64,000 nucleotides of DNA from positions 248,001 to 312,000 of the forward strand of contig NZ_JAHBAY010000007.1 in NCBI RefSeq assembly GCF_018499875.1, written 5' to 3'. Origin of the DNA: Kineosporia corallincola (GTDB lineage: Bacteria > Actinomycetota > Actinomycetes > Actinomycetales > Kineosporiaceae). The notes under the pieces were generated by a model that was not told the origin of the DNA, did not search any database, and saw nothing but the letters and a program-made list of their open reading frames with translations. The translations under genes and the position numbers were made by a program. Below, piece after piece: positions 1-64,000 of this stretch; the first letter of the stretch is position 1; each line of letters starts with the position of its first letter.

Positions 1-15
1 GATGCGCATGTCCAT
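1..15 (-). CDS. Start of a gene leaving the left edge (partial)
   Basis: Only five codons are visible on the minus strand, reading Met-Asp-Met-Arg-Ile from position 15 leftwards. A strong purine-rich ribosome binding site (GGGGGA) lies 7 bases upstream of the ATG at 13-15, which supports a real start. It would be divergent from the small SPOR-like gene at 201. In related actinomycetes an NAD synthase gene lies near panB, but five residues cannot identify the product. Confidence 0.4.
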
Positions 16-200
16 GACAGGTTCCCCCGGGCATCTGATTCACATCCGGTCTCGTCCATGAGAGCGGTGGGTGACACAGGCAACATCGGTGATCGCGGCC
101 GTCGGCTTGAACCGCGCGGGAGATCGGATCAATGGACGACGAGGGGCCCGGGCGACCGCTGCGGGGGCGTATCGGGCACCCCGGGGCTATCTTGGCGATC

Positions 201-395
201 ATGAGCGAAGGTGCCGAGCAGTACTGGTACAACCTGTCGACCGGCCAGGTGGAGGCCTCGTCCCGGAAAGGGCAGGGCAAGGACGTGATGGGTCCTTACC
301 CCACCCGGGCGGCCGCCCAGCAGGCCCTGGAATCAGCCCGCGCCCGCACCGAGGCGTGGGACGAGGAGGACCGTCGCTGGAAGGACGGGGACTGA
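201..395 (+). CDS. SPOR-like small conserved protein
   Basis: A 64-residue soluble protein of a kind often found beside panB in actinomycetes. It begins MSEGAEQYWYNLSTGQVE and has a compact pattern of aromatic residues (YWYNLSTG, then MGPYPTRAAAQQAL) typical of SPOR-domain-like small proteins, followed by a charged helix ending in Lys-Asp-Gly-Asp. The ATG at 201 is preferred to an in-frame start at 132 because the upstream extension is Arg/Gly-rich and resembles translated non-coding sequence. It converges on panB, with only 7 bases between the stop codons. No signal peptide or membrane segment is visible. The biochemical role is unknown, and the SPOR assignment rests on resemblance only. Confidence 0.75.
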   Translation: MSEGAEQYWYNLSTGQVEASSRKGQGKDVMGPYPTRAAAQQALESARARTEAWDEEDRRWKDGD

Positions 396-402
396 TCCCC
401 GG

Positions 403-1266
403 TCAGTCCTCGAAGGAGTGCTCCGGCGCGGGGAACGTGCCGTGCCGGACGTCGCGGGCGTACTCCTGCGCGGCCTCGGTCAGGATGCCGCGCAGGTCCG
501 CGTACTTCTTCACGAACCGGGCCGTCTTCCCGCCGGTGAACCCGGCCATGTCGGTCCACACCAGCACCTGGGCGTCACAGTCCGGCCCGGCGCCGATGCC
601 GACCGTGGGCACGTCGAGTGCCTTGGTCACGGCGGCGGCGGCCGGGGCGGGCACCATCTCCATCAGCACCGAGAAGGCCCCGGCGGCCTGGAGCGCGAGC
701 GCGTCCTCGAGCAGCTGCTCGGCGTTCTCGCCCCGGCCCTGCACCCGGTAGCCGCCCAGGGCGTGTTCGCTCTGCGGCGTGAAGCCGATGTGCGCCATCA
801 CCGGAATCCCGGCCTCGGCGAGCAGTTTCACGGTGGGCGCGAGCGCGGCCCGGCCCTCCAGCTTCACCGCGTGCGCCCCGCCCTCCTTCATGATCCGCAC
901 AGCGCTGTCGAAGGCCTGCTGCGGTGAGCCCTGGTAGCTGCCGAACGGCAGGTCGGCGACCACCAGCGCGTGCGGTGCCGCCCCCGAGACGGCCCGGGTC
1001 AGCGGGATCATCTCGTCCAGGCTGATCGGCAGGGTGGTGCGGTAGCCCAGCACGTTGTTGGCGGCCGAGTCGCCGACCAGCAGCACCGGGATGCCGGCCG
1101 CGTCGAACACCGACGCCGACAGCTGGTCGTACGCCGTCAGCATGGCCCAGCGCTCGCCCCGGGCCTTCATCTGCTGGAGATGGTGGATCCGGATCTTCCT
1201 CACCGGTGCCTGGTCGGTGGTCACCGGTGTGCCGCCGTACGGGGCGGCCTCTTCCTGCTGGCTCAT
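403..1266 (-). CDS. panB: 3-methyl-2-oxobutanoate hydroxymethyltransferase
   Basis: Catalyses transfer of a hydroxymethyl group from methylene-tetrahydrofolate to 2-oxoisovalerate, giving ketopantoate, the first committed step of pantothenate and coenzyme A synthesis in the cytoplasm. The 287-residue length suits the family. Visible signatures are the N-terminal [10 protein letters not shown] strand, the metal-binding [17 protein letters not shown] segment, the [13 protein letters not shown] loop, the [10 protein letters not shown] strand and the catalytic glutamate in LMEMVPAP, followed by [17 protein letters not shown]. The ATG at 1266 has GGAGG seven bases upstream. The first 25 residues are a variable extension seen in other actinobacterial PanB proteins. 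It is transcribed divergently from glnA2. Confidence 0.97.
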
Positions 1267-1567
1267 CGCTTCGCCTCCTCGGGGAACTCTCGTCCCATCG
1301 TCCTACGCCCGGGCCACGCTGCCATGACGCCTCACGTGCGGGGAGTCACACCCGGGCGGCTGTCGTTTTCAACCGGAGGGGGCGTCGTGCCGATGCCGGG
1401 GCAGGGCCCGGACCGGCGCCGGGTGAGTTACGCCACCGTAGGCTGTTCTGCGGCGACCGACGGCCTCCGGGAGTGCACCGAAGCACCCCGGATCTGGCAG
1501 GCTCGGCCGTATCGCGCGCGGGCCGGCGAAAGGCCCGCGGACGGCACGGAAGAAGGAAAGGACCGGC
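1267..1567. promoter_or_regulatory. Divergent panB/glnA2 intergenic region
   Basis: About 300 bases with no convincing gene. A TAGGCT at 1439-1444 is a reasonable -10 hexamer for glnA2, giving a leader of roughly 115 bases. No clear -35 accompanies it. The ribosome binding site of glnA2 is AAGGAAAGG just before the ATG at 1568. I looked for the GlnR pattern (GTnAC, six bases, GAAAC) and did not find a good copy here. Confidence 0.35.
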
Positions 1568-2905
1568 ATGGACAGGCAGCAGGAGTTCATTCTCCGCTCG
1601 ATCGAGGAGCGGGACATCCGGTTCATCCGGCTCTGGTTCACCGACATCCTCGGGTCACTGAAGAGCGTCTCGATCGCCCCGGCCGAGCTGGAGGGTGCGT
1701 TCGCCGAGGGCATCGGGTTCGACGGCTCCGCGATCGAGGGCCTCGCCCGGGTGCACGAGGCGGACATGCTCGCCAAGCCCGACCCCTCCACGTTCCAGGT
1801 GCTGCCCTGGCGTGGTGAGTCGCAGGGCACCGCCCGGATGTTCTGCGACATCCTCACGCCCGACCGCGAGCCGGCCCTGATGGATCCGCGCAACGTGCTC
1901 AAGCGCGCCCTGAACAAGGCCGCCGAGCACGGGCTGAGCTTCTACACCCACCCCGAGATCGAGTTCTACCTGTTCAAGGAGCCGTCCACCTGGGGCCAGG
2001 AGCCCGAGCCGGTGGACCAGGCGGGTTACTTCGACCACGTGCCGCGCGGCACCACGCACGACTTCCGGCGGGCCGCGATCGGCGTGCTGGAGTCGATGGG
2101 CATCTCGGTGGAGTTCAGCCACCACGAGGCCGGGCCGGGCCAGAACGAGATCGACCTGCGCTACGCCGACGCGCTGACCATGGCCGACAACATCATGACC
2201 TTCCGCACGGTGATCAAGGAGGTCGCGCTCGAGCAGGGGCTGTTCGCCTCGTTCATGCCCAAGCCGCTGAACGAGCACCCGGGTTCGGGCATGCACACCC
2301 ACTTCTCGCTGTTCGAGGGTGACCAGAACGCCTTCCACGAGGCCGGCGCCGAGTACCAGCTGAGCAAGGTCGGGCGGCAGTTCATCGCGGGCATGCTGAA
2401 GCACGCCGCCGAGATCACCGCCGTCACCAACCAGTGGGTGAACTCGTACAAGCGCATCTGGGGCGGCGCCGAGGCCCCGGCCTACATCTGCTGGGGCCAC
2501 AACAACCGCTCGGCCCTGATCCGGGTGCCGATGTACAAGCCGGGCAAGGGCCAGTCCACCCGCGTGGAGTACCGCGGCCTGGACAGCGCCACCAACCCCT
2601 ACCTGGCCTACGCACTGATGCTGAACGCCGGTATGAAGGGCATCGAGCAGGGCCTGGAGCTGCCGGAGGGCGCCGACGACAACGTCTGGTCGCTGACCGA
2701 GGCCGAGCGCCGGGCGATGGGCATCACCCGGCTGCCGGAGAACCTCGACCAGGCGATCTCGATCATGGAAGACTCCGAGCTGGTGGCGGAGACCCTGGGC
2801 GAGGGCGTGTTCGACTTCTTCCTGCGCAACAAGCGTGCGGAGTGGGCCGACTACCGCTCGCAGGTCACGCCGTTCGAGCTGAAGCGGTACCTGCCGCTGC
2901 TGTAG
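1568..2905 (+). CDS. glnA2: Glutamine synthetase type I, GlnA2-like
   Basis: ATP-dependent ligase of the GS-I fold that would join ammonia to glutamate, or to a related amine substrate. It is 445 residues, matching the short GlnA2 class of actinobacteria. Visible motifs are the N-terminal beta-grasp (FTDILGSLKSVSI), GFDGSAIEG, the metal-binding PEIEFYLF, the EAGPGQNEIDL segment, the FMPKPLNEHPGSGMH strand with catalytic His, the NNRSALIRVP strand and the VEYRGLDSATNPYLAYAL segment. At the place of the adenylylation tyrosine of GlnA1 it has DDNVWSLTEAE, so it is probably not controlled by GlnE. Some actinobacterial GlnA-like enzymes are gamma-glutamylpolyamine synthetases, so the substrate is uncertain. 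Confidence 0.93.
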   Translation: MDRQQEFILRSIEERDIRFIRLWFTDILGSLKSVSIAPAELEGAFAEGIGFDGSAIEGLARVHEADMLAKPDPSTFQVLPWRGESQGTARMFCDILTPDREPALMDPRNVLKRALNKAAEHGLSFYTHPEIEFYLFKEPSTWGQEPEPVDQAGYFDHVPRGTTHDFRRAAIGVLESMGISVEFSHHEAGPGQNEIDLRYADALTMADNIMTFRTVIKEVALEQGLFASFMPKPLNEHPGSGMHTHFSLFEGDQNAFHEAGAEYQLSKVGRQFIAGMLKHAAEITAVTNQWVNSYKRIWGGAEAPAYICWGHNNRSALIRVPMYKPGKGQSTRVEYRGLDSATNPYLAYALMLNAGMKGIEQGLELPEGADDNVWSLTEAERRAMGITRLPENLDQAISIMEDSELVAETLGEGVFDFFLRNKRAEWADYRSQVTPFELKRYLPLL

Positions 2906-2926
2906 GTGCCGGACAAGGCCGGTCGA

Positions 2927-2958
2927 AAGGGGCGGTGCGGGGTTCCGTACCGCCCCTT
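2927..2958 (+). terminator. Hairpin after glnA2
   Basis: A perfect 10-bp inverted repeat (AAGGGGCGGT at 2927-2936 with ACCGCCCCTT at 2949-2958) starts 22 bases after the glnA2 stop. There is no T-run, which is common for actinobacterial terminators. Confidence 0.6.
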
Positions 2959-3092
2959 GGTGCGTCCGCTCCCTGGCGAACGGCTGATTCGTCGCCTTCC
3001 GGCCTCAGGACGAGTGGGGTTCCGAGCGACTGATCCAGCAGGAGGCTGTCCTCACCGGGGACGCCGAGGCCGGTTCAGGAGTTCGCAGCCGC

Positions 3093-3683
3093 ATGTCAGA
3101 CACCGCCGCCGGTCGCCGGATGCCGGTGCGGATCGTGGTGGCCGGTGCCGTGGCGGGCGCGCTGCTGTGCACCGGAACGCTCTGGCGCACCACCGGCGCG
3201 ATGTTCGGCGACACCACCACGAACAGCAGCAGCTGGAGTGCGGGCAGCGTGACGGTCACCGACGACGACGCGGGCAGCGCGCTGTTCGACAGCACCCGGG
3301 ACGGCGTGCTCACCGGTGGCCAGACGCTGACCCGGTGCATCCTGGTCACCTACACCGGTTCGGTCACCTCCGGCACCCGCATCCGGCTGTACGCCGACGC
3401 GAGCGGGACGCTGGCCGGTCAGCTCGACCTGACGGTCGACGAGGGCACCGGCGGATCGTCCGGCGACTGCTCGGGTTTCAGCCCCACCACGCCCGGCCTG
3501 TACACCGGCACGCTCGCCTCCTTCGCCACCGCGGCCTCGTCGTTCGCCTCCGGCGTGGGCAGCTGGGAGCCCTCGGCCACCCCGGACAGCCGCACCTACC
3601 GGTTCACCGCGTCGGTGCGGAACACGGTGGCGGCCCGCAACGCGGTCGCGTCGGGCACCTTCACCTGGGAAGCCCGGGTCTGA
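3093..3683 (+). CDS. SipW-dependent, TasA/camelysin-like secreted protein
   Basis: A 196-residue exported protein. The N-terminus has a hydrophobic segment (about residues 12-33) followed by MFGDTTTNSSSWSAGSV, the arrangement typical of substrates of SipW-type signal peptidases such as TasA, camelysin and related fibre or surface proteins. The remainder is Ser/Thr/Gly-rich beta structure with two cysteines (about residues 86 and 127) that could form a disulfide, and it lacks a wall-anchor motif. The ATG at 3093 is the first plausible start. The next gene, two bases downstream, encodes a SipW-type signal peptidase, so this protein is its probable substrate. The family assignment comes from N-terminal layout and context, and the function of the mature protein is unknown. 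Confidence 0.7.
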   Translation: MSDTAAGRRMPVRIVVAGAVAGALLCTGTLWRTTGAMFGDTTTNSSSWSAGSVTVTDDDAGSALFDSTRDGVLTGGQTLTRCILVTYTGSVTSGTRIRLYADASGTLAGQLDLTVDEGTGGSSGDCSGFSPTTPGLYTGTLASFATAASSFASGVGSWEPSATPDSRTYRFTASVRNTVAARNAVASGTFTWEARV

Positions 3684-3685
3684 GG

Positions 3686-5038
3686 ATGGCGCGCGGGTGC
3701 TGGGCGGCGCTGCTGGGCGTCGTCCTCGGGTTCGTCCTGATCGTCGGGGCGGTGCTGACCGTACCCCGGCTGCTGGGCTGGCAGCCGGTCACCGTGGTCT
3801 CCGGCTCGATGGCCCCGGCCGTCCGGGCCGGCGACGTGCTGCTCGTGGCCCCTCTCGGGGCCCGGCCGGCCCGGGTCGGCGAGGTGGTCACCTACCGCCG
3901 GCCGGGCACCGGGGCGCTGGTCACCCACCGGATCACCACGGTGGACGACGAGGGGCGCGCCTACCGCACCCGCGGTGACGCCAACCTGGTGGACGACGCC
4001 GGCCCGGTACCGGCCGGCGCGGTGCTGGGACGTGCCCGGGTGCGCGTGCCGCTGGCCGGTCTGCCGGTGCTGCACCCGGCCGCCACCGGAATCGTGCTGC
4101 TGGGCGGCACGGTGCTGGTGGCGGGATGCGTGCTACGGCGGAGGCGGCTGCGCCGGGACCGGCTGGGGCAGAATCGGTTGCGGCAGGATCGGTTACGGCG
4201 GGACCGGCTGCGGCGGCACCGGCCCGTGATGCTGGTCGCCGGCCTGTGCCTGGGCTGCCTCGGGCTCACGGCCGTGCTGCCGGCCAGCGCCGCGCAGTTC
4301 ACCTCGGCCACCGACACCGGGTTCAGCTTCGGCACCGGCGACTGGCAGGCGTTTCCCCAGCAGGTGCGCGACCTGGGCCCGGTCTCGTACTGGCCGCTCG
4401 ACGAGACCTCGGGCACGACGGTGGCCGACGCCGTCGGCGGCAACCCGATGACCTATGTGGGCAGCCCCACCGTCGGCCTGACCGGGGCCCTGTACGGCAG
4501 CCCCGGGCACGCCCTCGGCCTGAACACCAACGCCCAGGGAGCCCAGACGGCAGCCTCCCCGGCCACACTGAACCTGCGGGGCCCGATCAGCGTGATGGCC
4601 TGGGTGAAGATGCCCGCCGGCGGGTCCACCGCCAGCAGCCGGATCGTGGCGAAGTACGCCTACGCCGGGTCGGGCGGCGTCAGCTACATGCTGGCCCTCA
4701 GCGCCGACCAGACCTCCATGCGCCTGCTGTTCGACCTGACCGCGGGCAGCCCGTCGCGGCCGGTGGCCTACGCGCCGATCCCGTCCGACCACGCCTGGCA
4801 CCTGTACGTGGGCACCTGGGACGGCTCGACCGTGCGGGTCTACCGCGACGGCGTGCTGGGCGGCTCGACCCCGGTGACCGGCGCCGGGCAGCTGGTCTCC
4901 ACCACCGCCCGGGTCACCGTCGGCGCCCCGGGCTTCAGCGAGTCGGCCGTGGGCACGACGGTGGACGAGGCCGCGGTGTGGGACCGGGCGCTGAGCGCGA
5001 CGGAGATCTCGGCCCTCTACCGGGCCGGCACCTCATGA
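3686..5038 (+). CDS. SipW-type signal peptidase I fused to a LamG domain
   Basis: A 450-residue fusion. Residues 1-25 form a first membrane segment. The SGSMAPAVRAGDVLL box carries the catalytic serine, and ALVTHRITTVDD has His where bacterial signal peptidases have Lys, so this is the ER/SipW type. A second hydrophobic segment lies at about 130-150. Then comes a basic linker of tandem Arg-Leu-Arg pentads (about 152-180). Residues 182-205 form a third hydrophobic segment ending ASAAQFTSATDTGFSFGTG, which itself looks like a SipW-substrate signal peptide. Residues 232-450 are a LamG/concanavalin-like jelly roll starting at VSYWPLDETSGTT. There is no stop codon between the parts. An internal GTG/ATG at 4226/4229 could make the LamG part separately. 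It follows the TasA-like gene by two bases. Confidence 0.8.
   Translation: MARGCWAALLGVVLGFVLIVGAVLTVPRLLGWQPVTVVSGSMAPAVRAGDVLLVAPLGARPARVGEVVTYRRPGTGALVTHRITTVDDEGRAYRTRGDANLVDDAGPVPAGAVLGRARVRVPLAGLPVLHPAATGIVLLGGTVLVAGCVLRRRRLRRDRLGQNRLRQDRLRRDRLRRHRPVMLVAGLCLGCLGLTAVLPASAAQFTSATDTGFSFGTGDWQAFPQQVRDLGPVSYWPLDETSGTTVADAVGGNPMTYVGSPTVGLTGALYGSPGHALGLNTNAQGAQTAASPATLNLRGPISVMAWVKMPAGGSTASSRIVAKYAYAGSGGVSYMLALSADQTSMRLLFDLTAGSPSRPVAYAPIPSDHAWHLYVGTWDGSTVRVYRDGVLGGSTPVTGAGQLVSTTARVTVGAPGFSESAVGTTVDEAAVWDRALSATEISALYRAGTS
4147..4221 (+). repeat. 15-base tandem repeat coding the peptidase-LamG linker
   Basis: About five imperfect copies of a 15-base unit (core CGGCTGCGGCGGGAC and variants) encode Arg-Leu-Arg/Gly-Arg/Gln-Asp/Asn pentads in the linker of the signal-peptidase/LamG fusion. 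The repeat ends at the internal GTG/ATG. Confidence 0.7.
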
Positions 5039-5051
5039 GGTCAGTGTGACG

Positions 5052-6530
5052 TCAGCGCCGTCGGACGCGTGGAACGCCGCCCTTACGGCCGATGTCGAAG
5101 GCGATGCGATAGACGTCAGGCAGGTCGATCCTCCCGTCTGAACGAAAGCTCATCACCCCGAGGTTTCTCAGCTCGTCGATCAGACCGTCGGGTGTGCGTG
5201 CCCTGGGCCCTGTCCGGATGTCGTCGTCGGAGTCCTCGTCGTCGGGCGAAACGGGCGCGACCCGTTCCCAGAACGATTCCCCGGCCCAGCGTTCCACCAG
5301 GATCTCGCGTTCCATCGGCACCTGGAGGCCGGCCAGCTCCTCCACCGCGACGCCTACCCAGGGGATGTCCTCGCGCATCTCGCCGACCCTGATCTGCGAC
5401 GCGTGCTGGACCCCCGACCGGATCGCGTCGTAGTGCAGGGCATACGAGTGGCCGCCGTACCGACTGGCGGTGTTCTCCGCGGCGTTCGACAGAGCGCTGA
5501 GAAAACTCCTTGGACTCACCTGCCGGGACCCGTCCATCAGATGATTCGGCAGCCAGGAGTAGGTGTGGCCCTTGCGGTGGTCCAGGCCCATGTAAGGCCC
5601 GGCGATCCCGACGAACAACTCGCGCTGGCTGGTCGCGTCGCTCGCCACCCGGGTGGGCATGACATAGCGTTCCTCGGCGTCTTCCTCGGCGGGCTGAAGA
5701 AGCCAGGTCCCAGGCGCGGAGTGCTGCCGGAACCGGGCGGAGAGCTCGGGATCGCCGTTGCCGAGATGGTGGAAGAAGAGACCGTAGAGGTTGGTCTCCG
5801 ACCAGGTGAGCTCGGCGGCGTTGGCGATGAGCTTGGAGGCGTCGGCGAAGGTGAACGACGACGCGGTGAGCATGTCGGGGCGGATGAAGATCTTGGCCCG
5901 CAGCCGCCGGTACCCGGTCCGCAGGTCGAGGGCGAGTCGTAGGATGCCTTCGATCAGATGGTTGGCCTGTTCACGGTCTTCGTGAAGCCGGTCCAGGGCG
6001 TCGAAAAGGATCAGTGACTGCCGGTTCTCGGCAGCCAGCCGCTGGTCGGCGGCGGCCAGCTCCCGTTCCAGGTCTTCCGGTGAATCCTCGACCCACCGGA
6101 CCTTCTCCGCCCAGGTGGCCGCCGAGACCACAGGTGCGCTGCGCAGTCCTTGCAGCAGCACCGCGGTCCAGATCGCCGTCGACTGCCGGCCGTCGGCGAG
6201 AAGGGCTCGCAGTACGGACGGCCCGGGGTACGAGTCCGGCTGGCGTTCTGATCCGTACCCGCTCAGCGGCTGGATGCGCCGCAGCGATTCGAGCCGGTAC
6301 TCGACCGCAGCCAGGCTGCGCAGGTTTTCCCGGTGCAAGGCCTTGAACCACACCGTTTTTCCGGAACCCCGGGCGCCCTGCACCAGAGTGACGTCCGGGT
6401 CGAGGGCGAGACGGTGGTTGTCGGGCGTGAAGAGACCGGCGAAGTCGGGATCCTTGGTATCGGCGTCGACCGTGGTGGGGACCGACGACTGGATCAGGCT
6501 GCGGTACTCGGACGAGGTCAGTTCAGTCAT
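5052..6530 (-). CDS. P-loop ATPase, third gene of the HEPN/KGGVGR operon
   Basis: A 492-residue soluble protein with an N-terminal NTPase core. Walker A is GARGSGKT (residues 52-59) and Walker B is LILFDALDR (about 173-181), which recalls STAND/AAA-type ATPases. The C-terminal half (about 250-492) is unfamiliar: it contains PTRVASDATSQRELFVGIAG, a possible arginine-finger region, and a winged-helix-like tail rich in Asp and Arg. The start at 6530 is chosen because its ATG overlaps the stop codon of the preceding gene by 8 bases, indicating translational coupling. The ATPase family is not certain. Position in the operon suggests it acts with the KGGVGR ATPase, possibly in defence or stress signalling. 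That is inference. Confidence 0.8.
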   Translation of the reverse strand: MTELTSSEYRSLIQSSVPTTVDADTKDPDFAGLFTPDNHRLALDPDVTLVQGARGSGKTVWFKALHRENLRSLAAVEYRLESLRRIQPLSGYGSERQPDSYPGPSVLRALLADGRQSTAIWTAVLLQGLRSAPVVSAATWAEKVRWVEDSPEDLERELAAADQRLAAENRQSLILFDALDRLHEDREQANHLIEGILRLALDLRTGYRRLRAKIFIRPDMLTASSFTFADASKLIANAAELTWSETNLYGLFFHHLGNGDPELSARFRQHSAPGTWLLQPAEEDAEERYVMPTRVASDATSQRELFVGIAGPYMGLDHRKGHTYSWLPNHLMDGSRQVSPRSFLSALSNAAENTASRYGGHSYALHYDAIRSGVQHASQIRVGEMREDIPWVGVAVEELAGLQVPMEREILVERWAGESFWERVAPVSPDDEDSDDDIRTGPRARTPDGLIDELRNLGVMSFRSDGRIDLPDVYRIAFDIGRKGGVPRVRRR

Positions 6531-7836
6531 TCGTGTCTCCCACGGCGAGTTCGGCGGCCCAGTCGAGGAATTCACGGAACGCTGCCCTGATCAGTTCTGA
6601 TTCCTGCCAGTTCGCCCGGGCTGAGGGATCCAGCCCGACCATCTCCCCGACGAAGAGAATCGGGACGGCGTAGTGCGGCGCCGTGACATCGTCGGGAGCG
6701 GGGTTGAAAGCTTCGGCGTCCCAGGTCGTGGCGTCGTCGTACAGGGATGTGGCGAAACAGTCCTGTGCGCGGTCGCGGAACCGGGACAGATACGTGCTCG
6801 CCGATCCCGGCGGCGTCAGGGCGGCGACGGTGCGGAGACGCTCCCGGATGACGGTCGCCCGGTCGGCGTCGGCCCACTGTTGGAAGAGGTCTCCGTACCC
6901 GGTCCATGTCTGCTCGTTGTCAGTGGCGAACAGAAAGGTCAGATCGCTCAGCCGGCTGATCGCGGCAGCGGCGACGTCGTGGATTCCCGCACGGCTGTCC
7001 AGCAGCACGACGTCCGGCCGGCGGCTGAGGGATCCCACCTGGGCCTCGCAGAACGATATCGCCGCGTCCAGCCTGTCTGCGAAGGTCGCCCGGCCGCCGG
7101 CCGCCGTGGTGAGGTCGGCATAGATACGGTTCAGTTTCGGCAGGTAAGAATAGCCGGCCCGGGGGCGGCCTCGCGCCGGGGCGACCCACACCTCGCCGTT
7201 GCCCTTGACCTGAATCTTGTTGCTGCGGGCCACGACATCCAGTTCGGTCGCGTGGTCTCCGAGTGCGGCCTCGATCAGGAAGTCCACCAGACCGTAATTG
7301 GCTGCCTCTGTCTCGGTCTGGAGTAGCGGCCCGATCCCGGGAGACTCCAGGTCGAGGTCGACGACCAGGACACAGCGACCGGTCTCCGCCAGGCGCTCGG
7401 CGAGCAGGAAGGTGGCCGACGTGCGCCCGACACCACCCTTGAAGCCGTACAGCGTGACCCGTCGGGAAGCGGGGTCGGCCTTCACCCTGAGCCAGTCGGC
7501 GCCCACGATTCCACGCTCCAGCACAGCGGTGAACCCGGCTTCCCCGGTGCGCTCGTCGAGGAGCACGAGATCGCGGCTCCGGAAGATGTCGTCCGGATCG
7601 ATCAGAGCGCCGGCCACGGCGACGGTCATGGGTGAGGCGTACTCGCCGAGGGCTTCACGCAGTCGGGCTCGCCACCCGTCCAGTTGCTCGGGCGTCGTCG
7701 GCCTGGCCCTGTCGTCAATGACGACGGTGATTCTTCCGGCGAGGTCGCGTAGTGCCACCACATCTGATCCGGAGGCACTGAGTTCCGGGAGCCGGGTGCG
7801 GACGTACGCCCAGGCGTCGTCGAATCTCATGGTCAT
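6523..7836 (-). CDS. KGGVGR-motif ParA/MinD-like ATPase
   Basis: A 437-residue protein. Residues 1-125 form an alpha/beta domain of unknown role. From about 126 it is a MinD/ParA-like P-loop domain with the deviant Walker A FKGGVGRTSA (residues 132-141), in which the usual GK of KGGxGK is GR. A switch-like segment VVDLDLESPGIG and a Walker B DVVLLDSRAGIHD follow. Pairing of a KGGVGR ATPase with other genes is known in several bacterial islands, but I cannot name an established system with this composition. The ATG at 7836 overlaps the stop of the upstream gene as ATGA, and the longer frame back to 8049 is rejected for that reason. Base composition looks less GC-rich than in glnA2 or glnE. Confidence 0.85.
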   Translation of the reverse strand: MTMRFDDAWAYVRTRLPELSASGSDVVALRDLAGRITVVIDDRARPTTPEQLDGWRARLREALGEYASPMTVAVAGALIDPDDIFRSRDLVLLDERTGEAGFTAVLERGIVGADWLRVKADPASRRVTLYGFKGGVGRTSATFLLAERLAETGRCVLVVDLDLESPGIGPLLQTETEAANYGLVDFLIEAALGDHATELDVVARSNKIQVKGNGEVWVAPARGRPRAGYSYLPKLNRIYADLTTAAGGRATFADRLDAAISFCEAQVGSLSRRPDVVLLDSRAGIHDVAAAAISRLSDLTFLFATDNEQTWTGYGDLFQQWADADRATVIRERLRTVAALTPPGSASTYLSRFRDRAQDCFATSLYDDATTWDAEAFNPAPDDVTAPHYAVPILFVGEMVGLDPSARANWQESELIRAAFREFLDWAAELAVGDTND

Positions 7837-8303
7837 GACAGGCCACCGTCGAGCTGGGCCTGCTGGTGGAGCCGGGCGACGGTTGTCGCGGCCTCGAGGT
7901 GGCTGCGGCAGATCTCGGGAGTGACGGCTGTGCCGTTCGCGTAGCGGTCCCAGACCTGCCAGCTGCCGCGGAACGGATTGTCCGAACTGATCAGTGTCAG
8001 GAACTGCGCGCCGGAGCGGCCCTGGGCGTGCAGGGCGAGGTGGTCCCACACGTCAGGCAGGTGCCCGTACTCGACGACACGACCCTCCGGTGTGACGGTC
8101 TCGGGTTTGATCCTGCCCATCCGGCCACCGAGGAAGTCGAGCAGTATGGCTTTCAGAAGGCATTCCGCCGCCAGCCCAGCCAGATGATCGGCATTGGCGT
8201 GACGTGCGGAGGCTTCCAAGTGATTCCCGTCGTCGAGGTGTCGCATACCGGCGCCTGCGAAGTCGGAGGACGATGTTGTAGACGTCGTGGCCACACTGCA
8301 CAC
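7833..8303 (-). CDS. HEPN-like protein, first gene of the operon
   Basis: A 156-residue, mostly helical protein. The segment ARHANADHLAGLAAECLLKA (about residues 33-52) is the characteristic first pair of helices of HEPN-domain proteins, which bind nucleotides or act as RNases, often as toxins. The C-terminal helices contain FRGSWQVWDRYANGTAV. I do not see the R-x4-6-H motif of ribonuclease-active HEPN proteins, so activity is uncertain. The start is ambiguous: GTG at 8303 or 8294, or ATG at 8246. The longer form is reported because DFAGAGMRHLDDGNHL aligns with the usual first helix. It is translationally coupled to the KGGVGR ATPase. The HEPN call is by pattern only. Confidence 0.7.
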   Translation of the reverse strand: MCSVATTSTTSSSDFAGAGMRHLDDGNHLEASARHANADHLAGLAAECLLKAILLDFLGGRMGRIKPETVTPEGRVVEYGHLPDVWDHLALHAQGRSGAQFLTLISSDNPFRGSWQVWDRYANGTAVTPEICRSHLEAATTVARLHQQAQLDGGLS

Positions 8304-8400
8304 TATCGAGTTGTCATGGTGGACGGGCGATCAATGGCGAGAGCGTGGATCGCCCGGGGCGAACAGAGGCGCCGGACAAGCAATCAGAGGGCGGTGGACG

Positions 8401-9165
8401 GTGCGGAATCAAGCATACGGTGGGGCGGCTGAGGTTCGGCCGGTCCTGATCGTCGAGCACGAGAGTGCCTGCCCGCCCGCGCTGTTCGGGGCCGGTCTCT
8501 CGTCGTCCACCGTTGACGCCGAGACGGTCAGGCCGTACCGCGGCGATCCGGTGCCCGGTGACCTGGACCGGTACGACGGGCTGGTGGTGCTGGGCGGGGC
8601 GATGGCGGCCTGGGACGACGAGGTGGCGCCCTGGCTGCCCGCCGTGCGCGCGCTGCTGGCCGGGGCGGTGGCGCGGAACGTGCCCACGCTGGGCATCTGC
8701 CTGGGGGCCCAGCTGCTGGCCCTGGCCTGCGGCGGACGGGTGGAACGCGGCGCGGCCGGTCTGGAGGCCGGGGTGAACCCGGTGACCGTTCTGCCGGCCG
8801 CCGATGCCGACCCGTTCTTCGGCCCGGTCGGCGACCGGCTGGGGTCCGGGCCGTGGCAGGTGCGGCACTTCCACCACGACGCGGTGACCGCCCTGCCGCC
8901 CGACGCCGAGCTGCTGGTGACCGGAAAGGTCTATCCGCACCAGGGTTTCCGGGTGGGAGAGAACGCCTGGGCGGTGCAGTACCACCCGGAGGTCAGCGGC
9001 GACGGGTTCGCGGTGTGGGCGGCACGGGCCGAGGCGTCCGGCGCGGTGCCGTCCGCGGCCGCCCTGCTGGCCCCGGTGCGGGCGGCCGAGCAGACCCAGG
9101 CCCGGGTGGCGCAGGCGCACGCGGCGGCGTTCGTGAGCGCGCTGCAACCGGCTTTCCCCGGCTGA
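8401..9165 (+). CDS. Class I glutamine amidotransferase (GMP-synthase-like)
   Basis: A 254-residue cytoplasmic GATase1 protein that would release ammonia from glutamine or hydrolyse a gamma-glutamyl bond. The nucleophile is Cys100 in GICLGAQLLAL, and His195/Glu197 in YHPEV complete the triad. LVVLGGAMAAW forms the oxyanion strand. No synthetase domain is attached, as in the stand-alone family often found next to glnA2 and glnE in actinomycetes. The GTG at 8401 has GAGGGCGG about 8 bases upstream, and the upstream open frame to 8287 overlaps the divergent HEPN promoter region, so it is not used. Proximity to glutamine synthetase and GlnE suggests nitrogen metabolism. The true substrate is unknown. 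Confidence 0.88.
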   Translation: MRNQAYGGAAEVRPVLIVEHESACPPALFGAGLSSSTVDAETVRPYRGDPVPGDLDRYDGLVVLGGAMAAWDDEVAPWLPAVRALLAGAVARNVPTLGICLGAQLLALACGGRVERGAAGLEAGVNPVTVLPAADADPFFGPVGDRLGSGPWQVRHFHHDAVTALPPDAELLVTGKVYPHQGFRVGENAWAVQYHPEVSGDGFAVWAARAEASGAVPSAAALLAPVRAAEQTQARVAQAHAAAFVSALQPAFPG

Positions 9166-9246
9166 GAGGCCCGCTGGAGTCTGCCGGTCCCACCTCGCGC
9201 CGTCGTCGGGTGACCGGCCCGGCACGGCAGCGGGAGGGCTGGTTCG

Positions 9247-9285
9247 TTTTTGACACCACCATGGCCGGCAGGGTGGTGTCAAAAA
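9247..9285. repeat. AT-flanked inverted repeat upstream of glnE
   Basis: A perfect 14-bp inverted repeat, TTTTTGACACCACC (9247-9260) and GGTGGTGTCAAAAA (9272-9285), with an 11-base loop. The A/T runs are within the arms, so there is no free U-tail in either direction. It may be a protein-binding palindrome or an unusual terminator for the amidotransferase gene, which ends 80 bases before it. Confidence 0.6.
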
Positions 9286-9400
9286 AGATCGATGCCCCCC
9301 CTGCGCCGCGCCCCGTGATGCCTCGCGAGGCTGCGCTCCGACGCCTGCCCCGCCCCCGCCGGAGGGACCGGCTCCCTCCCCGCGCGGTGGGCGACCGCAT

Positions 9401-9406
9401 TACGGT
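9401..9406 (+). promoter_or_regulatory. Probable -10 of a leaderless glnE transcript
   Basis: TACGGT lies six bases before the GTG start at 9413, placing a transcription start on or next to the initiation codon. No ribosome binding site is visible. Confidence 0.4.
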
Positions 9407-9412
9407 GGTCGG

Positions 9413-12400
9413 GTGACGACTGCGCGTCAGGTAAGTTTCGCCGCCCGGCTGGCCCGGTTCGGGTTCGCCGACCCGACCGCCGCCGAGCGGGTGCTCGGCA
9501 CCCCCGCGATGACCGAGTTGCTGGCCGCCGAGCCACCGGCCGAGCCGGACGGGTTCACCGGCGAGATACCGCCCCCCGGCGAGAAACTCCTGGCCGCTCT
9601 GGCCGAGTGCCCCGATCCGGATCTGGCCCTGGCCGCCCTCGGCCGGATGGTCGAGTCGCTGGCCCTCACCGATCGCGTACCCGGCGGGCTGGGCGGTCTC
9701 ACCCCGGAGGTGCTGGAGCGGCTCGCCGCCGGCGACGGCCCGGTGGCGCAGCTGTCGCACGCCCTGGCCCGCGACGAGCTGACCGCGCGCCGTCTGTTCG
9801 CCGTGCTCGGCGGGTCCGGGGCGCTCGGCGACCACCTGGTGCGCCATCCCTGGCAGTGGCCGGTGATCGACGGCGAGCTGGGCGGCGACGACCTGCCCGC
9901 GGTCCGTCTCGGCGAGGTGCCCGACCACACCGCCGACCATCACGGGCATGCCCGGGAATATCTCGAAGGCGTTCCGCCGCAGCCCTTCTCGTCTTTCACC
10001 GGCGACGAGCTGCGGGCCGAGCTGCTGCGTGCGGTGGGCGCCGACCCGGACGCCGCGGTGCCGGTCGGCGAGCTGCCGCAGGAACAGGCCACCGACGCGC
10101 TGCGGGTGGCCTACCGCCGTCGCCTGCTCGGGCTGGCCGCGCGTGACCTGGCCGCCGACAACCCGCTGGCGATCGTGCCCACCGTCGCCGCGATCCTCGC
10201 CGACCTGGCCGCCGCCGCGCTGGAGGCCGCGCTCGCGGTGGCCCGCGGTGTGCTGCCCGGCCACGGCGCGAACTGCCGGATCGCGGTGATCGGCATGGGC
10301 AAGTGCGGCGGGCGCGAGCTGAACTACGTCAGCGACGTCGACGTGATCTACGTGGTGGAGGCCCCCGAGGGCGCCGACGAGCAGAAGGCGATCAGCGAAG
10401 GCACGCGGCTGGCGAGCACTCTCGGCCTGGTCTGCTCGAAAGTCACGCCGGAGGGCACACTCTGGCCGGTCGACGCCAACCTCCGGCCGGAGGGCCGGCA
10501 GGGCCCGCTGGTGCGCACCCTGGCCAGTCACCTGGCCTACTACGAGCGCTGGGCGCAGACCTGGGAGTTCCAGGCGCTGCTGAAGGCCCGGCTGGTGGCC
10601 GGCGACGCCGAGCTGGGCGCGCGGTACCTGGCCGGCATCGAGCCGCTGGTCTGGCAGGCCGCCGAGCGCGACAACTTCGTGCCCGACGTGCAGGCGATGC
10701 GCCGCCGGGTGGAGGAGCAGCTGAAGGGCCCCGACGCCGACCGGCAGCTCAAGCTCGGCGCGGGTGGCCTGCGCGACGTGGAGTTCTCGGTGCAGCTGCT
10801 GCAACTGGTGCACGGCCGGATCGACACCCGGTTGAGGACGGCGAACACCCTGCTCGGCCTGGAAGCCCTGAGTACCTTCGGCTATGTCGGCCGGGCCGAC
10901 GCCGCGGAGCTCGACCGGGCCTACCGCATGCTCCGCTCGCTGGAGCACCGCATCCAGCTGTTCCGGCTCCAGCGCACCCACGTGGTGCCCACCGGCGAGG
11001 CCGACCTACGGCGCCTGGGGCGGGAGTTCGGCTTCCGCGCCGACCCGGGCGGGCAGCTCACCACGCTCTGGCGCAAGCAGGCCCGGGAGGTCCGGCGGCT
11101 GCACGAGAAGCTGTTCTACCGGCCGCTTCTCGCGGCCGCGGCCGAGCTCAGCAGCGACGAGGCCCGGCTCACCCCGGAGGCCGCGCGGGTGCGGCTGGCC
11201 GCGCTCGGCTACCGCGACCCGGCCGGGGCGATGCGCCACCTGAGCGCCCTCACCACCGGGGTGTCCCGGCGGGCGGCGATCCAGCGGCAGCTGCTGCCGG
11301 TGATGCTCGGCTGGTTCGCCGACGGCGCCGACCCGGACGCCGGGCTGCTCGACTTCCGCCGCCTGTCCGACGCCCTCGGCTCCACCCACTGGTACCTGAA
11401 GATGCTGCGCGACTCCGGCGCCGCGGCCGAGCGGCTGGCCCACGTGCTGTCGTCCAGCCAGCTGGTGGCCGAGCTGCTCCAGCGCAGCCCGGAGGCGGTG
11501 GCGCTGCTGGAGACCGACGAGGTGCTCCAGCCCCAGCCGCTGGAGTCGATGATCGCCTCCGTGCGCAAGGGCGCGGCCCGGCACGAGGGCGATCCGGTGG
11601 GCGGGGCGATGGCTGCGCGGGCGGTGCGGCGGCGCGAGACCATCCGCACCGGGGTGGCCGACGTCGCCGGGCTCACCGACATCGACACCGTGGGCCACGC
11701 CCTCAGCGACTGCGCGGTGGCGGCGCTCGACGGCGCGCTGGTGGCGGCCGCCGACTCGGTGCGGGCCCGGCGGGGCGACCTGCCGGTGCGGATGGCGGTG
11801 ATCGCTATGGGCCGGCTGGGCGGGCGGGAGAACAGCTACTCCAGCGACGCCGACGTGATGTTCGTGGCCGACCCGCTGCCCGGCACCGCGCCGCACGAGG
11901 CCCAGGCGGCCGCCGTCGACCTGTGCTCGGAACTGCGCCGCCTGCTCTCGGCCACCGGCCCGGAGCCGGCCCTGGCGGTCGACGCCAACCTGCGCCCGGA
12001 GGGCCGCAACGGCCCGCTCGTGCGCTCGCTGGCCTCCTACCGCGACTACTACGCGCGCTGGTCGGTGGCCTGGGAGGCGCAGGCCCTGACCCGGGCCCGG
12101 CCGATCGCCGGAGACGTCGCGCTGGGCCAGGAGTTCGTCGAGCTGATCGACCCGTTGCGCTGGCGTCCGGGTGGGCTCACCGACGCCGCGCTGATGGAGA
12201 TCCGCCGGATCAAGGCCCGGGTGGAGTCGGAGCGGCTGCCCCGTGGCGCCGACCCGCACCGTCACCTCAAGCTCGGCCGCGGGGCGCTGGCCGACGTGGA
12301 GTGGACGGTGCAGCTGGTCCAGCTCCAGCACGCCCACGAGGTGCCCGGGCTGCGTGTCACCGGCACGATGGCGGCCCTCGACGCCGCGGTCGCCGCCGGT

Positions 12401-12652
12401 CTGGTCGAACCGGTGGACGGCGAGGTGCTGGCCGAGGCCTGGCGTCTGGCCGCCCGGTTCCGCAACGCGATCACGCTGTGGAAGGGCAACGCGAGCGACG
12501 TGCCTCCGGCCAACTACACCGCGCTCGACGGCGTGGCCCGGATCATGGGCTACCCCCCGGCGTCGGCGGGCCGGCTCGACGACGACTACCAGCGGGTGAC
12601 CCGGAGGGCCCGCACCGTGGTGGAGCGGCTGTTCTACGGTTGGGACGTGTGA
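9413..12652 (+). CDS. glnE: Glutamine synthetase adenylyltransferase/deadenylase
   Basis: Bifunctional regulator of GlnA1: one half attaches AMP to a tyrosine of glutamine synthetase, the other removes it. It is 1079 residues. Both nucleotidyltransferase domains are visible: GMGKCGGRELNYVSDVD at about residue 295 (deadenylylating half) and AMGRLGGRENSYSSDAD at about 799 (adenylylating half), each followed by the VDANLRPEGRNGPLVRSLA type of segment. The joining helices contain the LGAGGLRDVEFSVQLLQL repeat. The Tyr target is present in GlnA1 and absent from GlnA2. It starts with GTG at 9413, probably without a leader, and its stop overlaps the next gene. Confidence 0.97.
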   Translation: MTTARQVSFAARLARFGFADPTAAERVLGTPAMTELLAAEPPAEPDGFTGEIPPPGEKLLAALAECPDPDLALAALGRMVESLALTDRVPGGLGGLTPEVLERLAAGDGPVAQLSHALARDELTARRLFAVLGGSGALGDHLVRHPWQWPVIDGELGGDDLPAVRLGEVPDHTADHHGHAREYLEGVPPQPFSSFTGDELRAELLRAVGADPDAAVPVGELPQEQATDALRVAYRRRLLGLAARDLAADNPLAIVPTVAAILADLAAAALEAALAVARGVLPGHGANCRIAVIGMGKCGGRELNYVSDVDVIYVVEAPEGADEQKAISEGTRLASTLGLVCSKVTPEGTLWPVDANLRPEGRQGPLVRTLASHLAYYERWAQTWEFQALLKARLVAGDAELGARYLAGIEPLVWQAAERDNFVPDVQAMRRRVEEQLKGPDADRQLKLGAGGLRDVEFSVQLLQLVHGRIDTRLRTANTLLGLEALSTFGYVGRADAAELDRAYRMLRSLEHRIQLFRLQRTHVVPTGEADLRRLGREFGFRADPGGQLTTLWRKQAREVRRLHEKLFYRPLLAAAAELSSDEARLTPEAARVRLAALGYRDPAGAMRHLSALTTGVSRRAAIQRQLLPVMLGWFADGADPDAGLLDFRRLSDALGSTHWYLKMLRDSGAAAERLAHVLSSSQLVAELLQRSPEAVALLETDEVLQPQPLESMIASVRKGAARHEGDPVGGAMAARAVRRRETIRTGVADVAGLTDIDTVGHALSDCAVAALDGALVAAADSVRARRGDLPVRMAVIAMGRLGGRENSYSSDADVMFVADPLPGTAPHEAQAAAVDLCSELRRLLSATGPEPALAVDANLRPEGRNGPLVRSLASYRDYYARWSVAWEAQALTRARPIAGDVALGQEFVELIDPLRWRPGGLTDAALMEIRRIKARVESERLPRGADPHRHLKLGRGALADVEWTVQLVQLQHAHEVPGLRVTGTMAALDAAVAAGLVEPVDGEVLAEAWRLAARFRNAITLWKGNASDVPPANYTALDGVARIMGYPPASAGRLDDDYQRVTRRARTVVERLFYGWDV

Positions 12653-13170
12653 CGCACCTCCTTCTGATCTCCGGCAGCACCCGGGCGGCATCGGGGAACA
12701 CCGCCACCCTGCGCACCCTCGCCGGCCTGACACCGCCCGGCCACACGACGGACCTGTACGACGGGCTGTCCCGGCTGCCGGCGTTCAACCCGGACGACGA
12801 CGAGCCGCCGCTGCCCGGGCCGGTCGCCGCCCTGCGGTCCCGCATCGAGGCGGCGGACGCCGTGGTGTTCTGCGTGCCGGAGTACGCGGGCACCGTCCCG
12901 GGCAGCCTGAAGAACCTGCTGGAGTGGACGGTGAAGGGCGCCCAGCTCTACGAGAAGCCGGTGGTCTGGATCGACGTGGCGAACACCGGGCGGGGCGCCG
13001 GCGCCCTGGCCACGCTGGAGGTGGTGCTCGGCTACGTCGGGGCCGTGCTGGTGCGGTCGGCCTGCCTGCGCACCATGGTGACCGGCCGCGACCGTGGGCC
13101 GGACTGCACGTTCACCGACCCGGAGCTGCGGCGCGAGCTGGCCGGGGTGTGGGACGCGCTGACCGCCTGA
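12649..13170 (+). CDS. NADPH-dependent FMN reductase family protein
   Basis: A 173-residue flavodoxin-like reductase of the ArsH/NQR group. The phosphate-binding loop LLISGSTRAASGNT is at residues 4-17, and PEYAGTVPGSLKNLLEWT, which contacts the flavin ring, is at about 82-99. The GTG at 12649 overlaps the glnE stop by four bases (GTGA), so it is almost certainly co-translated with glnE. Why a reductase is coupled to glnE is unknown. It could be a quinone, chromate or azo-compound reductase, and the sequence does not decide between them. Confidence 0.9.
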   Translation: MTHLLLISGSTRAASGNTATLRTLAGLTPPGHTTDLYDGLSRLPAFNPDDDEPPLPGPVAALRSRIEAADAVVFCVPEYAGTVPGSLKNLLEWTVKGAQLYEKPVVWIDVANTGRGAGALATLEVVLGYVGAVLVRSACLRTMVTGRDRGPDCTFTDPELRRELAGVWDALTA

Positions 13171-13190
13171 TCGCCTGATCGCCTGATCGG
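13167..13190 (+). repeat. Three copies of CGCCTGAT
   Basis: An 8-base motif occurs three times in tandem across the stop codon of the FMN reductase gene. It looks like slippage-generated sequence and no hairpin is formed. Confidence 0.5.
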
Positions 13191-13254
13191 GGGCCGGGCA
13201 CAGCCCGTTCCCAGGTTCACGCGGGCGGCCCGCGAGCCGGGCGGACGTCACGGG

Positions 13255-13260
13255 TAGACT
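13255..13260 (+). promoter_or_regulatory. -10 hexamer of a leaderless gene
   Basis: TAGACT lies seven bases before the ATG at 13268. No ribosome binding site is present, which fits leaderless transcription. Confidence 0.45.
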
Positions 13261-13267
13261 GGCGCCG

Positions 13268-13771
13268 ATGACGCCACGTATCAGCCTGCGCCCGGCCGGA
13301 GCCGCCGCCGTGCTGATCACGTTTGCCGCCGTCGTCCTCACGCTGCTGAGCGTCACCAGCACGATGGCCCGCAACACCGGCGACACCATGCGTGCCGTCC
13401 CGGTCGCCGGTGCCGCGAGCCCGGGTGAGCCGGGCCCCGGCCCCGCGTCGTCCACACCGTTGTCCACCGACTCGTTGCCCTCGTCGCCCCAGCTCAGGGG
13501 CCGGCCGACGGCCACCGTCTCGCCCCTGTCGCACCGCTCCGCGGGGCAGGGCGCCCAGCACCGGTCCGCGGTGGCCGCGCTCGGGCAGAGCACCGACATC
13601 CATCATCCGGGCGGCTCGCCCGACGTCCCCGCCGCCCTCACCACGCGCGGCTCACTCTTCCCCGTCGATCTGACCGACCTGCCGATCGACGCGTCCGCCG
13701 AGGTCATCGCGACCACGGTGAGCATTTCGCACCGTGGTCGCGCACCACCTGCCACCGGGTACGGCATCTAA
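13268..13771 (+). CDS. Hypothetical membrane-anchored protein, Pro/Ser-rich
   Basis: A 167-residue protein I do not recognise. Residues 10-32 (AAAVLITFAAVVLTLLSV) form a signal anchor. The rest is low-complexity Pro, Ser, Gly and Thr, as in an extracytoplasmic tail, and ends in a short hydrophobic stretch near SLFPVDLTDLPID. A good leaderless promoter supports the start. Open frames on the opposite strand also cover the region, but they lack a promoter or start signal. It precedes secDF by 54 bases and the two may share a transcript, apart from the hairpin between them. Confidence 0.5.
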   Translation: MTPRISLRPAGAAAVLITFAAVVLTLLSVTSTMARNTGDTMRAVPVAGAASPGEPGPGPASSTPLSTDSLPSSPQLRGRPTATVSPLSHRSAGQGAQHRSAVAALGQSTDIHHPGGSPDVPAALTTRGSLFPVDLTDLPIDASAEVIATTVSISHRGRAPPATGYGI

Positions 13772-13772
13772 A

Positions 13773-13823
13773 CACCCCTCCTCACGCACGGGTAGGGGTG
13801 TCTCTCACCCCTACCCGGAGGAG
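13773..13823 (+). promoter_or_regulatory. Competing hairpins in the secDF leader
   Basis: GGGTAGGGGTG (13790-13800) pairs perfectly over 11 bp with CACCCCTACCC (13806-13816), loop TCTCT. An upstream CACCCCT (13773-13779) can pair instead with AGGGGTG (13794-13800). The ribosome binding site GGAGGAG (13817-13823) abuts the second hairpin. Mutually exclusive folding is possible. It could alternatively be a terminator for the upstream gene. Confidence 0.5.
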
Positions 13824-13825
13824 CC

Positions 13826-16183
13826 ATGCGAGCTGTCCCCGTGGTGCGCGCGGTCGTCGCCCTCGCCGTCGTCGCCACCTCACTCTTCGTCGCGCTGACG
13901 ATGTCCCCACGCCTGGGGCTCGACCTGCGCGGCGGCACCCAGATCGTGCTCCAGGCCAGCAGTACCGACACGGTCGAGGCGAACGCCGAGGCCACCGACC
14001 GGGCCCTGAGCGTGCTGCGCAACCGGATCGACGCGCTCGGCGTGAGTGATCCGACCGTCACCCGGTCCGGCGAGAACCGGATCATCATCGAGCTGCCCGG
14101 GGTGCAGGACCCGAGCGAGGCCGCCGAGGTGATCGGCCGCACCGCCCAGCTCACCTTCCACCCCGTCGTCTCGGCCGAGGCGCAGGGCGACCTGGAGGAG
14201 GGACAGCGGCGTCTCGTCGACGAGGACGGGCTGCCGCTGGTGATCGGTTCCTCGGTGATGACCGGTGAGGGCGTCGGCGACGCCGCCGGGCTGACCGACC
14301 CGTCGCAGGGCACCGGCTGGTTCGTCACGGTCGACTTCCGCGACGCCGGCGCGCAGGCCTGGCGAACGCTGACCGCCGAGGCAGCCTGCGCGGTGTCCGG
14401 CGACCCGCAGCGCCGGATCGCGATCGTGCTGGACGACGAGGTGATCTCGTCACCGCAGGTGGATCCGTCGGTGGCCTGCGGCGTCGGGATGACCGGCAGC
14501 AGCACCCAGATCACCGGCCGGTTCACCGCCGAGCAGGCGCAGGACCTGGCCGTGCTGATCAAGGGCGGTGCCCTGCCGGTGCCGGTCGAGGTGATCGAGC
14601 AGCGCACCGTCGGCCCGACGCTGGGTGCGGACGCGATCGACGCCTCGATCCGGGCGGCGGTCATCGGCCTGATCCTCACCGGCCTGTTCATCACGCTGGT
14701 CTACCGGGTGGTGGGGTTCCTCGCGACGCTGGCGCTGGCCGGCTACGCACTGATCTCGTACGCCTTCCTGGTGCTGCTCGGCGCCACCCTCACCCTGCCC
14801 GGCCTGGCCGGTTTCGTGCTGGCCATCGGCATGGCGATCGACGCCAACGTGCTGGTGTTCGAGCGGGCCCGGGAGGAGTTCGCCTCGGTGCCCCCGCAAC
14901 GGCGCACGGCCCGGGGCGGGCTGGCCGGGGCGCTGAAGACCGGCTTCGACAAGGCCTGGACCGCGATCATCGACACCAACGTCACCACGTTGCTGGCGGC
15001 GGGCCTGCTGTTCGGCCTGGCCTCCGGACCGGTGCGCGGGTTCGGGGTGACGCTGTCGGTGGGTGTGGTGGCCTCGATGGTGTCCGCGCTGATCGTGGCC
15101 CGGGTGCTCACCGAGTGGGCGGTGCGGCGCAGCTTCGTGCGCGGCCGTCCCCGGGTCTCCGGGCTGGCGGGCAACGGCCGGCTGCGCCGGTGGCTGGCGG
15201 CCAGCGGACCCGACCTGATGCGCAGAAGTCGCATCTGGCTGGGCATCTCGGCCGCGATCGTGATGGTGTCGGTGGCCGGCATCGTGGTGCGGGGGCTCAA
15301 CCTCGGCGTCGAGTTCACCGGCGGCCGGCTGCTGACCTTCAGCACCAGCCAGGCGATCACCGCCGACCAGGCGCGAGAAGCGGTCAGCGAGGCCGGTTTC
15401 CCGCGGGCCGTGGTGCAGACCTCGTCGCCGACCGGCGGGGCCGCCGAGACCATCAGCGTGCGCACCGAGGAGCTGACCAACGCCCAGGCCCTGACCATCG
15501 AGCAGTCCCTGGCCCGGGTCGGCGGCGAGGTGAGCAAGGAGACCGACGAGCTGATCGGGCCGAGCCTGGGCGACGAGCTGCGCACCAAGGCGCTGATCGC
15601 GCTCGGTGCGGCGATCCTGGCCCAGATGCTCTATCTCGCCGTCAGATTCCGCTGGACCTTCGGAATAGCCGCTGCTGTGACCATGTTTCACGACGTACTG
15701 GTGGTGGTCGGGGTGTTCGCCTGGCTCGGCAAACCGATCGACGGCGTGTTCCTCGCCGCCGCCCTCACCGTGATCGGCCTGAGCGTGAACGACACCGTCG
15801 TCGTGTTCGACCGGGTGCGTGAGATGCGCCGGGCCAGGCCCGGCGCGTCGTTCGCCTCGGTGGTGAACAGCGCTGTGCTGCAAACGGTTCCGCGCACCAT
15901 CAACACCGGCCTCGGGGCCATGTTCATCCTCGCCGCCCTCACCGTGCTGGGTGGCGACTCGCTCACCGACTTCGCCCTGGCCCTGCTCATCGGGCTGGTC
16001 GTCGGCACCGCGTCCAGTGTGTTCACCGCCGCCCCGCTGGCGATCGCGCTGGAGCGGTTCTGGCCCGACCGTCCCGATCACACGCCGGAAGCGACCGATC
16101 AGGACCAGCGTTCGGAAAGACGCCCGGTGACGCGGACATCCGTCGACCCCTATGCCCACGTCCCCTCCGGTCGCGAGACGTAA
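13826..16183 (+). CDS. secDF: Fused protein-export membrane protein SecDF
   Basis: A 785-residue fusion of SecD (about residues 1-430) and SecF (about 455-785) that uses the proton gradient to help complete Sec-dependent secretion. The SecD signature LGLDLRGGTQIVLQ is at about 29-42, and the SecD periplasmic P1 domain follows with IELPGVQDPSEA. GMAIDANVLVFERAREE is the conserved transmembrane helix 4 region. The SecF part has NLGVEFTGGRLL and SVNDTVVVFDRVREMR. Twelve membrane helices are expected and visible. Streptomyces species carry a fused SecDF in addition to separate secD and secF, so this may be a second copy. A GGAGGAG site precedes the ATG at 13826. Confidence 0.95.
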   Translation: MRAVPVVRAVVALAVVATSLFVALTMSPRLGLDLRGGTQIVLQASSTDTVEANAEATDRALSVLRNRIDALGVSDPTVTRSGENRIIIELPGVQDPSEAAEVIGRTAQLTFHPVVSAEAQGDLEEGQRRLVDEDGLPLVIGSSVMTGEGVGDAAGLTDPSQGTGWFVTVDFRDAGAQAWRTLTAEAACAVSGDPQRRIAIVLDDEVISSPQVDPSVACGVGMTGSSTQITGRFTAEQAQDLAVLIKGGALPVPVEVIEQRTVGPTLGADAIDASIRAAVIGLILTGLFITLVYRVVGFLATLALAGYALISYAFLVLLGATLTLPGLAGFVLAIGMAIDANVLVFERAREEFASVPPQRRTARGGLAGALKTGFDKAWTAIIDTNVTTLLAAGLLFGLASGPVRGFGVTLSVGVVASMVSALIVARVLTEWAVRRSFVRGRPRVSGLAGNGRLRRWLAASGPDLMRRSRIWLGISAAIVMVSVAGIVVRGLNLGVEFTGGRLLTFSTSQAITADQAREAVSEAGFPRAVVQTSSPTGGAAETISVRTEELTNAQALTIEQSLARVGGEVSKETDELIGPSLGDELRTKALIALGAAILAQMLYLAVRFRWTFGIAAAVTMFHDVLVVVGVFAWLGKPIDGVFLAAALTVIGLSVNDTVVVFDRVREMRRARPGASFASVVNSAVLQTVPRTINTGLGAMFILAALTVLGGDSLTDFALALLIGLVVGTASSVFTAAPLAIALERFWPDRPDHTPEATDQDQRSERRPVTRTSVDPYAHVPSGRET

Positions 16184-16192
16184 GGACTGCCC

Positions 16193-17467
16193 ATGCACCT
16201 CGCAGAAACCCTGATGGCCCTCGGCGGCGCGTTCCTCGCCGCCGGCCTGGCCGCCCGCCTGGGCCGCCGCTTCGGCCTGCCCACGATTCCGCTGTTCATG
16301 CTCGCCGGGCTGCTGCTCGGCCCCAACACCCCGGGCCTGGCGCTGGTCGAGGACCCGACCGAGTTCGCCCTGCTGTCCTCGCTCGGCCTGATCCTGCTGC
16401 TGTTCTACCTGGGCCTGGAGTTCCACCTCGACGACCTGATCGGCGGCGGCCGCAGGCTGCTCGCCGCCGGTGGCCTGTACCTGCTGATCAATGTCGGCCT
16501 CGGGCTGGGTTTCGGCTTCGCCCTGGGCTGGGGCAGCCGGGAGGCGTTCGTGCTGGCCGGCGTGATCGGCATCTCCAGCTCGGCCATCGTCACCAAGGTG
16601 CTCGTCGAGACCGGCCGGCTCGGCCGCCCGGAGAGCAAGCTGGTGCTCGGCATCATCGTGGTGGAAGACGTCTTCCTCGCCCTGTATCTGGCTCTGTTGC
16701 AGCCGGTTCTGAGCGACGCCAGCGGTTTCGGCGAGTCCGCCCAGCAGTTCGGCATCGCGTTCGGGTTCCTGGTGGTGCTCACCGCGATCGCCCGCTGGGG
16801 AGCCACGCTGGTCGGCCGGCTGGTCGACACCCGCGACGACGAACTGCTGATCGTCACGTTCGTCGGCCTGGCCGTGCTGAGTGCCGGGGTGGCCGAGAAG
16901 CTCGGTGTGTCCGACGCGATCGGCGCGTTCATGATCGGGCTGATCCTCGGCTCGGGCAAGGCCGGCGTGCGCATCCAGAAGCTGGTGCACCCGCTGCGTG
17001 ACGCCTTCGCCGCGCTGTTCTTCTTCACCTTCGGCCTGACCATCGACCCGGGTGACGTGCTCAGCGTGTGGCTCCCGATCTCGATCGCCATCGTGGTCAC
17101 CGTGGTGGGCAACCTGACCGCCGGTGCGCTGTCGTCGAGGATCTACGGATTCGGTCCGGAGAAGGCCAGTTTCGTGTCGCTCACGGTGCTGGCCCGGGGT
17201 GAGTTCGCGCTGATCCTGGCCTCGATGGCGGCGGTGGCCGGGCTGGACCCGCGGATCACCGCGTTCGTCGCCGGGTACGTGCTGGTGCTGGCCATCCTCG
17301 GCCCGCTCGCGGCCAGCCGCAGCGACGACTTCGCCCGGGTGCTCGACCGGGCCCTGGGCCGCTGGCTGCCCGAGGCCCCGGTGCCACAGCCGGCCGAGGA
17401 GACCCAGCGGGGCCAGAACGCGCGGTTCGAGGGCGTGATATCGGGCACGCCGGGAGGCAGGGACTGA
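16193..17467 (+). CDS. Kef-type monovalent cation/proton antiporter
   Basis: A 424-residue integral membrane protein of the CPA2 family with about 12 hydrophobic segments, which would exchange K+ or Na+ for H+. Family features are PTIPLFMLAGLLLGPNTPGL near residue 30, the LLLFYLGLEFHLDDL segment, the GISSSAIVTKVLVE helix and VSDAIGAFMIGLILG. The cytoplasmic TrkA-N/TrkA-C domains of KefB and KefC are absent, and no TrkA-C partner gene adjoins it. It begins 9 bases after the secDF stop and is probably co-transcribed. Ion specificity cannot be read from the sequence. Confidence 0.9.
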   Translation: MHLAETLMALGGAFLAAGLAARLGRRFGLPTIPLFMLAGLLLGPNTPGLALVEDPTEFALLSSLGLILLLFYLGLEFHLDDLIGGGRRLLAAGGLYLLINVGLGLGFGFALGWGSREAFVLAGVIGISSSAIVTKVLVETGRLGRPESKLVLGIIVVEDVFLALYLALLQPVLSDASGFGESAQQFGIAFGFLVVLTAIARWGATLVGRLVDTRDDELLIVTFVGLAVLSAGVAEKLGVSDAIGAFMIGLILGSGKAGVRIQKLVHPLRDAFAALFFFTFGLTIDPGDVLSVWLPISIAIVVTVVGNLTAGALSSRIYGFGPEKASFVSLTVLARGEFALILASMAAVAGLDPRITAFVAGYVLVLAILGPLAASRSDDFARVLDRALGRWLPEAPVPQPAEETQRGQNARFEGVISGTPGGRD

Positions 17468-17640
17468 GCGGAACCTTTCCGCATGACACACTCCCGTAAC
17501 CGGGGAAATCAGTTCTTCATGTTCCGGCAATCGTTCGGCAGCATCCGCCGACAAAGGTCGGACCAGGAGAGTTGCCGGGTCCGGGTGCTCCACGCGCGAG
17601 CATCCGGACCCGGTACCTGAAGAGGAACCGAGGAGCCGAC

Positions 17641-18651
17641 ATGCCGTACCAGGCCGAATACATCTGGATCGACGGGACCGCGCCGACCCCGCTGATGCGC
17701 AGCAAGACGCGCATCGTCGCCGACGGCCAGGAGCCGGAGATCTGGGGTTTCGACGGCTCCAGCACCAACCAGGCTCCGGGCGAGAACAGCGACTGCGTGC
17801 TGCGTCCCGTGTTCACCTGTCCCGACCCGCTGCGCGGCGAGAACGACGTACTGGTGCTCTGCGAGGTCGAGCTCACCGACTTCACCCCGCACCCCACCAA
17901 CACTCGCGCCGCCTGCGTCGCCGCGGCCGAGAAGTACGCCGACCAGAGCCCGAACTTCGGCATCGAGCAGGAGTACACGTTCTTCCAGGACGGCCGCCCG
18001 CTGGGCTGGCCCGCGGTCGGTTACCCGGCTCCGCAGGGTCCCTACTACTGCGGTGTCGGTGGCGGCAAGATGTACGGCCGCGAGATCGTCGAGAAGCACG
18101 CCGCGGCGTGCATCAAGGCCGGCCTGGCCATCGAGGGCACCAACGCCGAGGTCATGATGGGCCAGTGGGAGTTCCAGATCGGTGTGCTCCCCGCGCCGCT
18201 CATCGGTGACCACATCTGGGTCGCCCGCTGGCTGCTGCACCGCATCGCCGAGGACTTCGACGTCGAGGTGTCGTTCGACGCCAAGCCGGTGAAGGGCGAC
18301 TGGAACGGCGCCGGGGCGCACACCAACTTCTCCACCGCCGCCACGATGGAGAGCTACGACGCCATCGTCACCGCCTGCGAGGCGCTCGGCAAGAAGGCCG
18401 ACGAGCACGTCGCCGCCTACGGCGCGGGCATCGAGGACCGGCTGACCGGCGCCCACGAGACCGCCAGCTACAAGTCCTTCAGCTGGGGCGCCTCCGACCG
18501 CTCGGCCTCCATCCGCATCCCGTGGGCCGTGGAGAAGGCCAAGAAGGGCTGGCTCGAAGACCGCCGCCCCAACGCCAACGTCGACCCGTACGTGGTGTCG
18601 CGCATGCTGATCACCACCTGCTGCGCGGCGCTCGCCGGCGAAGAGGCCTGA
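17641..18651 (+). CDS. glnII: Glutamine synthetase type II (eukaryotic type)
   Basis: A 336-residue GS-II enzyme, shorter than GS-I and not subject to adenylylation, which makes glutamine from glutamate and ammonia under nitrogen limitation. Signatures are the N-terminal YIWIDGTAPTPLMRSKTR, WGFDGSSTNQAPGENSDC, the active-site FGIEQEYTFFQ, GWNGAGAH-like DWNGAGAHTNFS, and SDRSASIRIP near the C-terminus. The ATG at 17641 has GAGGAACCGAGGAG upstream, and the frame back to 17572 is leader. Streptomyces, Frankia and rhizobia carry glnII. I searched the 170-base leader for a GlnR box and found only fragments with wrong spacing. Confidence 0.96.
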   Translation: MPYQAEYIWIDGTAPTPLMRSKTRIVADGQEPEIWGFDGSSTNQAPGENSDCVLRPVFTCPDPLRGENDVLVLCEVELTDFTPHPTNTRAACVAAAEKYADQSPNFGIEQEYTFFQDGRPLGWPAVGYPAPQGPYYCGVGGGKMYGREIVEKHAAACIKAGLAIEGTNAEVMMGQWEFQIGVLPAPLIGDHIWVARWLLHRIAEDFDVEVSFDAKPVKGDWNGAGAHTNFSTAATMESYDAIVTACEALGKKADEHVAAYGAGIEDRLTGAHETASYKSFSWGASDRSASIRIPWAVEKAKKGWLEDRRPNANVDPYVVSRMLITTCCAALAGEEA

Positions 18652-18665
18652 GCTTCCTTCAAATC

Positions 18666-18706
18666 GAGGACGACGAGGAGCCCGTCACGGGCTCCTCGTC
18701 GTCCTC
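18666..18706. terminator. 19-bp hairpin after glnII
   Basis: A perfect 19-bp stem (18666-18684 with 18688-18706) closed by a TCA loop, followed by AGTTTTCT. It lies between the convergent glnII and the hypothetical gene ending at 18717, so it can terminate both. Confidence 0.85.
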
Positions 18707-18716
18707 AGTTTTCTGG

Positions 18717-19142
18717 TCAGAAAGTGGCCGCCCGCAACGGATCCGGCTCGTCGATGACATCGTGCAGCACGGCCAGCACGATGTCGGCCAGATCCGGTTC
18801 CATGTGGGCGCCGCCCAGCTCGTCGGTGGCGATGAACGGGCCGGGCATTCCCTTGGCCCGCCAGGCCCGCTCGATCGCCGAGTGAGTGCCGCCCACCGCC
18901 TTGGCCGAGCCGACGATGGCCACCAGGTCGTCGTACTCGGCCGAGCCGGGAGAGGCCTGGGCCACGTGCCGGATGTACTCCGTGCGCTTCTCGCCGTAGC
19001 CGCGCAGCAGGGCGATCACCTTCTGGCGCACGGCTTCCGGGGTGGGCGTCTCGTGCCCGGGGGCCAGCCGGTCGAGCAGCACCCGGGCACGCTCCACGTC
19101 GTTCGGGTCGTCCGGATCGAACGTCAGGGTGATCGTGGCCAT
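18717..19142 (-). CDS. Hypothetical conserved protein
   Basis: A 141-residue soluble protein I do not recognise. It starts MATITLTFDPDDPNDVERA, a beta strand and helix pattern, followed by a basic helical region (VRQKVIALLRGYGEKR) and a small domain with GSAKAVGGTHSAIERAWRAKG and GGAHMEPDLADIVLAVLHDV. There is no signal peptide. The ATG at 19142 is preferred to a start at 19178 because the extension MRSIWMPRIIAR looks non-coding. It is convergent with glnII. The fold may be an actinobacterial negative regulator, but nothing firm can be said. Confidence 0.6.
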   Translation of the reverse strand: MATITLTFDPDDPNDVERARVLLDRLAPGHETPTPEAVRQKVIALLRGYGEKRTEYIRHVAQASPGSAEYDDLVAIVGSAKAVGGTHSAIERAWRAKGMPGPFIATDELGGAHMEPDLADIVLAVLHDVIDEPDPLRAATF

Positions 19143-19185
19143 ACGCGCGATGATGCGCGGCATCCATATGGACCGCAAGTGCTGT

Positions 19186-20469
19186 CTATGTGGCCGCGCG
19201 CCAGGCGGCCCGGGGCTGCCGCAGGCCCCGCCGCACCCGCGACCCGACGATGCCCAGCGTGTTCAGCGGGTGGAACACCTCGCTCAGCGGGACGGTCCCG
19301 GCGAACCCGCCGAGGAAGCGGTCGATGGCCGGCTGGTTGCCCTGCATCGAGCGGAACAGGAACCGCACGAACGCCGGCAGCGGGTCCATCGGCGCCAGCA
19401 TGCAGGTGAAGTCGAGCATCGGCTTGGCCCGGCCGTCGCGCAGCCGCTGGTAGTCGCTCATCGCGGCCTGCCAGGGCACGCCCGACGACCAGCTGTGGTC
19501 GAGGGCGGCGCTGAGCAGCTCGGCGTCGCGGAAGGCGTCCGAAATGCCCTGCGCCGTGGCCGGATCCTTGATGTAGCCGGCGTCGCCGACCAGGGCCCAG
19601 CCGGGGCCGAACGGCACCCGCATGGCGTTGCGGGTGTCGCCGTGCCCGATGATGCGGGTCTCCCGGTGCGCGCCCGCCATCAGCCCGGCCAGCTCCGGCA
19701 CCGAGTTCACGGCCGCCATGTAGGTCTCCTCCACGCGGGACCGGTTCTGCGCCATCTCCCGCCGCGGCCAGCCGACCAGCACCAGCTTCTGGTTGTCGTG
19801 CGTGGGCACCACCACGATCGCCCGGTGCTCGCGCACATACACCCGGAACTCGTCGATCGGCAGGCCGCTCCAGTAGGCGTAGTAGCCCGCGGTGAGGGCC
19901 GGCCGGGTGTCGTACTCCGGCGCCTGGACGGCCTTGTGCACCACCGAGTTCTTGCCGTCGGCGCCGATCACCACCCGGGCGGACTCGAAAGTCGGCTCAC
20001 CGCCGCGATGATGGCCGCGCACACCGATCACCCGTTCGCCGGAGCGAACGATCTCGTCGACCGTCCACGACTCCCGCACCGTGACCCCGGCCTCGCGCGC
20101 GGCCTCGACCAGCAGGTTGTCGAGCACGATGCGTCGCGGGCCGTAGGCGGTGCGGCCGGTGCCCTCGGCGGCCGAGGGCCGGCCGGACAGCACGGCCACG
20201 TCGAAGTCGATGCGGTAGGTGTCGATCGGCGGGCAGCCGGTGGCGACCAGCCGGTCGAGCAGGCCCCAGCGTTCCAGGGCCGCGACACCGGTCGGATGCA
20301 CCAGGTGGGTCGAGATGGTGTCGCTCGGGAACGCGGCCCGGTCGACCAGCAGCACCCGGTGCCCCGCCCGGGCCAGCAGCATGGCGGTGGGCGCGCCCGC
20401 CACCCGCGCACCCACCACCACGGCGTCCCACTGTTCTTGTTCTGTCTCGTGTTGCACGGCCGCGCTCAT
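19186..20469 (-). CDS. FAD-dependent monooxygenase / geranylgeranyl-reductase-like oxidoreductase
   Basis: A 427-residue flavoprotein of the PHBH/geranylgeranyl reductase superfamily that would hydroxylate, or reduce, an aromatic or isoprenoid compound with NAD(P)H and O2. The FAD-binding loop VVVGARVAGAPTAMLLARAG is at about 15-34 (a GxRxxG variant), followed by HLVHPTGVAALERWGL. The second FAD motif WALVGDAGYIKDPATAQGIS is at about 290. The start ATG at 20467-20469 has GGGGGGA upstream. A palindrome at 20494-20507 lies between a TTGAAC -35 and the start, suggesting repression by a dimeric regulator that is not adjacent. Confidence 0.88.
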   Translation of the reverse strand: MSAAVQHETEQEQWDAVVVGARVAGAPTAMLLARAGHRVLLVDRAAFPSDTISTHLVHPTGVAALERWGLLDRLVATGCPPIDTYRIDFDVAVLSGRPSAAEGTGRTAYGPRRIVLDNLLVEAAREAGVTVRESWTVDEIVRSGERVIGVRGHHRGGEPTFESARVVIGADGKNSVVHKAVQAPEYDTRPALTAGYYAYWSGLPIDEFRVYVREHRAIVVVPTHDNQKLVLVGWPRREMAQNRSRVEETYMAAVNSVPELAGLMAGAHRETRIIGHGDTRNAMRVPFGPGWALVGDAGYIKDPATAQGISDAFRDAELLSAALDHSWSSGVPWQAAMSDYQRLRDGRAKPMLDFTCMLAPMDPLPAFVRFLFRSMQGNQPAIDRFLGGFAGTVPLSEVFHPLNTLGIVGSRVRRGLRQPRAAWRAAT

Positions 20470-20493
20470 GTGTCGTCCCCCCGTAGACACCAA

Positions 20494-20519
20494 CACTGAC
20501 ATCAGTGAATGTCGTTCAA
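20494..20519 (-). promoter_or_regulatory. Promoter with palindromic operator of the FAD monooxygenase
   Basis: TTGAAC (minus strand, 20514-20519) is a good -35. The palindrome CACTGA-CA-TCAGTG (20494-20507) sits just downstream of it, in the -35/-10 spacer, the usual place for a TetR or MarR operator. A clear -10 is not visible. Confidence 0.45.
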
Positions 20520-20679
20520 ACACAGTGCTTCACGCTCGTTGCCCGAGGCCACGACGTATAGGTGAGACGTTAGGTCAGTGGCCGCCGGACGTCCACCATC
20601 GTGGTCCCGAACGTCCGGAGGATCCGGTGATCCGGGGATCTGATTGGGGGAGGGGGCCGGGGGTGGGTCACAATCGATC

Positions 20680-21717
20680 GTGACCAACGCCCTGGAGCCT
20701 CATCCGCTGGTCTGGGAAAGCCGGGTACGGGGAAGCCTGCTCGGTATCGCTCTCGGCGAGAGTCTCGCCTTCGAGCAGCCGGACTCCGGTCCCCTGAAGG
20801 CCGGAAGCTGTACACAGATGGCGGCTTTCACCGTCGAAGGGACGATCCGTGCGGCGCTGCGCTCGCTGCACCAGGGGATCTGCCACCCACCGTCCGTGCT
20901 CTGGTCGGCCTACTGCCGCTGGGGGGTGATGCAGGGGCTGCTGCCGCCCGGGGCGATCGGCCTGGACGGCTGGCTGGCCGACGTACCACCGTTGCGCGAG
21001 TCCCGTGGCGACGCGCCCGCCACGGTGACGGCGTTGCGCGAGAACGGCGCCGGCAGTCGTGACGTGCCCACCGGCGAGAGTCTGGGCTGGCACTCCCTGG
21101 TGCGCAGTCTGCCCTTCGCCGCGCTCTCGGCCCAGGCGCACTGGTCGGACGTGATGATGGCCGCCGACTGCGCGGCCCTCACCCACGGCCATCCGCGGGC
21201 CTGGTCCACCGCCGCGGCCGGCGTGCGGCTGCTGAACCGGCTGCTCGCCGCCCCGCCCGGAGACCCCGACCTGCCCGGCGTGGTGGCGAACGCCCTGCCC
21301 GGCCTGGACGAGGAGGTGGCCGCCGGGCTGCGCACGGCCCTGTGGGCCGCGGGCACCCGGCCCGGGCAGCGCGAGGTGCTGTTCAGCCTGGCCTCGAACG
21401 CCGGCGCCCCGGCCGTGCTGATGGGTGGTGTGTATGCCGCCGCGAGCTACCCCGGGCCGGAGAACATGGGCCGGGCGCTGCGTTTCGCCGCCACCGCACG
21501 GTCCCGCGAGGGCGTGTCGGCGATGGCGGGCGCGGTGCTCGGCGCGTTGTACGGGGCAGACGCCTGGCCCGTCGGTGTGCTGATGCGGCACGAGCTGGTC
21601 TGGGTGCTCGACACGCTGGCCCGCGACCTGGTGCGGCAGCTGATGGACAACCCGGGCGGCAACGCCGACGAGGCCCCGGCCGACCCGCTCTGGCTGGTGC
21701 GTTACCCGGCCTGGTAG
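20680..21717 (+). CDS. ADP-ribosylglycohydrolase-like protein, degenerate metal site
   Basis: A 345-residue protein resembling the DraG/ARH family, which removes ADP-ribose from proteins. The N-terminal GSLLGIALGESLAFEQP matches the family GxxxGxAxGDxLG pattern, but Asp is Glu. The metal-binding DDT segment is replaced by GSCTQMAAFTVEG, and the C-terminal GDxDT-type metal site reads TARSREGVSAMAG. AALTHGHPRAW and GAVLGALYGADAWP are retained, so the fold is probably kept while the magnesium ligands are lost. The GTG at 20680 is chosen over a TTG at 20644. Its stop overlaps the convergent WD40 gene by 16 bases. It probably acts as a binding protein rather than an enzyme. Confidence 0.75.
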   Translation: MTNALEPHPLVWESRVRGSLLGIALGESLAFEQPDSGPLKAGSCTQMAAFTVEGTIRAALRSLHQGICHPPSVLWSAYCRWGVMQGLLPPGAIGLDGWLADVPPLRESRGDAPATVTALRENGAGSRDVPTGESLGWHSLVRSLPFAALSAQAHWSDVMMAADCAALTHGHPRAWSTAAAGVRLLNRLLAAPPGDPDLPGVVANALPGLDEEVAAGLRTALWAAGTRPGQREVLFSLASNAGAPAVLMGGVYAAASYPGPENMGRALRFAATARSREGVSAMAGAVLGALYGADAWPVGVLMRHELVWVLDTLARDLVRQLMDNPGGNADEAPADPLWLVRYPAW

Positions 21718-23240
21718 CCGCCGGCGAGCCGGGCGGCGTCCACGGTGATCAGCTTCGGCGAGTAGCCCACGGCCATCAGCCGGGTGGTGCCGTCGACCTC
21801 GGCGGCGCACAGGGCCCGGTACCAGCCCAGGCCCGGGTCCATCGCCAGGCCCTCGGGGAAGTCGCGGGTCTCGTCGGTCTCCGGGTTCCAGAGCGTCAGG
21901 TAGGGGCTGTCACCGCCCACGCAGAGCAGGTCGCTGCCGTCGTGCCGGATCGGGCAGAGAGCGTGAACGGCACTGCCGGGGATGCGTTTTCGGTGCAGCA
22001 GCGATCCGTCGGCGGGGTCCCAGACGCTGATCGTGCCGTCCTCACCGGTCGAGGCGAGCGCCGGCCGTCCCTGCACGGTGATCGCGGCGAGACCGGTCAC
22101 CGGACGGCCGTCGTGCCCGGCGAAGCGTTCCACCGGGGTGCCGGTGGCCGGGTCCCACAGGGTGATCCGGCCGCCGCCCCCGCCCGCGGCCAGCACCAGC
22201 CCGTCGTCCAGGTCGAGCAGGCACAGCGCCCGGGTGAAGGCCTGGGTGCGCAGCAGCCGCACGGGACGGTAGGTGTCGATGTCCCACAGCGTCACCCAGG
22301 CGCTGTCGCCGCCGGCCGCGAGCCACGGGGTGCCCGGCACCTGGCACAGGGCGTGGATCGCGAACGGGGCCTCGCGCAGGCCGCCGACCCCCTTGCCGGT
22401 GGCCAGGTTCCACAGGTAGATCACCTGGTCGTCGCCGGCCGAGGCGAGCAGCGACTCACCGGTGCCGGTGGTGACCGGGCAGAGCGCGTGCACCAGGCCG
22501 GGCAGGAACCGGTTCGGGATGCCGTCGCGGAGCATCTCCACGGCGTCCGCGGTCTCCGCCCCGACGGCCAGGTCGACGGCCTCCGGCGTCATCGCCGGGC
22601 TCGTGCCCAGGCGCATCCGGTCGGTGCCGGTGGTCAGGTCGCGCACCCAGACCGAGTGCCCGTGACCGCCGTAGACCAGGTGCGGGCGGTCGTCGAGCCG
22701 CACCACGCAGGCACTGGCGTACCGGGGCATGGCGATCACCTGGATCGTGCCCAGCACCAGGGCCACCCCGGCCCACAGCCCGCCCAGCACCAGCCCGGCC
22801 CGCAGCGGCACACCGGCGGTGCCGGGCAGGTGCACGGCGGCCCAGAGGGCCACGAGCGGGAAGGTGATCCGGGCGACGGCCCGGGTGAGCGCGGCCAGGT
22901 CGGTGCGCGGCGGGTGACAGGGATCCGCACGGACGACGAAGACCAGGCAGCACCCCCCGCCGACCACGAGTTCCGCCGTCACCAGCCAGCCCGGGAGAGA
23001 CAGCTGGGTGAGCGAGAGCAGGCCGGCCGCCACGAACGGCACGACACTCTGGAGACCGGGCAGGGCCAGCAGCAGGTAGCCCAGGGCACGCCACAGCACG
23101 GCCGAGACCAGCCAGGTGATCGCGGCCGTCAGCAGCACCGCGAACGGGTGCGGGCGGTGTGCGGCCCAGAGCACCGGGAAGACCACGAACAGCACCAGCA
23201 GGAGCCGCCCGAGCAGCCGGACCGGACCCGTCATCGTCAT
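21702..23240 (-). CDS. Membrane-anchored WD40-repeat protein
   Basis: A 512-residue protein. The first ~190 residues have six or so hydrophobic segments (for example LLGRLLLVLFVVFPVLWAA and ITFPLVALWAAVHLP). The C-terminal ~300 residues form a beta-propeller of WD40-like repeats with TLWDIDTY, ITLWDPATG, SVWDPADG and TLWNPETD at about 40-residue spacing, often with ALCPI/HALC just before the blade. Such propellers bind proteins. The start at 23240 has GGAAGGAA upstream, and the longer frame to 23483 overlaps glnA1. It converges on the degenerate ADP-ribosylglycohydrolase gene, and similar domain pairs recur in actinomycete signalling loci. The function is unknown. Confidence 0.8.
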   Translation of the reverse strand: MTMTGPVRLLGRLLLVLFVVFPVLWAAHRPHPFAVLLTAAITWLVSAVLWRALGYLLLALPGLQSVVPFVAAGLLSLTQLSLPGWLVTAELVVGGGCCLVFVVRADPCHPPRTDLAALTRAVARITFPLVALWAAVHLPGTAGVPLRAGLVLGGLWAGVALVLGTIQVIAMPRYASACVVRLDDRPHLVYGGHGHSVWVRDLTTGTDRMRLGTSPAMTPEAVDLAVGAETADAVEMLRDGIPNRFLPGLVHALCPVTTGTGESLLASAGDDQVIYLWNLATGKGVGGLREAPFAIHALCQVPGTPWLAAGGDSAWVTLWDIDTYRPVRLLRTQAFTRALCLLDLDDGLVLAAGGGGGRITLWDPATGTPVERFAGHDGRPVTGLAAITVQGRPALASTGEDGTISVWDPADGSLLHRKRIPGSAVHALCPIRHDGSDLLCVGGDSPYLTLWNPETDETRDFPEGLAMDPGLGWYRALCAAEVDGTTRLMAVGYSPKLITVDAARLAGGYQAG

Positions 23241-23427
23241 CGATTCCTTCCCCGCCGCCTCTGCCGCCCCCGGCACCAAGATCACCGTACGGGGCGAAAA
23301 GACCTTCGTGGGGTGGAACGCGGGGATCCGGTGAGGGGTGCGACGAGCGGTGTCACCGACCGGTCCGAACGGCCGGTGCACGGGGTTCTCGTCGTCCGTA
23401 CAAGGGGTTGCCGGGGCGCAGAACGAG

Positions 23428-23457
23428 GGCGGGCCCCCGGAAAACCGGGGGCCCGCC
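23428..23457 (-). terminator. glnA1 terminator hairpin
   Basis: A perfect 13-bp stem (GGCGGGCCCCCGG with CCGGGGGCCCGCC) with an AAAA/TTTT loop, 22 bases past the glnA1 stop on the minus strand. Confidence 0.75.
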
Positions 23458-23479
23458 GACGAATCCGGTACGGCGTGGA

Positions 23480-24904
23480 TCACACGTCGTAGTACAGCTC
23501 GAACTCGTGCGGGTGCGGGCGCAGGCGGATCGGGTCGATCTCGGCCTCACGCTTGAACTGGATCCAGGTCTCGATCAGGTCCTCGGTGAACACGCCGCCC
23601 TCGACCAGGTAGGCGTGGTCCTTCTCGAGGTTGTCGAGGGCCTCGCTGAGCGACGCCGGAACCTGGGCGATGCCCGCGTGCTCCTCGGGCGGCAGCTCGT
23701 AGAGGTCCTTGTCGACCGGGGCCGGCGGCTCGATGCGGTTCTTGATGCCGTCGATGCCGGCCATCAGCATCGCCGAGAACGCCAGGTACGGGTTGCTCGA
23801 CGGGTCCGGCACGCGGAACTCGATGCGCTTGGCCTTGGGGTTCGAGCCGGTGACCGGGATACGCACGCAGGCGCTGCGGTTACGGGCCGAGTAGACCAGG
23901 TTGACCGGCGCCTCGTAGCCCGGCACCAGACGGTGGTAGGAGTTCACCGTCGGGTTGGTGAAGGCCAGCAGCGACGGGGCGTGGTGCAGGAGGCCACCGA
24001 TGTACCAGCGGGCGATGTCGGACAGGCCGCCGTAACCGCTCTCGTCGTAGAAGAGCGGCGAGCCGTCCTTCCACAGCGACTGGTGGCAGTGCATGCCCGA
24101 GCCGTTGTCCTGGAAGATCGGCTTCGGCATGAACGTGACCGTCTTGCCGGCGGCGTGCGCGACGCTCTTGATCACGTACTTGAACTGCATGACCTTGTCC
24201 GCGGACTTGGCCAGGCTGTCGAAGCGGTAGTTGATCTCGGCCTGACCGGCGGTGCCCACCTCGTGGTGGCTCCGCTCGACCTCGAGGCCGAGCTCGTCCA
24301 GCGCGAGCACCATCTGGTCACGCAGGTCGGCGTAGTGGTCGACCGGCGGGACCGGGAAGTAGCCACCCTTGTAGGGGGTCTTGTGGCCCAGGTTGCCGCC
24401 GTCTTCCTTACGGGCGGTGTTCCAGGCGGCCTCGATCGAGTCGATCTCGTAGAACGACACGTTCTGCTTCGTCTCGAAGCGCACGTCGTCGAAGATGTAG
24501 AACTCGGCCTCGGGGGCGAAGAACGCCGTGTCGGCGATCCCCGTGGACTTCAGGTACGCCTCGGCCTTGGCCGCGACCTGACGCGGGTCGCGGCTGTACG
24601 GCTCGTTCGTGTACGGGTCGACGATGCTCATGTTGATGTTGAGCGTCTTCTCGACACGGAACGGGTCGATGTAGGCCGTGTCGAGGTCCGGGATCAGCTT
24701 CATGTCGGACTCGTTGATGGCCTGGAAGCCACGGATCGAGGAACCGTCGAACATCTGGCCGTCGGTGAAGAAGTCCTCGCCCACGGTGGACGCGGGCACG
24801 TTGAAGTGCTGCATCACACCCGGCAGGTCGCAGAACCGGACGTCAACGAACTTGACGTCGTTCTCCGCGATGTACTTGGTCACCTCTTCGGCGTTGCTGA
24901 ACAA
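23480..24904 (-). CDS. glnA1: Glutamine synthetase type I (adenylylated)
   Basis: The main ammonia-assimilating enzyme, a dodecamer of GS-I subunits making glutamine from glutamate, NH3 and ATP. It has 474 residues. Visible motifs are [29 protein letters not shown], the metal ligands in [31 protein letters not shown], the [10 protein letters not shown] strand and [20 protein letters not shown]. The adenylylation site is Tyr at about 402 in [10 protein letters not shown], the target of GlnE. The start is set at TTG 24904 because GGAGG lies five bases before it. A GTG at 24916 is in frame but would lie at the ribosome site. A GlnR operator lies about 270 bases upstream. Confidence 0.96.
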
Positions 24905-25329
24905 TCCAACCTCCACGGTCGAGGATCGGTCGCGGTTATCGGGGCGGGAACCGTCGCACTGCTGCTCCGCCCGGAACAGCCGGCTTTTTCACCGGTAATT
25001 CTGGGCCGTCACCTGCGATCGACGCTGATCGCAGGGCTACGTGAGGCCTGACCCTACCGCTCGGACCTAACAGCCCGGTCACCGGTCGCATCATCTTCTT
25101 CCCCGTCGTTCCAACCGTTCGAAATAGGTGTCTCTCGGTCACTTCGGCACTGCGATGGGTGTGCTCGACACGAATAAGAAATTTCCGTGTGACAAGCCGG
25201 AAACAATTAATCCGGGATGGCGAGTTCCTCACTTTTACTCGCCCGCCCGGCTCTGCTAAGTGCCTTCCAACCGGGGACGACGGGGGCCGCGCGCGTGGCA
25301 GCCCGGATCCGGCGCCTAAGCTCGTACCC
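24905..25329. promoter_or_regulatory. glnA1/RDD divergent intergenic region
   Basis: A 425-base region with lower GC than its surroundings, especially 25070-25260. It holds the GlnR box at 25167-25204, the glnA1 leader, and TAAGCT 7 bases before the GTG of the RDD gene at 25330. No small gene is evident. On the minus strand TAGGGT-like hexamers near 25050 could be a glnA1 -10. Confidence 0.5.
25167..25204 (+). promoter_or_regulatory. GlnR operator (four 5-base sites)
   Basis: The sequence reads GACAC (25167-25171), six bases, GAAAT (25178-25182), six bases, GTGAC (25189-25193), six bases, GAAAC (25200-25204). The actinobacterial GlnR consensus is GTnAC and GAAAC alternating with six-base spacers, so the match is close in both sequence and spacing. 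It would respond to nitrogen limitation and act on glnA1, and possibly on the divergent RDD gene. Confidence 0.75.
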
Positions 25330-25800
25330 GTGGTGGACAGACGGGACGTCGGATCATGGCTCGCCGGACCTGAGGCGGTGACGGGCGTCACGGGCTATCC
25401 GGGCGAGCGCCTGGAGCGGCCGGAGACCGGGCCGGGTTCACTCGCCCGGCCGGGCCGGCGCTTCGCCAGCGTGCTCATCGACTGGATCATCTGCCTGGTC
25501 ATCGCGCGCGGCTTCTTCGGCACCCAGACCCTGGAGCACCCGGCCGGATCGCTGATCCCGGTGGCCGTGCTCCTGGTCGAGAACATCCTGCTGGTCGGCA
25601 CGGCCGGTTTCACCGTCGGGCAGCGGGTGCTCGGCGTGCACGTGGAACGCGTCGTCGGCGGGGGCCCGATCGGCCTGCTGCGCGGCGTCGTGCGGGCCGT
25701 GCTGCTGGTGCTCGTGATCCCGCCGCTGACGATGGGCTGGGACGTCGACCGGCGGGGTCTGCACGACCTGATCTCCGGCTCCGTGGTCGCCCGGAACTGA
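25330..25800 (+). CDS. RDD family membrane protein
   Basis: A 156-residue small membrane protein. ARPGRRFASVLIDWIICLVIARGFFG contains the Arg-x-Phe-Ala-x-Leu-Ile-Asp motif of RDD proteins (about residue 42-53). Two more hydrophobic segments lie at about 80-95 and 118-130, and GWDVDRRGLHDLISGSVVAR is the C-terminal hallmark DRRGLHD. The function is unknown; the same gene sits beside glnA1 in mycobacteria. GTG at 25330 or 25333 is preceded by TAAGCT and no ribosome binding site, so the transcript may be leaderless. Confidence 0.9.
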   Translation: MVDRRDVGSWLAGPEAVTGVTGYPGERLERPETGPGSLARPGRRFASVLIDWIICLVIARGFFGTQTLEHPAGSLIPVAVLLVENILLVGTAGFTVGQRVLGVHVERVVGGGPIGLLRGVVRAVLLVLVIPPLTMGWDVDRRGLHDLISGSVVARN

Positions 25801-25940
25801 CGGTCTATTCGTTATCGAATCCGGCGCCGGACGGTCGTTTCCGGTGGCTCCTGCCGGGGGCAGGCTGCCGGGTGAGGGCAAAACAGAAGGACGCCGCGGG
25901 CCTGGCGGCCGGCGACGTCCCCTGTTGGATGGCTCGTGGG

Positions 25941-26648
25941 TCAGCGGCCCTTGGTGGCCCTGCGGTCGGGACGCATGCGCATCGGGTCGACGCCCTTGGG
26001 GATCGGCAGGCGGGCGGCGCCGAGGGCGCGCAGTCGCTTGCTCACCTCGGAGACCTCCTGCTTGCTGATCACCGGGCGCTTGCGCATGAGGTGACGCACC
26101 AGCTTCTGCACGGGCACCTGGCCGTCGCCGTCACCGGCGTGGATGACGATCACCGGCACGTCGGGCAGCAGCCGCGCCGTGCGCTTGCGCTCGTTCTCGG
26201 CCAGCTTGTTCACGCGGGGTGTCGGCCCCTCGGAGACCAGCACGACACCCGGTCGGCCCACCGCGCGGAACAGCAGGTCCTGGGTGCGCGGGTCGACCGC
26301 GACCGGCTGCTCCTCCACGTTCCAGCCTCGCCGCAGGCCCTTCAGCGCGTAGCCGACGACCCCCTTGCGGTCACCGAGCTGGGTGTACGCGGCACGCTCG
26401 GCACGGCGGCCCATGATGATGATCGCGACCAGGATCCCGACCATGAAGCCGAGGATGCCCACGTAGATGGGGTGCCCGACGAGGGTGCCGATGCCCACGC
26501 CGGCGACCGTGAAGCCGACCAGCGCGAGCAGCATCCAGACGACAGCCGCCGGGTCGGCCTTGCGCAGCATCGTGAAGACCGCGCGGAACTGCGCGAACCG
26601 GCCCATCTCTTCCGGATCGACGGGCTGTGAGGGAGTGTTGCGAGCCAT
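25941..26648 (-). CDS. DUF4191 membrane protein
   Basis: A 235-residue actinobacterial protein of the DUF4191 family, which lies between the RDD gene and lipA in related genomes. Two adjacent membrane segments (about residues 33-55 and 60-80: VVWMLLALVGFTVAGVGIG, YVGILGFMVGILVAIIIM) are followed by a cytoplasmic domain with GDRKGVVGYALKGLRRGWNVEE and TQDLLFRAVGRPGVVLVSEG. The C-terminus is strongly basic. The ATG is at 26648, and lipA ends 28 bases before it in the same direction. It may help lipoate or membrane homeostasis, but only conservation of order supports that. Confidence 0.9.
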   Translation of the reverse strand: MARNTPSQPVDPEEMGRFAQFRAVFTMLRKADPAAVVWMLLALVGFTVAGVGIGTLVGHPIYVGILGFMVGILVAIIIMGRRAERAAYTQLGDRKGVVGYALKGLRRGWNVEEQPVAVDPRTQDLLFRAVGRPGVVLVSEGPTPRVNKLAENERKRTARLLPDVPVIVIHAGDGDGQVPVQKLVRHLMRKRPVISKQEVSEVSKRLRALGAARLPIPKGVDPMRMRPDRRATKGR

Positions 26649-26675
26649 GACCGAAGGATACTTCCCGGGCGGAGC

Positions 26676-27695
26676 TCAGCGTGACGTGCTGCGCGCGCCG
26701 CTCAGCAGGCTCGTGGCCTCCTGCCGGGCGGTGGTCTCCTGGGCCAGGTGGGCCAGGTCGGCCGGGATCTCCTCGCCGCGGCGGCGCATGGCCTGCGCCC
26801 ACAGCCGGCCGGCCCGGTAGGACGAGCGCACCAGCGGCCCGGCCATCACCCCGGCGAAGCCGAGCTCCTCGGCCTCCTCCTTCAGCTCGACGAACTCCTC
26901 GGGCCGCACCCAGCGGTCGATCGGGTGGTGCAGCGGGGAGGGACGCAGGTACTGGGTGATCGTGATCAGGTCGCACCCGGCGTCGTTCAGGTCGGTCAGC
27001 GCCTGGGAGATCTCCTCGCGGGTCTCGCCCATGCCCAGGATCAGGTTGGACTTGGTCACCTGGCCCTTCGAGCGGGCCAGCGCGATCACCTCGAGCGAGA
27101 CGTCGTACTTGAAGGCCGGCCGGATGCGCTTGAAGATGCGCGGGACGGTCTCCAGGTTGTGGGCGAAAACCTGCGGCTGCGCGTCGAACACCTGCTGGAG
27201 CAGGTCGGGCTTGCCGGAGAAGTCGGGGGTGAGGATCTCGACGCCGGTGCCCGGGGCGTGCTGGTGGATGGCCCGGACGGTCTCGGCGTAGAGCCAGGCG
27301 CCCTCGTCGTCCAGGTCGTCGCGGGTGACGCCGGTGACGGTGGCGTAGCGCAGGCCCATGGTGGCCACGCTCTCGGCCACGCGACGCGGCTCGTCACGGT
27401 CCAGCGGGGACGGCTTGCCGCTGTGGATCTGGCAGAAGTCGCAGCGGCGGCTACAGCTGTCGCCGCCGATCAGGAAGGTGGCCTCACGGTCTTCCCAGCA
27501 CTCGAAGATGTTGGGACAGCCCGCCTCCTGGCAGACCGTGTGCAGGCCCTCCTTCTTCACCAGGCCCGTCATCGAGGTGTACTCCGGGCCCATCTTGGCC
27601 GTGGTCCGGATCCATGACGGCTTGCGCTCGATCGGCGTCTCGGCGTTGCGCGCCTCGACGCGCAGCAGTCGCCGGCCCTCCGGTGCGATCGTCAC
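26676..27695 (-). CDS. lipA: Lipoyl synthase (radical SAM)
   Basis: Inserts two sulfur atoms into protein-bound octanoyl groups to form lipoyl-lysine, using S-adenosylmethionine and two [4Fe-4S] clusters. It is 339 residues. The auxiliary cluster Cys motif is [13 protein letters not shown] and the radical-SAM motif is [10 protein letters not shown]. The family-specific [20 protein letters not shown] segment and the C-terminal SSYRAG serine motif are present. The GTG at 27695 has GGGAG six bases upstream, and the frame back to 27866 is upstream leader. It lies in the order found in M. tuberculosis, except that a CDF/ArsR pair separates it from lipB here. Confidence 0.97.
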
Positions 27696-27938
27696 CTGTG
27701 CTCCCTGTTCGCACGCTGTCCCGGGGATCGCCCGGGTCGGTATCCGGCGTGGTCCGCCGGAAGGGGCGACAACGGGTCGCGCACGGCCGGCCGTCGCCAT
27801 CGCCCACTCTAAGCGCCCGGACCCGACCGCCTCATTCCGGACCGCTGCGGACGTGGGCGTGATCACGCCGGGCGGGGCCTGGCGGTGTTGTCGGCCTGGC
27901 GGTGTTGTCGGCCTGGCGGTGTTGTCGGGTGTGCGTGG

Positions 27939-29234
27939 TCAGGCGTGCGTGGGGTGCTCGTGGTCGGCGTGGGTGGCGGCCTCGAACTGGAAGGTGGAGT
28001 GCTCCACGTCGAAATGACCGGCCAGGCAGCTCTGGAGCTCGTCGAGCATGACCGTGAGATGACCGTCGAGGAAGCAGCCGTCCTCCACCACGACGTGCGC
28101 GGACAGGATCGGCAGGCCGGTCGCGACCGTGGACGCGTGCAGGTCGTGCACGGCCATCACGTGGGGCACGGCGAGCACGTGGGTGCGCACCTCGTCCAGG
28201 TCGACGCTCTTCGGGGTGGCCTCCAGCAGCACCACGACGGCCTGCCGCAGCAGGGCCCAGGTGCGCGGGAGGATCAGCGAGCCGATCAGGATCGAGGCCA
28301 CGGCGTCGGCGCGGTCCCAGCCGGTGATCCAGATCGCGGCCGCCGCCACCAGCACCGCGACCGAGCCCAGGGCGTCGTTCACCACTTCCAGGAACGCCGC
28401 CCGGGTGTTCATGTTCTCGCCCTGCCCGCGCACCAGGATCAGGATCGAGACGGCGTTGGCCAGCAGACCGATCGCACCGAACACGATCATCCCGGCCGAG
28501 GCCACCTCCGGCGGGTCGATCAGCCGCTGGACGCCCTCGACCAGGATGTAGATGCCGATCGCCAGCAGCGCGGTGGCCTGGAGGGCGGCCGAGAGCACCT
28601 CGGCGCGTTTCCAGCCCCAGGTCAGCTTCGCCGTGGGTGGGCGCTCGGCGAGGATCGCGACCACCAGAGACAGGGTCAGCCCGGCGGCGTCGGTGAGCAT
28701 GTGCCCGGCGTCGGCGAGCAGCGCGAGACTGCCGGTCAGCACCGCGCCGACCGCCTCCAGCAGTAGCACCGACACGGTGATGCCCAGCACCAGGGACAGG
28801 CGGCGCCGGGCACCCGGGCCGGTAGGGAGGTCGTGCGAATGGCCGTGCCCGTGACCATGGCCGTGCGCGTGGTCGCCGGGCGCGTCGTTCTTGGGCTGGG
28901 CGTCTTGATGTCCGGGGTCTTGATGTCCGGGGTCTTGGTGTTCGTGGTTCTGGTGCTCGGGATCCGGGTTCGCCGCGGCGGTCGGGGAGGGCCCGGGGAG
29001 GCAGGGGGCCTTCAGCGACGCGGGAGTGCCGCCGGTGTCGTCGTCGCTCGCGCAGGAGCGGCGTTTCGGGGGGAGCGGGGGCGCGTCGGTACGGCTGGTG
29101 CGGTGGTCGTGCTGGTGGCTGGCCTGGTGGTCGTCCTGGTGATGGCTTTCGTGGTGGCCGGGATGCTGTTCGTCGTGCGCGTGTTCGGGTCGGGGGTCTT
29201 CTCCGGGACCCGGCCTCTGGCTCTGCCCGGTCAT
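27939..29234 (-). CDS. CDF-family zinc/cadmium exporter with His-rich N-tail
   Basis: A 431-residue cation diffusion facilitator that would export Zn2+, Cd2+ or Co2+ in exchange for protons. The N-terminal ~145 residues are unusually long and rich in His, Asp and Glu ([16 protein letters not shown]). The conserved transmembrane metal site is [16 protein letters not shown] with HxxxD, and [16 protein letters not shown] gives the second set of ligands. The cytoplasmic C-terminal domain contains [20 protein letters not shown]. The ATG at 29234 overlaps the ArsR stop by four bases, so expression is coupled to its repressor. The nearby high-GC reverse-strand frame 27832-29286 is a shadow. Confidence 0.93.
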
Positions 29235-29965
29235 GCCGGGCGCTCCGCACCTGGACGGATGGTGTCACCTGGACGGACGGTGTCACCTGGACGGACGGTG
29301 CCGGCGTTCGGTGTGGCCGGGCCGGTGGTGGCTGTGCCGGCGGTGGCTGTGCCGGCGGTGGCTGCGCCGGTGGGACCAGCGTTGGCGGGGCCGTGAGCGG
29401 CCGGGCCGGGATCGGTGGTGGCCGTTGCGCGGCGGGGGGCGCGGGCGGAGGCCGCTGCGTGGCCGAGTTCGTGGCCGAGTTCGTGGCCGAGTTCGAGGCC
29501 GGGGGTGTGGGCTCGGCGGTGGTTGAGGGGGCGACGGGGCTTTTCGTCGTCCTCAGGTTCGTGATCGTGGGCCTCGTGGGTGCCCGTGTGCGGATGGCCG
29601 GTGTGGTGCAGCACGACGCGCTCGCCGGTGGCCTCGAGGAACGACTCGGTGGCGTCGAACAGGTCGAGCAGTTCGGGGCGGGCCAGCGAGTACAGCGAGG
29701 CGCGGCCCTGGGCCCGCGAGCGCACCAGACCGCAGTCGCGCAGGCAGGCCAGGTGCCCGGAGACCGTGGACTGGGCGAGACCGAGATGCGTCATCAGGTC
29801 GACCACCCGGTGCTCGCCGCGCGCCAGGTGGCGAAGGATCAGCAGGCGGGTCGGGTCGCCGAGCGTGCGGAACAGGTAGGCCGCCGCGGTGACGTCCTCG
29901 TCGCCCTCCGGCGACCTAGCCCTGGTCCTGGTCTCGGCATTGGTCGTCCCGGTTGGTATCGCCAT
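29231..29965 (-). CDS. ArsR/SmtB-family metal-responsive repressor
   Basis: A 244-residue regulator. Residues 18-100 are a winged-helix ArsR domain: [20 protein letters not shown], then [30 protein letters not shown] for the recognition helix, and RASLYSLA for the wing. It would bind the promoter and release it on metal binding. Cys in [10 protein letters not shown] and the His-rich [17 protein letters not shown] are possible ligands. The remaining ~130 residues are low-complexity, with [11 protein letters not shown] and Ala/Thr/Gly repeats, unusual for this family. The start ATG at 29965 is chosen by domain position and a TATCAT hexamer six bases before it. It is translationally coupled to the CDF exporter. 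Confidence 0.9.
29248..29301 (-). repeat. 18-base tandem repeat in the ArsR C-tail
   Basis: Three near-identical 18-base units (CACCTGGACGGACGGTGT type) encode the repeat of Thr-Val-Arg-Pro-Gly-Asp in the tail of the ArsR protein. A neighbouring 12-base repeat (29461-29490) encodes the LGHE units. Confidence 0.7.
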
Positions 29966-29968
29966 GCG

Positions 29969-29985
29969 CCGATGATAGCGATCGG
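29969..29985. promoter_or_regulatory. Candidate ArsR operator
   Basis: CCGAT, seven bases, ATCGG overlaps the likely -10 (TATCAT on the minus strand, ending six bases before the ATG at 29965). The inverted arms are short. The location fits autorepression of the ArsR-CDF operon. Confidence 0.4.
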
Positions 29986-30038
29986 AGGTGCTGACATCCA
30001 GGGAACGATGGACGACGTGAGCTCCCACCGGCACCACG

Positions 30039-30069
30039 AAGGGCCGGACCACCGGGTGATCCGGCCCTT
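30039..30069 (-). terminator. Hairpin after lipB
   Basis: AAGGGCCGGA (30039-30048) pairs with TCCGGCCCTT (30060-30069). It lies between lipB, ending at 30083, and the arsR start, so metal-exporter and lipB transcription are probably separate. Confidence 0.7.
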
Positions 30070-30082
30070 GAGGGAACGTGTC

Positions 30083-30943
30083 TCAGCTGCGGGTGAGCTC
30101 GCGTGCCAGGTCGTCGATGGCGCCGCTGATCGTCTCGGCCGGCTTCTGGTTCGGCGGCTCGGCCGGCTGCTGTTCGGGCGACTGCTGTGCGGCCGACGGC
30201 TGTGCGGCCGACGGCTGTTCGGTCGACGGCTGTGCGGCCGACGGCTGTTCGGTCGACGGCTGGGTGGTGGCCCGCGGACGGTGCGGGACCCGCTGATGGT
30301 GCAGACCCGGCAGGTCACAGCCCGGCAGGGCGGCCTCGACCAGCGGGAGCACCTCGCGCACCGGAACGTCGCGGCCCAGCTCGGCACTCAGTGAGGTGAC
30401 CCCGGCGTCCGCGATGCCGCAGGGGACGATCCGGCTGAAGGCGCCGAGGTCGGAGTCGCAGGTCAGCGAGAAGCCGTGCATGGTGACGCCGCGCGCGACC
30501 CGGATGCCGATGGCCGCGACCTTGCGCTCGGGCCGCCCGCCGCCGGCCGGGATCCAGACCCCGCTGCGCCCGTCGACCCGCGTGCCCTCCACGCCGAGCT
30601 CGGCGCAGACGTCGATGATCATCTGCTCGATGCGGCGGACGTAGGCGACCACGTCGACCGGCTTGGCCAGATGCAGGATCGGGTAGCCGACGAGCTGCCC
30701 CGGACCGTGCCAGGTGATCTTGCCGCCCCGGTCGACGTCGACGACCGGGGTGCCGTCGAACGGACGCTCGTGCGGCTCGGTGCGCTTGCCGGCGGTGTAG
30801 ACGGCCTGGTGTTCCAGGAGCAACACGGTGTCCGGTGCCCCCGCCACCACCTCGGCGTGCACCTCGCGCTGGCGTTCCCAGCCGGCGGTGTACTCGACCG
30901 CGTCGGTCCCGAAGCCCAGATGTTCGATCCGCAGCGCGCTCAT
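30083..30943 (-). CDS. lipB: Octanoyl-[acyl carrier protein]-protein octanoyltransferase
   Basis: Transfers octanoyl groups from acyl carrier protein to lipoyl domains, the step before LipA. Of 286 residues, about 1-215 form the enzyme: [16 protein letters not shown], the active-site [40 protein letters not shown] and the catalytic cysteine in [15 protein letters not shown] long extra C-tail follows, with tandem five-residue units (PSTEQ / PSAAQ) and a final helix [14 protein letters not shown]. That tail is not part of the usual family length (about 230). The ATG at 30943 is chosen by alignment with [10 protein letters not shown]-type starts. It is divergent from the SnoaL-like gene. Confidence 0.96.
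30186..30260 (-). repeat. Five 15-base tandem units in lipB
   Basis: Five adjacent 15-base units of two alternating variants, TGTGCGGCCGACGGC and TGTTCGGTCGACGGC, encode the [10 protein letters not shown] repeats in the C-tail. The array is in frame and could expand or contract without breaking the enzyme part. Confidence 0.85.
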
Positions 30944-31029
30944 GCCGTCGAGGGTACGCCCGGCCGGTGCGGGTGGGGTGCGCGTGTCGCTCTGCGCTGC
31001 GGAATGATCACGTGGGTCGTGATCGCGTC

Positions 31030-31035
31030 TAGGCT
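31030..31035 (+). promoter_or_regulatory. -10 of a leaderless SnoaL-like gene
   Basis: TAGGCT ends 8 bases before the ATG at 31044, and there is no ribosome binding site. Confidence 0.5.
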
Positions 31036-31043
31036 TGTGATTC

Positions 31044-31397
31044 ATGGACGCTCGCAAGGCGCTGCTCATCGACGCCTACCGCCGCTTCAACGGGCGGGAC
31101 GTCGAAGGGCTGCTGTCAATGATGACGGACGACGTGGAGTGGCCGGACGTGCCCAGCCAGGCCGTGTTACGCAACAAGGACGAGATCCGGGCGTACTGGC
31201 AGGGCCAGTTCGCGGTGTCGGACCCGCAGGTGGTGCCCACGGACTTCGAACCCGGCCGGTCCGCCGACGAACTGGTGGCGGTGGTCGAGCAGGAGGTGCG
31301 TGGCCTGGCCGGCGAGGTGCTGGTGGACCGCCGCGAGATCCGGCATCGGTACTCCTTCCGGGACGGGCTGGTGCGTCGGATGGTCGTCGAGGACTGA
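31044..31397 (+). CDS. Nuclear transport factor 2 / SnoaL-like protein
   Basis: A 117-residue protein with the cone-shaped NTF2 fold seen in many small enzymes and binding proteins. It begins [35 protein letters not shown], the classic helix-helix-strand start, and continues with AYWQGQFA and strands ending [15 protein letters not shown]. No catalytic residues can be assigned. A leaderless promoter supports the ATG. It is divergent from lipB by 100 bases and is probably a small autonomous gene. Confidence 0.85.
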
Positions 31398-31445
31398 GGG
31401 TTTCGGGCCGCTTGGCCGCTTGGCCGTTCGCGGTCGCCGTCCCGA

Positions 31446-32747
31446 TCAGTGCGCCGGCAGGGGTTCTCGTGGCACGGCGGGTAGCCCCAGTTCGGTCAGC
31501 ACCGCGTCGGCGGTACGCCGACCGGACACCAGCGCGCCCTGGATGGACGCGCTGTCACGGTGGTCGCCCGCCACGAAGACACCCTCCCCGAGCGTGACCG
31601 GACGCCGGATGTCGAGCGGTGCGGGCATGGCGGTGAGGGCGTGCGGCAGAGCGTCCCGGCGCACGAGTTCCCACCAGTGCGTGGGCCGTCCGTAGATCAG
31701 GGCCAGCTGCTTCGTGACCTCGCGTTCCGTGGTCAGGTCGGGATCGCCGCCGAGAACGGTGGTGGCGATGAGGGCCCGTTCGTCGGGGCTGTAGCTGGGA
31801 GCCCGGTTGCTGATCACGATGCTGTTGATCACCGGGCCGCGCCGATCGCCGTCGACATGTAGTGCGCCGGAGTGCGTGGGTGCTTCGGGACTCACGTGCC
31901 AGTAGGTGGTGAGACCGTGCGAATGGACCTCTGGCAGCCCGAGGAGCGCCGTGGCGTTCTGCGGGTCGGTGGCCACCACCACGGCCCGGGCCTGGATCTC
32001 GCCCGCGGTGGACCGCACCAGGCCGGGCCCGGCCGACTCGACCCGCACACCGTAGTGAATGCCCGGCACCTGCTGGGCCAGTTGCTCGGGCAGGGCACGC
32101 ATTCCGCGCCACGGCACCGCCGGCGTGCCCCGCGCGAACGAGCGCACCAGGAACTGGACGAACTGGTGCGAGGTGCTGCCGTCCTGCTCGCCCAGCACCC
32201 CGGCCAGGAACGGCTCGATCACCCGCCACCGCAGCTGTCCGCGCACGCCCCGCTGGTCGAGAGCCTCGCTCCACGGAAGATCCGGCTCGGACAGCAGAGT
32301 TTCGGGCCTCGCCCGGGCGGCGTTCAGGGCCCATCGTGCGAAAGCTGTCTGCTCACGCCAGGAACCGCTGGAATCACGCAGGAGTCCCGCGGCGGTGAGG
32401 GGAAGCAGCCCGGGTGAACGGCGGGGGTCGGCGAGGATCTGCCGGCCCCGGGTTCCGGCGACCACGAGGGCGGCCGGGAACGTCTGTAGCCGGAGGGCGC
32501 CGACGTCGATCACCCGGCGCACCTCGGGATAGGCCGGATTGAGCAGCTGGAAACCCCGGTCGCAGATGAAACCGCCCACCACGTCGCTGCGCACGCGACC
32601 GCCGGGCGCGTCGGAGGCTTCCAGCACCACCACGTCGATACCACGACGGGACAGCTGCCGCGCGCAGGCCAGCCCGGCCAGCCCGGCGCCCACCACGACC
32701 ACGTCGGCGGCCGCGGGGAGTTCGCGGGAGTGGATCTGCTCGGTCAC
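31446..32747 (-). CDS. FAD-dependent amine oxidase / phytoene-desaturase-like protein
   Basis: A 433-residue flavoprotein of the protoporphyrinogen oxidase/amine oxidase superfamily. The Rossmann loop VVVVGAGLAGLACARQLSRR is near residue 14, followed by VVLEASDAPGGRVRSD, and the C-terminal FAD motif GVFVAGDHRDSASIQGALVS is near 395. The middle (RWALNAARARPE to RGTPAVPWRGMRALPEQLA) is the substrate domain. GTG at 32747 has GGAGG five bases upstream, so the longer frames starting at 32789 or beyond are not used. The substrate is unknown: candidates include amines, carotenoid precursors and porphyrinogens. It is divergent from the Ser/Thr kinase gene. Confidence 0.85.
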   Translation of the reverse strand: MTEQIHSRELPAAADVVVVGAGLAGLACARQLSRRGIDVVVLEASDAPGGRVRSDVVGGFICDRGFQLLNPAYPEVRRVIDVGALRLQTFPAALVVAGTRGRQILADPRRSPGLLPLTAAGLLRDSSGSWREQTAFARWALNAARARPETLLSEPDLPWSEALDQRGVRGQLRWRVIEPFLAGVLGEQDGSTSHQFVQFLVRSFARGTPAVPWRGMRALPEQLAQQVPGIHYGVRVESAGPGLVRSTAGEIQARAVVVATDPQNATALLGLPEVHSHGLTTYWHVSPEAPTHSGALHVDGDRRGPVINSIVISNRAPSYSPDERALIATTVLGGDPDLTTEREVTKQLALIYGRPTHWWELVRRDALPHALTAMPAPLDIRRPVTLGEGVFVAGDHRDSASIQGALVSGRRTADAVLTELGLPAVPREPLPAH

Positions 32748-32836
32748 AACGGCCTCCAGATGCTCGTCGAACACATGCGCTTCCGTCACGAAGCATGTCA
32801 GCTCCGGCCCGGGCGGCAAGGCAGGCATCGCGGATC

Positions 32837-32864
32837 TGTGGATAACCCCGGGGCCTGTGGACAA
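32837..32864. promoter_or_regulatory. Two DnaA-box-like sequences between divergent genes
   Basis: TGTGGATAA (32837-32845) is the exact reverse complement of TTATCCACA, and TGTGGACAA (32856-32864) of TTGTCCACA, the form preferred by high-GC actinobacterial DnaA. Both have the same orientation, 19 bases apart. They lie in the region between the FAD oxidase and kinase genes. Confidence 0.55.
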
Positions 32865-32903
32865 CTGAAACGGACTGTCGGGACTTCGGGGCACAGTGGG
32901 GGC

Positions 32904-34484
32904 ATGGATCTCACACCGTTCCCCGGACCTGCCGCGGTGCCGCCCGAGGTACCCGGCTTCCAGCTGCACGAGATGCTGGGTTTCGGTGCCCACGGCGAGG
33001 TCTGGCGTGCCGAGGACCTGGTCACGGGTGACCCGGTGGCGTTGAAGATCGGCCATCTGCGCCCGGTCCCCGCCACGTTCCTGGCCGGGAATAGCGGCGG
33101 GACGGACGTTTTCGGGAGGGAAGCCGAAGTGGCCCGGCTCTGCCGGATCGAGCACCCGCACATCGCCGGCCTCCGCCGGGTGGTGCCGCTCGCCGACGGC
33201 AGACTGGCTCTGGTGCTCGACCTGGCCGAGGGCGGCAGCCTGGCGTCGCTGGTGGCCACCCGTGGCAGGTTGTCGTCCGAAGAGGTGGTGACGCTGGTGA
33301 TCCCGCTCGCCTCGGCTCTGGAGCATCTGCACCGCCGCGGCCTCACACACGGCGACATCGCCCCGGGCAACGTGCTGCTGACCGCCGGAGGCCGGCCGCA
33401 GCTCGGTGACCTGGGAGCGGCCCGGTTGCTCGGGATGCGCGGTGAAGAGGGCTGGGGAACGCCTGGTTTCACCGACCCGGCGGTGGTGGAGGCACTCGGC
33501 TCCGGTGGCCCGGTGCCGGTGGAGGTCCTGCGTGCGGCTGACCTGTGGGCCCTGGCCGCCGCCTGCTGGTTCGCCCTCACCGGCGGGCCGCCCGGGGCGA
33601 TGGGTGCCGATCCGGATCCGCGGGGGGACCTGTATCGGTTACTGGCCCGCTGCCTGGCGCCGGAGCAGGTAGGGCGTCCCGGTCCGGCCGAGCTGGCCGA
33701 GCTGGCCTGGGAGGTGGCGCGCCCGGCGCCGATTCGGCGTGGACCGCGGGAAGACCTGGCCTACGTGTCCGGTTCGGGAGCAGAGGGTGGCGATTCCGGG
33801 GCCGGGCACTCCCGAGGTGCCGCGGCTGCCGGGCAAGGTCAGGTGAAGGGCGGCAGCACCACCCGAGGCCCGCGCGGTGCGGCCCGGCCTGCTCGTGGTG
33901 GGCCGGCGCGGGTCGGGCCCACGTCTCGCCGGGCGGTGCCGGTCACCCGGCTGCTCGCGCTCCTGGTCGCGACGGCGGCCGTGGGAGCGGTGACGGCGGG
34001 TGTGGGACGGCAGGTGGTCCAGGGCGCCGGAAGCGTTGGGGCGCAGGGTGATCCCGGCACCGGGAGACCGGGAGAGCCGCTGGACGCCGAGCTCGCGGAG
34101 GCGCTCACCAGGATCGGGCGGGCGCGGTCCGAGGCGTTCGAGACGGTCTCACGGCGGCGGCTGGCCGAGGCGGACGCCTCCGGGTCACCGGCCGAGCAGG
34201 CCGACCGGGGACTGCTGCGACGCCTACGACACCAGGGATACCGCCTGGAAGACCTGACCTACCGGATCGGCCGGGTCGACGTGCTGACGGTCGAGGGGCC
34301 CACCGTGGAGGTCGCCGCCGAGGTCAGCGCCACGGCGCACCGGCAGGTTCGGGGGAGTGACGGGGCCTTCGCCGAGGTGCCCGCCACCGGTCCGGCGAGC
34401 ATGGTGTTCACGCTCAGCGCGACCGGCACCGCTGCGGCCGGGGCCGGTCGCTGGCTACTCCACGACATCCGGGGCAAGGCGTGA
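32904..34484 (+). CDS. Membrane-bound serine/threonine protein kinase
   Basis: A 526-residue Hanks-type kinase. The glycine loop GFGAHGEVWRAEDL is at about 27-40, the ATP-binding lysine is in VALKIG (about 48), and the catalytic loop is LTHGDIAPGNVLL, with HGD in place of the common HRD but the Asp and Asn kept. LGDLGAARLLG stands for DFG as DLG. A linker rich in Gly, Ser and Arg follows. RLLALLVATAAVGAVTAGV (about 352-370) is a membrane helix, and the outer domain (about 400-526) has a beta pattern with VEVAAEVSATAHRQVRG. The ATG is at 32904. The signal sensed is unknown. It may autophosphorylate. Confidence 0.88.
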   Translation: MDLTPFPGPAAVPPEVPGFQLHEMLGFGAHGEVWRAEDLVTGDPVALKIGHLRPVPATFLAGNSGGTDVFGREAEVARLCRIEHPHIAGLRRVVPLADGRLALVLDLAEGGSLASLVATRGRLSSEEVVTLVIPLASALEHLHRRGLTHGDIAPGNVLLTAGGRPQLGDLGAARLLGMRGEEGWGTPGFTDPAVVEALGSGGPVPVEVLRAADLWALAAACWFALTGGPPGAMGADPDPRGDLYRLLARCLAPEQVGRPGPAELAELAWEVARPAPIRRGPREDLAYVSGSGAEGGDSGAGHSRGAAAAGQGQVKGGSTTRGPRGAARPARGGPARVGPTSRRAVPVTRLLALLVATAAVGAVTAGVGRQVVQGAGSVGAQGDPGTGRPGEPLDAELAEALTRIGRARSEAFETVSRRRLAEADASGSPAEQADRGLLRRLRHQGYRLEDLTYRIGRVDVLTVEGPTVEVAAEVSATAHRQVRGSDGAFAEVPATGPASMVFTLSATGTAAAGAGRWLLHDIRGKA

Positions 34485-34549
34485 GTGCACCGGACCGGTG
34501 GACGGCGCCGGATGTTTCACGACCTGGCGTCGTCCACCGGTGTGGCGGT

Positions 34550-35443
34550 TCAGCGGCCGACGGTCCACGCGGCTGCCTTGGCCAGGGTGTCGTGCTCCCA
34601 GCGGAAACCGGACGCGCGCAGCCGGGCGGGGGTGACCCGCTGGCTGGCGAGCACGTCACCGGCGAACTCGCCGAGCACGATCCGCAGGGCGAACGCCGGG
34701 GCGGGAACCAGCGCCGGCCGGTTCATGGCCTTGGCGACAGCCCGGATCACGTCGACGCACCGGGCCGGCTCGGGGCCCACCATGTTCACGGGGCCGCTGA
34801 TCTCCTCGGTGTCGAGCATGTACTCGAGCGCGGCCAGGGTGTCGGGCAGGGTGACCCAGCTCCACCACTGCCGGCCATTGCCGAGAGGACCGGCCAAGCC
34901 GAACCGGGCGAGCAGGAGCAGTTGCTTGAAGGCGCCACCGTGCCGGGCCATCACCAGGCCGGTGCGCGGATGCGCCACCCGGATCCCGGCGTCCACCGCG
35001 GGCTGTGCCTCTGCCTCCCAGACCTCCACGACGTCGGTGAGGAACCCCTCGCCGGGCCCGGACTGCTCGGTCAGGATCTCGTCCCCCCGCTCGCCGTAGT
35101 AGCCGATGGCCGAGCCGCTCACGAGCACCTTCGGCGGGACTTCGAGCGTGGTGAGAGCTCGCACCAGCGTGCGGGTGCCGAGCGCCCGGGAGTCCCGGAT
35201 CTCGCGCTTGTACGCGGCCGTCCAGCGGTGGTCGCCGACACCCGCGCCGGCCAGGTGCACCACGCCGTCGACGCCTTCGAGGCCCTTCAGGTCGACGGTT
35301 CCGCCGGCCGGGTCCCACCGCACCTCGTCCGGGCCGGACGGGTCCGAGCGCACCAGGCGCACCACCTCGTCGCCGCGGGCGGTCAGGCGCTCGACCAGTG
35401 CCGAGCCGATCAGACCGTGCGAGCCGGTCACCGCAACCTTCAT
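34550..35443 (-). CDS. TIGR01777 family epimerase (SDR39U1-like)
   Basis: A 297-residue NAD(P)-binding Rossmann protein. The dinucleotide loop VAVTGSHGLIGSALVERL is at about 3-20, with LKGLEGVDGVVHLAGAGV and LVSGSAIGYYGERGDE as the conserved SDR parts and MARHGGAFKQLLLLARFGLAG in the family signature. The same gene is found between E2 and lipB in mycobacteria. The physiological substrate is unknown. The ATG at 35443 begins MKVAVTGS, and the frame further back lacks support. Confidence 0.92.
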   Translation of the reverse strand: MKVAVTGSHGLIGSALVERLTARGDEVVRLVRSDPSGPDEVRWDPAGGTVDLKGLEGVDGVVHLAGAGVGDHRWTAAYKREIRDSRALGTRTLVRALTTLEVPPKVLVSGSAIGYYGERGDEILTEQSGPGEGFLTDVVEVWEAEAQPAVDAGIRVAHPRTGLVMARHGGAFKQLLLLARFGLAGPLGNGRQWWSWVTLPDTLAALEYMLDTEEISGPVNMVGPEPARCVDVIRAVAKAMNRPALVPAPAFALRIVLGEFAGDVLASQRVTPARLRASGFRWEHDTLAKAAAWTVGR

Positions 35444-35628
35444 GACCCTGTCATCTCCGTTCTCCGGGCAGCCGTCGGGCTGTGCCGAGGTTCCGTGCGT
35501 CTGCGCGAGACCGTGGGTGTGCTGAGGAGCCGGCCTCTGCGGGGGACATGGCCCGGTCTGGGGGCATGGCCCGGGCTGAGGGCCCCGGGCCCGCGCCACC
35601 GCACCGGGGGACACGCCGCAAAGGCCGT

Positions 35629-35667
35629 GCGGCCGGCGCCTTCCCGATGGGAGAGACAGCCGGCCGC
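35629..35667 (-). terminator. Hairpin after sucB
   Basis: GCGGCCGGC (35629-35637) pairs with GCCGGCCGC (35659-35667), 26 bases past the E2 stop on the minus strand. Confidence 0.5.
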
Positions 35668-35692
35668 GGGCCGATCAGCGGTGCGGGAGCGG

Positions 35693-37492
35693 TCAGAGAC
35701 CGAGATCGCCCTCGAACGCGCCCTCTTCGAGCCGTGCCTTGATGGTGCCGAGGAACCGGGCGGCGTCGGCGCCGTCCACCAGGCGGTGGTCGTACGACAG
35801 CGCCAGGTAGACGATCGAGCGGATGCCGATGCTCTCGGCCCCGTCCGCGTCCTTCACCACGACGGGCCGCTTCACCACGACACCGGTGCCGAGGATGCCG
35901 GTCTGCGGCGGGAACAGGATCGGCGTGTCGAACAGCGCGCCACGGCTTCCGGTGTTGGTGAGCGTGAACGTGCCGCCGGCCAGGTCGTCCGGGCTGAGCT
36001 TGTTGGTGCGCGTGCGCTCGGCCACCTCGACGATCTTGCGGGCCAGCCCGGCGATGTTGAGGTCACCGGCGTTCGGGATCACCGGGGCGGTCAGACCACG
36101 CTCGGCGTCCACGGCGATCGCCAGGTTCTCCTGGCCGTGGTACACCACGTTGTCGCCGTCGATGCTGGCGTTCAGCTTCGGGTGCTGCTTCAGTGCCTCG
36201 ACCGCGGCCAGGGCGAAGAACGGCATGAACGAGAGCTTCACGCCCTCCCGCGCCAGGAACGCGCCCTTGGCCCGGTCACGCAGCTTGGCGATCCGGGTGA
36301 CGTCCACCTCGACCACCGAGGTCAGCTGCGCGGAGGTCTGGAGCGACTCGACCATCCGCTTGGCCAGCACCTTGCGCAGGCGCGACATCTTCTCGGTCGT
36401 GCCACGCAGCTCGGAAACCTTGATCGGCTTCGGGGCAGCGGGAGCGGCCAGGCCGGAAGGAGCGGCCGGAGCCGCCGCCGGGGCGGCGGGAGCGGGCTGC
36501 TTGGCCTTCGCGGCGTCGATGACGTCCTGCTTGCGGATACGCCCACCGACACCGGTGCCGGTGATGGCGGACAGGTCGACACCCTGCTCGGCGGCCATGC
36601 GGCGCACCAGCGGAGTGACGTAGCCGGGGCCGTTGTCGGACGAGCCGTTGGCCGGAGCGGCAGCCGGAGCCGGAGCCGCTGCGGGTGCCGGAGCCGGAGC
36701 CGCTGCGGGTGCCGGAGCGGCTGCGGGTGCCGGGGCGGCTGCGGGTGCCGGAGCAGCGGCCGGAGCCGGTGCGGGGGCGGGCGCCGGAGCGGGTGCAGGG
36801 GCGGGTGCGGCAGGTGCCGGAGCCGGGGCGGGTGCCGGAGCGGCAGCCGGAGCAGCCGGTGCGCCCGAGCCGACGATCGCCAGCGCGGCGCCCACCTCGA
36901 CCGTCTCGTCCTCGTTCACCAGGATCTTCTGCACGACCCCGGCGACCGGCGACGGGATCTCGGTGTCGACCTTGTCGGTCGAGACCTCCAGCAGCGGCTC
37001 GTCCACCTCGACCGACTCACCCTGCTGCTTCAGCCAGCGGGTGACGGTGCCCTCGGTGACGCTCTCGCCGAGCGCGGGCATCGAGACGGTGGTGCCGTCC
37101 GCGTCCCCACCGGACGATGCGGCCGCGGGTGCCTCCTGGGCGGGCTGCTGCGGGGCGGGCTGGGCCGGTGCTGCCTGCGGGGCGGGAGCGGCCTGCTGCG
37201 CCGGAGCCGCCTGCTCGGCGGGAGCCTCCTGGGCCGGCGCGGAACCGGCACCGGAGCCGTCGCCGATGATCGCGAGCTGCGCGCCGATGTCCACGGTCTC
37301 GTCCTCCGAGACCAGGATCTGCTCGAGCACGCCCGCGAACGGCGAGGGAATCTCGGTGTCGACCTTGTCGGTCGAGACCTCCAGCAACGGCTCGTCGACC
37401 TCGACGCGGTCACCGACCTGCTTGAGCCACCGGGTGACAGTCCCCTCGGTGACGCTCTCACCCAGTGCGGGCATCTGCACGGAGTCCGACAT
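35693..37492 (-). CDS. sucB: Dihydrolipoamide acyltransferase (E2) with two lipoyl domains
   Basis: A 599-residue E2 core subunit of 2-oxoacid dehydrogenases. Two lipoyl domains (about 1-76 and 138-213) each carry the lipoyl-lysine in [14 protein letters not shown]. They are joined by Ala/Pro-rich linkers, the second unusually long with AP repeats (about 215-275). The peripheral-subunit-binding domain follows ([19 protein letters not shown], about 295). The catalytic domain ends with [20 protein letters not shown], giving His and Asp of the HxxxDG motif. In mycobacteria the homologue DlaT serves pyruvate dehydrogenase, so the acyl group (acetyl or succinyl) is not settled. Its partner E3 gene lies directly upstream. 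Confidence 0.95.
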
Positions 37493-37672
37493 CTGTTCTC
37501 CGCTCTCCTTCGTGGTTCGCCGGCCTCATGGCCGCCGTGGCGCTGTCTCGGTCAACCGCTCGGGGTACTGCTAGAGGTACTGAGAGAGCGGGTACATCTG
37601 GTGGTGCGGATTCAGGGAGCGCACCGGCCGCGCTGCTCGGGCCGGTGTTCAGGCATCTGTTCGGACGTTTCG

Positions 37673-39058
37673 TCAGGCATGAGCGTGCAGAGGCTTCCCG
37701 GCCAGCGCGAGATGAGCCTCGCCCAGGGCCTCGTTCTGCGTCGGATGGGCGTGCACCAGCTGGGCGACCTCTTCCGGGAAAGCCTCCCAGTTGACGATCA
37801 GCTGGCTCTCGCCGATGAGTTCACCGACCCGTGCGCCAACCATGTGTACACCCAGCACCGGTCCGTCCTGACGGCGGACCAGCTTCACGAAGCCCGCCGT
37901 GCCCAGGATCTGGCTCTTGCCGTTGCCGGCCAGGTTGTACTCGTAGGTCTGCACCTCGTCGCCGTGGCGCTCGCGGGCCTGGGCCTCGGTCAGCCCGACC
38001 GAGGCGACCTCCGGGTCGCAGTACGTGACCCGGGGAATGCCCGACTCGACCAGCGGCGCCGGGTTCAGCCCGGCGATCTCCTCGGCGACCAGGATGCCCT
38101 GGGCGAATCCGCGGTGCGCGAGCTGGAGGCCGGGCACGATGTCACCGACGGCGTACACACCAGGCACGTTCGTGCGCAGCCGTTCGTCGGTGGGCACGAA
38201 GCCCCTGTCCATCGTCACCCCCGCCTCCTGGTAGCCGAAGCCGTCCGCGTTCGGGCCACGCCCGACCGCGACCAGCAGCAGGTCCGCCCGCAGGGTGTCG
38301 CCGGACTCCAGCGAGACCGTGACCCCCTCGTCGTCCTGCTGGGCACCGGCGAACCGGATCCCCGTCCTGAACGCTATGCCACGCTTGCGGAACGCGCGTT
38401 CGAGGGCCTTGGACGCGGCGGCGTCCTCGGCCGGGACCAGCCGGGGCAGGGCCTCGACGATGGTCACCTCGGCGCCGAACGACCGCCACACGCTGGCGAA
38501 TTCGACCCCGATCACCCCACCGCCGAGCACGATCACGCTCTTCGGCACACCGTCGAGGTTCAGGGCCTGGTCGCTGGTGATGATCCGGCCGCCGATCTCC
38601 AGGCCGGGCAGGGTGCGGGCGTAGGAACCCGTGGCCAGAACCACGTTCCGGCCACGGTACCGGGTGCCGCCCACCTCCACGGTGTCGGGCGCGACCAGCC
38701 GGCCCTCGCCCTCCACGTAGGTCACCCTGGCTGCGGAGATCAGCCCCTGGAGGCCCTTGTACAGGCGGCCGATGACGCCGTCCTTGTACTTGTTCACGCC
38801 TGGCATGTCGATCGACTCGAAGCTCGCCTTGACCCCGAAGCGCTCGCTCTCCCGGGCCGAGTCCGCGACCTCGGCCGCGTGCAGCAGCGCCTTGGTCGGG
38901 ATGCAGCCGCGGTGCAGACAGGTTCCGCCGACCTTGTCCTTCTCGATCAGGACGACGTCCAGACCGAGCTGGGAAGCACGCAGTGCCGCGGCGTACCCGC
39001 CGCTGCCGCCTCCGAGGATCACGACGTCGTGAGTCTGTCCGGGGCCGGTTTCGGACAC
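37673..39058 (-). CDS. lpdA: Dihydrolipoyl dehydrogenase (E3)
   Basis: A 461-residue FAD enzyme that reoxidises dihydrolipoyl groups of the E2 subunit with NAD+. Motifs are VVILGGGSGGYAAALRASQL, the redox-active cysteines in GGTCLHRGCIPTKALLH, the NAD-binding VIVLGGGVIGVEFASVWRSFG and the C-terminal His-Glu pair in HAHPTQNEALGEAHLA. The GTG at 39058 has GAGGGAG upstream, and the ATG at 39082 in the same frame is less well placed. It precedes sucB by 180 bases and both are on the minus strand, so they probably form an operon. Confidence 0.96.
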   Translation of the reverse strand: MSETGPGQTHDVVILGGGSGGYAAALRASQLGLDVVLIEKDKVGGTCLHRGCIPTKALLHAAEVADSARESERFGVKASFESIDMPGVNKYKDGVIGRLYKGLQGLISAARVTYVEGEGRLVAPDTVEVGGTRYRGRNVVLATGSYARTLPGLEIGGRIITSDQALNLDGVPKSVIVLGGGVIGVEFASVWRSFGAEVTIVEALPRLVPAEDAAASKALERAFRKRGIAFRTGIRFAGAQQDDEGVTVSLESGDTLRADLLLVAVGRGPNADGFGYQEAGVTMDRGFVPTDERLRTNVPGVYAVGDIVPGLQLAHRGFAQGILVAEEIAGLNPAPLVESGIPRVTYCDPEVASVGLTEAQARERHGDEVQTYEYNLAGNGKSQILGTAGFVKLVRRQDGPVLGVHMVGARVGELIGESQLIVNWEAFPEEVAQLVHAHPTQNEALGEAHLALAGKPLHAHA

Positions 39059-39497
39059 CTGAGTGCTCCCTCGCGTTTTCACGCCACCGGCGCGCTGGTT
39101 GCCGGTGATCCTTCGGTCATCCTGTCATCACTGCCGGGGGTGGTCACGTCGTATCCGGCGTGCCCGGGCCGCGTCATTCGTCACGTCAATGAGTCGTGGG
39201 ACACAAATCCGGCGCCGCCGCACGATTCTGTTGCCGAATCCGCAGGCCGGAGGTCCTGGCCCGGCGCCGGGCGCAGCCAGTTCCCACCAGCTCGAAATCG
39301 CGTGCAACGCGATGCTCTCGCCCGGTGTCCATCCGGCGACGGCAACGGCAACGGCAACGAACGGGCCGCACGACAGATGGCACACGGCGCAAGAGGCACA
39401 CAGGCGAGGGGAACGCCCCCGCACGACGCATCGTTGATGGTGGGAGAAAAGGTGAGGAGTTGCGTGAGAAACTCTGGCCCGGTGAGAGAGGTGGCGC
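39059..39497. other. Intergenic region, no gene recognised
   Basis: About 440 bases between divergent lpdA and the hypothetical gene at 39498. The GC content is slightly lower than average. The only notable element is a triple GGCAAC repeat (39341-39358). The long plus-strand open frame ending in this region is an antisense shadow of lpdA and sucB. Confidence 0.5.
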
Positions 39498-39866
39498 ATG
39501 GGCTGGTTTTCGCGGCGTAAGGCCGCCCCGACCGAGGGCCGTGCCGAGCAGCGGGCCGAACTGAACCGGGTACGTGAACACCTGGACCAGTTCATCCGCA
39601 CCCGGCGGGGGGTGGAGGCTTTCGTCGAGCCGGCCACCACGATGAACCCGCCCACGGTGCTGCTGGTGGCCTCGACCGGGGAATGGACGAGGCGACGGAT
39701 TCCGCACCCGGGCGTGCTGCGGGACCTGTCCGAGCGGTCGATGATCCCGGTCTACGACATCCAGCAGGTGGGTTACCCGCAGCGGATGCGGGACTGGAAC
39801 GCCCGGGCCAAGCGGGGTGAACCGCAGCCGGTGGAAGACACCGAACTGCCGCCCTGGCCCCAGTGA
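39498..39866 (+). CDS. Hypothetical conserved actinobacterial protein
   Basis: A 122-residue protein with no domain I can name. It begins MGWFSRRKAAPTEG, then a charged helix (AELNRVREHLDQFIRTRRG), then a compact alpha/beta domain containing PTVLLVASTGEWTRRRIPHP and IPVYDIQQVGYPQRMRDW. It lacks a signal peptide. The ATG has GAGAGAGG upstream. It ends just before a set of 12-base repeats and a strong hairpin shared with convergent pepA. It is probably cytoplasmic. Confidence 0.75.
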   Translation: MGWFSRRKAAPTEGRAEQRAELNRVREHLDQFIRTRRGVEAFVEPATTMNPPTVLLVASTGEWTRRRIPHPGVLRDLSERSMIPVYDIQQVGYPQRMRDWNARAKRGEPQPVEDTELPPWPQ

Positions 39867-39910
39867 GCAACGCAGTGAGCAACACACCGAGCAACGCAGT
39901 GAGCAACACA
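39863..39910 (+). repeat. Four 12-base tandem units at the gene end
   Basis: Four units of GTGAGCAACGCA and GTGAGCAACACA variants run from inside the stop codon to the terminator. Confidence 0.8.
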
Positions 39911-39923
39911 GTGCGAAAAGAGT

Positions 39924-39973
39924 GACGACACAACAGCCTCAGGCCGGCGAAGGCCTGAGGCTGTTGTGTCGTC
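39924..39973. terminator. 22-bp bidirectional terminator
   Basis: A perfect 22-bp stem (39924-39945 with 39952-39973) and a six-base loop between convergent genes. Neither side has a long T-run. The stem is richer in A/T than the region. Confidence 0.85.
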
Positions 39974-39990
39974 AGAGAACCCGATGCGGC

Positions 39991-41499
39991 TCAGCGCAGC
40001 GGCGTGACCGCCAGCGACTCGACCAGCGAGACCAGCGTCCGCACACCGTGCCCGGTGCCACCGGCGGGCGTGTACCCGTACGCCGAGCCGCTGTTGAAGG
40101 CGGGCCCGGCGATGTCCAGGTGCGCCCAGGGCACGGCCGCGCCGTCCACGGACGGCACGAACTCCTTCAGGAACAGCCCGGCGACCAGCATGCCGCCGTA
40201 CCGCTCGCCCATGTTCGCGATGTCCGCGACCCGGGAGTCCATGCTCGGCCGCAGCTCCGGCGGGAGCGGCATCGGCCAGAAGGCCTCGCCGGCCTCGCCG
40301 GACACCTCGTGCACGCGCGTGCGCAGATCGTCGTCGTTCGACATGATCGCCGAGACCCGGCTGCCGAGCGCGACCATCTGGGCGCCGGTCAGGGTGGCGA
40401 TGTCGACGATCACGTCGGGGTCGGTCTCCCCGGCGGCGACGATCGCGTCGGCGAGCACCAGGCGTCCCTCGGCGTCGGTGTTCAGCACCTCGACGGTGCG
40501 GCCGCCGCGGATGGTGATCACGTCGGACGGACGCTGCGCGCTGCCCGAGGGCATGTTCTCGGCGATCGCGAGCCAGCCGGTGACCTGCACCGGAAGGCCG
40601 AGCTCGGCGATCGCGGCGACGGCGTGCAGTACGGCTGCGGCCCCCGACATGTCGCTCTTCATCTCGTCCATGTGCGCGGCCGGCTTGATCGACAGGCCGC
40701 CCGAGTCGAACGTGATGCCCTTGCCGACGAGCGCCACGTGGGTCGTCGCACCGGCCGGCTTGTAGTCCAGGCGCACCAGCCGGGGCGGGCGGGTGGAGCC
40801 CTGGCCGACCGCGAGCAGACCGCCGTAACCGCCCTTGAGCAGCTTCTTCTCGTCCAGCACGGTGACCGTGACCGGCAGGTCCTTGACCACGCGCTGGGCA
40901 TCGTCGGCGAACTGCGCCGGGAACAGGTCGATCGGCGCCGCGTTGATCAGGTCGCGGGTGCCGTGCACGGCGTCGGCCAGCACCTTGGCGCGGCGGATGC
41001 CGGCCCGGGCGGCGGAGTTCGCCGTGGACGGGGCCGACACCACGATCGTGCCGACCGGGGACTTGCCGCCGTTGCTGCGGTACCGGTTGAAGGCGTAGGC
41101 GCCGTAGAGGGCGCCCTCGGCGATGGCGGTGACCTCGTCACCGGTGGTGGCGGGCAGCCCGATCACGACCTTGCCGAGGCCGGCCAGGGTGCGGGTGGCC
41201 GCACCGGCGGCGCGGCGCAGGGTCTCCAGGTCGAGGTCGCGCACCGGGCCGAGCCCGGCCAGGACCACCGACTTGGCGGACACCCCGGCGACCGGGGGGA
41301 TCCGGTGCACGGTGTCCTTGGCGCCGGTCGCCCCGACGGCCTTCAGCGCCTGGGTCAGAGCCGTGCGCACCGGCGCGGGCAGGGACTGCGCCCCGGCGAC
41401 GACCGCCGTGCCGGACGGGTTGGTGCCGACCCCGACGATCAGGGCATCGGCGGACTGACTGACAGCTTCCTTGGCTGTGACACTGAGCGTGGGCAACAC
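39991..41499 (-). CDS. pepA: Leucyl aminopeptidase (M17)
   Basis: A 502-residue zinc or manganese exopeptidase, hexameric, that removes N-terminal residues from peptides. The C-terminal catalytic domain has VGKGITFDSGGLSIKP and the family signature NTDAEGRLVLADA with Asp/Glu metal ligands. The N-terminal ~170 residues form the macrodomain-like part of the family. The GTG at 41499 has GAAGGA just upstream. The longer open frame to 42789 is an antisense shadow of gcvT. In mycobacteria the gene (pepB) lies beside dlaT, as here. Confidence 0.96.
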   Translation of the reverse strand: MLPTLSVTAKEAVSQSADALIVGVGTNPSGTAVVAGAQSLPAPVRTALTQALKAVGATGAKDTVHRIPPVAGVSAKSVVLAGLGPVRDLDLETLRRAAGAATRTLAGLGKVVIGLPATTGDEVTAIAEGALYGAYAFNRYRSNGGKSPVGTIVVSAPSTANSAARAGIRRAKVLADAVHGTRDLINAAPIDLFPAQFADDAQRVVKDLPVTVTVLDEKKLLKGGYGGLLAVGQGSTRPPRLVRLDYKPAGATTHVALVGKGITFDSGGLSIKPAAHMDEMKSDMSGAAAVLHAVAAIAELGLPVQVTGWLAIAENMPSGSAQRPSDVITIRGGRTVEVLNTDAEGRLVLADAIVAAGETDPDVIVDIATLTGAQMVALGSRVSAIMSNDDDLRTRVHEVSGEAGEAFWPMPLPPELRPSMDSRVADIANMGERYGGMLVAGLFLKEFVPSVDGAAVPWAHLDIAGPAFNSGSAYGYTPAGGTGHGVRTLVSLVESLAVTPLR

Positions 41500-41646
41500 G
41501 AATCCTTCGACGTCAACGACTTTCCACCGCGATCCTAGGCCTCTGACCGGGCTACTTGCAGAACGTGGTTCTCTCGCGCGGTCTCCACGGCGTCCCCGAT
41601 CCGCTCCGGATACGGTTGAGCCCTTCGTCCGGAGGAAGGGGAACCC

Positions 41647-42783
41647 ATGTCCGGGGCACCGGTGGTCGAGGCGGGGAACGAACCGGTTCTGCGGCGCACC
41701 CCGTTGTACGAACGGCACCGCGCGCTCGGCGCGAAACTGGCCGATTTCGGCGGCTGGGAGATGCCCATCGAGTACGCGGCCGGCGGCGTGCTGAAGGAGC
41801 ACGAGGCCGTGCGGGAGCGGGTCGGCGTCTTCGACGTCAGCCACCTGGGCAAGATCGAGATCCGTGGCGCCGGGGCCGTGGACTTCGTCAATCAGTGTCT
41901 GACCAACGATCTGAACCGGATCGGACCAGGTCAGGCGCAGTACACCCTGTGCTGTGACCCGGACACCGGCGGTGTGGTCGACGACCTGATCGCGTATGTC
42001 AGAGCGGAGGACGACGTCCTGCTCGTGCCGAACGCGGCCAACTGCGCGGAGGTCGCGGCCCGGCTCGCGGCGCACGCGCCCGCCGGTCTCGAGGTCAGCG
42101 ACCGGCACGACGGGTACGGCGTGATCGCGGTGCAGGGCACCCGTTCGGACGAGACCCTGGCCGCCCTCGGGCTGCCCGCCGGGCACGAGTACATGAGCTT
42201 CGTCGACGTGATCTGGCAGGGGCTGCCGCTGATCGTCTGCCGCACCGGCTACACCGGGGAGCGCGGTTACGAACTGCTCCCGGCCTGGGAGGTCACCCCG
42301 GCGCTGTGGGACCGGCTGGTCGAGGCCGTGCGGGAGTGGGACGGCCTGCCCTGCGGTCTGGGCGCCCGCGACACCCTGCGCACCGAGATGGGCTACGCCC
42401 TGCACGGGCACGAGCTGAGCCCGCAGATCACGCCGGTGCAGGCCCGGCTGGGCTGGGCGGTCGGCTGGAAGAAGCCCCGGTTCTGGGGCCGTGAGGCGCT
42501 GCTCGCCGAGAAGGAGGCAGGGCCGCGTCGCGTGGCCCGGGGCCTGGTCGCGCTCGGCCGTGGGGTGCCGCGGGCCGGCATGGACGTGGTCGGCCCCGAC
42601 GGCGCGGTGGTCGGCCTGACCACCTCGGGCACCTTCTCGCCCACCCTGAAACAGGGCGTCGCGCTGGGACTTCTGGATCCGTCGGTGCCGGAGGGCGCCG
42701 AGGTCGGCGTCTCGGTGCGAGGCCGTGAGCTGCCCTGCCGGGTGGTGCGCCCGCCGTTCGTCACGACGACGACCGGCAGCTGA
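41647..42783 (+). CDS. gcvT: Glycine cleavage system T protein (aminomethyltransferase)
   Basis: A 378-residue folate enzyme that takes the aminomethyl group from the H protein and releases ammonia with methylene-tetrahydrofolate. Signatures are [61 protein letters not shown], the [14 protein letters not shown] segment and [20 protein letters not shown]. Two hits with QVTSGTFSP-type C-terminal strands ([13 protein letters not shown]) complete the fold. The ATG at 41647 has GGAGGAAGG just upstream. The promoter is shared divergently with pepA, 147 bases away. Confidence 0.97.
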
Positions 42784-42792
42784 GGGCACCGG

Positions 42793-43593
42793 TCAGGAGG
42801 TCACGACCAGCGCCAGCAGGGCCGCGGCCACACCGATCTCGACACCGGCGCCGATGACGTCGCCGGTGATCCCGCCCAGCCGTCGCACCGCGCGGCGCAC
42901 CAGCACCTCCGTGGCCACCACGGTCACCAGCACCGCAACCGGCCCCGCCCACCAGGCCAGACCGGCGGCCCGTCCGGTGAGCGTGGCGATCACCAGGCTC
43001 CCGATCATGGACGACGTCAGCAGCGGATTCCCGACCGCCCCCGCGACCATCGCCCCCAGCCCTTCCGGTCGTGCCGGGGGAACTCCGGTGCGGCAGATCA
43101 CCGGGATCGCGAGCCGGGCGGTCACGGCCACGGTGACCACGGCGAGGGCCGCGAGCAGATCGCCCGACCAGCCTCCGGCGTGGTGCGCCCGTGCCGTGAC
43201 GAGCACCTGGTCCAGCGTCGTGACCTGGAGCATCAGCACGATCACCACCATCACCACGCCAGCCGGCCCGCTGTCGCCGCGACGCATCACGTCGAGGGCC
43301 CTGTCGCGGTTGTAGCTGGCGGTGAATCCGTCGGCGGTGTCGGCGAGTCCGTCCAGGTGCAGGGCCCGCGTGCTCAGCGCGAACACCGCCACCACCAGCA
43401 CGGCCACCACCAGCGGAGCCAGCCCGAGCCGGAGCCCGGCGAACGCCACCAGCCACCCGGCCCCGCCCGGCACCACCCCGGCCAGCGGCGCGAGCGCCAT
43501 GGCCCGCCCCGGCACCGGCGCCGCCACGGTGGTGGGGGCAGGCACCGGGTAGGCGGTCAGGGTTCCGAAGGCCAGCCGTAGTGCGTCAATCAT
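42793..43593 (-). CDS. cobS: Adenosylcobinamide-GDP ribazoletransferase
   Basis: A 266-residue membrane enzyme for the last step of the cobalamin nucleotide loop, joining adenosylcobinamide-GDP and alpha-ribazole. The signature RALHLDGLADTADGF (about residues 80-94) with DRALDVMRRGDSGPAGV is present, and about seven hydrophobic segments follow. It begins with ATG at 43593 (MIDALRLAFGTLTAYPVP), just after the cobT-like stop at 43641, so the cob genes are co-transcribed. Confidence 0.95.
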   Translation of the reverse strand: MIDALRLAFGTLTAYPVPAPTTVAAPVPGRAMALAPLAGVVPGGAGWLVAFAGLRLGLAPLVVAVLVVAVFALSTRALHLDGLADTADGFTASYNRDRALDVMRRGDSGPAGVVMVVIVLMLQVTTLDQVLVTARAHHAGGWSGDLLAALAVVTVAVTARLAIPVICRTGVPPARPEGLGAMVAGAVGNPLLTSSMIGSLVIATLTGRAAGLAWWAGPVAVLVTVVATEVLVRRAVRRLGGITGDVIGAGVEIGVAAALLALVVTS

Positions 43594-43640
43594 GGACGAC
43601 GAGGAGCCCGCACCCCCACCCCCGACTTCCGCCGTCGGCA

Positions 43641-44723
43641 TCAGCGCCGCTCAGGGGTGCCGTCGTCCGCGGCGGCCTGGTCCGCAGCGGCGCTGTCCTC
43701 GGAAACCTGGTCCGTGGAGACGGTCTCGAACGCCGAGGTGCCGCTCTCGAAGCCAGGGCCGGCGAGTACCGGGACCGCACCGTCGAGAGCAGCGGCCTCG
43801 GCCACGACCGTCCCGCTCTCACGGGGCTCACCGCCCGCGCCGGTGCCCGCATCGGTGTCCTCGGGCTCGTCCTCCTGACGCTCCTGCGCCCGCAGCACCG
43901 CGGTCTCCAGCAACTGGAGGGTGAGGCGGGCGCCGGTGCCGTCCCCGTCGTCGAGGCCCAGGTCGGTGACGGCGGTCAGGCGCAGCTCGTCGAGCATGCG
44001 ACGGGTCAGCACGGCCCGCCCGGAGTCGGCCGCGAGCCACCAGCTGTGGGCCGCGGGGGCCAGGCGGGCGGCGAGCAGGGCGCAGGTGATGGCGACCGGG
44101 CCGTCCAGGACCGCCGGGGTGCGGCGCGCGGCGGCCTGGAGCAGCAGACCGGTTCCGGCCAGCAGCTCACGATGATCCAGCAGGTGCATCAGCCGGTACG
44201 GGTCCCTGCGGTTGCCGCGCACCACCTTCAGCCCGTCGCGGATGCGCGCCACCCGCTCGATCCAGGCCGGGTCGCCGACCCCCGGCTGCGGCCAGCCCAT
44301 CGCCTCGACCGCGTCCAGCCCCAGCACCTGGGCCGCGGCGATCTGCCAGGCCGTGTCGTGCGGCGCCACCGGAATGCTGAGCAACAGCAGGTCGGTCCCG
44401 TCGTCCACCGCGTCGTCGGCGGTGGCGACTCCCCAGTCCAGCGCGTCCGCGGCGTCTTTCGGAGCGGTGAAGCGGTGCAGCACCACCTGCGAGCGCACCG
44501 GCCCGGACGTGCCGGTGCCCGGCAGCCAGAAGTGCTCGACGCGCTGCGGCAGCTGCCGGCCCACCACCGAGGCCCACCACCGGGTCAGCTCATCGAGCCG
44601 GTCGCCCCCGGGTGTGGGCACACCACCGCGCGGCCGGGCCCGCATACCTCCCGAGGATCCGTCCGGTGTGGTGACGAGGGCAGCGATCCTGGTGAGTTCT
44701 TCCTCCTGCACGGCGCCCATCAT
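43641..44723 (-). CDS. CobT-like phosphoribosyltransferase, degenerate
   Basis: A 360-residue protein whose middle and C-terminal parts match nicotinate-nucleotide-dimethylbenzimidazole phosphoribosyltransferase: GTDLLLLSIPVAPHDTAWQ, VVRGNRRDPYRLMHLLDH, AARRTPAVLDGPVAITCALLAARLAP and HSWWLAADSG. The glycine-rich GMGNTT-type loop is not present, and the catalytic Glu region GEGTGA reads DGDGTGAR. The N-terminal ~100 residues of CobT, with the FAGDHG strand, are missing. A C-tail of acidic and Ala-rich sequence is added. It lies between cobU and cobS, so the role is probably in cobalamin, but the enzyme may be weak or altered. The ATG pair is at 44723/44720. Confidence 0.85.
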   Translation of the reverse strand: MMGAVQEEELTRIAALVTTPDGSSGGMRARPRGGVPTPGGDRLDELTRWWASVVGRQLPQRVEHFWLPGTGTSGPVRSQVVLHRFTAPKDAADALDWGVATADDAVDDGTDLLLLSIPVAPHDTAWQIAAAQVLGLDAVEAMGWPQPGVGDPAWIERVARIRDGLKVVRGNRRDPYRLMHLLDHRELLAGTGLLLQAAARRTPAVLDGPVAITCALLAARLAPAAHSWWLAADSGRAVLTRRMLDELRLTAVTDLGLDDGDGTGARLTLQLLETAVLRAQERQEDEPEDTDAGTGAGGEPRESGTVVAEAAALDGAVPVLAGPGFESGTSAFETVSTDQVSEDSAAADQAAADDGTPERR

Positions 44724-44767
44724 GACGGCCCCACCACGCCGCCGCCGAACGGGGCCGTTGCGGCGGC

Positions 44768-45985
44768 TCAGGCGTCGGTGCGCAGCAGTCGCCCGGCGAC
44801 CACCACGAATACGTCCTCGCTGGCGTCGGCGAGCCGGGCGTTCAGCCGGCCGAGCTCCTCGCGGAACATCCGCCCGGACGCCGTGGACGGCACGATCGAC
44901 CAGCCCACCTCGTCGGACACCGCCACCAGCGGCGCCGACCGCTGCCGCCATGCGGCCAGCAGCGCCTCGATCTCGGCGTCGAGCTGTTCCCGCCAGCCCG
45001 GCCGCTCGTCCCAGGCCCCACACCGGTCGAGCACCCCGCTGAGCCAGGTGCCCACCGAGTCCAGCAGGATCGCCCGCTCGTCCTGCGCCAGCGGCCCGGC
45101 CACCTCGACCGTCTCCAGCGTGCGCCACCAGTCCGGCCGCCGCTGCTGGTGCTTGCGTACCCGCGCGGCCCACTCCTCGTCCTCCGGGTGCTCGGTGGGG
45201 GAGTCCTCCACCGAAGCCGAAGCCGAATCATCCTTTTCGGCAACTGGTTTCGGGCCGGTGGCCAGATAGACCACCTCGGGCGCGGCCGAGAGCATCTGCT
45301 CGGCGAACGCCGACTTGCCCGACCCCGACCCACCGAGCACCAGCACCCGCCCGCCCGACCCACTCGACCCACCCCGGCCCGGCCGGGCGGCAGACTCGAC
45401 CGGCGGGAACCCGTGGCCCGGGTCGGCGTCCCGCTCCAGCTCGATACCGCTCCCGGGGCCGGGCAGTTCGGCCCCCCACAACCGCAGGCAGGCCTCCAGC
45501 CGGGCCGGATGGGTCTCGTGATGGCTCAGGCCGACCAGCAGACAGCGGGTGCCGGGCCCGATCACCCCCCGCGCTCGCAGCCGGGCCAGGCCACGGGCAC
45601 AGGCCACGGAGGGCATCTCCCCGCCGGAACCGGCCGCGTCCGGAGCAGGGCCGAGGTAGACGGCCCGCAGTTCGTCGTCCACGATCGGAGGAGCGAGCGA
45701 ATCCAGCACCGCGCCGGGAATCTCGCCCGCCTGCGGCGCCCACAGCACGAGACCCCGCGCCGTCCGGATCAGCACCACGCCCGCGCCGAGGGGCTCGAAG
45801 CCGGCGCTGTGCGCGGCCGGTTCCCGTTCCACGCCCTCCAGCCCGATCGCCCAGCCGTCCGGCGACTCCAGCCGGGCCGGCCCGTGCGTCACCCCGGCCC
45901 GGTGTGCCCGGGAGCAGACCGCGCAGGAGCAGCCCGTCACCGGGAAGCCGCCGGCCGGACCGGTCGCCGTGAGATTCAGCCGCAT
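44768..45985 (-). CDS. cobU: CobU kinase/guanylyltransferase fused to a hydrolase-like domain
   Basis: A 405-residue fusion. The C-terminal half (about 215-405) is CobU, which phosphorylates adenosylcobinamide and adds GMP: LVLGGSGSGKSAFAEQML with the P-loop, and VAVSDEVGWSIVPSTASGRMFREELGRLN. The N-terminal ~200 residues resemble metallo-beta-lactamase-fold proteins of the PhnP group (GCSCAVCSRAH near residue 20), but the HxHxDH metal motif is absent, so it is probably not an active hydrolase. Such fused CobU proteins are common in actinobacteria. The ATG at 45985 has AGGAGACGATCG upstream. Confidence 0.9.
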   Translation of the reverse strand: MRLNLTATGPAGGFPVTGCSCAVCSRAHRAGVTHGPARLESPDGWAIGLEGVEREPAAHSAGFEPLGAGVVLIRTARGLVLWAPQAGEIPGAVLDSLAPPIVDDELRAVYLGPAPDAAGSGGEMPSVACARGLARLRARGVIGPGTRCLLVGLSHHETHPARLEACLRLWGAELPGPGSGIELERDADPGHGFPPVESAARPGRGGSSGSGGRVLVLGGSGSGKSAFAEQMLSAAPEVVYLATGPKPVAEKDDSASASVEDSPTEHPEDEEWAARVRKHQQRRPDWWRTLETVEVAGPLAQDERAILLDSVGTWLSGVLDRCGAWDERPGWREQLDAEIEALLAAWRQRSAPLVAVSDEVGWSIVPSTASGRMFREELGRLNARLADASEDVFVVVAGRLLRTDA

Positions 45986-46044
45986 CGATCGTCTCCTGGT
46001 GAGGAAGGGTGGCCTGGCGGGCCGGTTCACGTACCGTAGGGCGG

Positions 46045-46257
46045 GTGAATTCATGGAGCTGGCGGTACGAGGCAGTGGACGGCTCAGCCATGACGGGAGC
46101 CGAGTTGCCCCGCACCGGTTTCCCGAATCAGGCCGACGCGGAGAGCTGGGTCGGCGAGAGCTGGCACGACCTGCTGGCCGCCGGGGTCGAGCAGGTCACC
46201 CTGCTCAACTCCGGCGAGAAGGTCTACGGCCCGATGAGTCTCAGGCCGCTCGCCTAG
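46045..46257 (+). CDS. Small conserved actinobacterial protein
   Basis: A 70-residue protein beginning VNSWSWRYEAVDGS with FPNQADAESWVGESWHDLL and VEQVTLLNSGEKVYGPMSL. Similar small proteins are conserved near gcvT and cob genes in actinomycetes. The GTG at 46045 is preceded by TACCGT seven bases upstream, so a leaderless transcript is plausible. A longer frame from 46009 is less likely. It ends one base before the convergent aldo/keto reductase. The function is unknown. Confidence 0.7.
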   Translation: MNSWSWRYEAVDGSAMTGAELPRTGFPNQADAESWVGESWHDLLAAGVEQVTLLNSGEKVYGPMSLRPLA

Positions 46258-47283
46258 CTACACCCGCGGTTCCACCGGCGGGCGGCCCTTGGGCGCCCGC
46301 CGGCTGGTCCACGTGGTGTCGGTGTTGACCGCGTCGCCCAGCACCTCGTCGATGCGGGCCAGCACGTCGGCCTCCAGCTTCACGCCCACCGCGGCCACGT
46401 TCTCCTTGACCTGCTCGGGCCGCGAGGCACCGATGATCGCCGAGGCCACGTTGGGGTTCTGGAGCACCCAGGCCACGCCGAGCTGCGCCATGGACAGGTC
46501 GAGTTCGGCCGCGATCGGGGCCAGACCCTGCACCCGCTGGAGCACCTCGTCCTTCATCCAGCGGGAGATGAACGAGGCGCCACCGTTGGTGTCGGTGGCC
46601 CGTGACCCGGCCGGCGCCGGCCGGCCCGGCAGGTACTTGCCGGTGAGGATGCCCTGCGCGAGCGGGGAGAAGACGATCTGCGACAGGCCCAGGTCGCGGC
46701 TGGCCGGGACCACCTCGCCCTCGATGACCCGCCAGAGCATCGAGTACTCCGGCTGGTTCGACACCAGGTGGATGCCCAGGTCGTCGGCCAGCACCCGGCC
46801 CGCCCGGATCTGGTCGGCGTTCCACTCGCTCACGCCGATGTAGAGCGCCTTGCCCGAGCGGACCACGTCGGCGAACGCCAGCATGGTCTCTTCGAGCGGA
46901 GTCTCCACGTCGAACCGGTGGGCCTGGTACACGTCGACGTAGTCGGTCTTCAGGCGCCGCAGGGAGCCGTTGATCGACTCCATGATGTGCTTGCGCGACA
47001 GCCCCGCGTCGTTGGCGCCCTTCGGCCCGGTGGCCCAGTAGACCTTGGTGAAGATCTCCAGGCTCTCGCGCCGCTCGGAGGCCAGGGCCTCGCCCAGCAC
47101 CACCTCGGCGGTGGTGTTGGCGTAGGTGTCGGCGGTGTCGAACGAGGTGATGCCGACGTCGAGCGCCGCCCGCACGCACTGGGTGGCCACGTCGTTCTCC
47201 ACCTGGGAGCCGTGCGTGATCCAGTTGCCGTACGTCAGCTCGCTGATCTTCAGGCCGCTGCGGCCGAGGTACCGATACTCCAT
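46258..47283 (-). CDS. Aldo/keto reductase (KCNAB/YghZ-like)
   Basis: A 341-residue NADPH-dependent reductase with the TIM barrel of the potassium-channel beta-subunit type. Catalytic residues are visible: Asp and Tyr in FDTADTYANTTAEVVLG, Lys in IFTKVYWATG and His in VYQAHRFD. The NADP-binding C-terminus has IIGASRPEQVKENVAAVG. The ATG at 47283 is in MEYRYLGRSGLK. Substrates are small aldehydes or ketones; the sequence does not say which. Confidence 0.93.
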   Translation of the reverse strand: MEYRYLGRSGLKISELTYGNWITHGSQVENDVATQCVRAALDVGITSFDTADTYANTTAEVVLGEALASERRESLEIFTKVYWATGPKGANDAGLSRKHIMESINGSLRRLKTDYVDVYQAHRFDVETPLEETMLAFADVVRSGKALYIGVSEWNADQIRAGRVLADDLGIHLVSNQPEYSMLWRVIEGEVVPASRDLGLSQIVFSPLAQGILTGKYLPGRPAPAGSRATDTNGGASFISRWMKDEVLQRVQGLAPIAAELDLSMAQLGVAWVLQNPNVASAIIGASRPEQVKENVAAVGVKLEADVLARIDEVLGDAVNTDTTWTSRRAPKGRPPVEPRV

Positions 47284-47331
47284 ACAGGCGACTCTATTGC
47301 GAGCCACCGACAGTCTCCCGCCGGGACGGGA

Positions 47332-47949
47332 TCAGGAGGGGTACTGCCCCCGGTTCACCATCGGCCGGGGCATGCGGCCGCGGCGGAACTGGAGCGCGCG
47401 CATCATGCCGTAGGTGCCGGCGCCGGCCGAGCCGGGACGGCCCTCGAACCGGGCGTCGACCAGCTTCTGGAGCCGGCGCCGCAGCAGGTACGAGTCGACC
47501 GCGACGACCAGCACGAAGCCGTACAGCAGCACCAGCGAGACCAGGCGCAGCACCGGCACGTTGACCACGCCGAGCACCAGCGAGAACAGCGCGACCGGCA
47601 GGAAGTACTCGCCCAGGTTGCGGCGGGCGTCGATGTAGTCGCGCACGTACTTGCGGGCCGGGCCCTTGTCGCGGGCCGGCAGGTACCGGTCGTCGCCGTT
47701 GTTCATCGCCTCGCGCGCCCGGATGCGCTCCTCACGGGCCACGGCGGCGCGCGCCTTGCGGGCGGCCTTGCGCTCGGCCCGGGTGGCACCGGCCGGCGCG
47801 GCGGGCGCGCCGATCAGCGGACGCCGGTTGCGGGCTTCCGACTCGCGGCGGGTGGGTGTGGGGCGGCCCTTGCCCCCGACCTTGACCGGCTGCTCGGCAG
47901 GGGTCTCCTGCGGGGCGGCGGTCGATGAGGCCTTGTCGCGTCCGAACAC
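47332..47949 (-). CDS. DUF3043 membrane protein
   Basis: A 205-residue actinobacterial protein of the DUF3043 family. A long charged, basic N-terminus (RAERKAARKARAAVAREERIR, about 58-80) precedes KYVRDYIDARRNLGEYFLP, then two hydrophobic segments (about 118-135 and 138-155: VALFSLVLGVVNVPVL and LVSLVLLYGFVLVVAV), and a basic C-terminus. The GTG at 47949 has TACCCT (47956-47961) seven bases upstream and no ribosome site, suggesting leaderless initiation. The function is unknown. Confidence 0.85.
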   Translation of the reverse strand: MFGRDKASSTAAPQETPAEQPVKVGGKGRPTPTRRESEARNRRPLIGAPAAPAGATRAERKAARKARAAVAREERIRAREAMNNGDDRYLPARDKGPARKYVRDYIDARRNLGEYFLPVALFSLVLGVVNVPVLRLVSLVLLYGFVLVVAVDSYLLRRRLQKLVDARFEGRPGSAGAGTYGMMRALQFRRGRMPRPMVNRGQYPS

Positions 47950-47961
47950 GTCATCAGGGTA

Positions 47962-48472
47962 ACCGGCCCCGGACACGTGCTGTGTCCACCCACCCGGTCC
48001 GGAACCACATCGTGACGAGGCGCGCGGCAGCGCCGATGCGGCGGGAGGAGGTGAAGATCGGCAGCGGGGTGGAACCGGCTGTGCGAAGAAGCGGACAAGG
48101 ACACCCCCGGCGTGGGAGCGTTGTCCCGCGGTCACCGTGCTTCCGCAGCCCGCCGGGCGGGTCGGCAGCGATGGTTCTCGGTGCACCGTGCGCGGCGGCG
48201 GCCGGTCGGCGTACCGGTCAGGCAGTCACGTCAACGGGGTCGGCAACGGAACGGCGCGTGGAGGGACCGCGACGTCACCGTGCCGGTTCGCCGCGGGGAT
48301 CCACGAGTCACGCACGACACGTCGCTGCACAACGGGGAAGCACGTCTCGCCTGCTCGTCGGGGCATCCATGAGACAGCTCCCGGGCCCGAACGATTCGGT
48401 CGCCCGGCTCGTTGGAATTCCATGTGTCGCGCACTGTCCGTATTCGAACAACGACAGCATTGGGGGGTCGAG
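47962..48472. other. Intergenic region upstream of the TetR gene
   Basis: About 510 bases with no convincing gene. Near the right end TTGGAA (about 48411) is a candidate -35 for the regulator and AACAACGACAGC is its leader, followed by the GGGGGGTCGAG ribosome site. No repeat or RNA signature was found. Confidence 0.5.
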
Positions 48473-49093
48473 ATGCCGGTCATCCAGCGGCGTGCCCAGG
48501 ACACCCGCTCAGCGCTGCTGCACGCGGCTCGGCAGGTGTTCGCCGACGTGGGCTACAGCGAGGCGAGCGTCGCCGAGGTGGTGTCGCGGGCCGGGTCCAG
48601 CGTGGGCAGCATGTACCACCACTTCGGTGGCAAGGCTGATCTGTACACCGCGCTCTACGACGGGTTCCAGACCAGGCAGGACGCCCGCGCCGACGGCGCG
48701 GTGCGAGAGGCGATGGCGGAGGGGGAGTGGGACCCGGTGCGGCTGATGGCCGCGGGTTCCCGGGCGTTCCTCCAAGGGGCCTGGGCCGAGCGGGATCTCG
48801 CCCGGTTGTTCCTCACCGGTGACAGCCCGCCCGGGTTCGACCAGACGCTGCGCGACGGTTTCACCGGCTGGGCACAGCGCAGCGGGGCCAGCCTGCGGTC
48901 GGCCGAGGACCAGCCGCTGAACCAGGCCCATCTGCTGGTCATCGGCTCGGTCATCGCGGCCGGGGCCCGGGAGGTCACCAACCAGCCGGACTCGCTGGCC
49001 GCCGCGGCGTTCACCGAAGACGTCGTCGGCATGCTCGACCGGCTCTGCCGGCCCGGTCACCGCGATCGCGACCTGGCCGAGCAGCCGGGCTGA
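48473..49093 (+). CDS. TetR-family transcriptional regulator
   Basis: A 206-residue repressor. The helix-turn-helix region RSALLHAARQVFADVGYSEA-SVAEVVSRAGSSVGSMYHHFGGKADLYTAL (residues 12-58) is a classic TetR N-terminus. The C-terminal ~140 residues form the ligand domain, with no diagnostic ligand residues. The ATG at 48473 has GGGGGG upstream, and the frame back to 48137 is leader. Targets may be its own promoter or the M20 peptidase downstream. Confidence 0.9.
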   Translation: MPVIQRRAQDTRSALLHAARQVFADVGYSEASVAEVVSRAGSSVGSMYHHFGGKADLYTALYDGFQTRQDARADGAVREAMAEGEWDPVRLMAAGSRAFLQGAWAERDLARLFLTGDSPPGFDQTLRDGFTGWAQRSGASLRSAEDQPLNQAHLLVIGSVIAAGAREVTNQPDSLAAAAFTEDVVGMLDRLCRPGHRDRDLAEQPG

Positions 49094-49115
49094 AGGAGTA
49101 CGTAAGGGCACGACG

Positions 49116-49147
49116 CAGCGACGGTGTTTCGCGCCACACCGTCGCTG
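49116..49147 (+). terminator. Hairpin between tetR and the peptidase gene
   Basis: CAGCGACGGTGT (49116-49127) pairs perfectly over 12 bp with ACACCGTCGCTG (49136-49147), loop of eight bases. TATTTT just after could be a short T-rich tail or the -10 of the peptidase gene at 49165. Confidence 0.6.
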
Positions 49148-49164
49148 CTGGATATTTTCGGGGT

Positions 49165-50547
49165 ATGACCCACCAGCCGTTTTCCCCTGACACCGAGTTC
49201 GATGTCGAGAACCTTCGCCTGCGCCTCGCCGAGCTGATGCCCGGGGTGCGGGCCGACCTGGAACGGCTCGTCCGCATCCCCAGCGTCTCCGCCTCCGCGT
49301 TCGACCGGTCCACCCTCGAAGACAGCGCCGCCCTGGTCGCCGACCTGCTGCGCGGCGCCGGCCTCGACGACGTCGAGATCCTCCGCGTCGAGGGTGGCCG
49401 CCCGGCCGTCGTCGGCCGCAGGCCCGCCCCCGAGGGCGCCCCCACCGTGATGCTGTACGCCCACCACGACGTGCAGCCCCCGGGCGCCGAACAGGACTGG
49501 GAGAGCGCCCCGTTCGAGCCCACCGAGCGGAACGGGCGGCTGTACGCGCGCGGCGCCGCCGACGACAAGGCCGGGATCATGGCCCACGTCGCCGCCCTGC
49601 GGGTGCTGGGTGACGAGCTCGGCGTCGGCCTGGTCGTGTTCTCCGAGGGCGAGGAGGAGATCGGCTCGCCCACCTTCACCGCGTTCCTCGAGGAGTACCG
49701 CGAGCGGCTGGCCGCCGACGTGATCGTGGTGGCCGACTCGGCGAACTGGAAGGTCGGCGTGCCCGGCCTGACCACCACGCTGCGCGGTCTCGTCGACGGC
49801 ACGATCACCGTGCGCACCCTGAGCCACGCGGTGCACTCCGGTATGTACGGCGGCCCGGTGCCGGACGCGATGATGGCCACGATCCGGCTGCTCGACTCGT
49901 TCTGGAACGCGGACGGCAGCTTCGCCGTCGAGGGCCTCCTGTCCGGCGAGAGCGAGCCGCTGGAGTACGCGGAGACCGACTTCCGCGCCGACTCCGGCCT
50001 GCTGGAGGGCGTCGAGCTGATCGGCACCGGATCGCTCACCTCGCGGATCTGGACCCGCCCGGCGATGAGCGTCATCGGGATCGACGCGCCCACCGTGGCG
50101 CAGGCGTCGAACACCCTGATCCCCGAGGTCACGGTGAAGTTCTCGGTACGCATCGCGCCCGGCCAGGACCCGGCGGCGGCGATGGCCGCGATCCGGGCGC
50201 ACGCCGAGGCGAACGCGCCGTTCGGGGCGCGGGTGACCGTGGCCGAGGGGGAGGCCGGGCACTCGTTCCGGGCCGACGTCGACGGCCCGGTCTACGACGT
50301 GGCCCGCTGGGCGATGGAGAAGGCCTGGGGCACGGCGCCGGTCGGGATCGGAATCGGCGGGTCCATCCCGTTCATCGCCGACCTGCTGGAGGTCTACCCG
50401 CAGGCCACGGTGCTGCTGACGGGTGTCGAGGACCCGGACTCGCGGGCCCACGGAGCCAACGAGTCGCTGCACCTGGCCGAGTTCGAGAAGTGCTGCCTGG
50501 CCGAGGCTCTGATGCTGGCCGCACTGGGGCGTCCGGCCGCACGCTGA
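49165..50547 (+). CDS. M20 family dipeptidase
   Basis: A 460-residue zinc peptidase of the M20 type that hydrolyses dipeptides or N-acyl amino acids. The first metal-binding motif is VMLYAHHDVQPPG (about 95-107) with Asp, then LYARGAADDKAGIMAHVAAL and EGEEEIGSPTF (Glu general base, about 160-170). The dimerisation domain with HAVHSGMYGGPVPDAM follows, and GIGIGGSIPFI and HGANESLHLAEFEK near the end. The ATG at 49165 has no strong ribosome site and may be leaderless. It could be carnosine-type, but the substrate is not readable. Confidence 0.92.
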   Translation: MTHQPFSPDTEFDVENLRLRLAELMPGVRADLERLVRIPSVSASAFDRSTLEDSAALVADLLRGAGLDDVEILRVEGGRPAVVGRRPAPEGAPTVMLYAHHDVQPPGAEQDWESAPFEPTERNGRLYARGAADDKAGIMAHVAALRVLGDELGVGLVVFSEGEEEIGSPTFTAFLEEYRERLAADVIVVADSANWKVGVPGLTTTLRGLVDGTITVRTLSHAVHSGMYGGPVPDAMMATIRLLDSFWNADGSFAVEGLLSGESEPLEYAETDFRADSGLLEGVELIGTGSLTSRIWTRPAMSVIGIDAPTVAQASNTLIPEVTVKFSVRIAPGQDPAAAMAAIRAHAEANAPFGARVTVAEGEAGHSFRADVDGPVYDVARWAMEKAWGTAPVGIGIGGSIPFIADLLEVYPQATVLLTGVEDPDSRAHGANESLHLAEFEKCCLAEALMLAALGRPAAR

Positions 50548-50552
50548 CCGGT

Positions 50553-50594
50553 GCTCCTCGTCGTCCTCAAGCAGAACTGGGGACGACGAGGAGC
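50553..50594. terminator. Hairpin between the peptidase gene and nadA
   Basis: GCTCCTCGTCGTCC (50553-50566) pairs with GGACGACGAGGAGC (50581-50594), 14-base loop, between convergent genes. It shares the GACGACGAGGAGCCCG motif with the glnII terminator. Confidence 0.7.
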
Positions 50595-50602
50595 CCGCGG
50601 GC

Positions 50603-51826
50603 TCACAGACCCGGCAGGGCCAGCATCTGATCGAGCCCGACACGCGCCCAGTGGGCCACGTCGGGGTCGACCACGATCCGGTTGACCGGGTGCCCGGCCG
50701 CGAGCGACTCCAGCGTCCACACCAGGTGCGGCAGGTCGATCCGGTTCATCGTGGAGCAGAAGCACACGGTGCGGTCGAGGTAGTGGATGTTCAGCTCGGG
50801 GTGCAGCCGGGCCAGGCGCCGCACCAGGTTCAGCTCGGTGCCGATCGCCCACGAGCTGCCGGCCGGGGCCGCCTCGATCTGCCGGATGATGTACTCGGTG
50901 GACCCGACCTGGTCGGCCAGCGACACCACCTCGTTCTTGCACTCCGGGTGCACCAGCACGTTGACGCCCGGCACCCGCTCGCGCACCGCGGCGACGTTGT
51001 CGGCGGAGAACCGGCCGTGCACCGAGCAGTGCCCGCGCCACAGGATCATCCGGGCGTTCTTCAACTGCTCGACGGTCAGCCCGCCCATCGGCTTGCGCGG
51101 GTCGTAGACCACGCAGTCGTCGAGGCCGAAGCCCATCTGCCGCACCGCGGTGTTGCGGCCCAGGTGCTGGTCGGGCAGGAACAGGATCTTGCCCCGGCCC
51201 TCGGGCCGCTGGCCGAACGCCCAGGTCAGCGCCACCTCGGCGTTGGACGACGTGCACACCGTGCCGCCGTGCCGGCCGGTGAAGGCCTTGATCGCCGCGG
51301 ACGAGTTCATGTAGGTGACCGGGATGACGTCCTCGGCCACCCCGGCGTCCACCAGATTGTCCCAGCACTCCTCGACCTGCGCGATCGCGGCCATGTCGGC
51401 CATCGAGCAGCCGGCGGCCAGGTCGGGCAGCACCACCTGCTGGTGCGAGGCGGTCAGGATGTCGGCGCTCTCGGCCATGAAGTGCACGCCACAGAACACG
51501 ATGTACTCGGCGTCCGGCCGGTTGGCGGCATCGCGCGCCAGCTTGAACGAGTCACCCGTGACGTCGGCGAAGTCGATCACCTCGTCGCGCTGGTAGTGGT
51601 GCCCCAGCACGAAGGCGCTGCTGCCCAGTGCCTGCCGCGCCACGTGCGCGCGTTCCACCAGGTCCGGGTCGGAGGGCCGGGGCAGATCGCCCGGGCACTC
51701 GACGCCACGTTCACTGCCCAGGTCTCGTGCCTGACCCAGGAGGAGCAGGGCGGCGGGGGTGGAGGCCGGTTCGGCGAACGTGGGAAGAGCCAACGACTTG
51801 ACCGGTCCATCGGTCCTCGTAGTCAT
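50603..51826 (-). CDS. nadA: Quinolinate synthase
   Basis: A 407-residue [4Fe-4S] enzyme that condenses iminoaspartate with dihydroxyacetone phosphate to form quinolinate for NAD synthesis. Features are SSAFVLGHHYQRDEVIDFAD, IVFCGVHFMAESADIL, the PECKNEVV segment and RTVCFCSTMNRIDL, giving the cluster cysteines, and STEYIIRQIEAAPAGSSWAIGTEL. The ATG at 51826 is chosen; the in-frame ATG at 51847 is also possible. nadB and nadC are not here. It diverges from glycerate kinase with overlapping promoter regions. Confidence 0.95.
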   Translation of the reverse strand: MTTRTDGPVKSLALPTFAEPASTPAALLLLGQARDLGSERGVECPGDLPRPSDPDLVERAHVARQALGSSAFVLGHHYQRDEVIDFADVTGDSFKLARDAANRPDAEYIVFCGVHFMAESADILTASHQQVVLPDLAAGCSMADMAAIAQVEECWDNLVDAGVAEDVIPVTYMNSSAAIKAFTGRHGGTVCTSSNAEVALTWAFGQRPEGRGKILFLPDQHLGRNTAVRQMGFGLDDCVVYDPRKPMGGLTVEQLKNARMILWRGHCSVHGRFSADNVAAVRERVPGVNVLVHPECKNEVVSLADQVGSTEYIIRQIEAAPAGSSWAIGTELNLVRRLARLHPELNIHYLDRTVCFCSTMNRIDLPHLVWTLESLAAGHPVNRIVVDPDVAHWARVGLDQMLALPGL

Positions 51827-51856
51827 TCGGTCATCATCCCATGACATGATTTTCGC

Positions 51857-53014
51857 GTGCGTGTGGTAATCGCCCCAGACAGCTTCTCCGGCACGCTCAC
51901 CGCCGTGGCCGCGGCGCAAGCCCTCGCCGACGGCTGGAGACGTCACTCGCCCGACGATGACCTGGACCTTTGCCCACTTTCCGACGGTGGCCAGGGCTTC
52001 GTCGACGCGCTCTCGGCGGCCCTCGACGGGCGCCTGGTGCCGATCGAGGCCACCGGCCCGGCCGGGGACCCGGCGCTCGCCGTGGTTTTCATCACGTCGA
52101 CGCAAAGTGCCGCATATGTGGAGTCTTCGCAGGTCTGCGGGCCGGATCTGGTGCCCGCGGACCGCCGTGACCCGCTGTGCGCCAGCAGCTTCGGGCTCGG
52201 CACCCTGATCGGCGCGGCGGTGGCCGACGGTGCCCGCCGGGTGGTCGTCGGCGTCGGGGGAGTGGTCACCAACGACGGCGGTGCGGGCCTGCTGGCCGGC
52301 CTGGCCACCGCGCTGGAGGTGCCCGGCGCGACCGGGCTGACCACCCGTCTGGCCCACGGTGGCGCCGCCCTGCGCGGTCTGGTGGCCGAGGACCTGGCCG
52401 CCCTGAACCCACTGCGCGAGCGGATGGCCGGGGTCGAGCTGGTCGCCGCCACCGACTCCGACGTGGTGCTGCTGGGTTTCAAGGGCGTCAGCGCGCTGCA
52501 CGCCGCGGCCAAGGGCGCCACCCCCGAGCAGGCCCAGGAACTCGACCTGGCGCTGGCCGACTTCGCCCGGGCCGCGGTGGACGCCACCGGGCAGCCGCAG
52601 CGGCTGGTCGCCGAGGCCGGGTCCGGTGCCGGCGGCGGGCTGGGCTTCGCGCTGCTCCTGCTCGGTGCCACCCGGGAGATCGGCGCCGCCCTGGTCGCCG
52701 GGCAGGTCGGTCTGGCCGGGCGGCTGGCCGGGGCCGGGCTGGCGGTGACCGGTGAGGGCGATCTGGACTGGCAGTCGCTGCACGGCTCGGTGCTCACCGC
52801 GGTCACCCGGGCGGCCCAGGAGGCGGCGGTGCCGACGGTCGTGGTGGCCGGGCAGGTGCAGGTCGGGCGACGCGAGCTGCTCTCGGTCGGCGTCGAGTCG
52901 GCCTACCCGGTCGCCCGTAATCCGGCCGAGGTGGCGGCGTCACTGGCCGATCCGGCGGCCGCGCTGGCCGCCCGCGCCGAGCGGGTGGCCCGCACCTGGT
53001 CACCCCGCAGGTGA
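51857..53014 (+). CDS. Glycerate kinase
   Basis: A 385-residue kinase of the GlxK/GarK family that phosphorylates glycerate. It begins MRVVIAPDSFSGTLTAVAAAQALADGW, with CPLSDGGQGFVDAL and LVPADRRDPLCASSFGLGTL, and later GSGAGGGLGFALLLLG and AVTGEGDLDWQSLHG, the usual active-site strands (TGEGxxDxQS). The GTG at 51857 has CATGAT (51845-51850) six bases upstream and no ribosome binding site, so it may be leaderless. Confidence 0.9.
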   Translation: MRVVIAPDSFSGTLTAVAAAQALADGWRRHSPDDDLDLCPLSDGGQGFVDALSAALDGRLVPIEATGPAGDPALAVVFITSTQSAAYVESSQVCGPDLVPADRRDPLCASSFGLGTLIGAAVADGARRVVVGVGGVVTNDGGAGLLAGLATALEVPGATGLTTRLAHGGAALRGLVAEDLAALNPLRERMAGVELVAATDSDVVLLGFKGVSALHAAAKGATPEQAQELDLALADFARAAVDATGQPQRLVAEAGSGAGGGLGFALLLLGATREIGAALVAGQVGLAGRLAGAGLAVTGEGDLDWQSLHGSVLTAVTRAAQEAAVPTVVVAGQVQVGRRELLSVGVESAYPVARNPAEVAASLADPAAALAARAERVARTWSPRR

Positions 53015-53225
53015 CGTACGCTGGAGCGGCACGGGCACGGTGGCACCGACGAGACATCGCCACCGTTCAGTCAGACGGTCGGAACGAGTTGATCGGGCGA
53101 TCCGGGAATTACCCGGGAAAAATCGCTGCTGACCGGTGTGCAGACGTGGCGTCACACCCGTCCCGGGGTGACGCACCCGAGTGAACTGGCCGACCTGACC
53201 GTTCGGACGAGCAGGAGATCTACCC

Positions 53226-53594
53226 ATGACCGTCAACGAGACCGAGCAGACCGCCGCGGAGACCAAGACCCACGGCGTGCTGCTCACCGATGTCGCCGCC
53301 GGCAAGGTGAAGAGCCTGCTGGAGCAGGAGGGCCGCGACGACCTGCGCCTGCGCATCGCCGTCCAGCCGGGTGGCTGCTCCGGTCTGGTCTACCAGCTCT
53401 ACTTCGACGAGCGTTCGCTCGACGGTGACCTGGTGCGCGACTTCGACGGTGTCGGGGTCGTCGTCGACCGGATGAGTGCCCCCTACCTCGAGGGTGCCTC
53501 CATCGACTTCGCCGACACGATCGAGAAGCAGGGTTTCACCATCGACAACCCGAACGCCCAGGGCAGCTGCGCCTGCGGCGACAGCTTCCACTGA
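53226..53594 (+). CDS. Iron-sulfur cluster insertion protein (HesB/IscA/ErpA type)
   Basis: A 122-residue A-type carrier that delivers [2Fe-2S] or [4Fe-4S] clusters to target proteins. The three conserved cysteines are present: one in VQPGGCSGLVYQLYFDE (about residue 49) and two in GSCACGDSFH (about 116 and 118). The ATG at 53226 has AGGAG upstream. The homologue beside PfkB kinase in mycobacteria is Rv2204c. LipA, NadA and others here need such clusters. Confidence 0.95.
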   Translation: MTVNETEQTAAETKTHGVLLTDVAAGKVKSLLEQEGRDDLRLRIAVQPGGCSGLVYQLYFDERSLDGDLVRDFDGVGVVVDRMSAPYLEGASIDFADTIEKQGFTIDNPNAQGSCACGDSFH

Positions 53595-53607
53595 TCGGTG
53601 CCTGATC

Positions 53608-53647
53608 GGGCCGCGTCTCCTCCGGGGGCGCGGCCCGTTCTGCTTTT
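53608..53647 (+). terminator. Terminator of the iron-sulfur carrier gene
   Basis: GGGCCGCG (53608-53615) pairs with CGCGGCCC (53629-53636) and is followed by GTTCTGCTTTT, a classic hairpin with a T-run 13 bases after the stop. Confidence 0.8.
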
Positions 53648-53695
53648 GCCGCACTCCGGGCCCAACGGGTCGGTTACCCCGGGCATCCACACGGG

Positions 53696-53701
53696 TAAGG
53701 T
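53696..53701 (+). promoter_or_regulatory. -10 of a leaderless PfkB kinase gene
   Basis: TAAGGT lies eight bases before the GTG at 53710, without a ribosome binding site. Confidence 0.45.
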
Positions 53702-53709
53702 TCACAGTC

Positions 53710-54693
53710 GTGCGTATCGCGGTTACCGGGTCCATTGCGACCGACCACCTGATGACCTTCGACGGCCGGTTCGCCGACAGCCTGCTCAAGGAGCAGCTGG
53801 AGAAGGTGTCCCTCTCCTTCCTCGTCGGTGATCTCCAGATCCGGCGGGGCGGCGTGGGCTGCAACATCGCCTTCGGGCTCGGCAACCTCGGCCTGAACCC
53901 GCTCCTGGTCGGCTCGGCCGGCGAGGACTTCGCCGATTACCGGTCCTGGCTGGAGCGGCACAACGTGGACTGCTCGGGGGTGCGGATCTCACAGACCCAG
54001 CACACCGCGCGCTTCGTCTGCACCACCGACTCCGAGCAGGCCCAGATCGCCTCCTTCTACCCGGGGGCGATGTCCGAGGCCAACCAGATCGAGCTCGGCC
54101 CGCTCGGCGCCGACAGCCCGCTCGACCTGGTCGTGATCAGCCCGAACGACCCCGAGGCGATGCTCCGCCACACCGAGGAGTGCCGCAGCCGGGGCATCCC
54201 GTTCGCGGCCGACCCGTCGCAGCAGCTGGCCTGGGCCGACGGCCCGCTCATCCGCCAGTACGTCGACGGCGCCACCTACCTCTTCAGCAACGACTACGAG
54301 GCCGGGCTGATCGAGCAGAAGACCGGCTGGAGCGCCGACGAGATCCTGGCCCGGGTCGGGCAGCGGATCACCACGCACGGCGAGAAGGGCGTGTTCATCG
54401 AGGCGCGCGACGCCGAGACGATCCACGTGCCGATCGTGCCGGCCGACCGACTGGCCGACCCGACCGGGATCGGCGACGCCTTCCGCTCCGGCTTCCTGGC
54501 CGGCGTGGCCTGGCAGCTCAGCACCGAGCGCAGCGCCCAGATCGGCGCCACCCTGGCCACTCTCGTGCTCGAGACGGTCGGCCCGCAGGAGTACAACCTG
54601 TCCCGGGCCACCTTCGTCGAGCGCTTCACGGCTGTCTACGGCACGGACGCGGCGGCGGAACTGGAGCCGCATCTCGTCACCCTCCGGCCGTAA
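53710..54693 (+). CDS. PfkB-family carbohydrate/adenosine kinase
   Basis: A 327-residue ribokinase-like enzyme. It begins VRIAVTGSIATDHLMTFDGRFADSLL; the substrate loop is GGVGCNIAFGLGNLGL, and the signature near the C-terminus is DPTGIGDAFRSGFLAG, in which the catalytic Asp is present. The mycobacterial homologue in the same place is an adenosine kinase (Rv2202c), so adenosine is the leading substrate, but sugars cannot be excluded. The GTG start at 53710 has a leaderless -10. Confidence 0.92.
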   Translation: MRIAVTGSIATDHLMTFDGRFADSLLKEQLEKVSLSFLVGDLQIRRGGVGCNIAFGLGNLGLNPLLVGSAGEDFADYRSWLERHNVDCSGVRISQTQHTARFVCTTDSEQAQIASFYPGAMSEANQIELGPLGADSPLDLVVISPNDPEAMLRHTEECRSRGIPFAADPSQQLAWADGPLIRQYVDGATYLFSNDYEAGLIEQKTGWSADEILARVGQRITTHGEKGVFIEARDAETIHVPIVPADRLADPTGIGDAFRSGFLAGVAWQLSTERSAQIGATLATLVLETVGPQEYNLSRATFVERFTAVYGTDAAAELEPHLVTLRP

Positions 54694-54780
54694 CCGGCGC
54701 GGACCGGCAAGTCGCACGGCGAGGAGCATCGACTGAACAGGCAGCGACGTGACGAACCGTTCTTCGGGAGCCCGGGGCAG

Positions 54781-55476
54781 ATGACCGCCCAGCCGGTGGA
54801 ACCGGTGGCCAGCAGATACGCCTTCGACCTGTCGGTGGCGGTGCCGGGTGAGGACCTGATCGGCGTCGGCGCCGACCTGGAACCCGGCACGCTGCTGGCC
54901 GGGTACCGCTCGGCGGTGTTCCCGATGGGCCTGGGCCGGCACGGCCGCGGCCCGCTCGGCTGGTGGTCGCCCGACCCGCGCGGCGTGATGCCGCTGGGCG
55001 GGCTCAAGGTCAGCCGCTCGCTGCGCAAGTCGATGAACACCTTCGAGATCCGGGTGGACTCGGCCTTCGAGGAGGTGGTGGCCGGCTGCGCCGACGTGCA
55101 CCGGCCCGGCCGCTGGATCACGCCGCGGATCGCCGAGGCCTACCGCCGGCTGCACGATCTGGGCTGGGCGCACTCGGTGGAGTGCTGGCGCGACGGCCGG
55201 CTGGCGGGCGGTCTGTACGGCGTGGCGATCGGCGGCCTGTTCGCCGGTGAGTCGATGTTCCACCGGGAGACCGACGCCTCGAAGGCCGCTCTGGTGGCCC
55301 TGGTCCGCATGCTGCTGGCCGACGACGGCGACGAGCGGCGGCTGCTCGACGTGCAGTGGCGCACCGACCACCTGGGCAGCCTCGGCGTGGTCGAGATCAG
55401 CCGCGACGAGTACCGCTCCCGGCTGGTGCAGGCGCTGGAACTGCCTCGCCCCGCGGCCTTCTCGACCTCGTCATGA
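54781..55476 (+). CDS. aat: Leucyl/phenylalanyl-tRNA-protein transferase
   Basis: A 231-residue enzyme that attaches Leu or Phe to N-terminal Arg or Lys of proteins, marking them for ClpS/ClpAP degradation. Family strands are AGYRSAVFPMGLG, LGWWSPDPRGVMPLGGLKVSRSLRKSM, GRWITPRIAEAYRRLHDLGWAHSVE and GVAIGGLFAGESMFHRETDASKAALV, all close to the usual order. The ATG at 54781 is preceded by GGGAG. The 3' end overlaps the convergent tusA gene by six bases. Confidence 0.93.
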   Translation: MTAQPVEPVASRYAFDLSVAVPGEDLIGVGADLEPGTLLAGYRSAVFPMGLGRHGRGPLGWWSPDPRGVMPLGGLKVSRSLRKSMNTFEIRVDSAFEEVVAGCADVHRPGRWITPRIAEAYRRLHDLGWAHSVECWRDGRLAGGLYGVAIGGLFAGESMFHRETDASKAALVALVRMLLADDGDERRLLDVQWRTDHLGSLGVVEISRDEYRSRLVQALELPRPAAFSTSS

Positions 55477-55743
55477 CCCGCTGAGCACCCGCACCCGGCT
55501 GCGCAGGAACTGACCGGTCGCGTCCGCCGTCCAGTCCTGCCCCAGCAGCTGAGCCCCGCGCATCCGGCACCAGGCCGCGATGTCCGGTTCCGCGGCCGGG
55601 TCGGTGCTGAGCACCGTCACCACGGTGCCGGGCGGCACCAGGCGCGCGGCCGCGGCCAGCCGGATGATCGGCAGCGGGCAGCGCAGTTCCCGGGCGTCCA
55701 CGTCGACGCCGTGCGGGTCGGCCGGCTCCTCGTCGTCCGTCAT
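55471..55743 (-). CDS. TusA-family sulfurtransferase
   Basis: A 90-residue sulfur carrier. The sulfur-bearing Cys22 is in ARELRCPLPIIRLA, the CPxP hallmark, and PPGTVVTVLSTDPAAEPDIAAWCRMRG follows as in TusA/SirA. In some Streptomyces the same domain is fused to the cysteine-desulfurase-like protein; here the two are separate, 10 bases apart, on the same strand, so a shared sulfur-transfer role is likely. The ATG at 55743 is preferred. Confidence 0.9.
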   Translation of the reverse strand: MTDDEEPADPHGVDVDARELRCPLPIIRLAAAARLVPPGTVVTVLSTDPAAEPDIAAWCRMRGAQLLGQDWTADATGQFLRSRVRVLSGS

Positions 55744-55753
55744 GAACTGATCC

Positions 55754-56959
55754 TCACAGATCGTCGGCACCCAGCATCGACCGCACCCGGGCGACCGCGC
55801 CCGGCAGCGCCGCGCAGAACCGTTCCACCGCGCCGGGTTCCACGTCGGTGGGCAGGCCGATCCGGATGTTGCCGTGGGTCAGCACCCGCATCGCCGCCAG
55901 CACGTGACTGGGCTCCAGGGTGGAGGCGGTGCAGGCCGATCCGGACCCGACGGCGAACCCCTGCCGGTCCAGGTCGTCCACCAGCGCCTCGCCGTCCACG
56001 TAGAGGCACGAGAAAGTGACCAGGTGGGGCAGCCTTTCGTCGGGGTCGCCCACCACCTCGGTGTCCTTCACGGACGACGCCACAGAACGGATCCGCGCCG
56101 TCAGGTCACGCCGCAGCCGGTCCGAGGCCTCACGCTGCGAGCTCAGCGTACGCAGCGAGACCGCCGCGGCCAGCGCCGCGGGTACCGACACCGAGCCCGG
56201 CACCCGTTCCGTGCCCTCGTCGCCGGGATAGGGGGAGACCCAGCGGGTGTTCGCCCGGATCCCGAGCAGCCCCAGCCCACCCGGCGACCCCCACGACCGG
56301 GGATCGGCCGTCAGCAGGTCCCAGCTCTGCGCCGGGGCCGTCTGCCCGGCGCTCGCGGCCTCGTCGACGAGCAGGGGCACGGACGCCGCGCGGGCGGCCT
56401 CGTGCACCTGCGCGACCGGCTGCACGGTGCCCACCTCGCCGTTGGCACTCTGGAGGCAGGCAAGCGCGACACCTGTCTCGGAAAGGGTTTTCGTGAAGGA
56501 TGAAGCATCGACACGCCCGAGCGTGTCGACCGCGATGAGGGATGGCTCACCCACGAATTCGCCGGCGTGCAGCACGGCGGAGTGCTCGACGGCGGAGGCC
56601 ACCACGCGCCGGCCGACCCGGTGCCGGGCCCGCAGTGTGCCCAGCACCGCGGCGTGCACGGCCTCGGTGTGGGAGCCGGTGAACACCAGTTCCTCGGTGC
56701 GGGCGCCCAGGTCGGCGGCGATCGACTCGCGGGCCCCCTCCAGCAGCAGCCGGGCGGCACGTCCTTCCTGGTGCAGGCGTCGCGGGTCGGCCCAGCCGTC
56801 GTCCAGCGCGGCCTGCCAGGCGGCCCGCGCGGCGGGGTGCAACGGGGCCACCGTGGAGGCGTCGAGGTAGGCCCGTCGCGCGGGTCCTCCGGACGGGTGA
56901 GACTCTGGGCCCGAAAACGCAGGTGACGAAGGGGGAGAAGAGCGGGGGCCAGAAGTCAT
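55754..56959 (-). CDS. Cysteine desulfurase homologue, PLP lysine apparently missing
   Basis: A 401-residue class V aminotransferase-like protein. The N-terminal half contains LVFTGSHTEAVHAAVLG and VVASAVEHSAVLHAG. The persulfide Cys is present in AVGSGSACTASTLEPSHVL (about 360). However, the PLP-binding Lys segment (SARKWGGP or SAHKxxGP in relatives) reads ADPRSWGSPGGLGLLG, with Ser or Arg at that place, and the His near HANNEIG is replaced in LQSANGEVGTVQPV. The ATG at 56959 is in MTSGPRSSPPSS. It is probably a degenerate desulfurase acting with the neighbouring TusA. It ends 10 bases before tusA begins. Confidence 0.85.
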   Translation of the reverse strand: MTSGPRSSPPSSPAFSGPESHPSGGPARRAYLDASTVAPLHPAARAAWQAALDDGWADPRRLHQEGRAARLLLEGARESIAADLGARTEELVFTGSHTEAVHAAVLGTLRARHRVGRRVVASAVEHSAVLHAGEFVGEPSLIAVDTLGRVDASSFTKTLSETGVALACLQSANGEVGTVQPVAQVHEAARAASVPLLVDEAASAGQTAPAQSWDLLTADPRSWGSPGGLGLLGIRANTRWVSPYPGDEGTERVPGSVSVPAALAAAVSLRTLSSQREASDRLRRDLTARIRSVASSVKDTEVVGDPDERLPHLVTFSCLYVDGEALVDDLDRQGFAVGSGSACTASTLEPSHVLAAMRVLTHGNIRIGLPTDVEPGAVERFCAALPGAVARVRSMLGADDL

Positions 56960-57067
56960 CCCCGCAGTGTCTCTCGTCTCTGGCGCGCCACGCCGATAAA
57001 GACCTGACCCATCGCGGGCGCTGTCGGGGCTACCCGCTACCCTGCTCACGAACGAGAAATCGGGAGC

Positions 57068-58075
57068 ATGAAACATTCAGCAAAAGCACTCGGTGCCGAG
57101 GCGATGACCCCGCACCGGGACGAGACCGTGGGAAGGCCGCCGTTGCGTTCGCACGAGGGGTTCGGCAAGGCGCGTCGGCGCGCCCGTGCAGTAGCCGTGG
57201 GTTTGGCCGGCACTGCTCTACTGACTTTGTCCGGCTGCACCGATGCGGTGCAGCGCGGGTGGTTGCCCAGCACAGAGGGCACCACGAACCAGACCGAGCG
57301 CATCATGGATCTCTGGCGGGGATCCTGGATCGCCGCGCTGATCGTGGGTGTTCTGGTCTGGGGTCTCACCATCTGGTGCATGATCGCGTACCGGCGCCGT
57401 AAGGGCGAGACCGGTGTGCCTGCCCAGATCCGGTACCACCTGCCGCTCGAGATCATGTACACGGTCATCCCCGTGATGATGGTGGGCGTGCTGTTCGGGT
57501 ACACGGCGCGGGACCAGTCGCAGATCCTGGACACGAAGACCACTCCCGACGTCACCATCGGCGTCGTCGGCAAGCAGTGGTCCTGGGACTTCAACTACAA
57601 AGACAGCAACGTCTACGAGACGGGCGTGATGGCCCAGCTCGACGGCGAGGAAGGCGCTGAGGCCACGCTGCCCACGCTGTACCTGCCCGTCGGCCAGCGG
57701 GTCCAGTTCGACCTGACCGCCCGCGACGTCATCCACTCGTTCTGGGTGCCGGCGTTCCTGATGAAGATGGACACGGTGCCCGGCATCGAGAACAACTTCC
57801 AGGTCATCCCGCAGCGTGAGGGCACGTACAAGGGCAAGTGCGCCGAGCTGTGCGGTGAGTACCACTCCGAGATGCTGTTCAACGTCAAGGTCGTGAGCCA
57901 GGCCGAGTACGACCAGCACATGGCCGATCTCGAGGCGAAGGGCAACACCGGCCAGCTCGGTGACGACCTGAACCGCAGCGAGCGCGCCCCGGAGAACTCG
58001 AAGGCCGAGGAGGCGGGCAACAGCAACTCGGCGCTCGGCTCCTCGACCGATTCGACTACGGCAGAGGTCAAGTGA
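57068..58075 (+). CDS. ctaC: Cytochrome c oxidase subunit II
   Basis: A 335-residue lipoprotein with two membrane helices, which takes electrons at the CuA centre of aa3 oxidase. A lipobox LSGC with Cys57 follows a hydrophobic segment. Membrane helices at about 82-102 and 125-145 precede the cupredoxin domain, with [25 protein letters not shown] and the CuA ligands [12 protein letters not shown]. The ATG at 57068 has GGGAG upstream. It overlaps ctaD, so the two are co-translated. Confidence 0.97.
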
Positions 58076-59859
58076 TGACAGCCATCCTCAACCCAGCGGA
58101 TGCCGGCCTCGTCGCCCGTCCCGTGCCGGCCAAGAAGGGCCGCACCGTGGTCAAGTGGCTGACCAGCACCGACCACAAGGTGATCGGGAACCTCTACCTG
58201 ATCTCATCTTTCATGTTCTTCCTGCTCGGCGGCCTGATGGCCATCCTGATCCGGCTGGAGCTGTTCAGCCCCGGTCTCCAGGTGGTCAGCAGCAAGGAGC
58301 AGTACAACCAGCTGTTCACCATGCACGGCACGATCATGCTGCTGATGTTCGCGACGCCGCTGTTCGCGGGCTTCGCCAACGCGATCATGCCGCTCCAGAT
58401 CGGTGCGCCCGACGTCGCCTTCCCGCGGCTGAACATGCTGTCGTACTGGCTGTACCTGTTCGGCAGCCTGATCGCGGTCTCCGGCTTCCTCACCCCGCAG
58501 GGTGCGGCGTCGTTCGGCTGGTTCGCCTACGCGCCGCTGTCCAACTCGGTGTACTCGCCGGGCGTCGGCGGTGACCTGTGGGTGTTCGGCCTGGCGATGA
58601 GCGGTTTCGGCACCATCCTCGGTGCCGTCAACTTCATCACCACGATCATCTGCATGCGCGCGCCGGGTATGACCATGTTCCGCATGGGCCTGTTCACCTG
58701 GAACGTGCTGATCACCAGCATCCTGGTGATCATGGCCTTCCCGCCGCTGGCCGCCGCGCTGTTCGCGCTGGGCGCCGACCGCCGGTTCGGGGCGCAGGTG
58801 TTCGAGCCGGAGAACGGCGGGGCAATGCTCTGGCAGCATCTGTTCTGGTTCTTCGGTCACCCCGAGGTGTACATCATCGCGCTGCCGTTCTTCGGCATCG
58901 TCAGCGAGATCCTGCCGGTGTTCAGCCGCAAGCCGATCTTCGGTTACAAGGGCCTGATCTTCGCCACCATCACGATCGCCGCGCTGTCGGTGTCGGTGTG
59001 GGCGCACCACATGTACGTGACCGGCCAGGTCGCGCTGCCGTTCTTCTCCTTCATGACGATGCTCATCGCGGTTCCGACCGGGGTGAAGTTCTTCAACTGG
59101 ATCGGCACCATGTGGGGCGGCTCGATCACCTTCGAGGCCCCGATGGTCTGGTCGATCGGCTTCCTGGTCACCTTCCTGTTCGGTGGCCTGACCGGCGTCA
59201 TCCTGTCTGCCCCGCCGCTCGACTTCCAGCTGTCCGACAGCTATTTCGTGGTGGCGCACTTCCACTACGTGGTGTTCGGCACCGTGGTGTTCGCCATGTA
59301 CGCCGGTTTCTACTACTGGTGGCCCAAGTTCACCGGGCGCATGCTCGACGACCGGCTCGGGCAGGTGCACTTCTGGCTGACCTTCATCGGGTTCCACACC
59401 ACGTTCCTGATCCAGCACTGGCTGGGTGTCGAGGGCATGCCCCGGCGTTACGCCGACTACCTGCCCGAAGACGGATTCGACCTGTACAACCAGATCTCCA
59501 CGATCGGGTCGATCATCCTCGCGGCCTCGGTGCTCCCGTTCGCCTGGAACATCTACAAGACCTGGAAGAGCGCTCCGCTGATCACGGTGGACGACCCCTG
59601 GGGCTTCTCGAACACGCTGGAGTGGGCCACCTCGTGCCCGCCGCCGCGGCACAACTTCAACTCGCTGCCGCGGATCCGGTCCGAGCGCCCGGCGTTCGAC
59701 CTGCACCACCCGGAGATCGCCGCCACCGACCACCCCACGCCGAACAAGGGTCTGCTCAACCAGATCTACGGCGAGGGCGACGTGCAGGAGCGGGGTCCCG
59801 GTCTGAACGGCCCGGACGAGCCCGGCAACAACGCCGGTAACCAGGGGGTGCAGAAGTGA
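58075..59859 (+). CDS. ctaD: Cytochrome c oxidase subunit I
   Basis: The 594-residue catalytic subunit with 12 or so helices, which binds haem a, haem a3 and CuB and reduces O2 while pumping protons. Motifs include the [21 protein letters not shown] start, [37 protein letters not shown] (CuB ligands), [10 protein letters not shown] and [15 protein letters not shown] at 58075 overlaps the ctaC stop, and a GTG at 58072 is also possible. The C-tail is Pro/Gly/Asn-rich. Confidence 0.97.
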
Positions 59860-60257
59860 AGATCGAAAGCTGGCTCTTCCTCGGCGGAACGCCCATCTTC
59901 ATCCTCTTCGGTGTCGTCTACGGCTCGGTCACCAGCTGGACCGAACCCGTCGGCGCCGCGGCCCTGCTGATGACGGGCGGCCTGTCCGTCCTGGTCGGCG
60001 CGTACCTGGCCTACACGGCCCGGCACATCGACCCGCGTCCGGAAGACAACCCGTACGGCGAGATCGCCGAGGGCGCCGGCGAGCTCGGCGAGTTCGCCCC
60101 GCACTCCTGGTGGCCGCTGGTCGCCAGCGCCGCCGCCGCGGTGCTGGTGGTCGGCACGGTGATCGGCTGGTGGCTGATGGCCATCGGTGTGCTCATCGCC
60201 GCCATCGGTATCTGGGGCTGGGTGTTCGAGTTCTACCGGGGCGAGCACGCCCACTGA
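59856..60257 (+). CDS. ctaF: Cytochrome c oxidase subunit IV (actinobacterial)
   Basis: A 133-residue membrane protein of the small actinobacterial subunit IV family. Four hydrophobic segments are seen, starting with [20 protein letters not shown] and [19 protein letters not shown], and ending with [28 protein letters not shown]. The GTG at 59856 overlaps the ctaD stop (GTGA), giving a ctaC-ctaD-ctaF operon. Subunit III (ctaE) and bc1 genes are not in the window. Confidence 0.93.
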
Positions 60258-60272
60258 TCCCGCACCACATCG

Positions 60273-60317
60273 ACGGCGCCCACGGTCTGCCAAGGCCGCG
60301 GGCGCCGTTCGTTTTGC
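60273..60317 (+). terminator. Terminator of the cta operon
   Basis: ACGGCGCCC (60273-60281) pairs with GGGCGCCGT (60300-60308), followed by TCGTTTTGCC. Confidence 0.8.
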
Positions 60318-60342
60318 CTTGGGGCCTTGGGGCCTTGGGGCC
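60316..60342 (+). repeat. Three 8-base GGCCTTGG units
   Basis: Three tandem copies of GCCTTGGG/GGCCTTGG immediately after the cta terminator. It is probably non-functional slippage sequence. Confidence 0.6.
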
Positions 60343-60427
60343 GTCCGCCCGACCGCCCGCAGATCGCAGGAGAATCGCCGCCGGACGGTCACCGCAACGT
60401 GATGGATATCGGGCGAAACGTAGCTAT

Positions 60428-60446
60428 TTCCTAGGAATGCTTGACG
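60428..60446 (+). promoter_or_regulatory. Palindrome and -35 candidate before the L,D-transpeptidase
   Basis: TTCCTAGGAA (60428-60437) is a perfect 10-base palindrome just before TTGACG (60441-60446). A regulator bound here would block the -35. No adjacent regulator gene is present. Confidence 0.3.
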
Positions 60447-60588
60447 ATTCCCTAATGGTTCAGGTGGTTCTCATGAGGTGCCGATAGACTTCCTTTAGCG
60501 GAGCATTGCAACCGATGCACGGTTAGGCGCGTCTTAGGAGCGTCGCGTGTGTCGTCGGATCCTTCTGAGTCAGGTGGGTAGCAGAGTG

Positions 60589-61794
60589 ATGAGTCGTGTC
60601 GCCGGTCGGGGCCGGACCCGAAGGCTGGGGGTGCTCGCGGCCGCCCTGGCTGCGGTGATCGCCCTGGCCGGGTGCCAGTCCGATGACTCCACCGCGTCCG
60701 GTTCGGGTGATACGGGCTCGTCGGCCGAGACCACGGCCGCGCCCGCCGCGGAGGTCACGATCACCCCTGGTGACGGGACCAAGAAGGTCAAGGTCGCCAA
60801 GAAGGTCAAGGTGTCGGTCGCGGCCGGCACGATCTCCGAGGTGAACGTGGCCAGCGCCACCGGCACCAAGCTCAAGGGAACGCTAAGCGAAGATAAGACG
60901 GAGTGGACCAGCAAGACCGCTCTGAAGGCCGCGATGGGCTACACGGTCGCGGTCAAGGCCGCCAACGCCGACGGGGTGGCCACCGAGGCCACGTCGTCGT
61001 TCTCCACCCTCACCCCCGACGGTCAGGTCACCGCCTACGTGGTGCCCGGCGACGGCTGGACCGTGGGTGTGGGCATGCCGGTCGTGGTCGAGATGTCCGA
61101 CGCGGTGGCCAAGGACAAGCGCAACGGCGTGGTGGACGCCCTGAAGGTCGACACCGGCGACGCCGAGGTCGAGGGCGCCTGGCAGTGGATGAGCAGCACC
61201 CAGGTGTGGTGGCGCCCGAAGGACTACTGGGAGCCCGGCACCAAGGTGGAGGTCACGGCCGACCTGACCGGCGTCGAGGTCGACGACAACGTGTGGGGCA
61301 AGAAGCAGAAGTCGCAGTCCGACTTCACCATCGGCGACGAGATGATCAGCACCGTGGACGTGGCCGGCCACAAGATGACCGTGAAGAAGAACGGCAAGGT
61401 CATCCGCACCATCCCGGTCACCACGGGCAAGGCCTCGATGGCCACCCGCAACGGGATCAAGGTGATCATGAGCCGGGAGACGTCGCACAAGATGAACTCC
61501 GAGACCATCGGCATCGACAAGGACGACCCGGACTACTACAACCTCACGGTGAAGTACGCGATGCGCCTGACCTACAGCGGTGAGTTCATCCACGCCGCGC
61601 CCTGGTCGGCCAGCTCGCAGGGCAGCGCCAACGTCAGCCACGGCTGCACCGGCATGACCACCGCGGAAGCGAAGTGGCTGTTCAACAACTCCAAGGTGGG
61701 CGACGTGGTCGTCTACAAGAACAGCAACCGCAAGCTGGAGTGGGGCAACGGCTACACCGTCTGGAACGAGTCGTACTCGGACTGGAAGGCCTGA
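60589..61794 (+). CDS. L,D-transpeptidase lipoprotein
   Basis: A 401-residue cell-wall enzyme that makes 3-3 cross-links in peptidoglycan. A signal peptide ends in a lipobox LAGC with Cys29. Two Ig-like domains follow (about 60-150 and 150-240). The YkuD catalytic domain ends with SHGCTGMTTAEA, which includes Cys353 and the His of the SHGC motif. Its similarity to mycobacterial LdtMt2 is by layout. The ATG at 60589 is chosen over the GTG at 60547 because the latter gives a poor signal peptide start. Confidence 0.95.
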   Translation: MSRVAGRGRTRRLGVLAAALAAVIALAGCQSDDSTASGSGDTGSSAETTAAPAAEVTITPGDGTKKVKVAKKVKVSVAAGTISEVNVASATGTKLKGTLSEDKTEWTSKTALKAAMGYTVAVKAANADGVATEATSSFSTLTPDGQVTAYVVPGDGWTVGVGMPVVVEMSDAVAKDKRNGVVDALKVDTGDAEVEGAWQWMSSTQVWWRPKDYWEPGTKVEVTADLTGVEVDDNVWGKKQKSQSDFTIGDEMISTVDVAGHKMTVKKNGKVIRTIPVTTGKASMATRNGIKVIMSRETSHKMNSETIGIDKDDPDYYNLTVKYAMRLTYSGEFIHAAPWSASSQGSANVSHGCTGMTTAEAKWLFNNSKVGDVVVYKNSNRKLEWGNGYTVWNESYSDWKA

Positions 61795-61818
61795 CGCACC
61801 GGCCCCGAACCACCGGGG

Positions 61819-61851
61819 ACCCCCGGCCCACGACGCGTGGGCCGGGGGTTT
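61819..61851 (+). terminator. Terminator of the L,D-transpeptidase gene
   Basis: ACCCCCGGCCCACG (61819-61832) pairs with CGTGGGCCGGGGGT (61836-61849) over 14 bp with a three-base loop, followed by TTCG. Confidence 0.8.
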
Positions 61852-61890
61852 CGTCGTCCATGAACCGGGTGGCGGCGAACCGGAGCGGCA

Positions 61891-61932
61891 AAGCAGGGAA
61901 GCCCGGTCCGAACGGACCGGGCTCCCCTGCTT
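61891..61932. terminator. Bidirectional hairpin between the transpeptidase gene and trpD
   Basis: Two stems, AAGCAGGG/CCCTGCTT and GCCCGGTCCG/CGGACCGGGC, interrupted by a 2-base mismatch, with a two-base AA loop. T-runs (TTTT at 61931-61934) follow on the plus strand. It is the second terminator after the transpeptidase gene. Confidence 0.8.
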
Positions 61933-61942
61933 TTCGGTGCGC

Positions 61943-62974
61943 TCAGGCGTTGGTGGCCGCCACCCAGCGGTCGAGGACCCCGGCCGCGGCACCGCTGTCG
62001 ATGGACTCGGCGGCCCGCTGCACCCCGTCGGCGATCCGCTTCACCAGGTCGCCCTCCGCGCTCCCGGAGGCGGCCAGCGCGGCGCCGGCGTTCAGCAGCA
62101 CGGCGTCACGCACCGGGCCGGTCTCGCCGGCCAGCAGGGACCGCACCACGCCCGCGTTGTGCTGCGGGTCGCCGCCGCGCAGGTCGTCGAGCGTGGCCCG
62201 GGGGAGGCCGAGATCGGCCGGGTCGAACACGCTCTCGGTGACGGCACCGCCGCGCACCTCCCAGACCCGGGAGGGGCCGGTGGTGGACAGCTCGTCGAGG
62301 CCGTCGTCGCCCCGGAACACCAGCGCGGTGTCGCCCCGCTCGGCCAGCACGCCGGCCATGATCGGGGCCATCCGCAGGTTGGCGCAGCCGATCGCCGAGA
62401 CGCCGGGCTGCGCCGGGTTGGTGAGCGGGCCCAGGAAGTTGAACGCCGTGGGCACTTTCAGCTCGGCCCGGGTCGGCCCGGCGAACCGCATGGCGGGGTG
62501 GAACTTCATCGCGAACAGGAAGGTGATGCCGACCTCGCCCGCCACCTCGGCCACCCGGCCGGTGGGCAGGTCGAGACGCAGCCCGAGCTTCTCCAGCACG
62601 TCGGCCGCGCCGGACGACGACGAGGCCGCCCGGTTGCCGTGCTTGATCACCCGCGCCCCCGCCCCGGCCGCGACCAGCGCGGACATGGTGGAGATGTTGA
62701 CGGTCTTGTGCATGTCGCCGCCGGTGCCGACGATGTCCACCGCCGGGCCCGGGATCTCGATCCGCACGGCGTGCCGCAGCATGACCGCGACCAGACCGGC
62801 CAGCTCCTGCACCGTCTCGCCCTTGGCCCGCAGCGCGACCAGGAAGGCGGCCAGCTGCACCGGGTTCGAGCGGTCGGTCATGACCTGCTCCATCGCCCAC
62901 TCGGCCTCGGCCCGGGACAGGTCCTGCCCGGCGATCAGGGTGGAGATGAGCTGCGGCCAGGAGATGGTCGGCAT
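61943..62974 (-). CDS. trpD: Anthranilate phosphoribosyltransferase
   Basis: A 343-residue enzyme that transfers phosphoribose to anthranilate in tryptophan synthesis. Signatures are [52 protein letters not shown] with PRPP and metal residues, and [23 protein letters not shown]. The ATG at 62974 is in [10 protein letters not shown]. In M. tuberculosis trpD also neighbours the cytochrome oxidase region, apart from its trp operon. Confidence 0.97.
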
Positions 62975-62981
62975 CGGGATA

Positions 62982-63476
62982 TCAGCCTCTACGACGACGG
63001 GCCAGGACGGTGATCGCCTCGGCCAGGGCACGGGGGTCGAGCGGGTGCGGCACGGCGGCGTCGGCGCGCGACCAGGTGGCCAGCCAGGCGTCCTGGGGGC
63101 GGCCGGTGAGTACGAGTACCGGCGGGCACTCGAAGATCTCGTCCTTGAGCTGGCGGCAGATTCCCATACCGCCGGCCGGGACCGCCTCGCCGTCGAGGAT
63201 CAGCACGTCGAAACCACCGGCGTCGACGGCCGAGATCACCGCGGGCGGCGTGGCGCACTCGGTCCACACGACCGCCGGGAGGTCTGCCGCCAGCCGCTTG
63301 CCGATCGCCATGCGCACCTTGGTGCGGGTGTCGGAGTCGTCGCTGTAGATCAGTAGCGAGATCGGTTTCGGGCCGGAGACCGGTTCACCGCCGGACAGCC
63401 GCGGGTCTTCGTGACCCTGGTCGAGCGGGTGCCCGGCCGGGGCCAGGTCGCCGGGATGGGCCGAGGTCGTCGTCAT
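62982..63476 (-). CDS. Stand-alone receiver-like protein
   Basis: A 164-residue protein. After a flexible, Pro/Gly-rich N-terminus (about 40 residues), [22 protein letters not shown] begins a CheY-like fold, with the acidic pair, [25 protein letters not shown] as the phosphoacceptor Asp region and [16 protein letters not shown] with Thr. The conserved Lys of receiver domains is replaced in [12 protein letters not shown], so phosphorylation signalling may be altered. No DNA-binding domain is attached. The ATG at 63476 has AGGAGACGATCG upstream. trpD begins 8 bases after its stop. Partner proteins are unknown. Confidence 0.85.
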
Positions 63477-64000
63477 CGATCGTCTCCTGATGGAGTGATT
63501 CCGTGTGTGCTCAGGTGCCCCGCCCGGCTGCCGGCGGGTGTCCGCTTTCCGTCGCCGATCGTATCGAAGGAGGAGATCGGCGTGCTGCCCGGGCCCACAT
63601 CCGGGACATTGGTCCCGGCGCCCGCCATTGGTCCTGGACGCGGTCGGGCGCCGCACGGTGACTGAACGCGACCGGCACTGTCCCGGCGGCCCGTCCGCGG
63701 GGTGCGACACGCCGGAGCCGTGAAGTTTCGTGACCGCCGTGCCGAATACCCCCGGCGTGTCGCAGGTATTCGCGATCCTGACCGCAACCAGGGCAACAGA
63801 AAGGAGTCAAGTGCGCCGATGAAGGCTGACGTGACGCCCATACCCGAGCAGGCCCGCGCGCAAGACGACACGTGTCAGCGGGGCTTCACCAAATTAGGCA
63901 ACGCCGGACTTGCGAAACAGCGTTCGACCTGCGGGAAGCCAAATCAGGCAACAGTTACGACACGGTGTGAGCCACGCAAGGGCCCCCCGCCCTCCATCCG
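63477..64000. other. Right-edge region, no assigned gene
   Basis: About 520 bases. It holds the divergent leader for the receiver gene and a region with lower GC toward the end. A frame opens at ATG 63830 and has no stop to the window end, but codons such as TTA and AAT are unlike the neighbours, so it is not called. Repeated motifs are listed separately. In relatives the next gene would be cytochrome oxidase subunit III on the plus strand; nothing here confirms that. Confidence 0.4.
63889..63952 (+). repeat. Direct repeat CCAAATYAGGCAAC with 50-base spacing
   Basis: CCAAATTAGGCAAC (63889-63902) and CCAAATCAGGCAAC (63939-63952) differ at one base and are exactly 50 bases apart. A weaker relative, CCAGGGCAAC, is at 63788-63797. 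They lie upstream of whatever gene follows on the plus strand and may be regulator sites. Confidence 0.5.

What the first reader, a model, noticed from the sequence alone, without database searches (positions are those of the whole stretch)
5052..8303. Three-gene HEPN / KGGVGR ATPase / P-loop ATPase operon
Seen: three overlapping minus-strand genes (ATGA overlap, then an 8-base overlap), each with a distinct fold: a HEPN-like helical protein, a ParA/MinD-like ATPase with FKGGVGRTSA, and a second P-loop ATPase with GARGSGKT and LILFDALDR. Known: HEPN proteins, often toxin RNases or nucleotide binders, are frequent in bacterial conflict systems, and two NTPases with an effector is a common defence layout. 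I know no named system with this exact trio. The position between two housekeeping genes that are normally close (glnA2 and glnE) and a visibly lower GC suggest acquisition. Inference: a defence or stress module in which the ATPases control the HEPN protein.
Basis: partly seen in the sequence, partly recalled or inferred. Interest (0 to 1): 0.8.

Follow-up and report, generated by a model that had tools for sequence, protein, structure and literature searches.

The report
Mobile HEPN–two-ATPase defence candidate
A recently acquired set of three overlapping genes encodes a small HEPN-fold protein and two ATPases that travel together across several bacterial phyla, often beside other anti-phage systems, so they are probably one anti-phage machine; it is already listed as an untested candidate, and how it works is unknown.

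Summary
Three minus-strand genes A (HEPN-like), B (KGGVGR ParA/MinD-like) and C (P-loop) overlap by 4 and 8 bases. An AlphaFold model of A resembles HEPN proteins; that of C resembles ORC/Cdc6-STAND ATPases, BrxC among them. "No named system" needs correcting: all three match PADLOC's candidate PDC-M28A/B/C. New here: (1) A, B and C all match in 78 of 80 related genome loci (the best of 548) and evolve together; (2) 31 of 80 have BREX genes in the held flanks, in both orientations within one slot, in several separate lineages; (3) 13 viral contigs and 12 fetched plasmid loci carry the genes (C cut off by the record end in one); (4) a same-genus genome has a clean empty site; (5) the same genome holds a sister version with B and C as one protein, again behind a HEPN-like gene. 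The HEPN RNase motif RX4-6H is absent from the window protein and not conserved (11 of 75 relatives have it, the nearest one included), while E47, C48, K51, H81, W115, R120 and Y121 are 60 of 60. Best reading: a mobile, defence-associated, NTP-gated module, probably causing infection-triggered growth arrest. Defence is inferred from context; no activity is shown.

The parts
7833..8303 (-). Gene A, 156 aa, HEPN-fold protein (PDC-M28A)
6523..7836 (-). Gene B, 437 aa, KGGVGR variant ParA/MinD-like ATPase with an unassigned N-terminal domain of about 110 aa (PDC-M28B)
   Evidence: NF047398 193.4 bits, cut-off 90; 5.2e-230.
5052..6530 (-). Gene C, 492 aa, ORC/Cdc6-STAND-like P-loop ATPase (PDC-M28C)
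   Evidence: 6.4e-168; AF2 pLDDT 93.3, pTM 0.92; NF047389 67.3 bits, under its cut-off of 75.
7420..7440 (-). B P-loop KGGVGRT (Arg where the usual P-loop has a second Lys; the usual motif is recalled)
   Evidence: K133 63 of 64 and R138 64 of 64 (that set came partly from a scan for this motif); invariant in 12 of 12 of the alignment (window plus 11 plasmid proteins found by tblastn).
6354..6377 (-). C Walker A GARGSGKT
   Evidence: K58 60 of 60.
5988..6014 (-). C Walker B region LILFDALDR
   Evidence: D177 60 of 60; residue 180 D or E in 59 of 60.
7941..7946 (-). A residues R120-Y121, just before the last helix; no His follows at 4-6 residues' distance in the window protein
   Evidence: RY 60 of 60; His at the RX4-6H distance in 8 of 60 aligned rows and 11 of 75 relatives, not in the window; helix boundaries.
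8061..8063 (-). A residue H81, invariant histidine before helix 84-93
   Evidence: 60 of 60.
5039..8445 (.). Segment absent from same-genus genome G005 (empty site; flanks there 26 bases apart)
1568..2905 (+). Flank: glnA, glutamine synthetase
   Evidence: PF00120 1.5e-125.
9413..12652 (+). Flank: glnE adenylyltransferase
   Evidence: PF03710 3.4e-93.

Best explanation
A self-contained, horizontally moving, three-protein anti-invader module, the PADLOC candidate PDC-M28. Proposed working: C, an ATPase of the ORC/Cdc6-STAND kind with intact Walker motifs, is the NTP-driven sensor/switch that responds to a sign of infection. B, a ParA/MinD-like protein with an arginine in the P-loop, acts as a nucleotide-held coupling dimer bound to C. 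A, a HEPN protein, is the output that stops growth, most likely by acting on or binding RNA through a site made of E47, K51, H81, R120 and Y121 rather than the usual RX4-6H. Shown: gene set, predicted folds, motifs, cohesion, mobility, repeated placing beside or inside BREX loci, a B-C fusion in a sister family. Inferred: physical complex, the cue, the direction of signalling, growth arrest, the site in A.
For: PADLOC models match all three. A, B and C all matched in 78 of 80 loci; median gene gaps -4 and -4 in 77 loci; distance matrices agree in 69 loci, r = 0.75 (A-B), 0.93 (B-C), 0.80 (A-C), shuffled maxima 0.10 or less. BREX genes in the held flanks of 31 of 80 loci (27, 4 more; many flanks are cut by contig ends); none in 12 control loci; 3 of 12 annotated plasmid regions lie inside BREX-2. 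The BREX label needs 9 changes on the tree, at least 7 forced by starred branches; gains and losses cannot be told apart. Some other neighbours hit DrmD, MkoA/C, DarG, HmaA and restriction models, one or two of 75 ORFs each, base rate not measured. 13 viral contigs hold the trio, with integrase, terminase or repressor families near some. B and C are one protein in a sister family in 9 of 296 genomes, own included, with a HEPN-like ORF just upstream in 9 of 9. The host has no PglZ, so if it works here it works without BREX.
Against: No experiment. RX4-6H is not conserved (64 of 75 relatives lack it), so a standard HEPN RNase output is doubtful. C homologues occur alone on 6 plasmids, so C can exist without A and B. 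49 of 80 loci show no BREX gene in the held flank, nor do 12 viral trio loci; the window itself has no recognised defence neighbour (the SspA/DndA- and Csa3-type hits were not followed up). No match among 50,697 phage records at E 1e-10. BREX clustering is partly shared descent (12 opposite-strand loci form one clade).
Confidence: 0.45

Rival explanations
1. Same defence module, but A is not an effector: it is a nucleotide- or substrate-binding adaptor (as HEPN domains fused to nucleotidyltransferases are thought to be), and the ATPases B/C themselves act on the invader, for example by blocking DNA partition or replication.
For: RX4-6H not conserved and absent in the window; among the nearest folds are small stand-alone HEPN proteins and sacsin HEPN; B is ParA/MinD-like and C resembles ORC, TnsC and BrxC, families that act on DNA (recalled); HEPN as regulatory domain in fused proteins from PMC3710099 section 14.
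Against: Seven invariant residues in A (60 of 60) look like an active or ligand site; 11 of 75 relatives, the window's nearest one (L018) included, do carry RX4-6H; PMC3710099 reports that HEPN proteins without the motif can still be toxic.
Confidence: 0.25
2. A toxin-antitoxin pair (HEPN toxin, ParA-like antitoxin) with C as third part, kept by addiction.
For: A HEPN (MAE_18760 family) plus ParA/Soj dyad was postulated as a toxin-antitoxin system (PMC3710099 section 14); carriage on plasmids.
Against: The HEPN gene comes first, the reverse of the antitoxin-first order described for MNT-HEPN pairs; C is as tightly coupled to B as A is; B-C fusion in the sister family; recurrence beside BREX.
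Confidence: 0.1
3. A dedicated BREX accessory that regulates or extends BREX.
For: 31 of 80 loci with BREX genes in the held flanks; C resembles BrxC in fold.
Against: The window genome has no PglZ; 49 of 80 loci have no BREX gene in the held flank; both orientations occur in one slot.
Confidence: 0.08
4. Not defence: a mobile regulator of cell division, nitrogen metabolism or stress, near glnA/glnE by chance.
For: No experiment shows defence; the window site is among nitrogen genes.
Against: Trio absent from this slot in the three same-genus genomes examined there, of five; defence, plasmid and prophage-like contexts elsewhere.
Confidence: 0.12

Closest known systems
PADLOC putative defence candidate PDC-M28 (A, B, C)
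   Same: All three proteins match its models over most of their length.
   Different: A candidate only: no paper naming PDC-M28 was found. PDCs are described as unvalidated and as found by 'guilt by embedding' in PMC12988326 (12 of 17 passages shown). The cited work on embedded defences, Payne et al. 2024 bioRxiv, was seen only as a reference-list entry; that it describes PDC-M28 is recalled, not seen.
HEPN superfamily (TT1696, AF_0298, TM0613, sacsin HEPN)
   Different: No RX4-6H in the window protein; no Pfam hit at E up to 1; Foldseek best E only 0.15.
HEPN (MAE_18760) + ParA/Soj dyad, Anantharaman et al. 2013
   Same: HEPN gene beside a ParA-type ATPase, proposed for conflict.
   Different: A third gene, C, is present; the RNase motif is not conserved in A; the MAE_18760 family was not compared with A.
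BREX (BrxC ATPase)
   Different: No PglZ in this genome; C is 492 aa, while BrxC is described as 1200 to 1300 residues in a passage of PMC12839542.
Actinobacterial AP-ATPase with inactive MinD/ParA-like domain (Kaur et al. 2020)
   Same: STAND-type ATPase joined to a MinD/ParA-like domain in conflict systems (passages).
   Different: No HEPN partner in the passages seen; B and C are separate genes in the window.

Membership tests
PDC-M28 (PADLOC) | Matches to the A, B and C models | tested here: met
   4.2e-36, 5.2e-230, 6.4e-168
PDC-M28 (PADLOC) | Three genes adjacent, order A-B-C | tested here: met
   window; all three in 78 of 80 relatives. PADLOC's own order rule was not seen.
PDC-M28 (PADLOC) | Anti-phage activity | not testable with these tools
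   no experiment possible; no paper naming it found
HEPN superfamily | HEPN helical fold | tested here: met
HEPN endoRNases | RX4-6H at the start of the last helix | tested here: not met
   absent in the window; present in 8 of 60 aligned rows and 11 of 75 relatives, L018 included
KGGVGR-motif ATPase, NF047398 | score over curated cut-off 90 | tested here: met
   193.4 bits
Sll1717-family ATPase, NF047389 | score over curated cut-off 75 | tested here: not met
   67.3 bits
ORC/Cdc6-STAND AAA+ ATPases | fold plus Walker A and B | tested here: met
   subgroup within this class not settled
BREX | PglZ in the genome | tested here: not met
   0 matches for PF08665 in own genome, 97% complete
HEPN-ParA toxin-antitoxin dyad (MAE_18760) | HEPN of the MAE_18760 family | not tested
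   no MAE_18760 profile was compared with A; that the paper's table lists it as motif-bearing was seen in a passage

The most novel reading that the evidence does not exclude
A new mechanistic class of defence: an ORC/STAND-type switch and an arginine-P-loop ParA/MinD-like partner, in a sister family one fused protein, gate a HEPN protein that acts through a conserved site other than the usual RNase motif; when placed inside BREX loci it is a second line of defence that fires when BREX fails or is inhibited.
Probability: 0.25. Interest if true: 0.8.

Novelty: new member of a known kind. Interest (0 to 1): 0.5.

Why it matters
A module seen in at least ten phyla among the loci fetched (several only in metagenome bins), carried by plasmids and prophage-like contigs and recurring beside BREX, is likely to matter for phage resistance, yet no published mechanism was found in the held library. 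The fused sister family and the invariant residues of A give testable predictions, and they bear on what HEPN proteins without the RNase motif do, a question raised in PMC3710099.

Tried and rejected
HEPN by sequence: Pfam, NCBIfam and a PDB sequence profile gave no HEPN hit for A; only the fold comparison did. RNA families and promoter- or terminator-like sites near the operon: none found (for 4500-9500, for 8200-8560). PADLOC hits elsewhere in the window (37 selected ORFs): SspA/DndA- and Csa3-type models only, one protein each, not followed up. The other same-genome hit L003 is a ParA-like protein (KGGVGR model 38.7 bits, under its cut-off). The fused sister protein has no match on plasmids at E 1e-15. 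Phage records: no match. Papers: 'PDC-M28', 'KGGVGR', 'Sll1717' in 0 papers; HEPN/ParA/antiphage search: no paper on this trio by title among the 20 listed of 56; BREX/HEPN/MinD search: 2 papers. PMC12839542 was seen as outline, 12 of 31 passages, section 35 part 1 of 2, and further passages: HEPN effectors beside BREX are mentioned; 'ParA-like', 'Soj' and 'PDC' occur 0 times in its main text; supplements were not read.

Own errors mended: my first motif count (5 of 75) took an earlier RY in some rows; the recount at the conserved site gives 11 of 75. For this I lowered the adaptor rival from 0.27 to 0.25 and spread the rest over two others. My adjacency script gave 69 of 80, because it used stop-to-stop ORF ends; of its 11 misses eight have A and C in place, L067 has both with B interrupted, L069 lacks A and L080 lacks C. 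The regex that found the sister family's HEPN-like ORFs contains E-C-x-x-K, so those three residues are shared there by construction; only H and RY are independent, and RY was matched by eye. Left out of the tree: plasmid L017 and record H3 (near copies of L007), L005, L003 and the solo-C loci. Alignments A4, A5 and A6 hold the window plus 59 of 75, 59 of 74 and 63 of 78 usable proteins. I had no model coordinates, so clustering of A's conserved residues in space was not tested.
Full report
What is there. Three minus-strand genes, A (7833-8303), B (6523-7836) and C (5052-6530), overlap by 4 and 8 bases. B matches the KGGVGR ATPase domain NF047398 at 193.4 bits, cut-off 90. C reaches 67.3 bits against NF047389 (Sll1717 family), below its cut-off of 75. 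A has no Pfam or NCBIfam hit. All three match PADLOC models PDC-M28A, B and C at 4e-36, 5e-230 and 6e-168. So the trio was already catalogued as a putative defence candidate; the name is in no paper of the held library.

HEPN motif. At the conserved RY site the window protein has no RX4-6H. Of the 60 aligned rows 8 have it, and of all 75 relatives 11, L018, which carries the nearest B (53% identity), among them. It is therefore sporadic, not conserved. E47, C48, K51, H81, W115, R120 and Y121 are 60 of 60. A pattern search without regard to position finds R-x4-6-H somewhere in 68 of 75, which I do not count. PMC3710099 section 14 (whole section read) notes HEPN proteins without the motif that are still toxic, HEPN proteins with alternative histidines, and a HEPN/ParA dyad proposed as toxin-antitoxin.

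Cohesion. A matches in 79 of 80 (not L069), C in 79 of 80 (not L080), all three in 78, on one strand. In L067 B is interrupted and C lies 4.2 kb on. In 77 loci the median gap is -4 at both junctions; 51 and 47 of 77 are exactly -4. Distances among 69 loci correlate at 0.75, 0.93 and 0.80 (shuffles at most 0.10). In phylum samples A, B and C were each found in two genomes only, the same two: B 2 of 396, A 2 of 296, C 2 of 296.

Setting. BREX-2 proteins matched in the held flanks (up to 10 kb) of 27 of 80 loci. A second PglX query added L053, L054, L059 and L066, and PglX, PglZ, BrxC and BrxL models matched among the 163 flank ORFs scanned, of 174 selected from the 53 loci without BREX-2. In 11 loci the trio lies between PglX and PglW on the opposite strand; in L034, L041, L043, L045 and L047 it lies between them on the same strand. 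By annotation plasmid loci L006, L008 and L010 are inside BREX-2, 3 of 12 regions fetched of 13 records. The same BREX search found nothing in 12 control loci, in 12 viral trio loci or in 8 short loci of the fused family. On a 92-row tree of B the BREX label changes 9 times, at least 7 forced by starred branches; the counts do not tell gain from loss, and the opposite-strand group of 12 is one clade. Rows include Actinomycetota, Pseudomonadota, Myxococcota, Acidobacteriota, Planctomycetota, Bacteroidota, Nitrospirota, Deinococcota, Chlorobiota and Verrucomicrobiota, many of them metagenome bins.

Mobility. 97 other relatives, 5 of the same genus and 7 of the same family among them, have no B match at E 1e-30. 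In G005 the end of the LamG gene (window 5038) and the amidotransferase (window 8446) lie 26 bases apart; in G002 and G003 the LamG gene is missing from the slot too. G001 and G004 were not examined at this slot. Plasmids: 13 records. Viral contigs: 13 with the full trio, two of them 98.7% alike over 4.7 kb, with integrase, terminase and repressor families among 89 flank ORFs of 12 contigs.

Sister family. The same genome has a 907-aa protein (L098 4322-7045; G000:C10:144321-147041) with a KGGVGR part (163.6 bits) and a C-like part in one chain. It is in 9 of 296 class genomes, own included, each with a HEPN-like ORF on the same strand that ends 420-453 bases before the KGGVGR motif (9 of 9). 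Profile comparison: B part 99.5%, C part 98.8% over 366 columns, HEPN-like protein 83.9%; the last is only suggestive. PADLOC's models see the B part clearly (2e-15) and the other two barely. Gene fusion argues that B and C work together.

Against. C occurs without A or B on 6 plasmids. In one locus (L063) C is fused to a calcineurin-type phosphoesterase and a NACHT domain, so C can be part of other proteins. The host of the window has no PglZ. Nothing here shows phage resistance, a complex, or an enzyme activity.

Verdict. The added value is the evidence that it is one evolving unit, recurring beside BREX, carried by plasmids and prophage-like contigs, with a fused sister family, and with a HEPN protein in which the RNase motif is sporadic while another residue set is invariant.

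Noticed in passing
L098:4322-7045 (G000:C10:144321-147041): Sister system in the same genome: KGGVGR ATPase and C-like ATPase in one 907-aa protein, HEPN-like ORF just upstream; family in 9 of 296 class genomes, own included.
   Followed up: yes
L063:10567-15978: C fused in one ORF to a calcineurin-type phosphoesterase (98 bits to the antiphage DS9_1 model, under its cut-off) and a NACHT domain.
   Followed up: partly
L141-L145, L147: C homologues without A or B within 6 kb on Streptomyces and Kitasatospora plasmids.
   Followed up: partly
window 2906-8445: Variable slot between glnA and the amidotransferase gene: empty in G002 and G003, LamG gene only in G005, LamG gene plus trio in the window.
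   Followed up: partly
L118-L129, L137: Viral (prophage-like) contigs carrying the trio; five further viral contigs have B and C matches in one ORF (L130, L132-L134, L138).
   Followed up: partly
L018, L019, L023, L043, L058, L067, L081, L085, L086, L087, L092: A proteins that do carry RX4-6H at the conserved RY site, in scattered lineages.
   Followed up: no
L062 and L064: Nearly identical B in a Flavobacteriaceae bin and a Thiomargarita genome: recent transfer or mis-binning.
   Followed up: no
L067:9989-16642: B interrupted, its two pieces about 3.7 kb apart, in Saccharomonospora.
   Followed up: no
L146:4182-7512: A cyanobacterial (Calothrix) plasmid carries a distant trio with its A annotated as HEPN, near a type III restriction subunit.
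   Followed up: no
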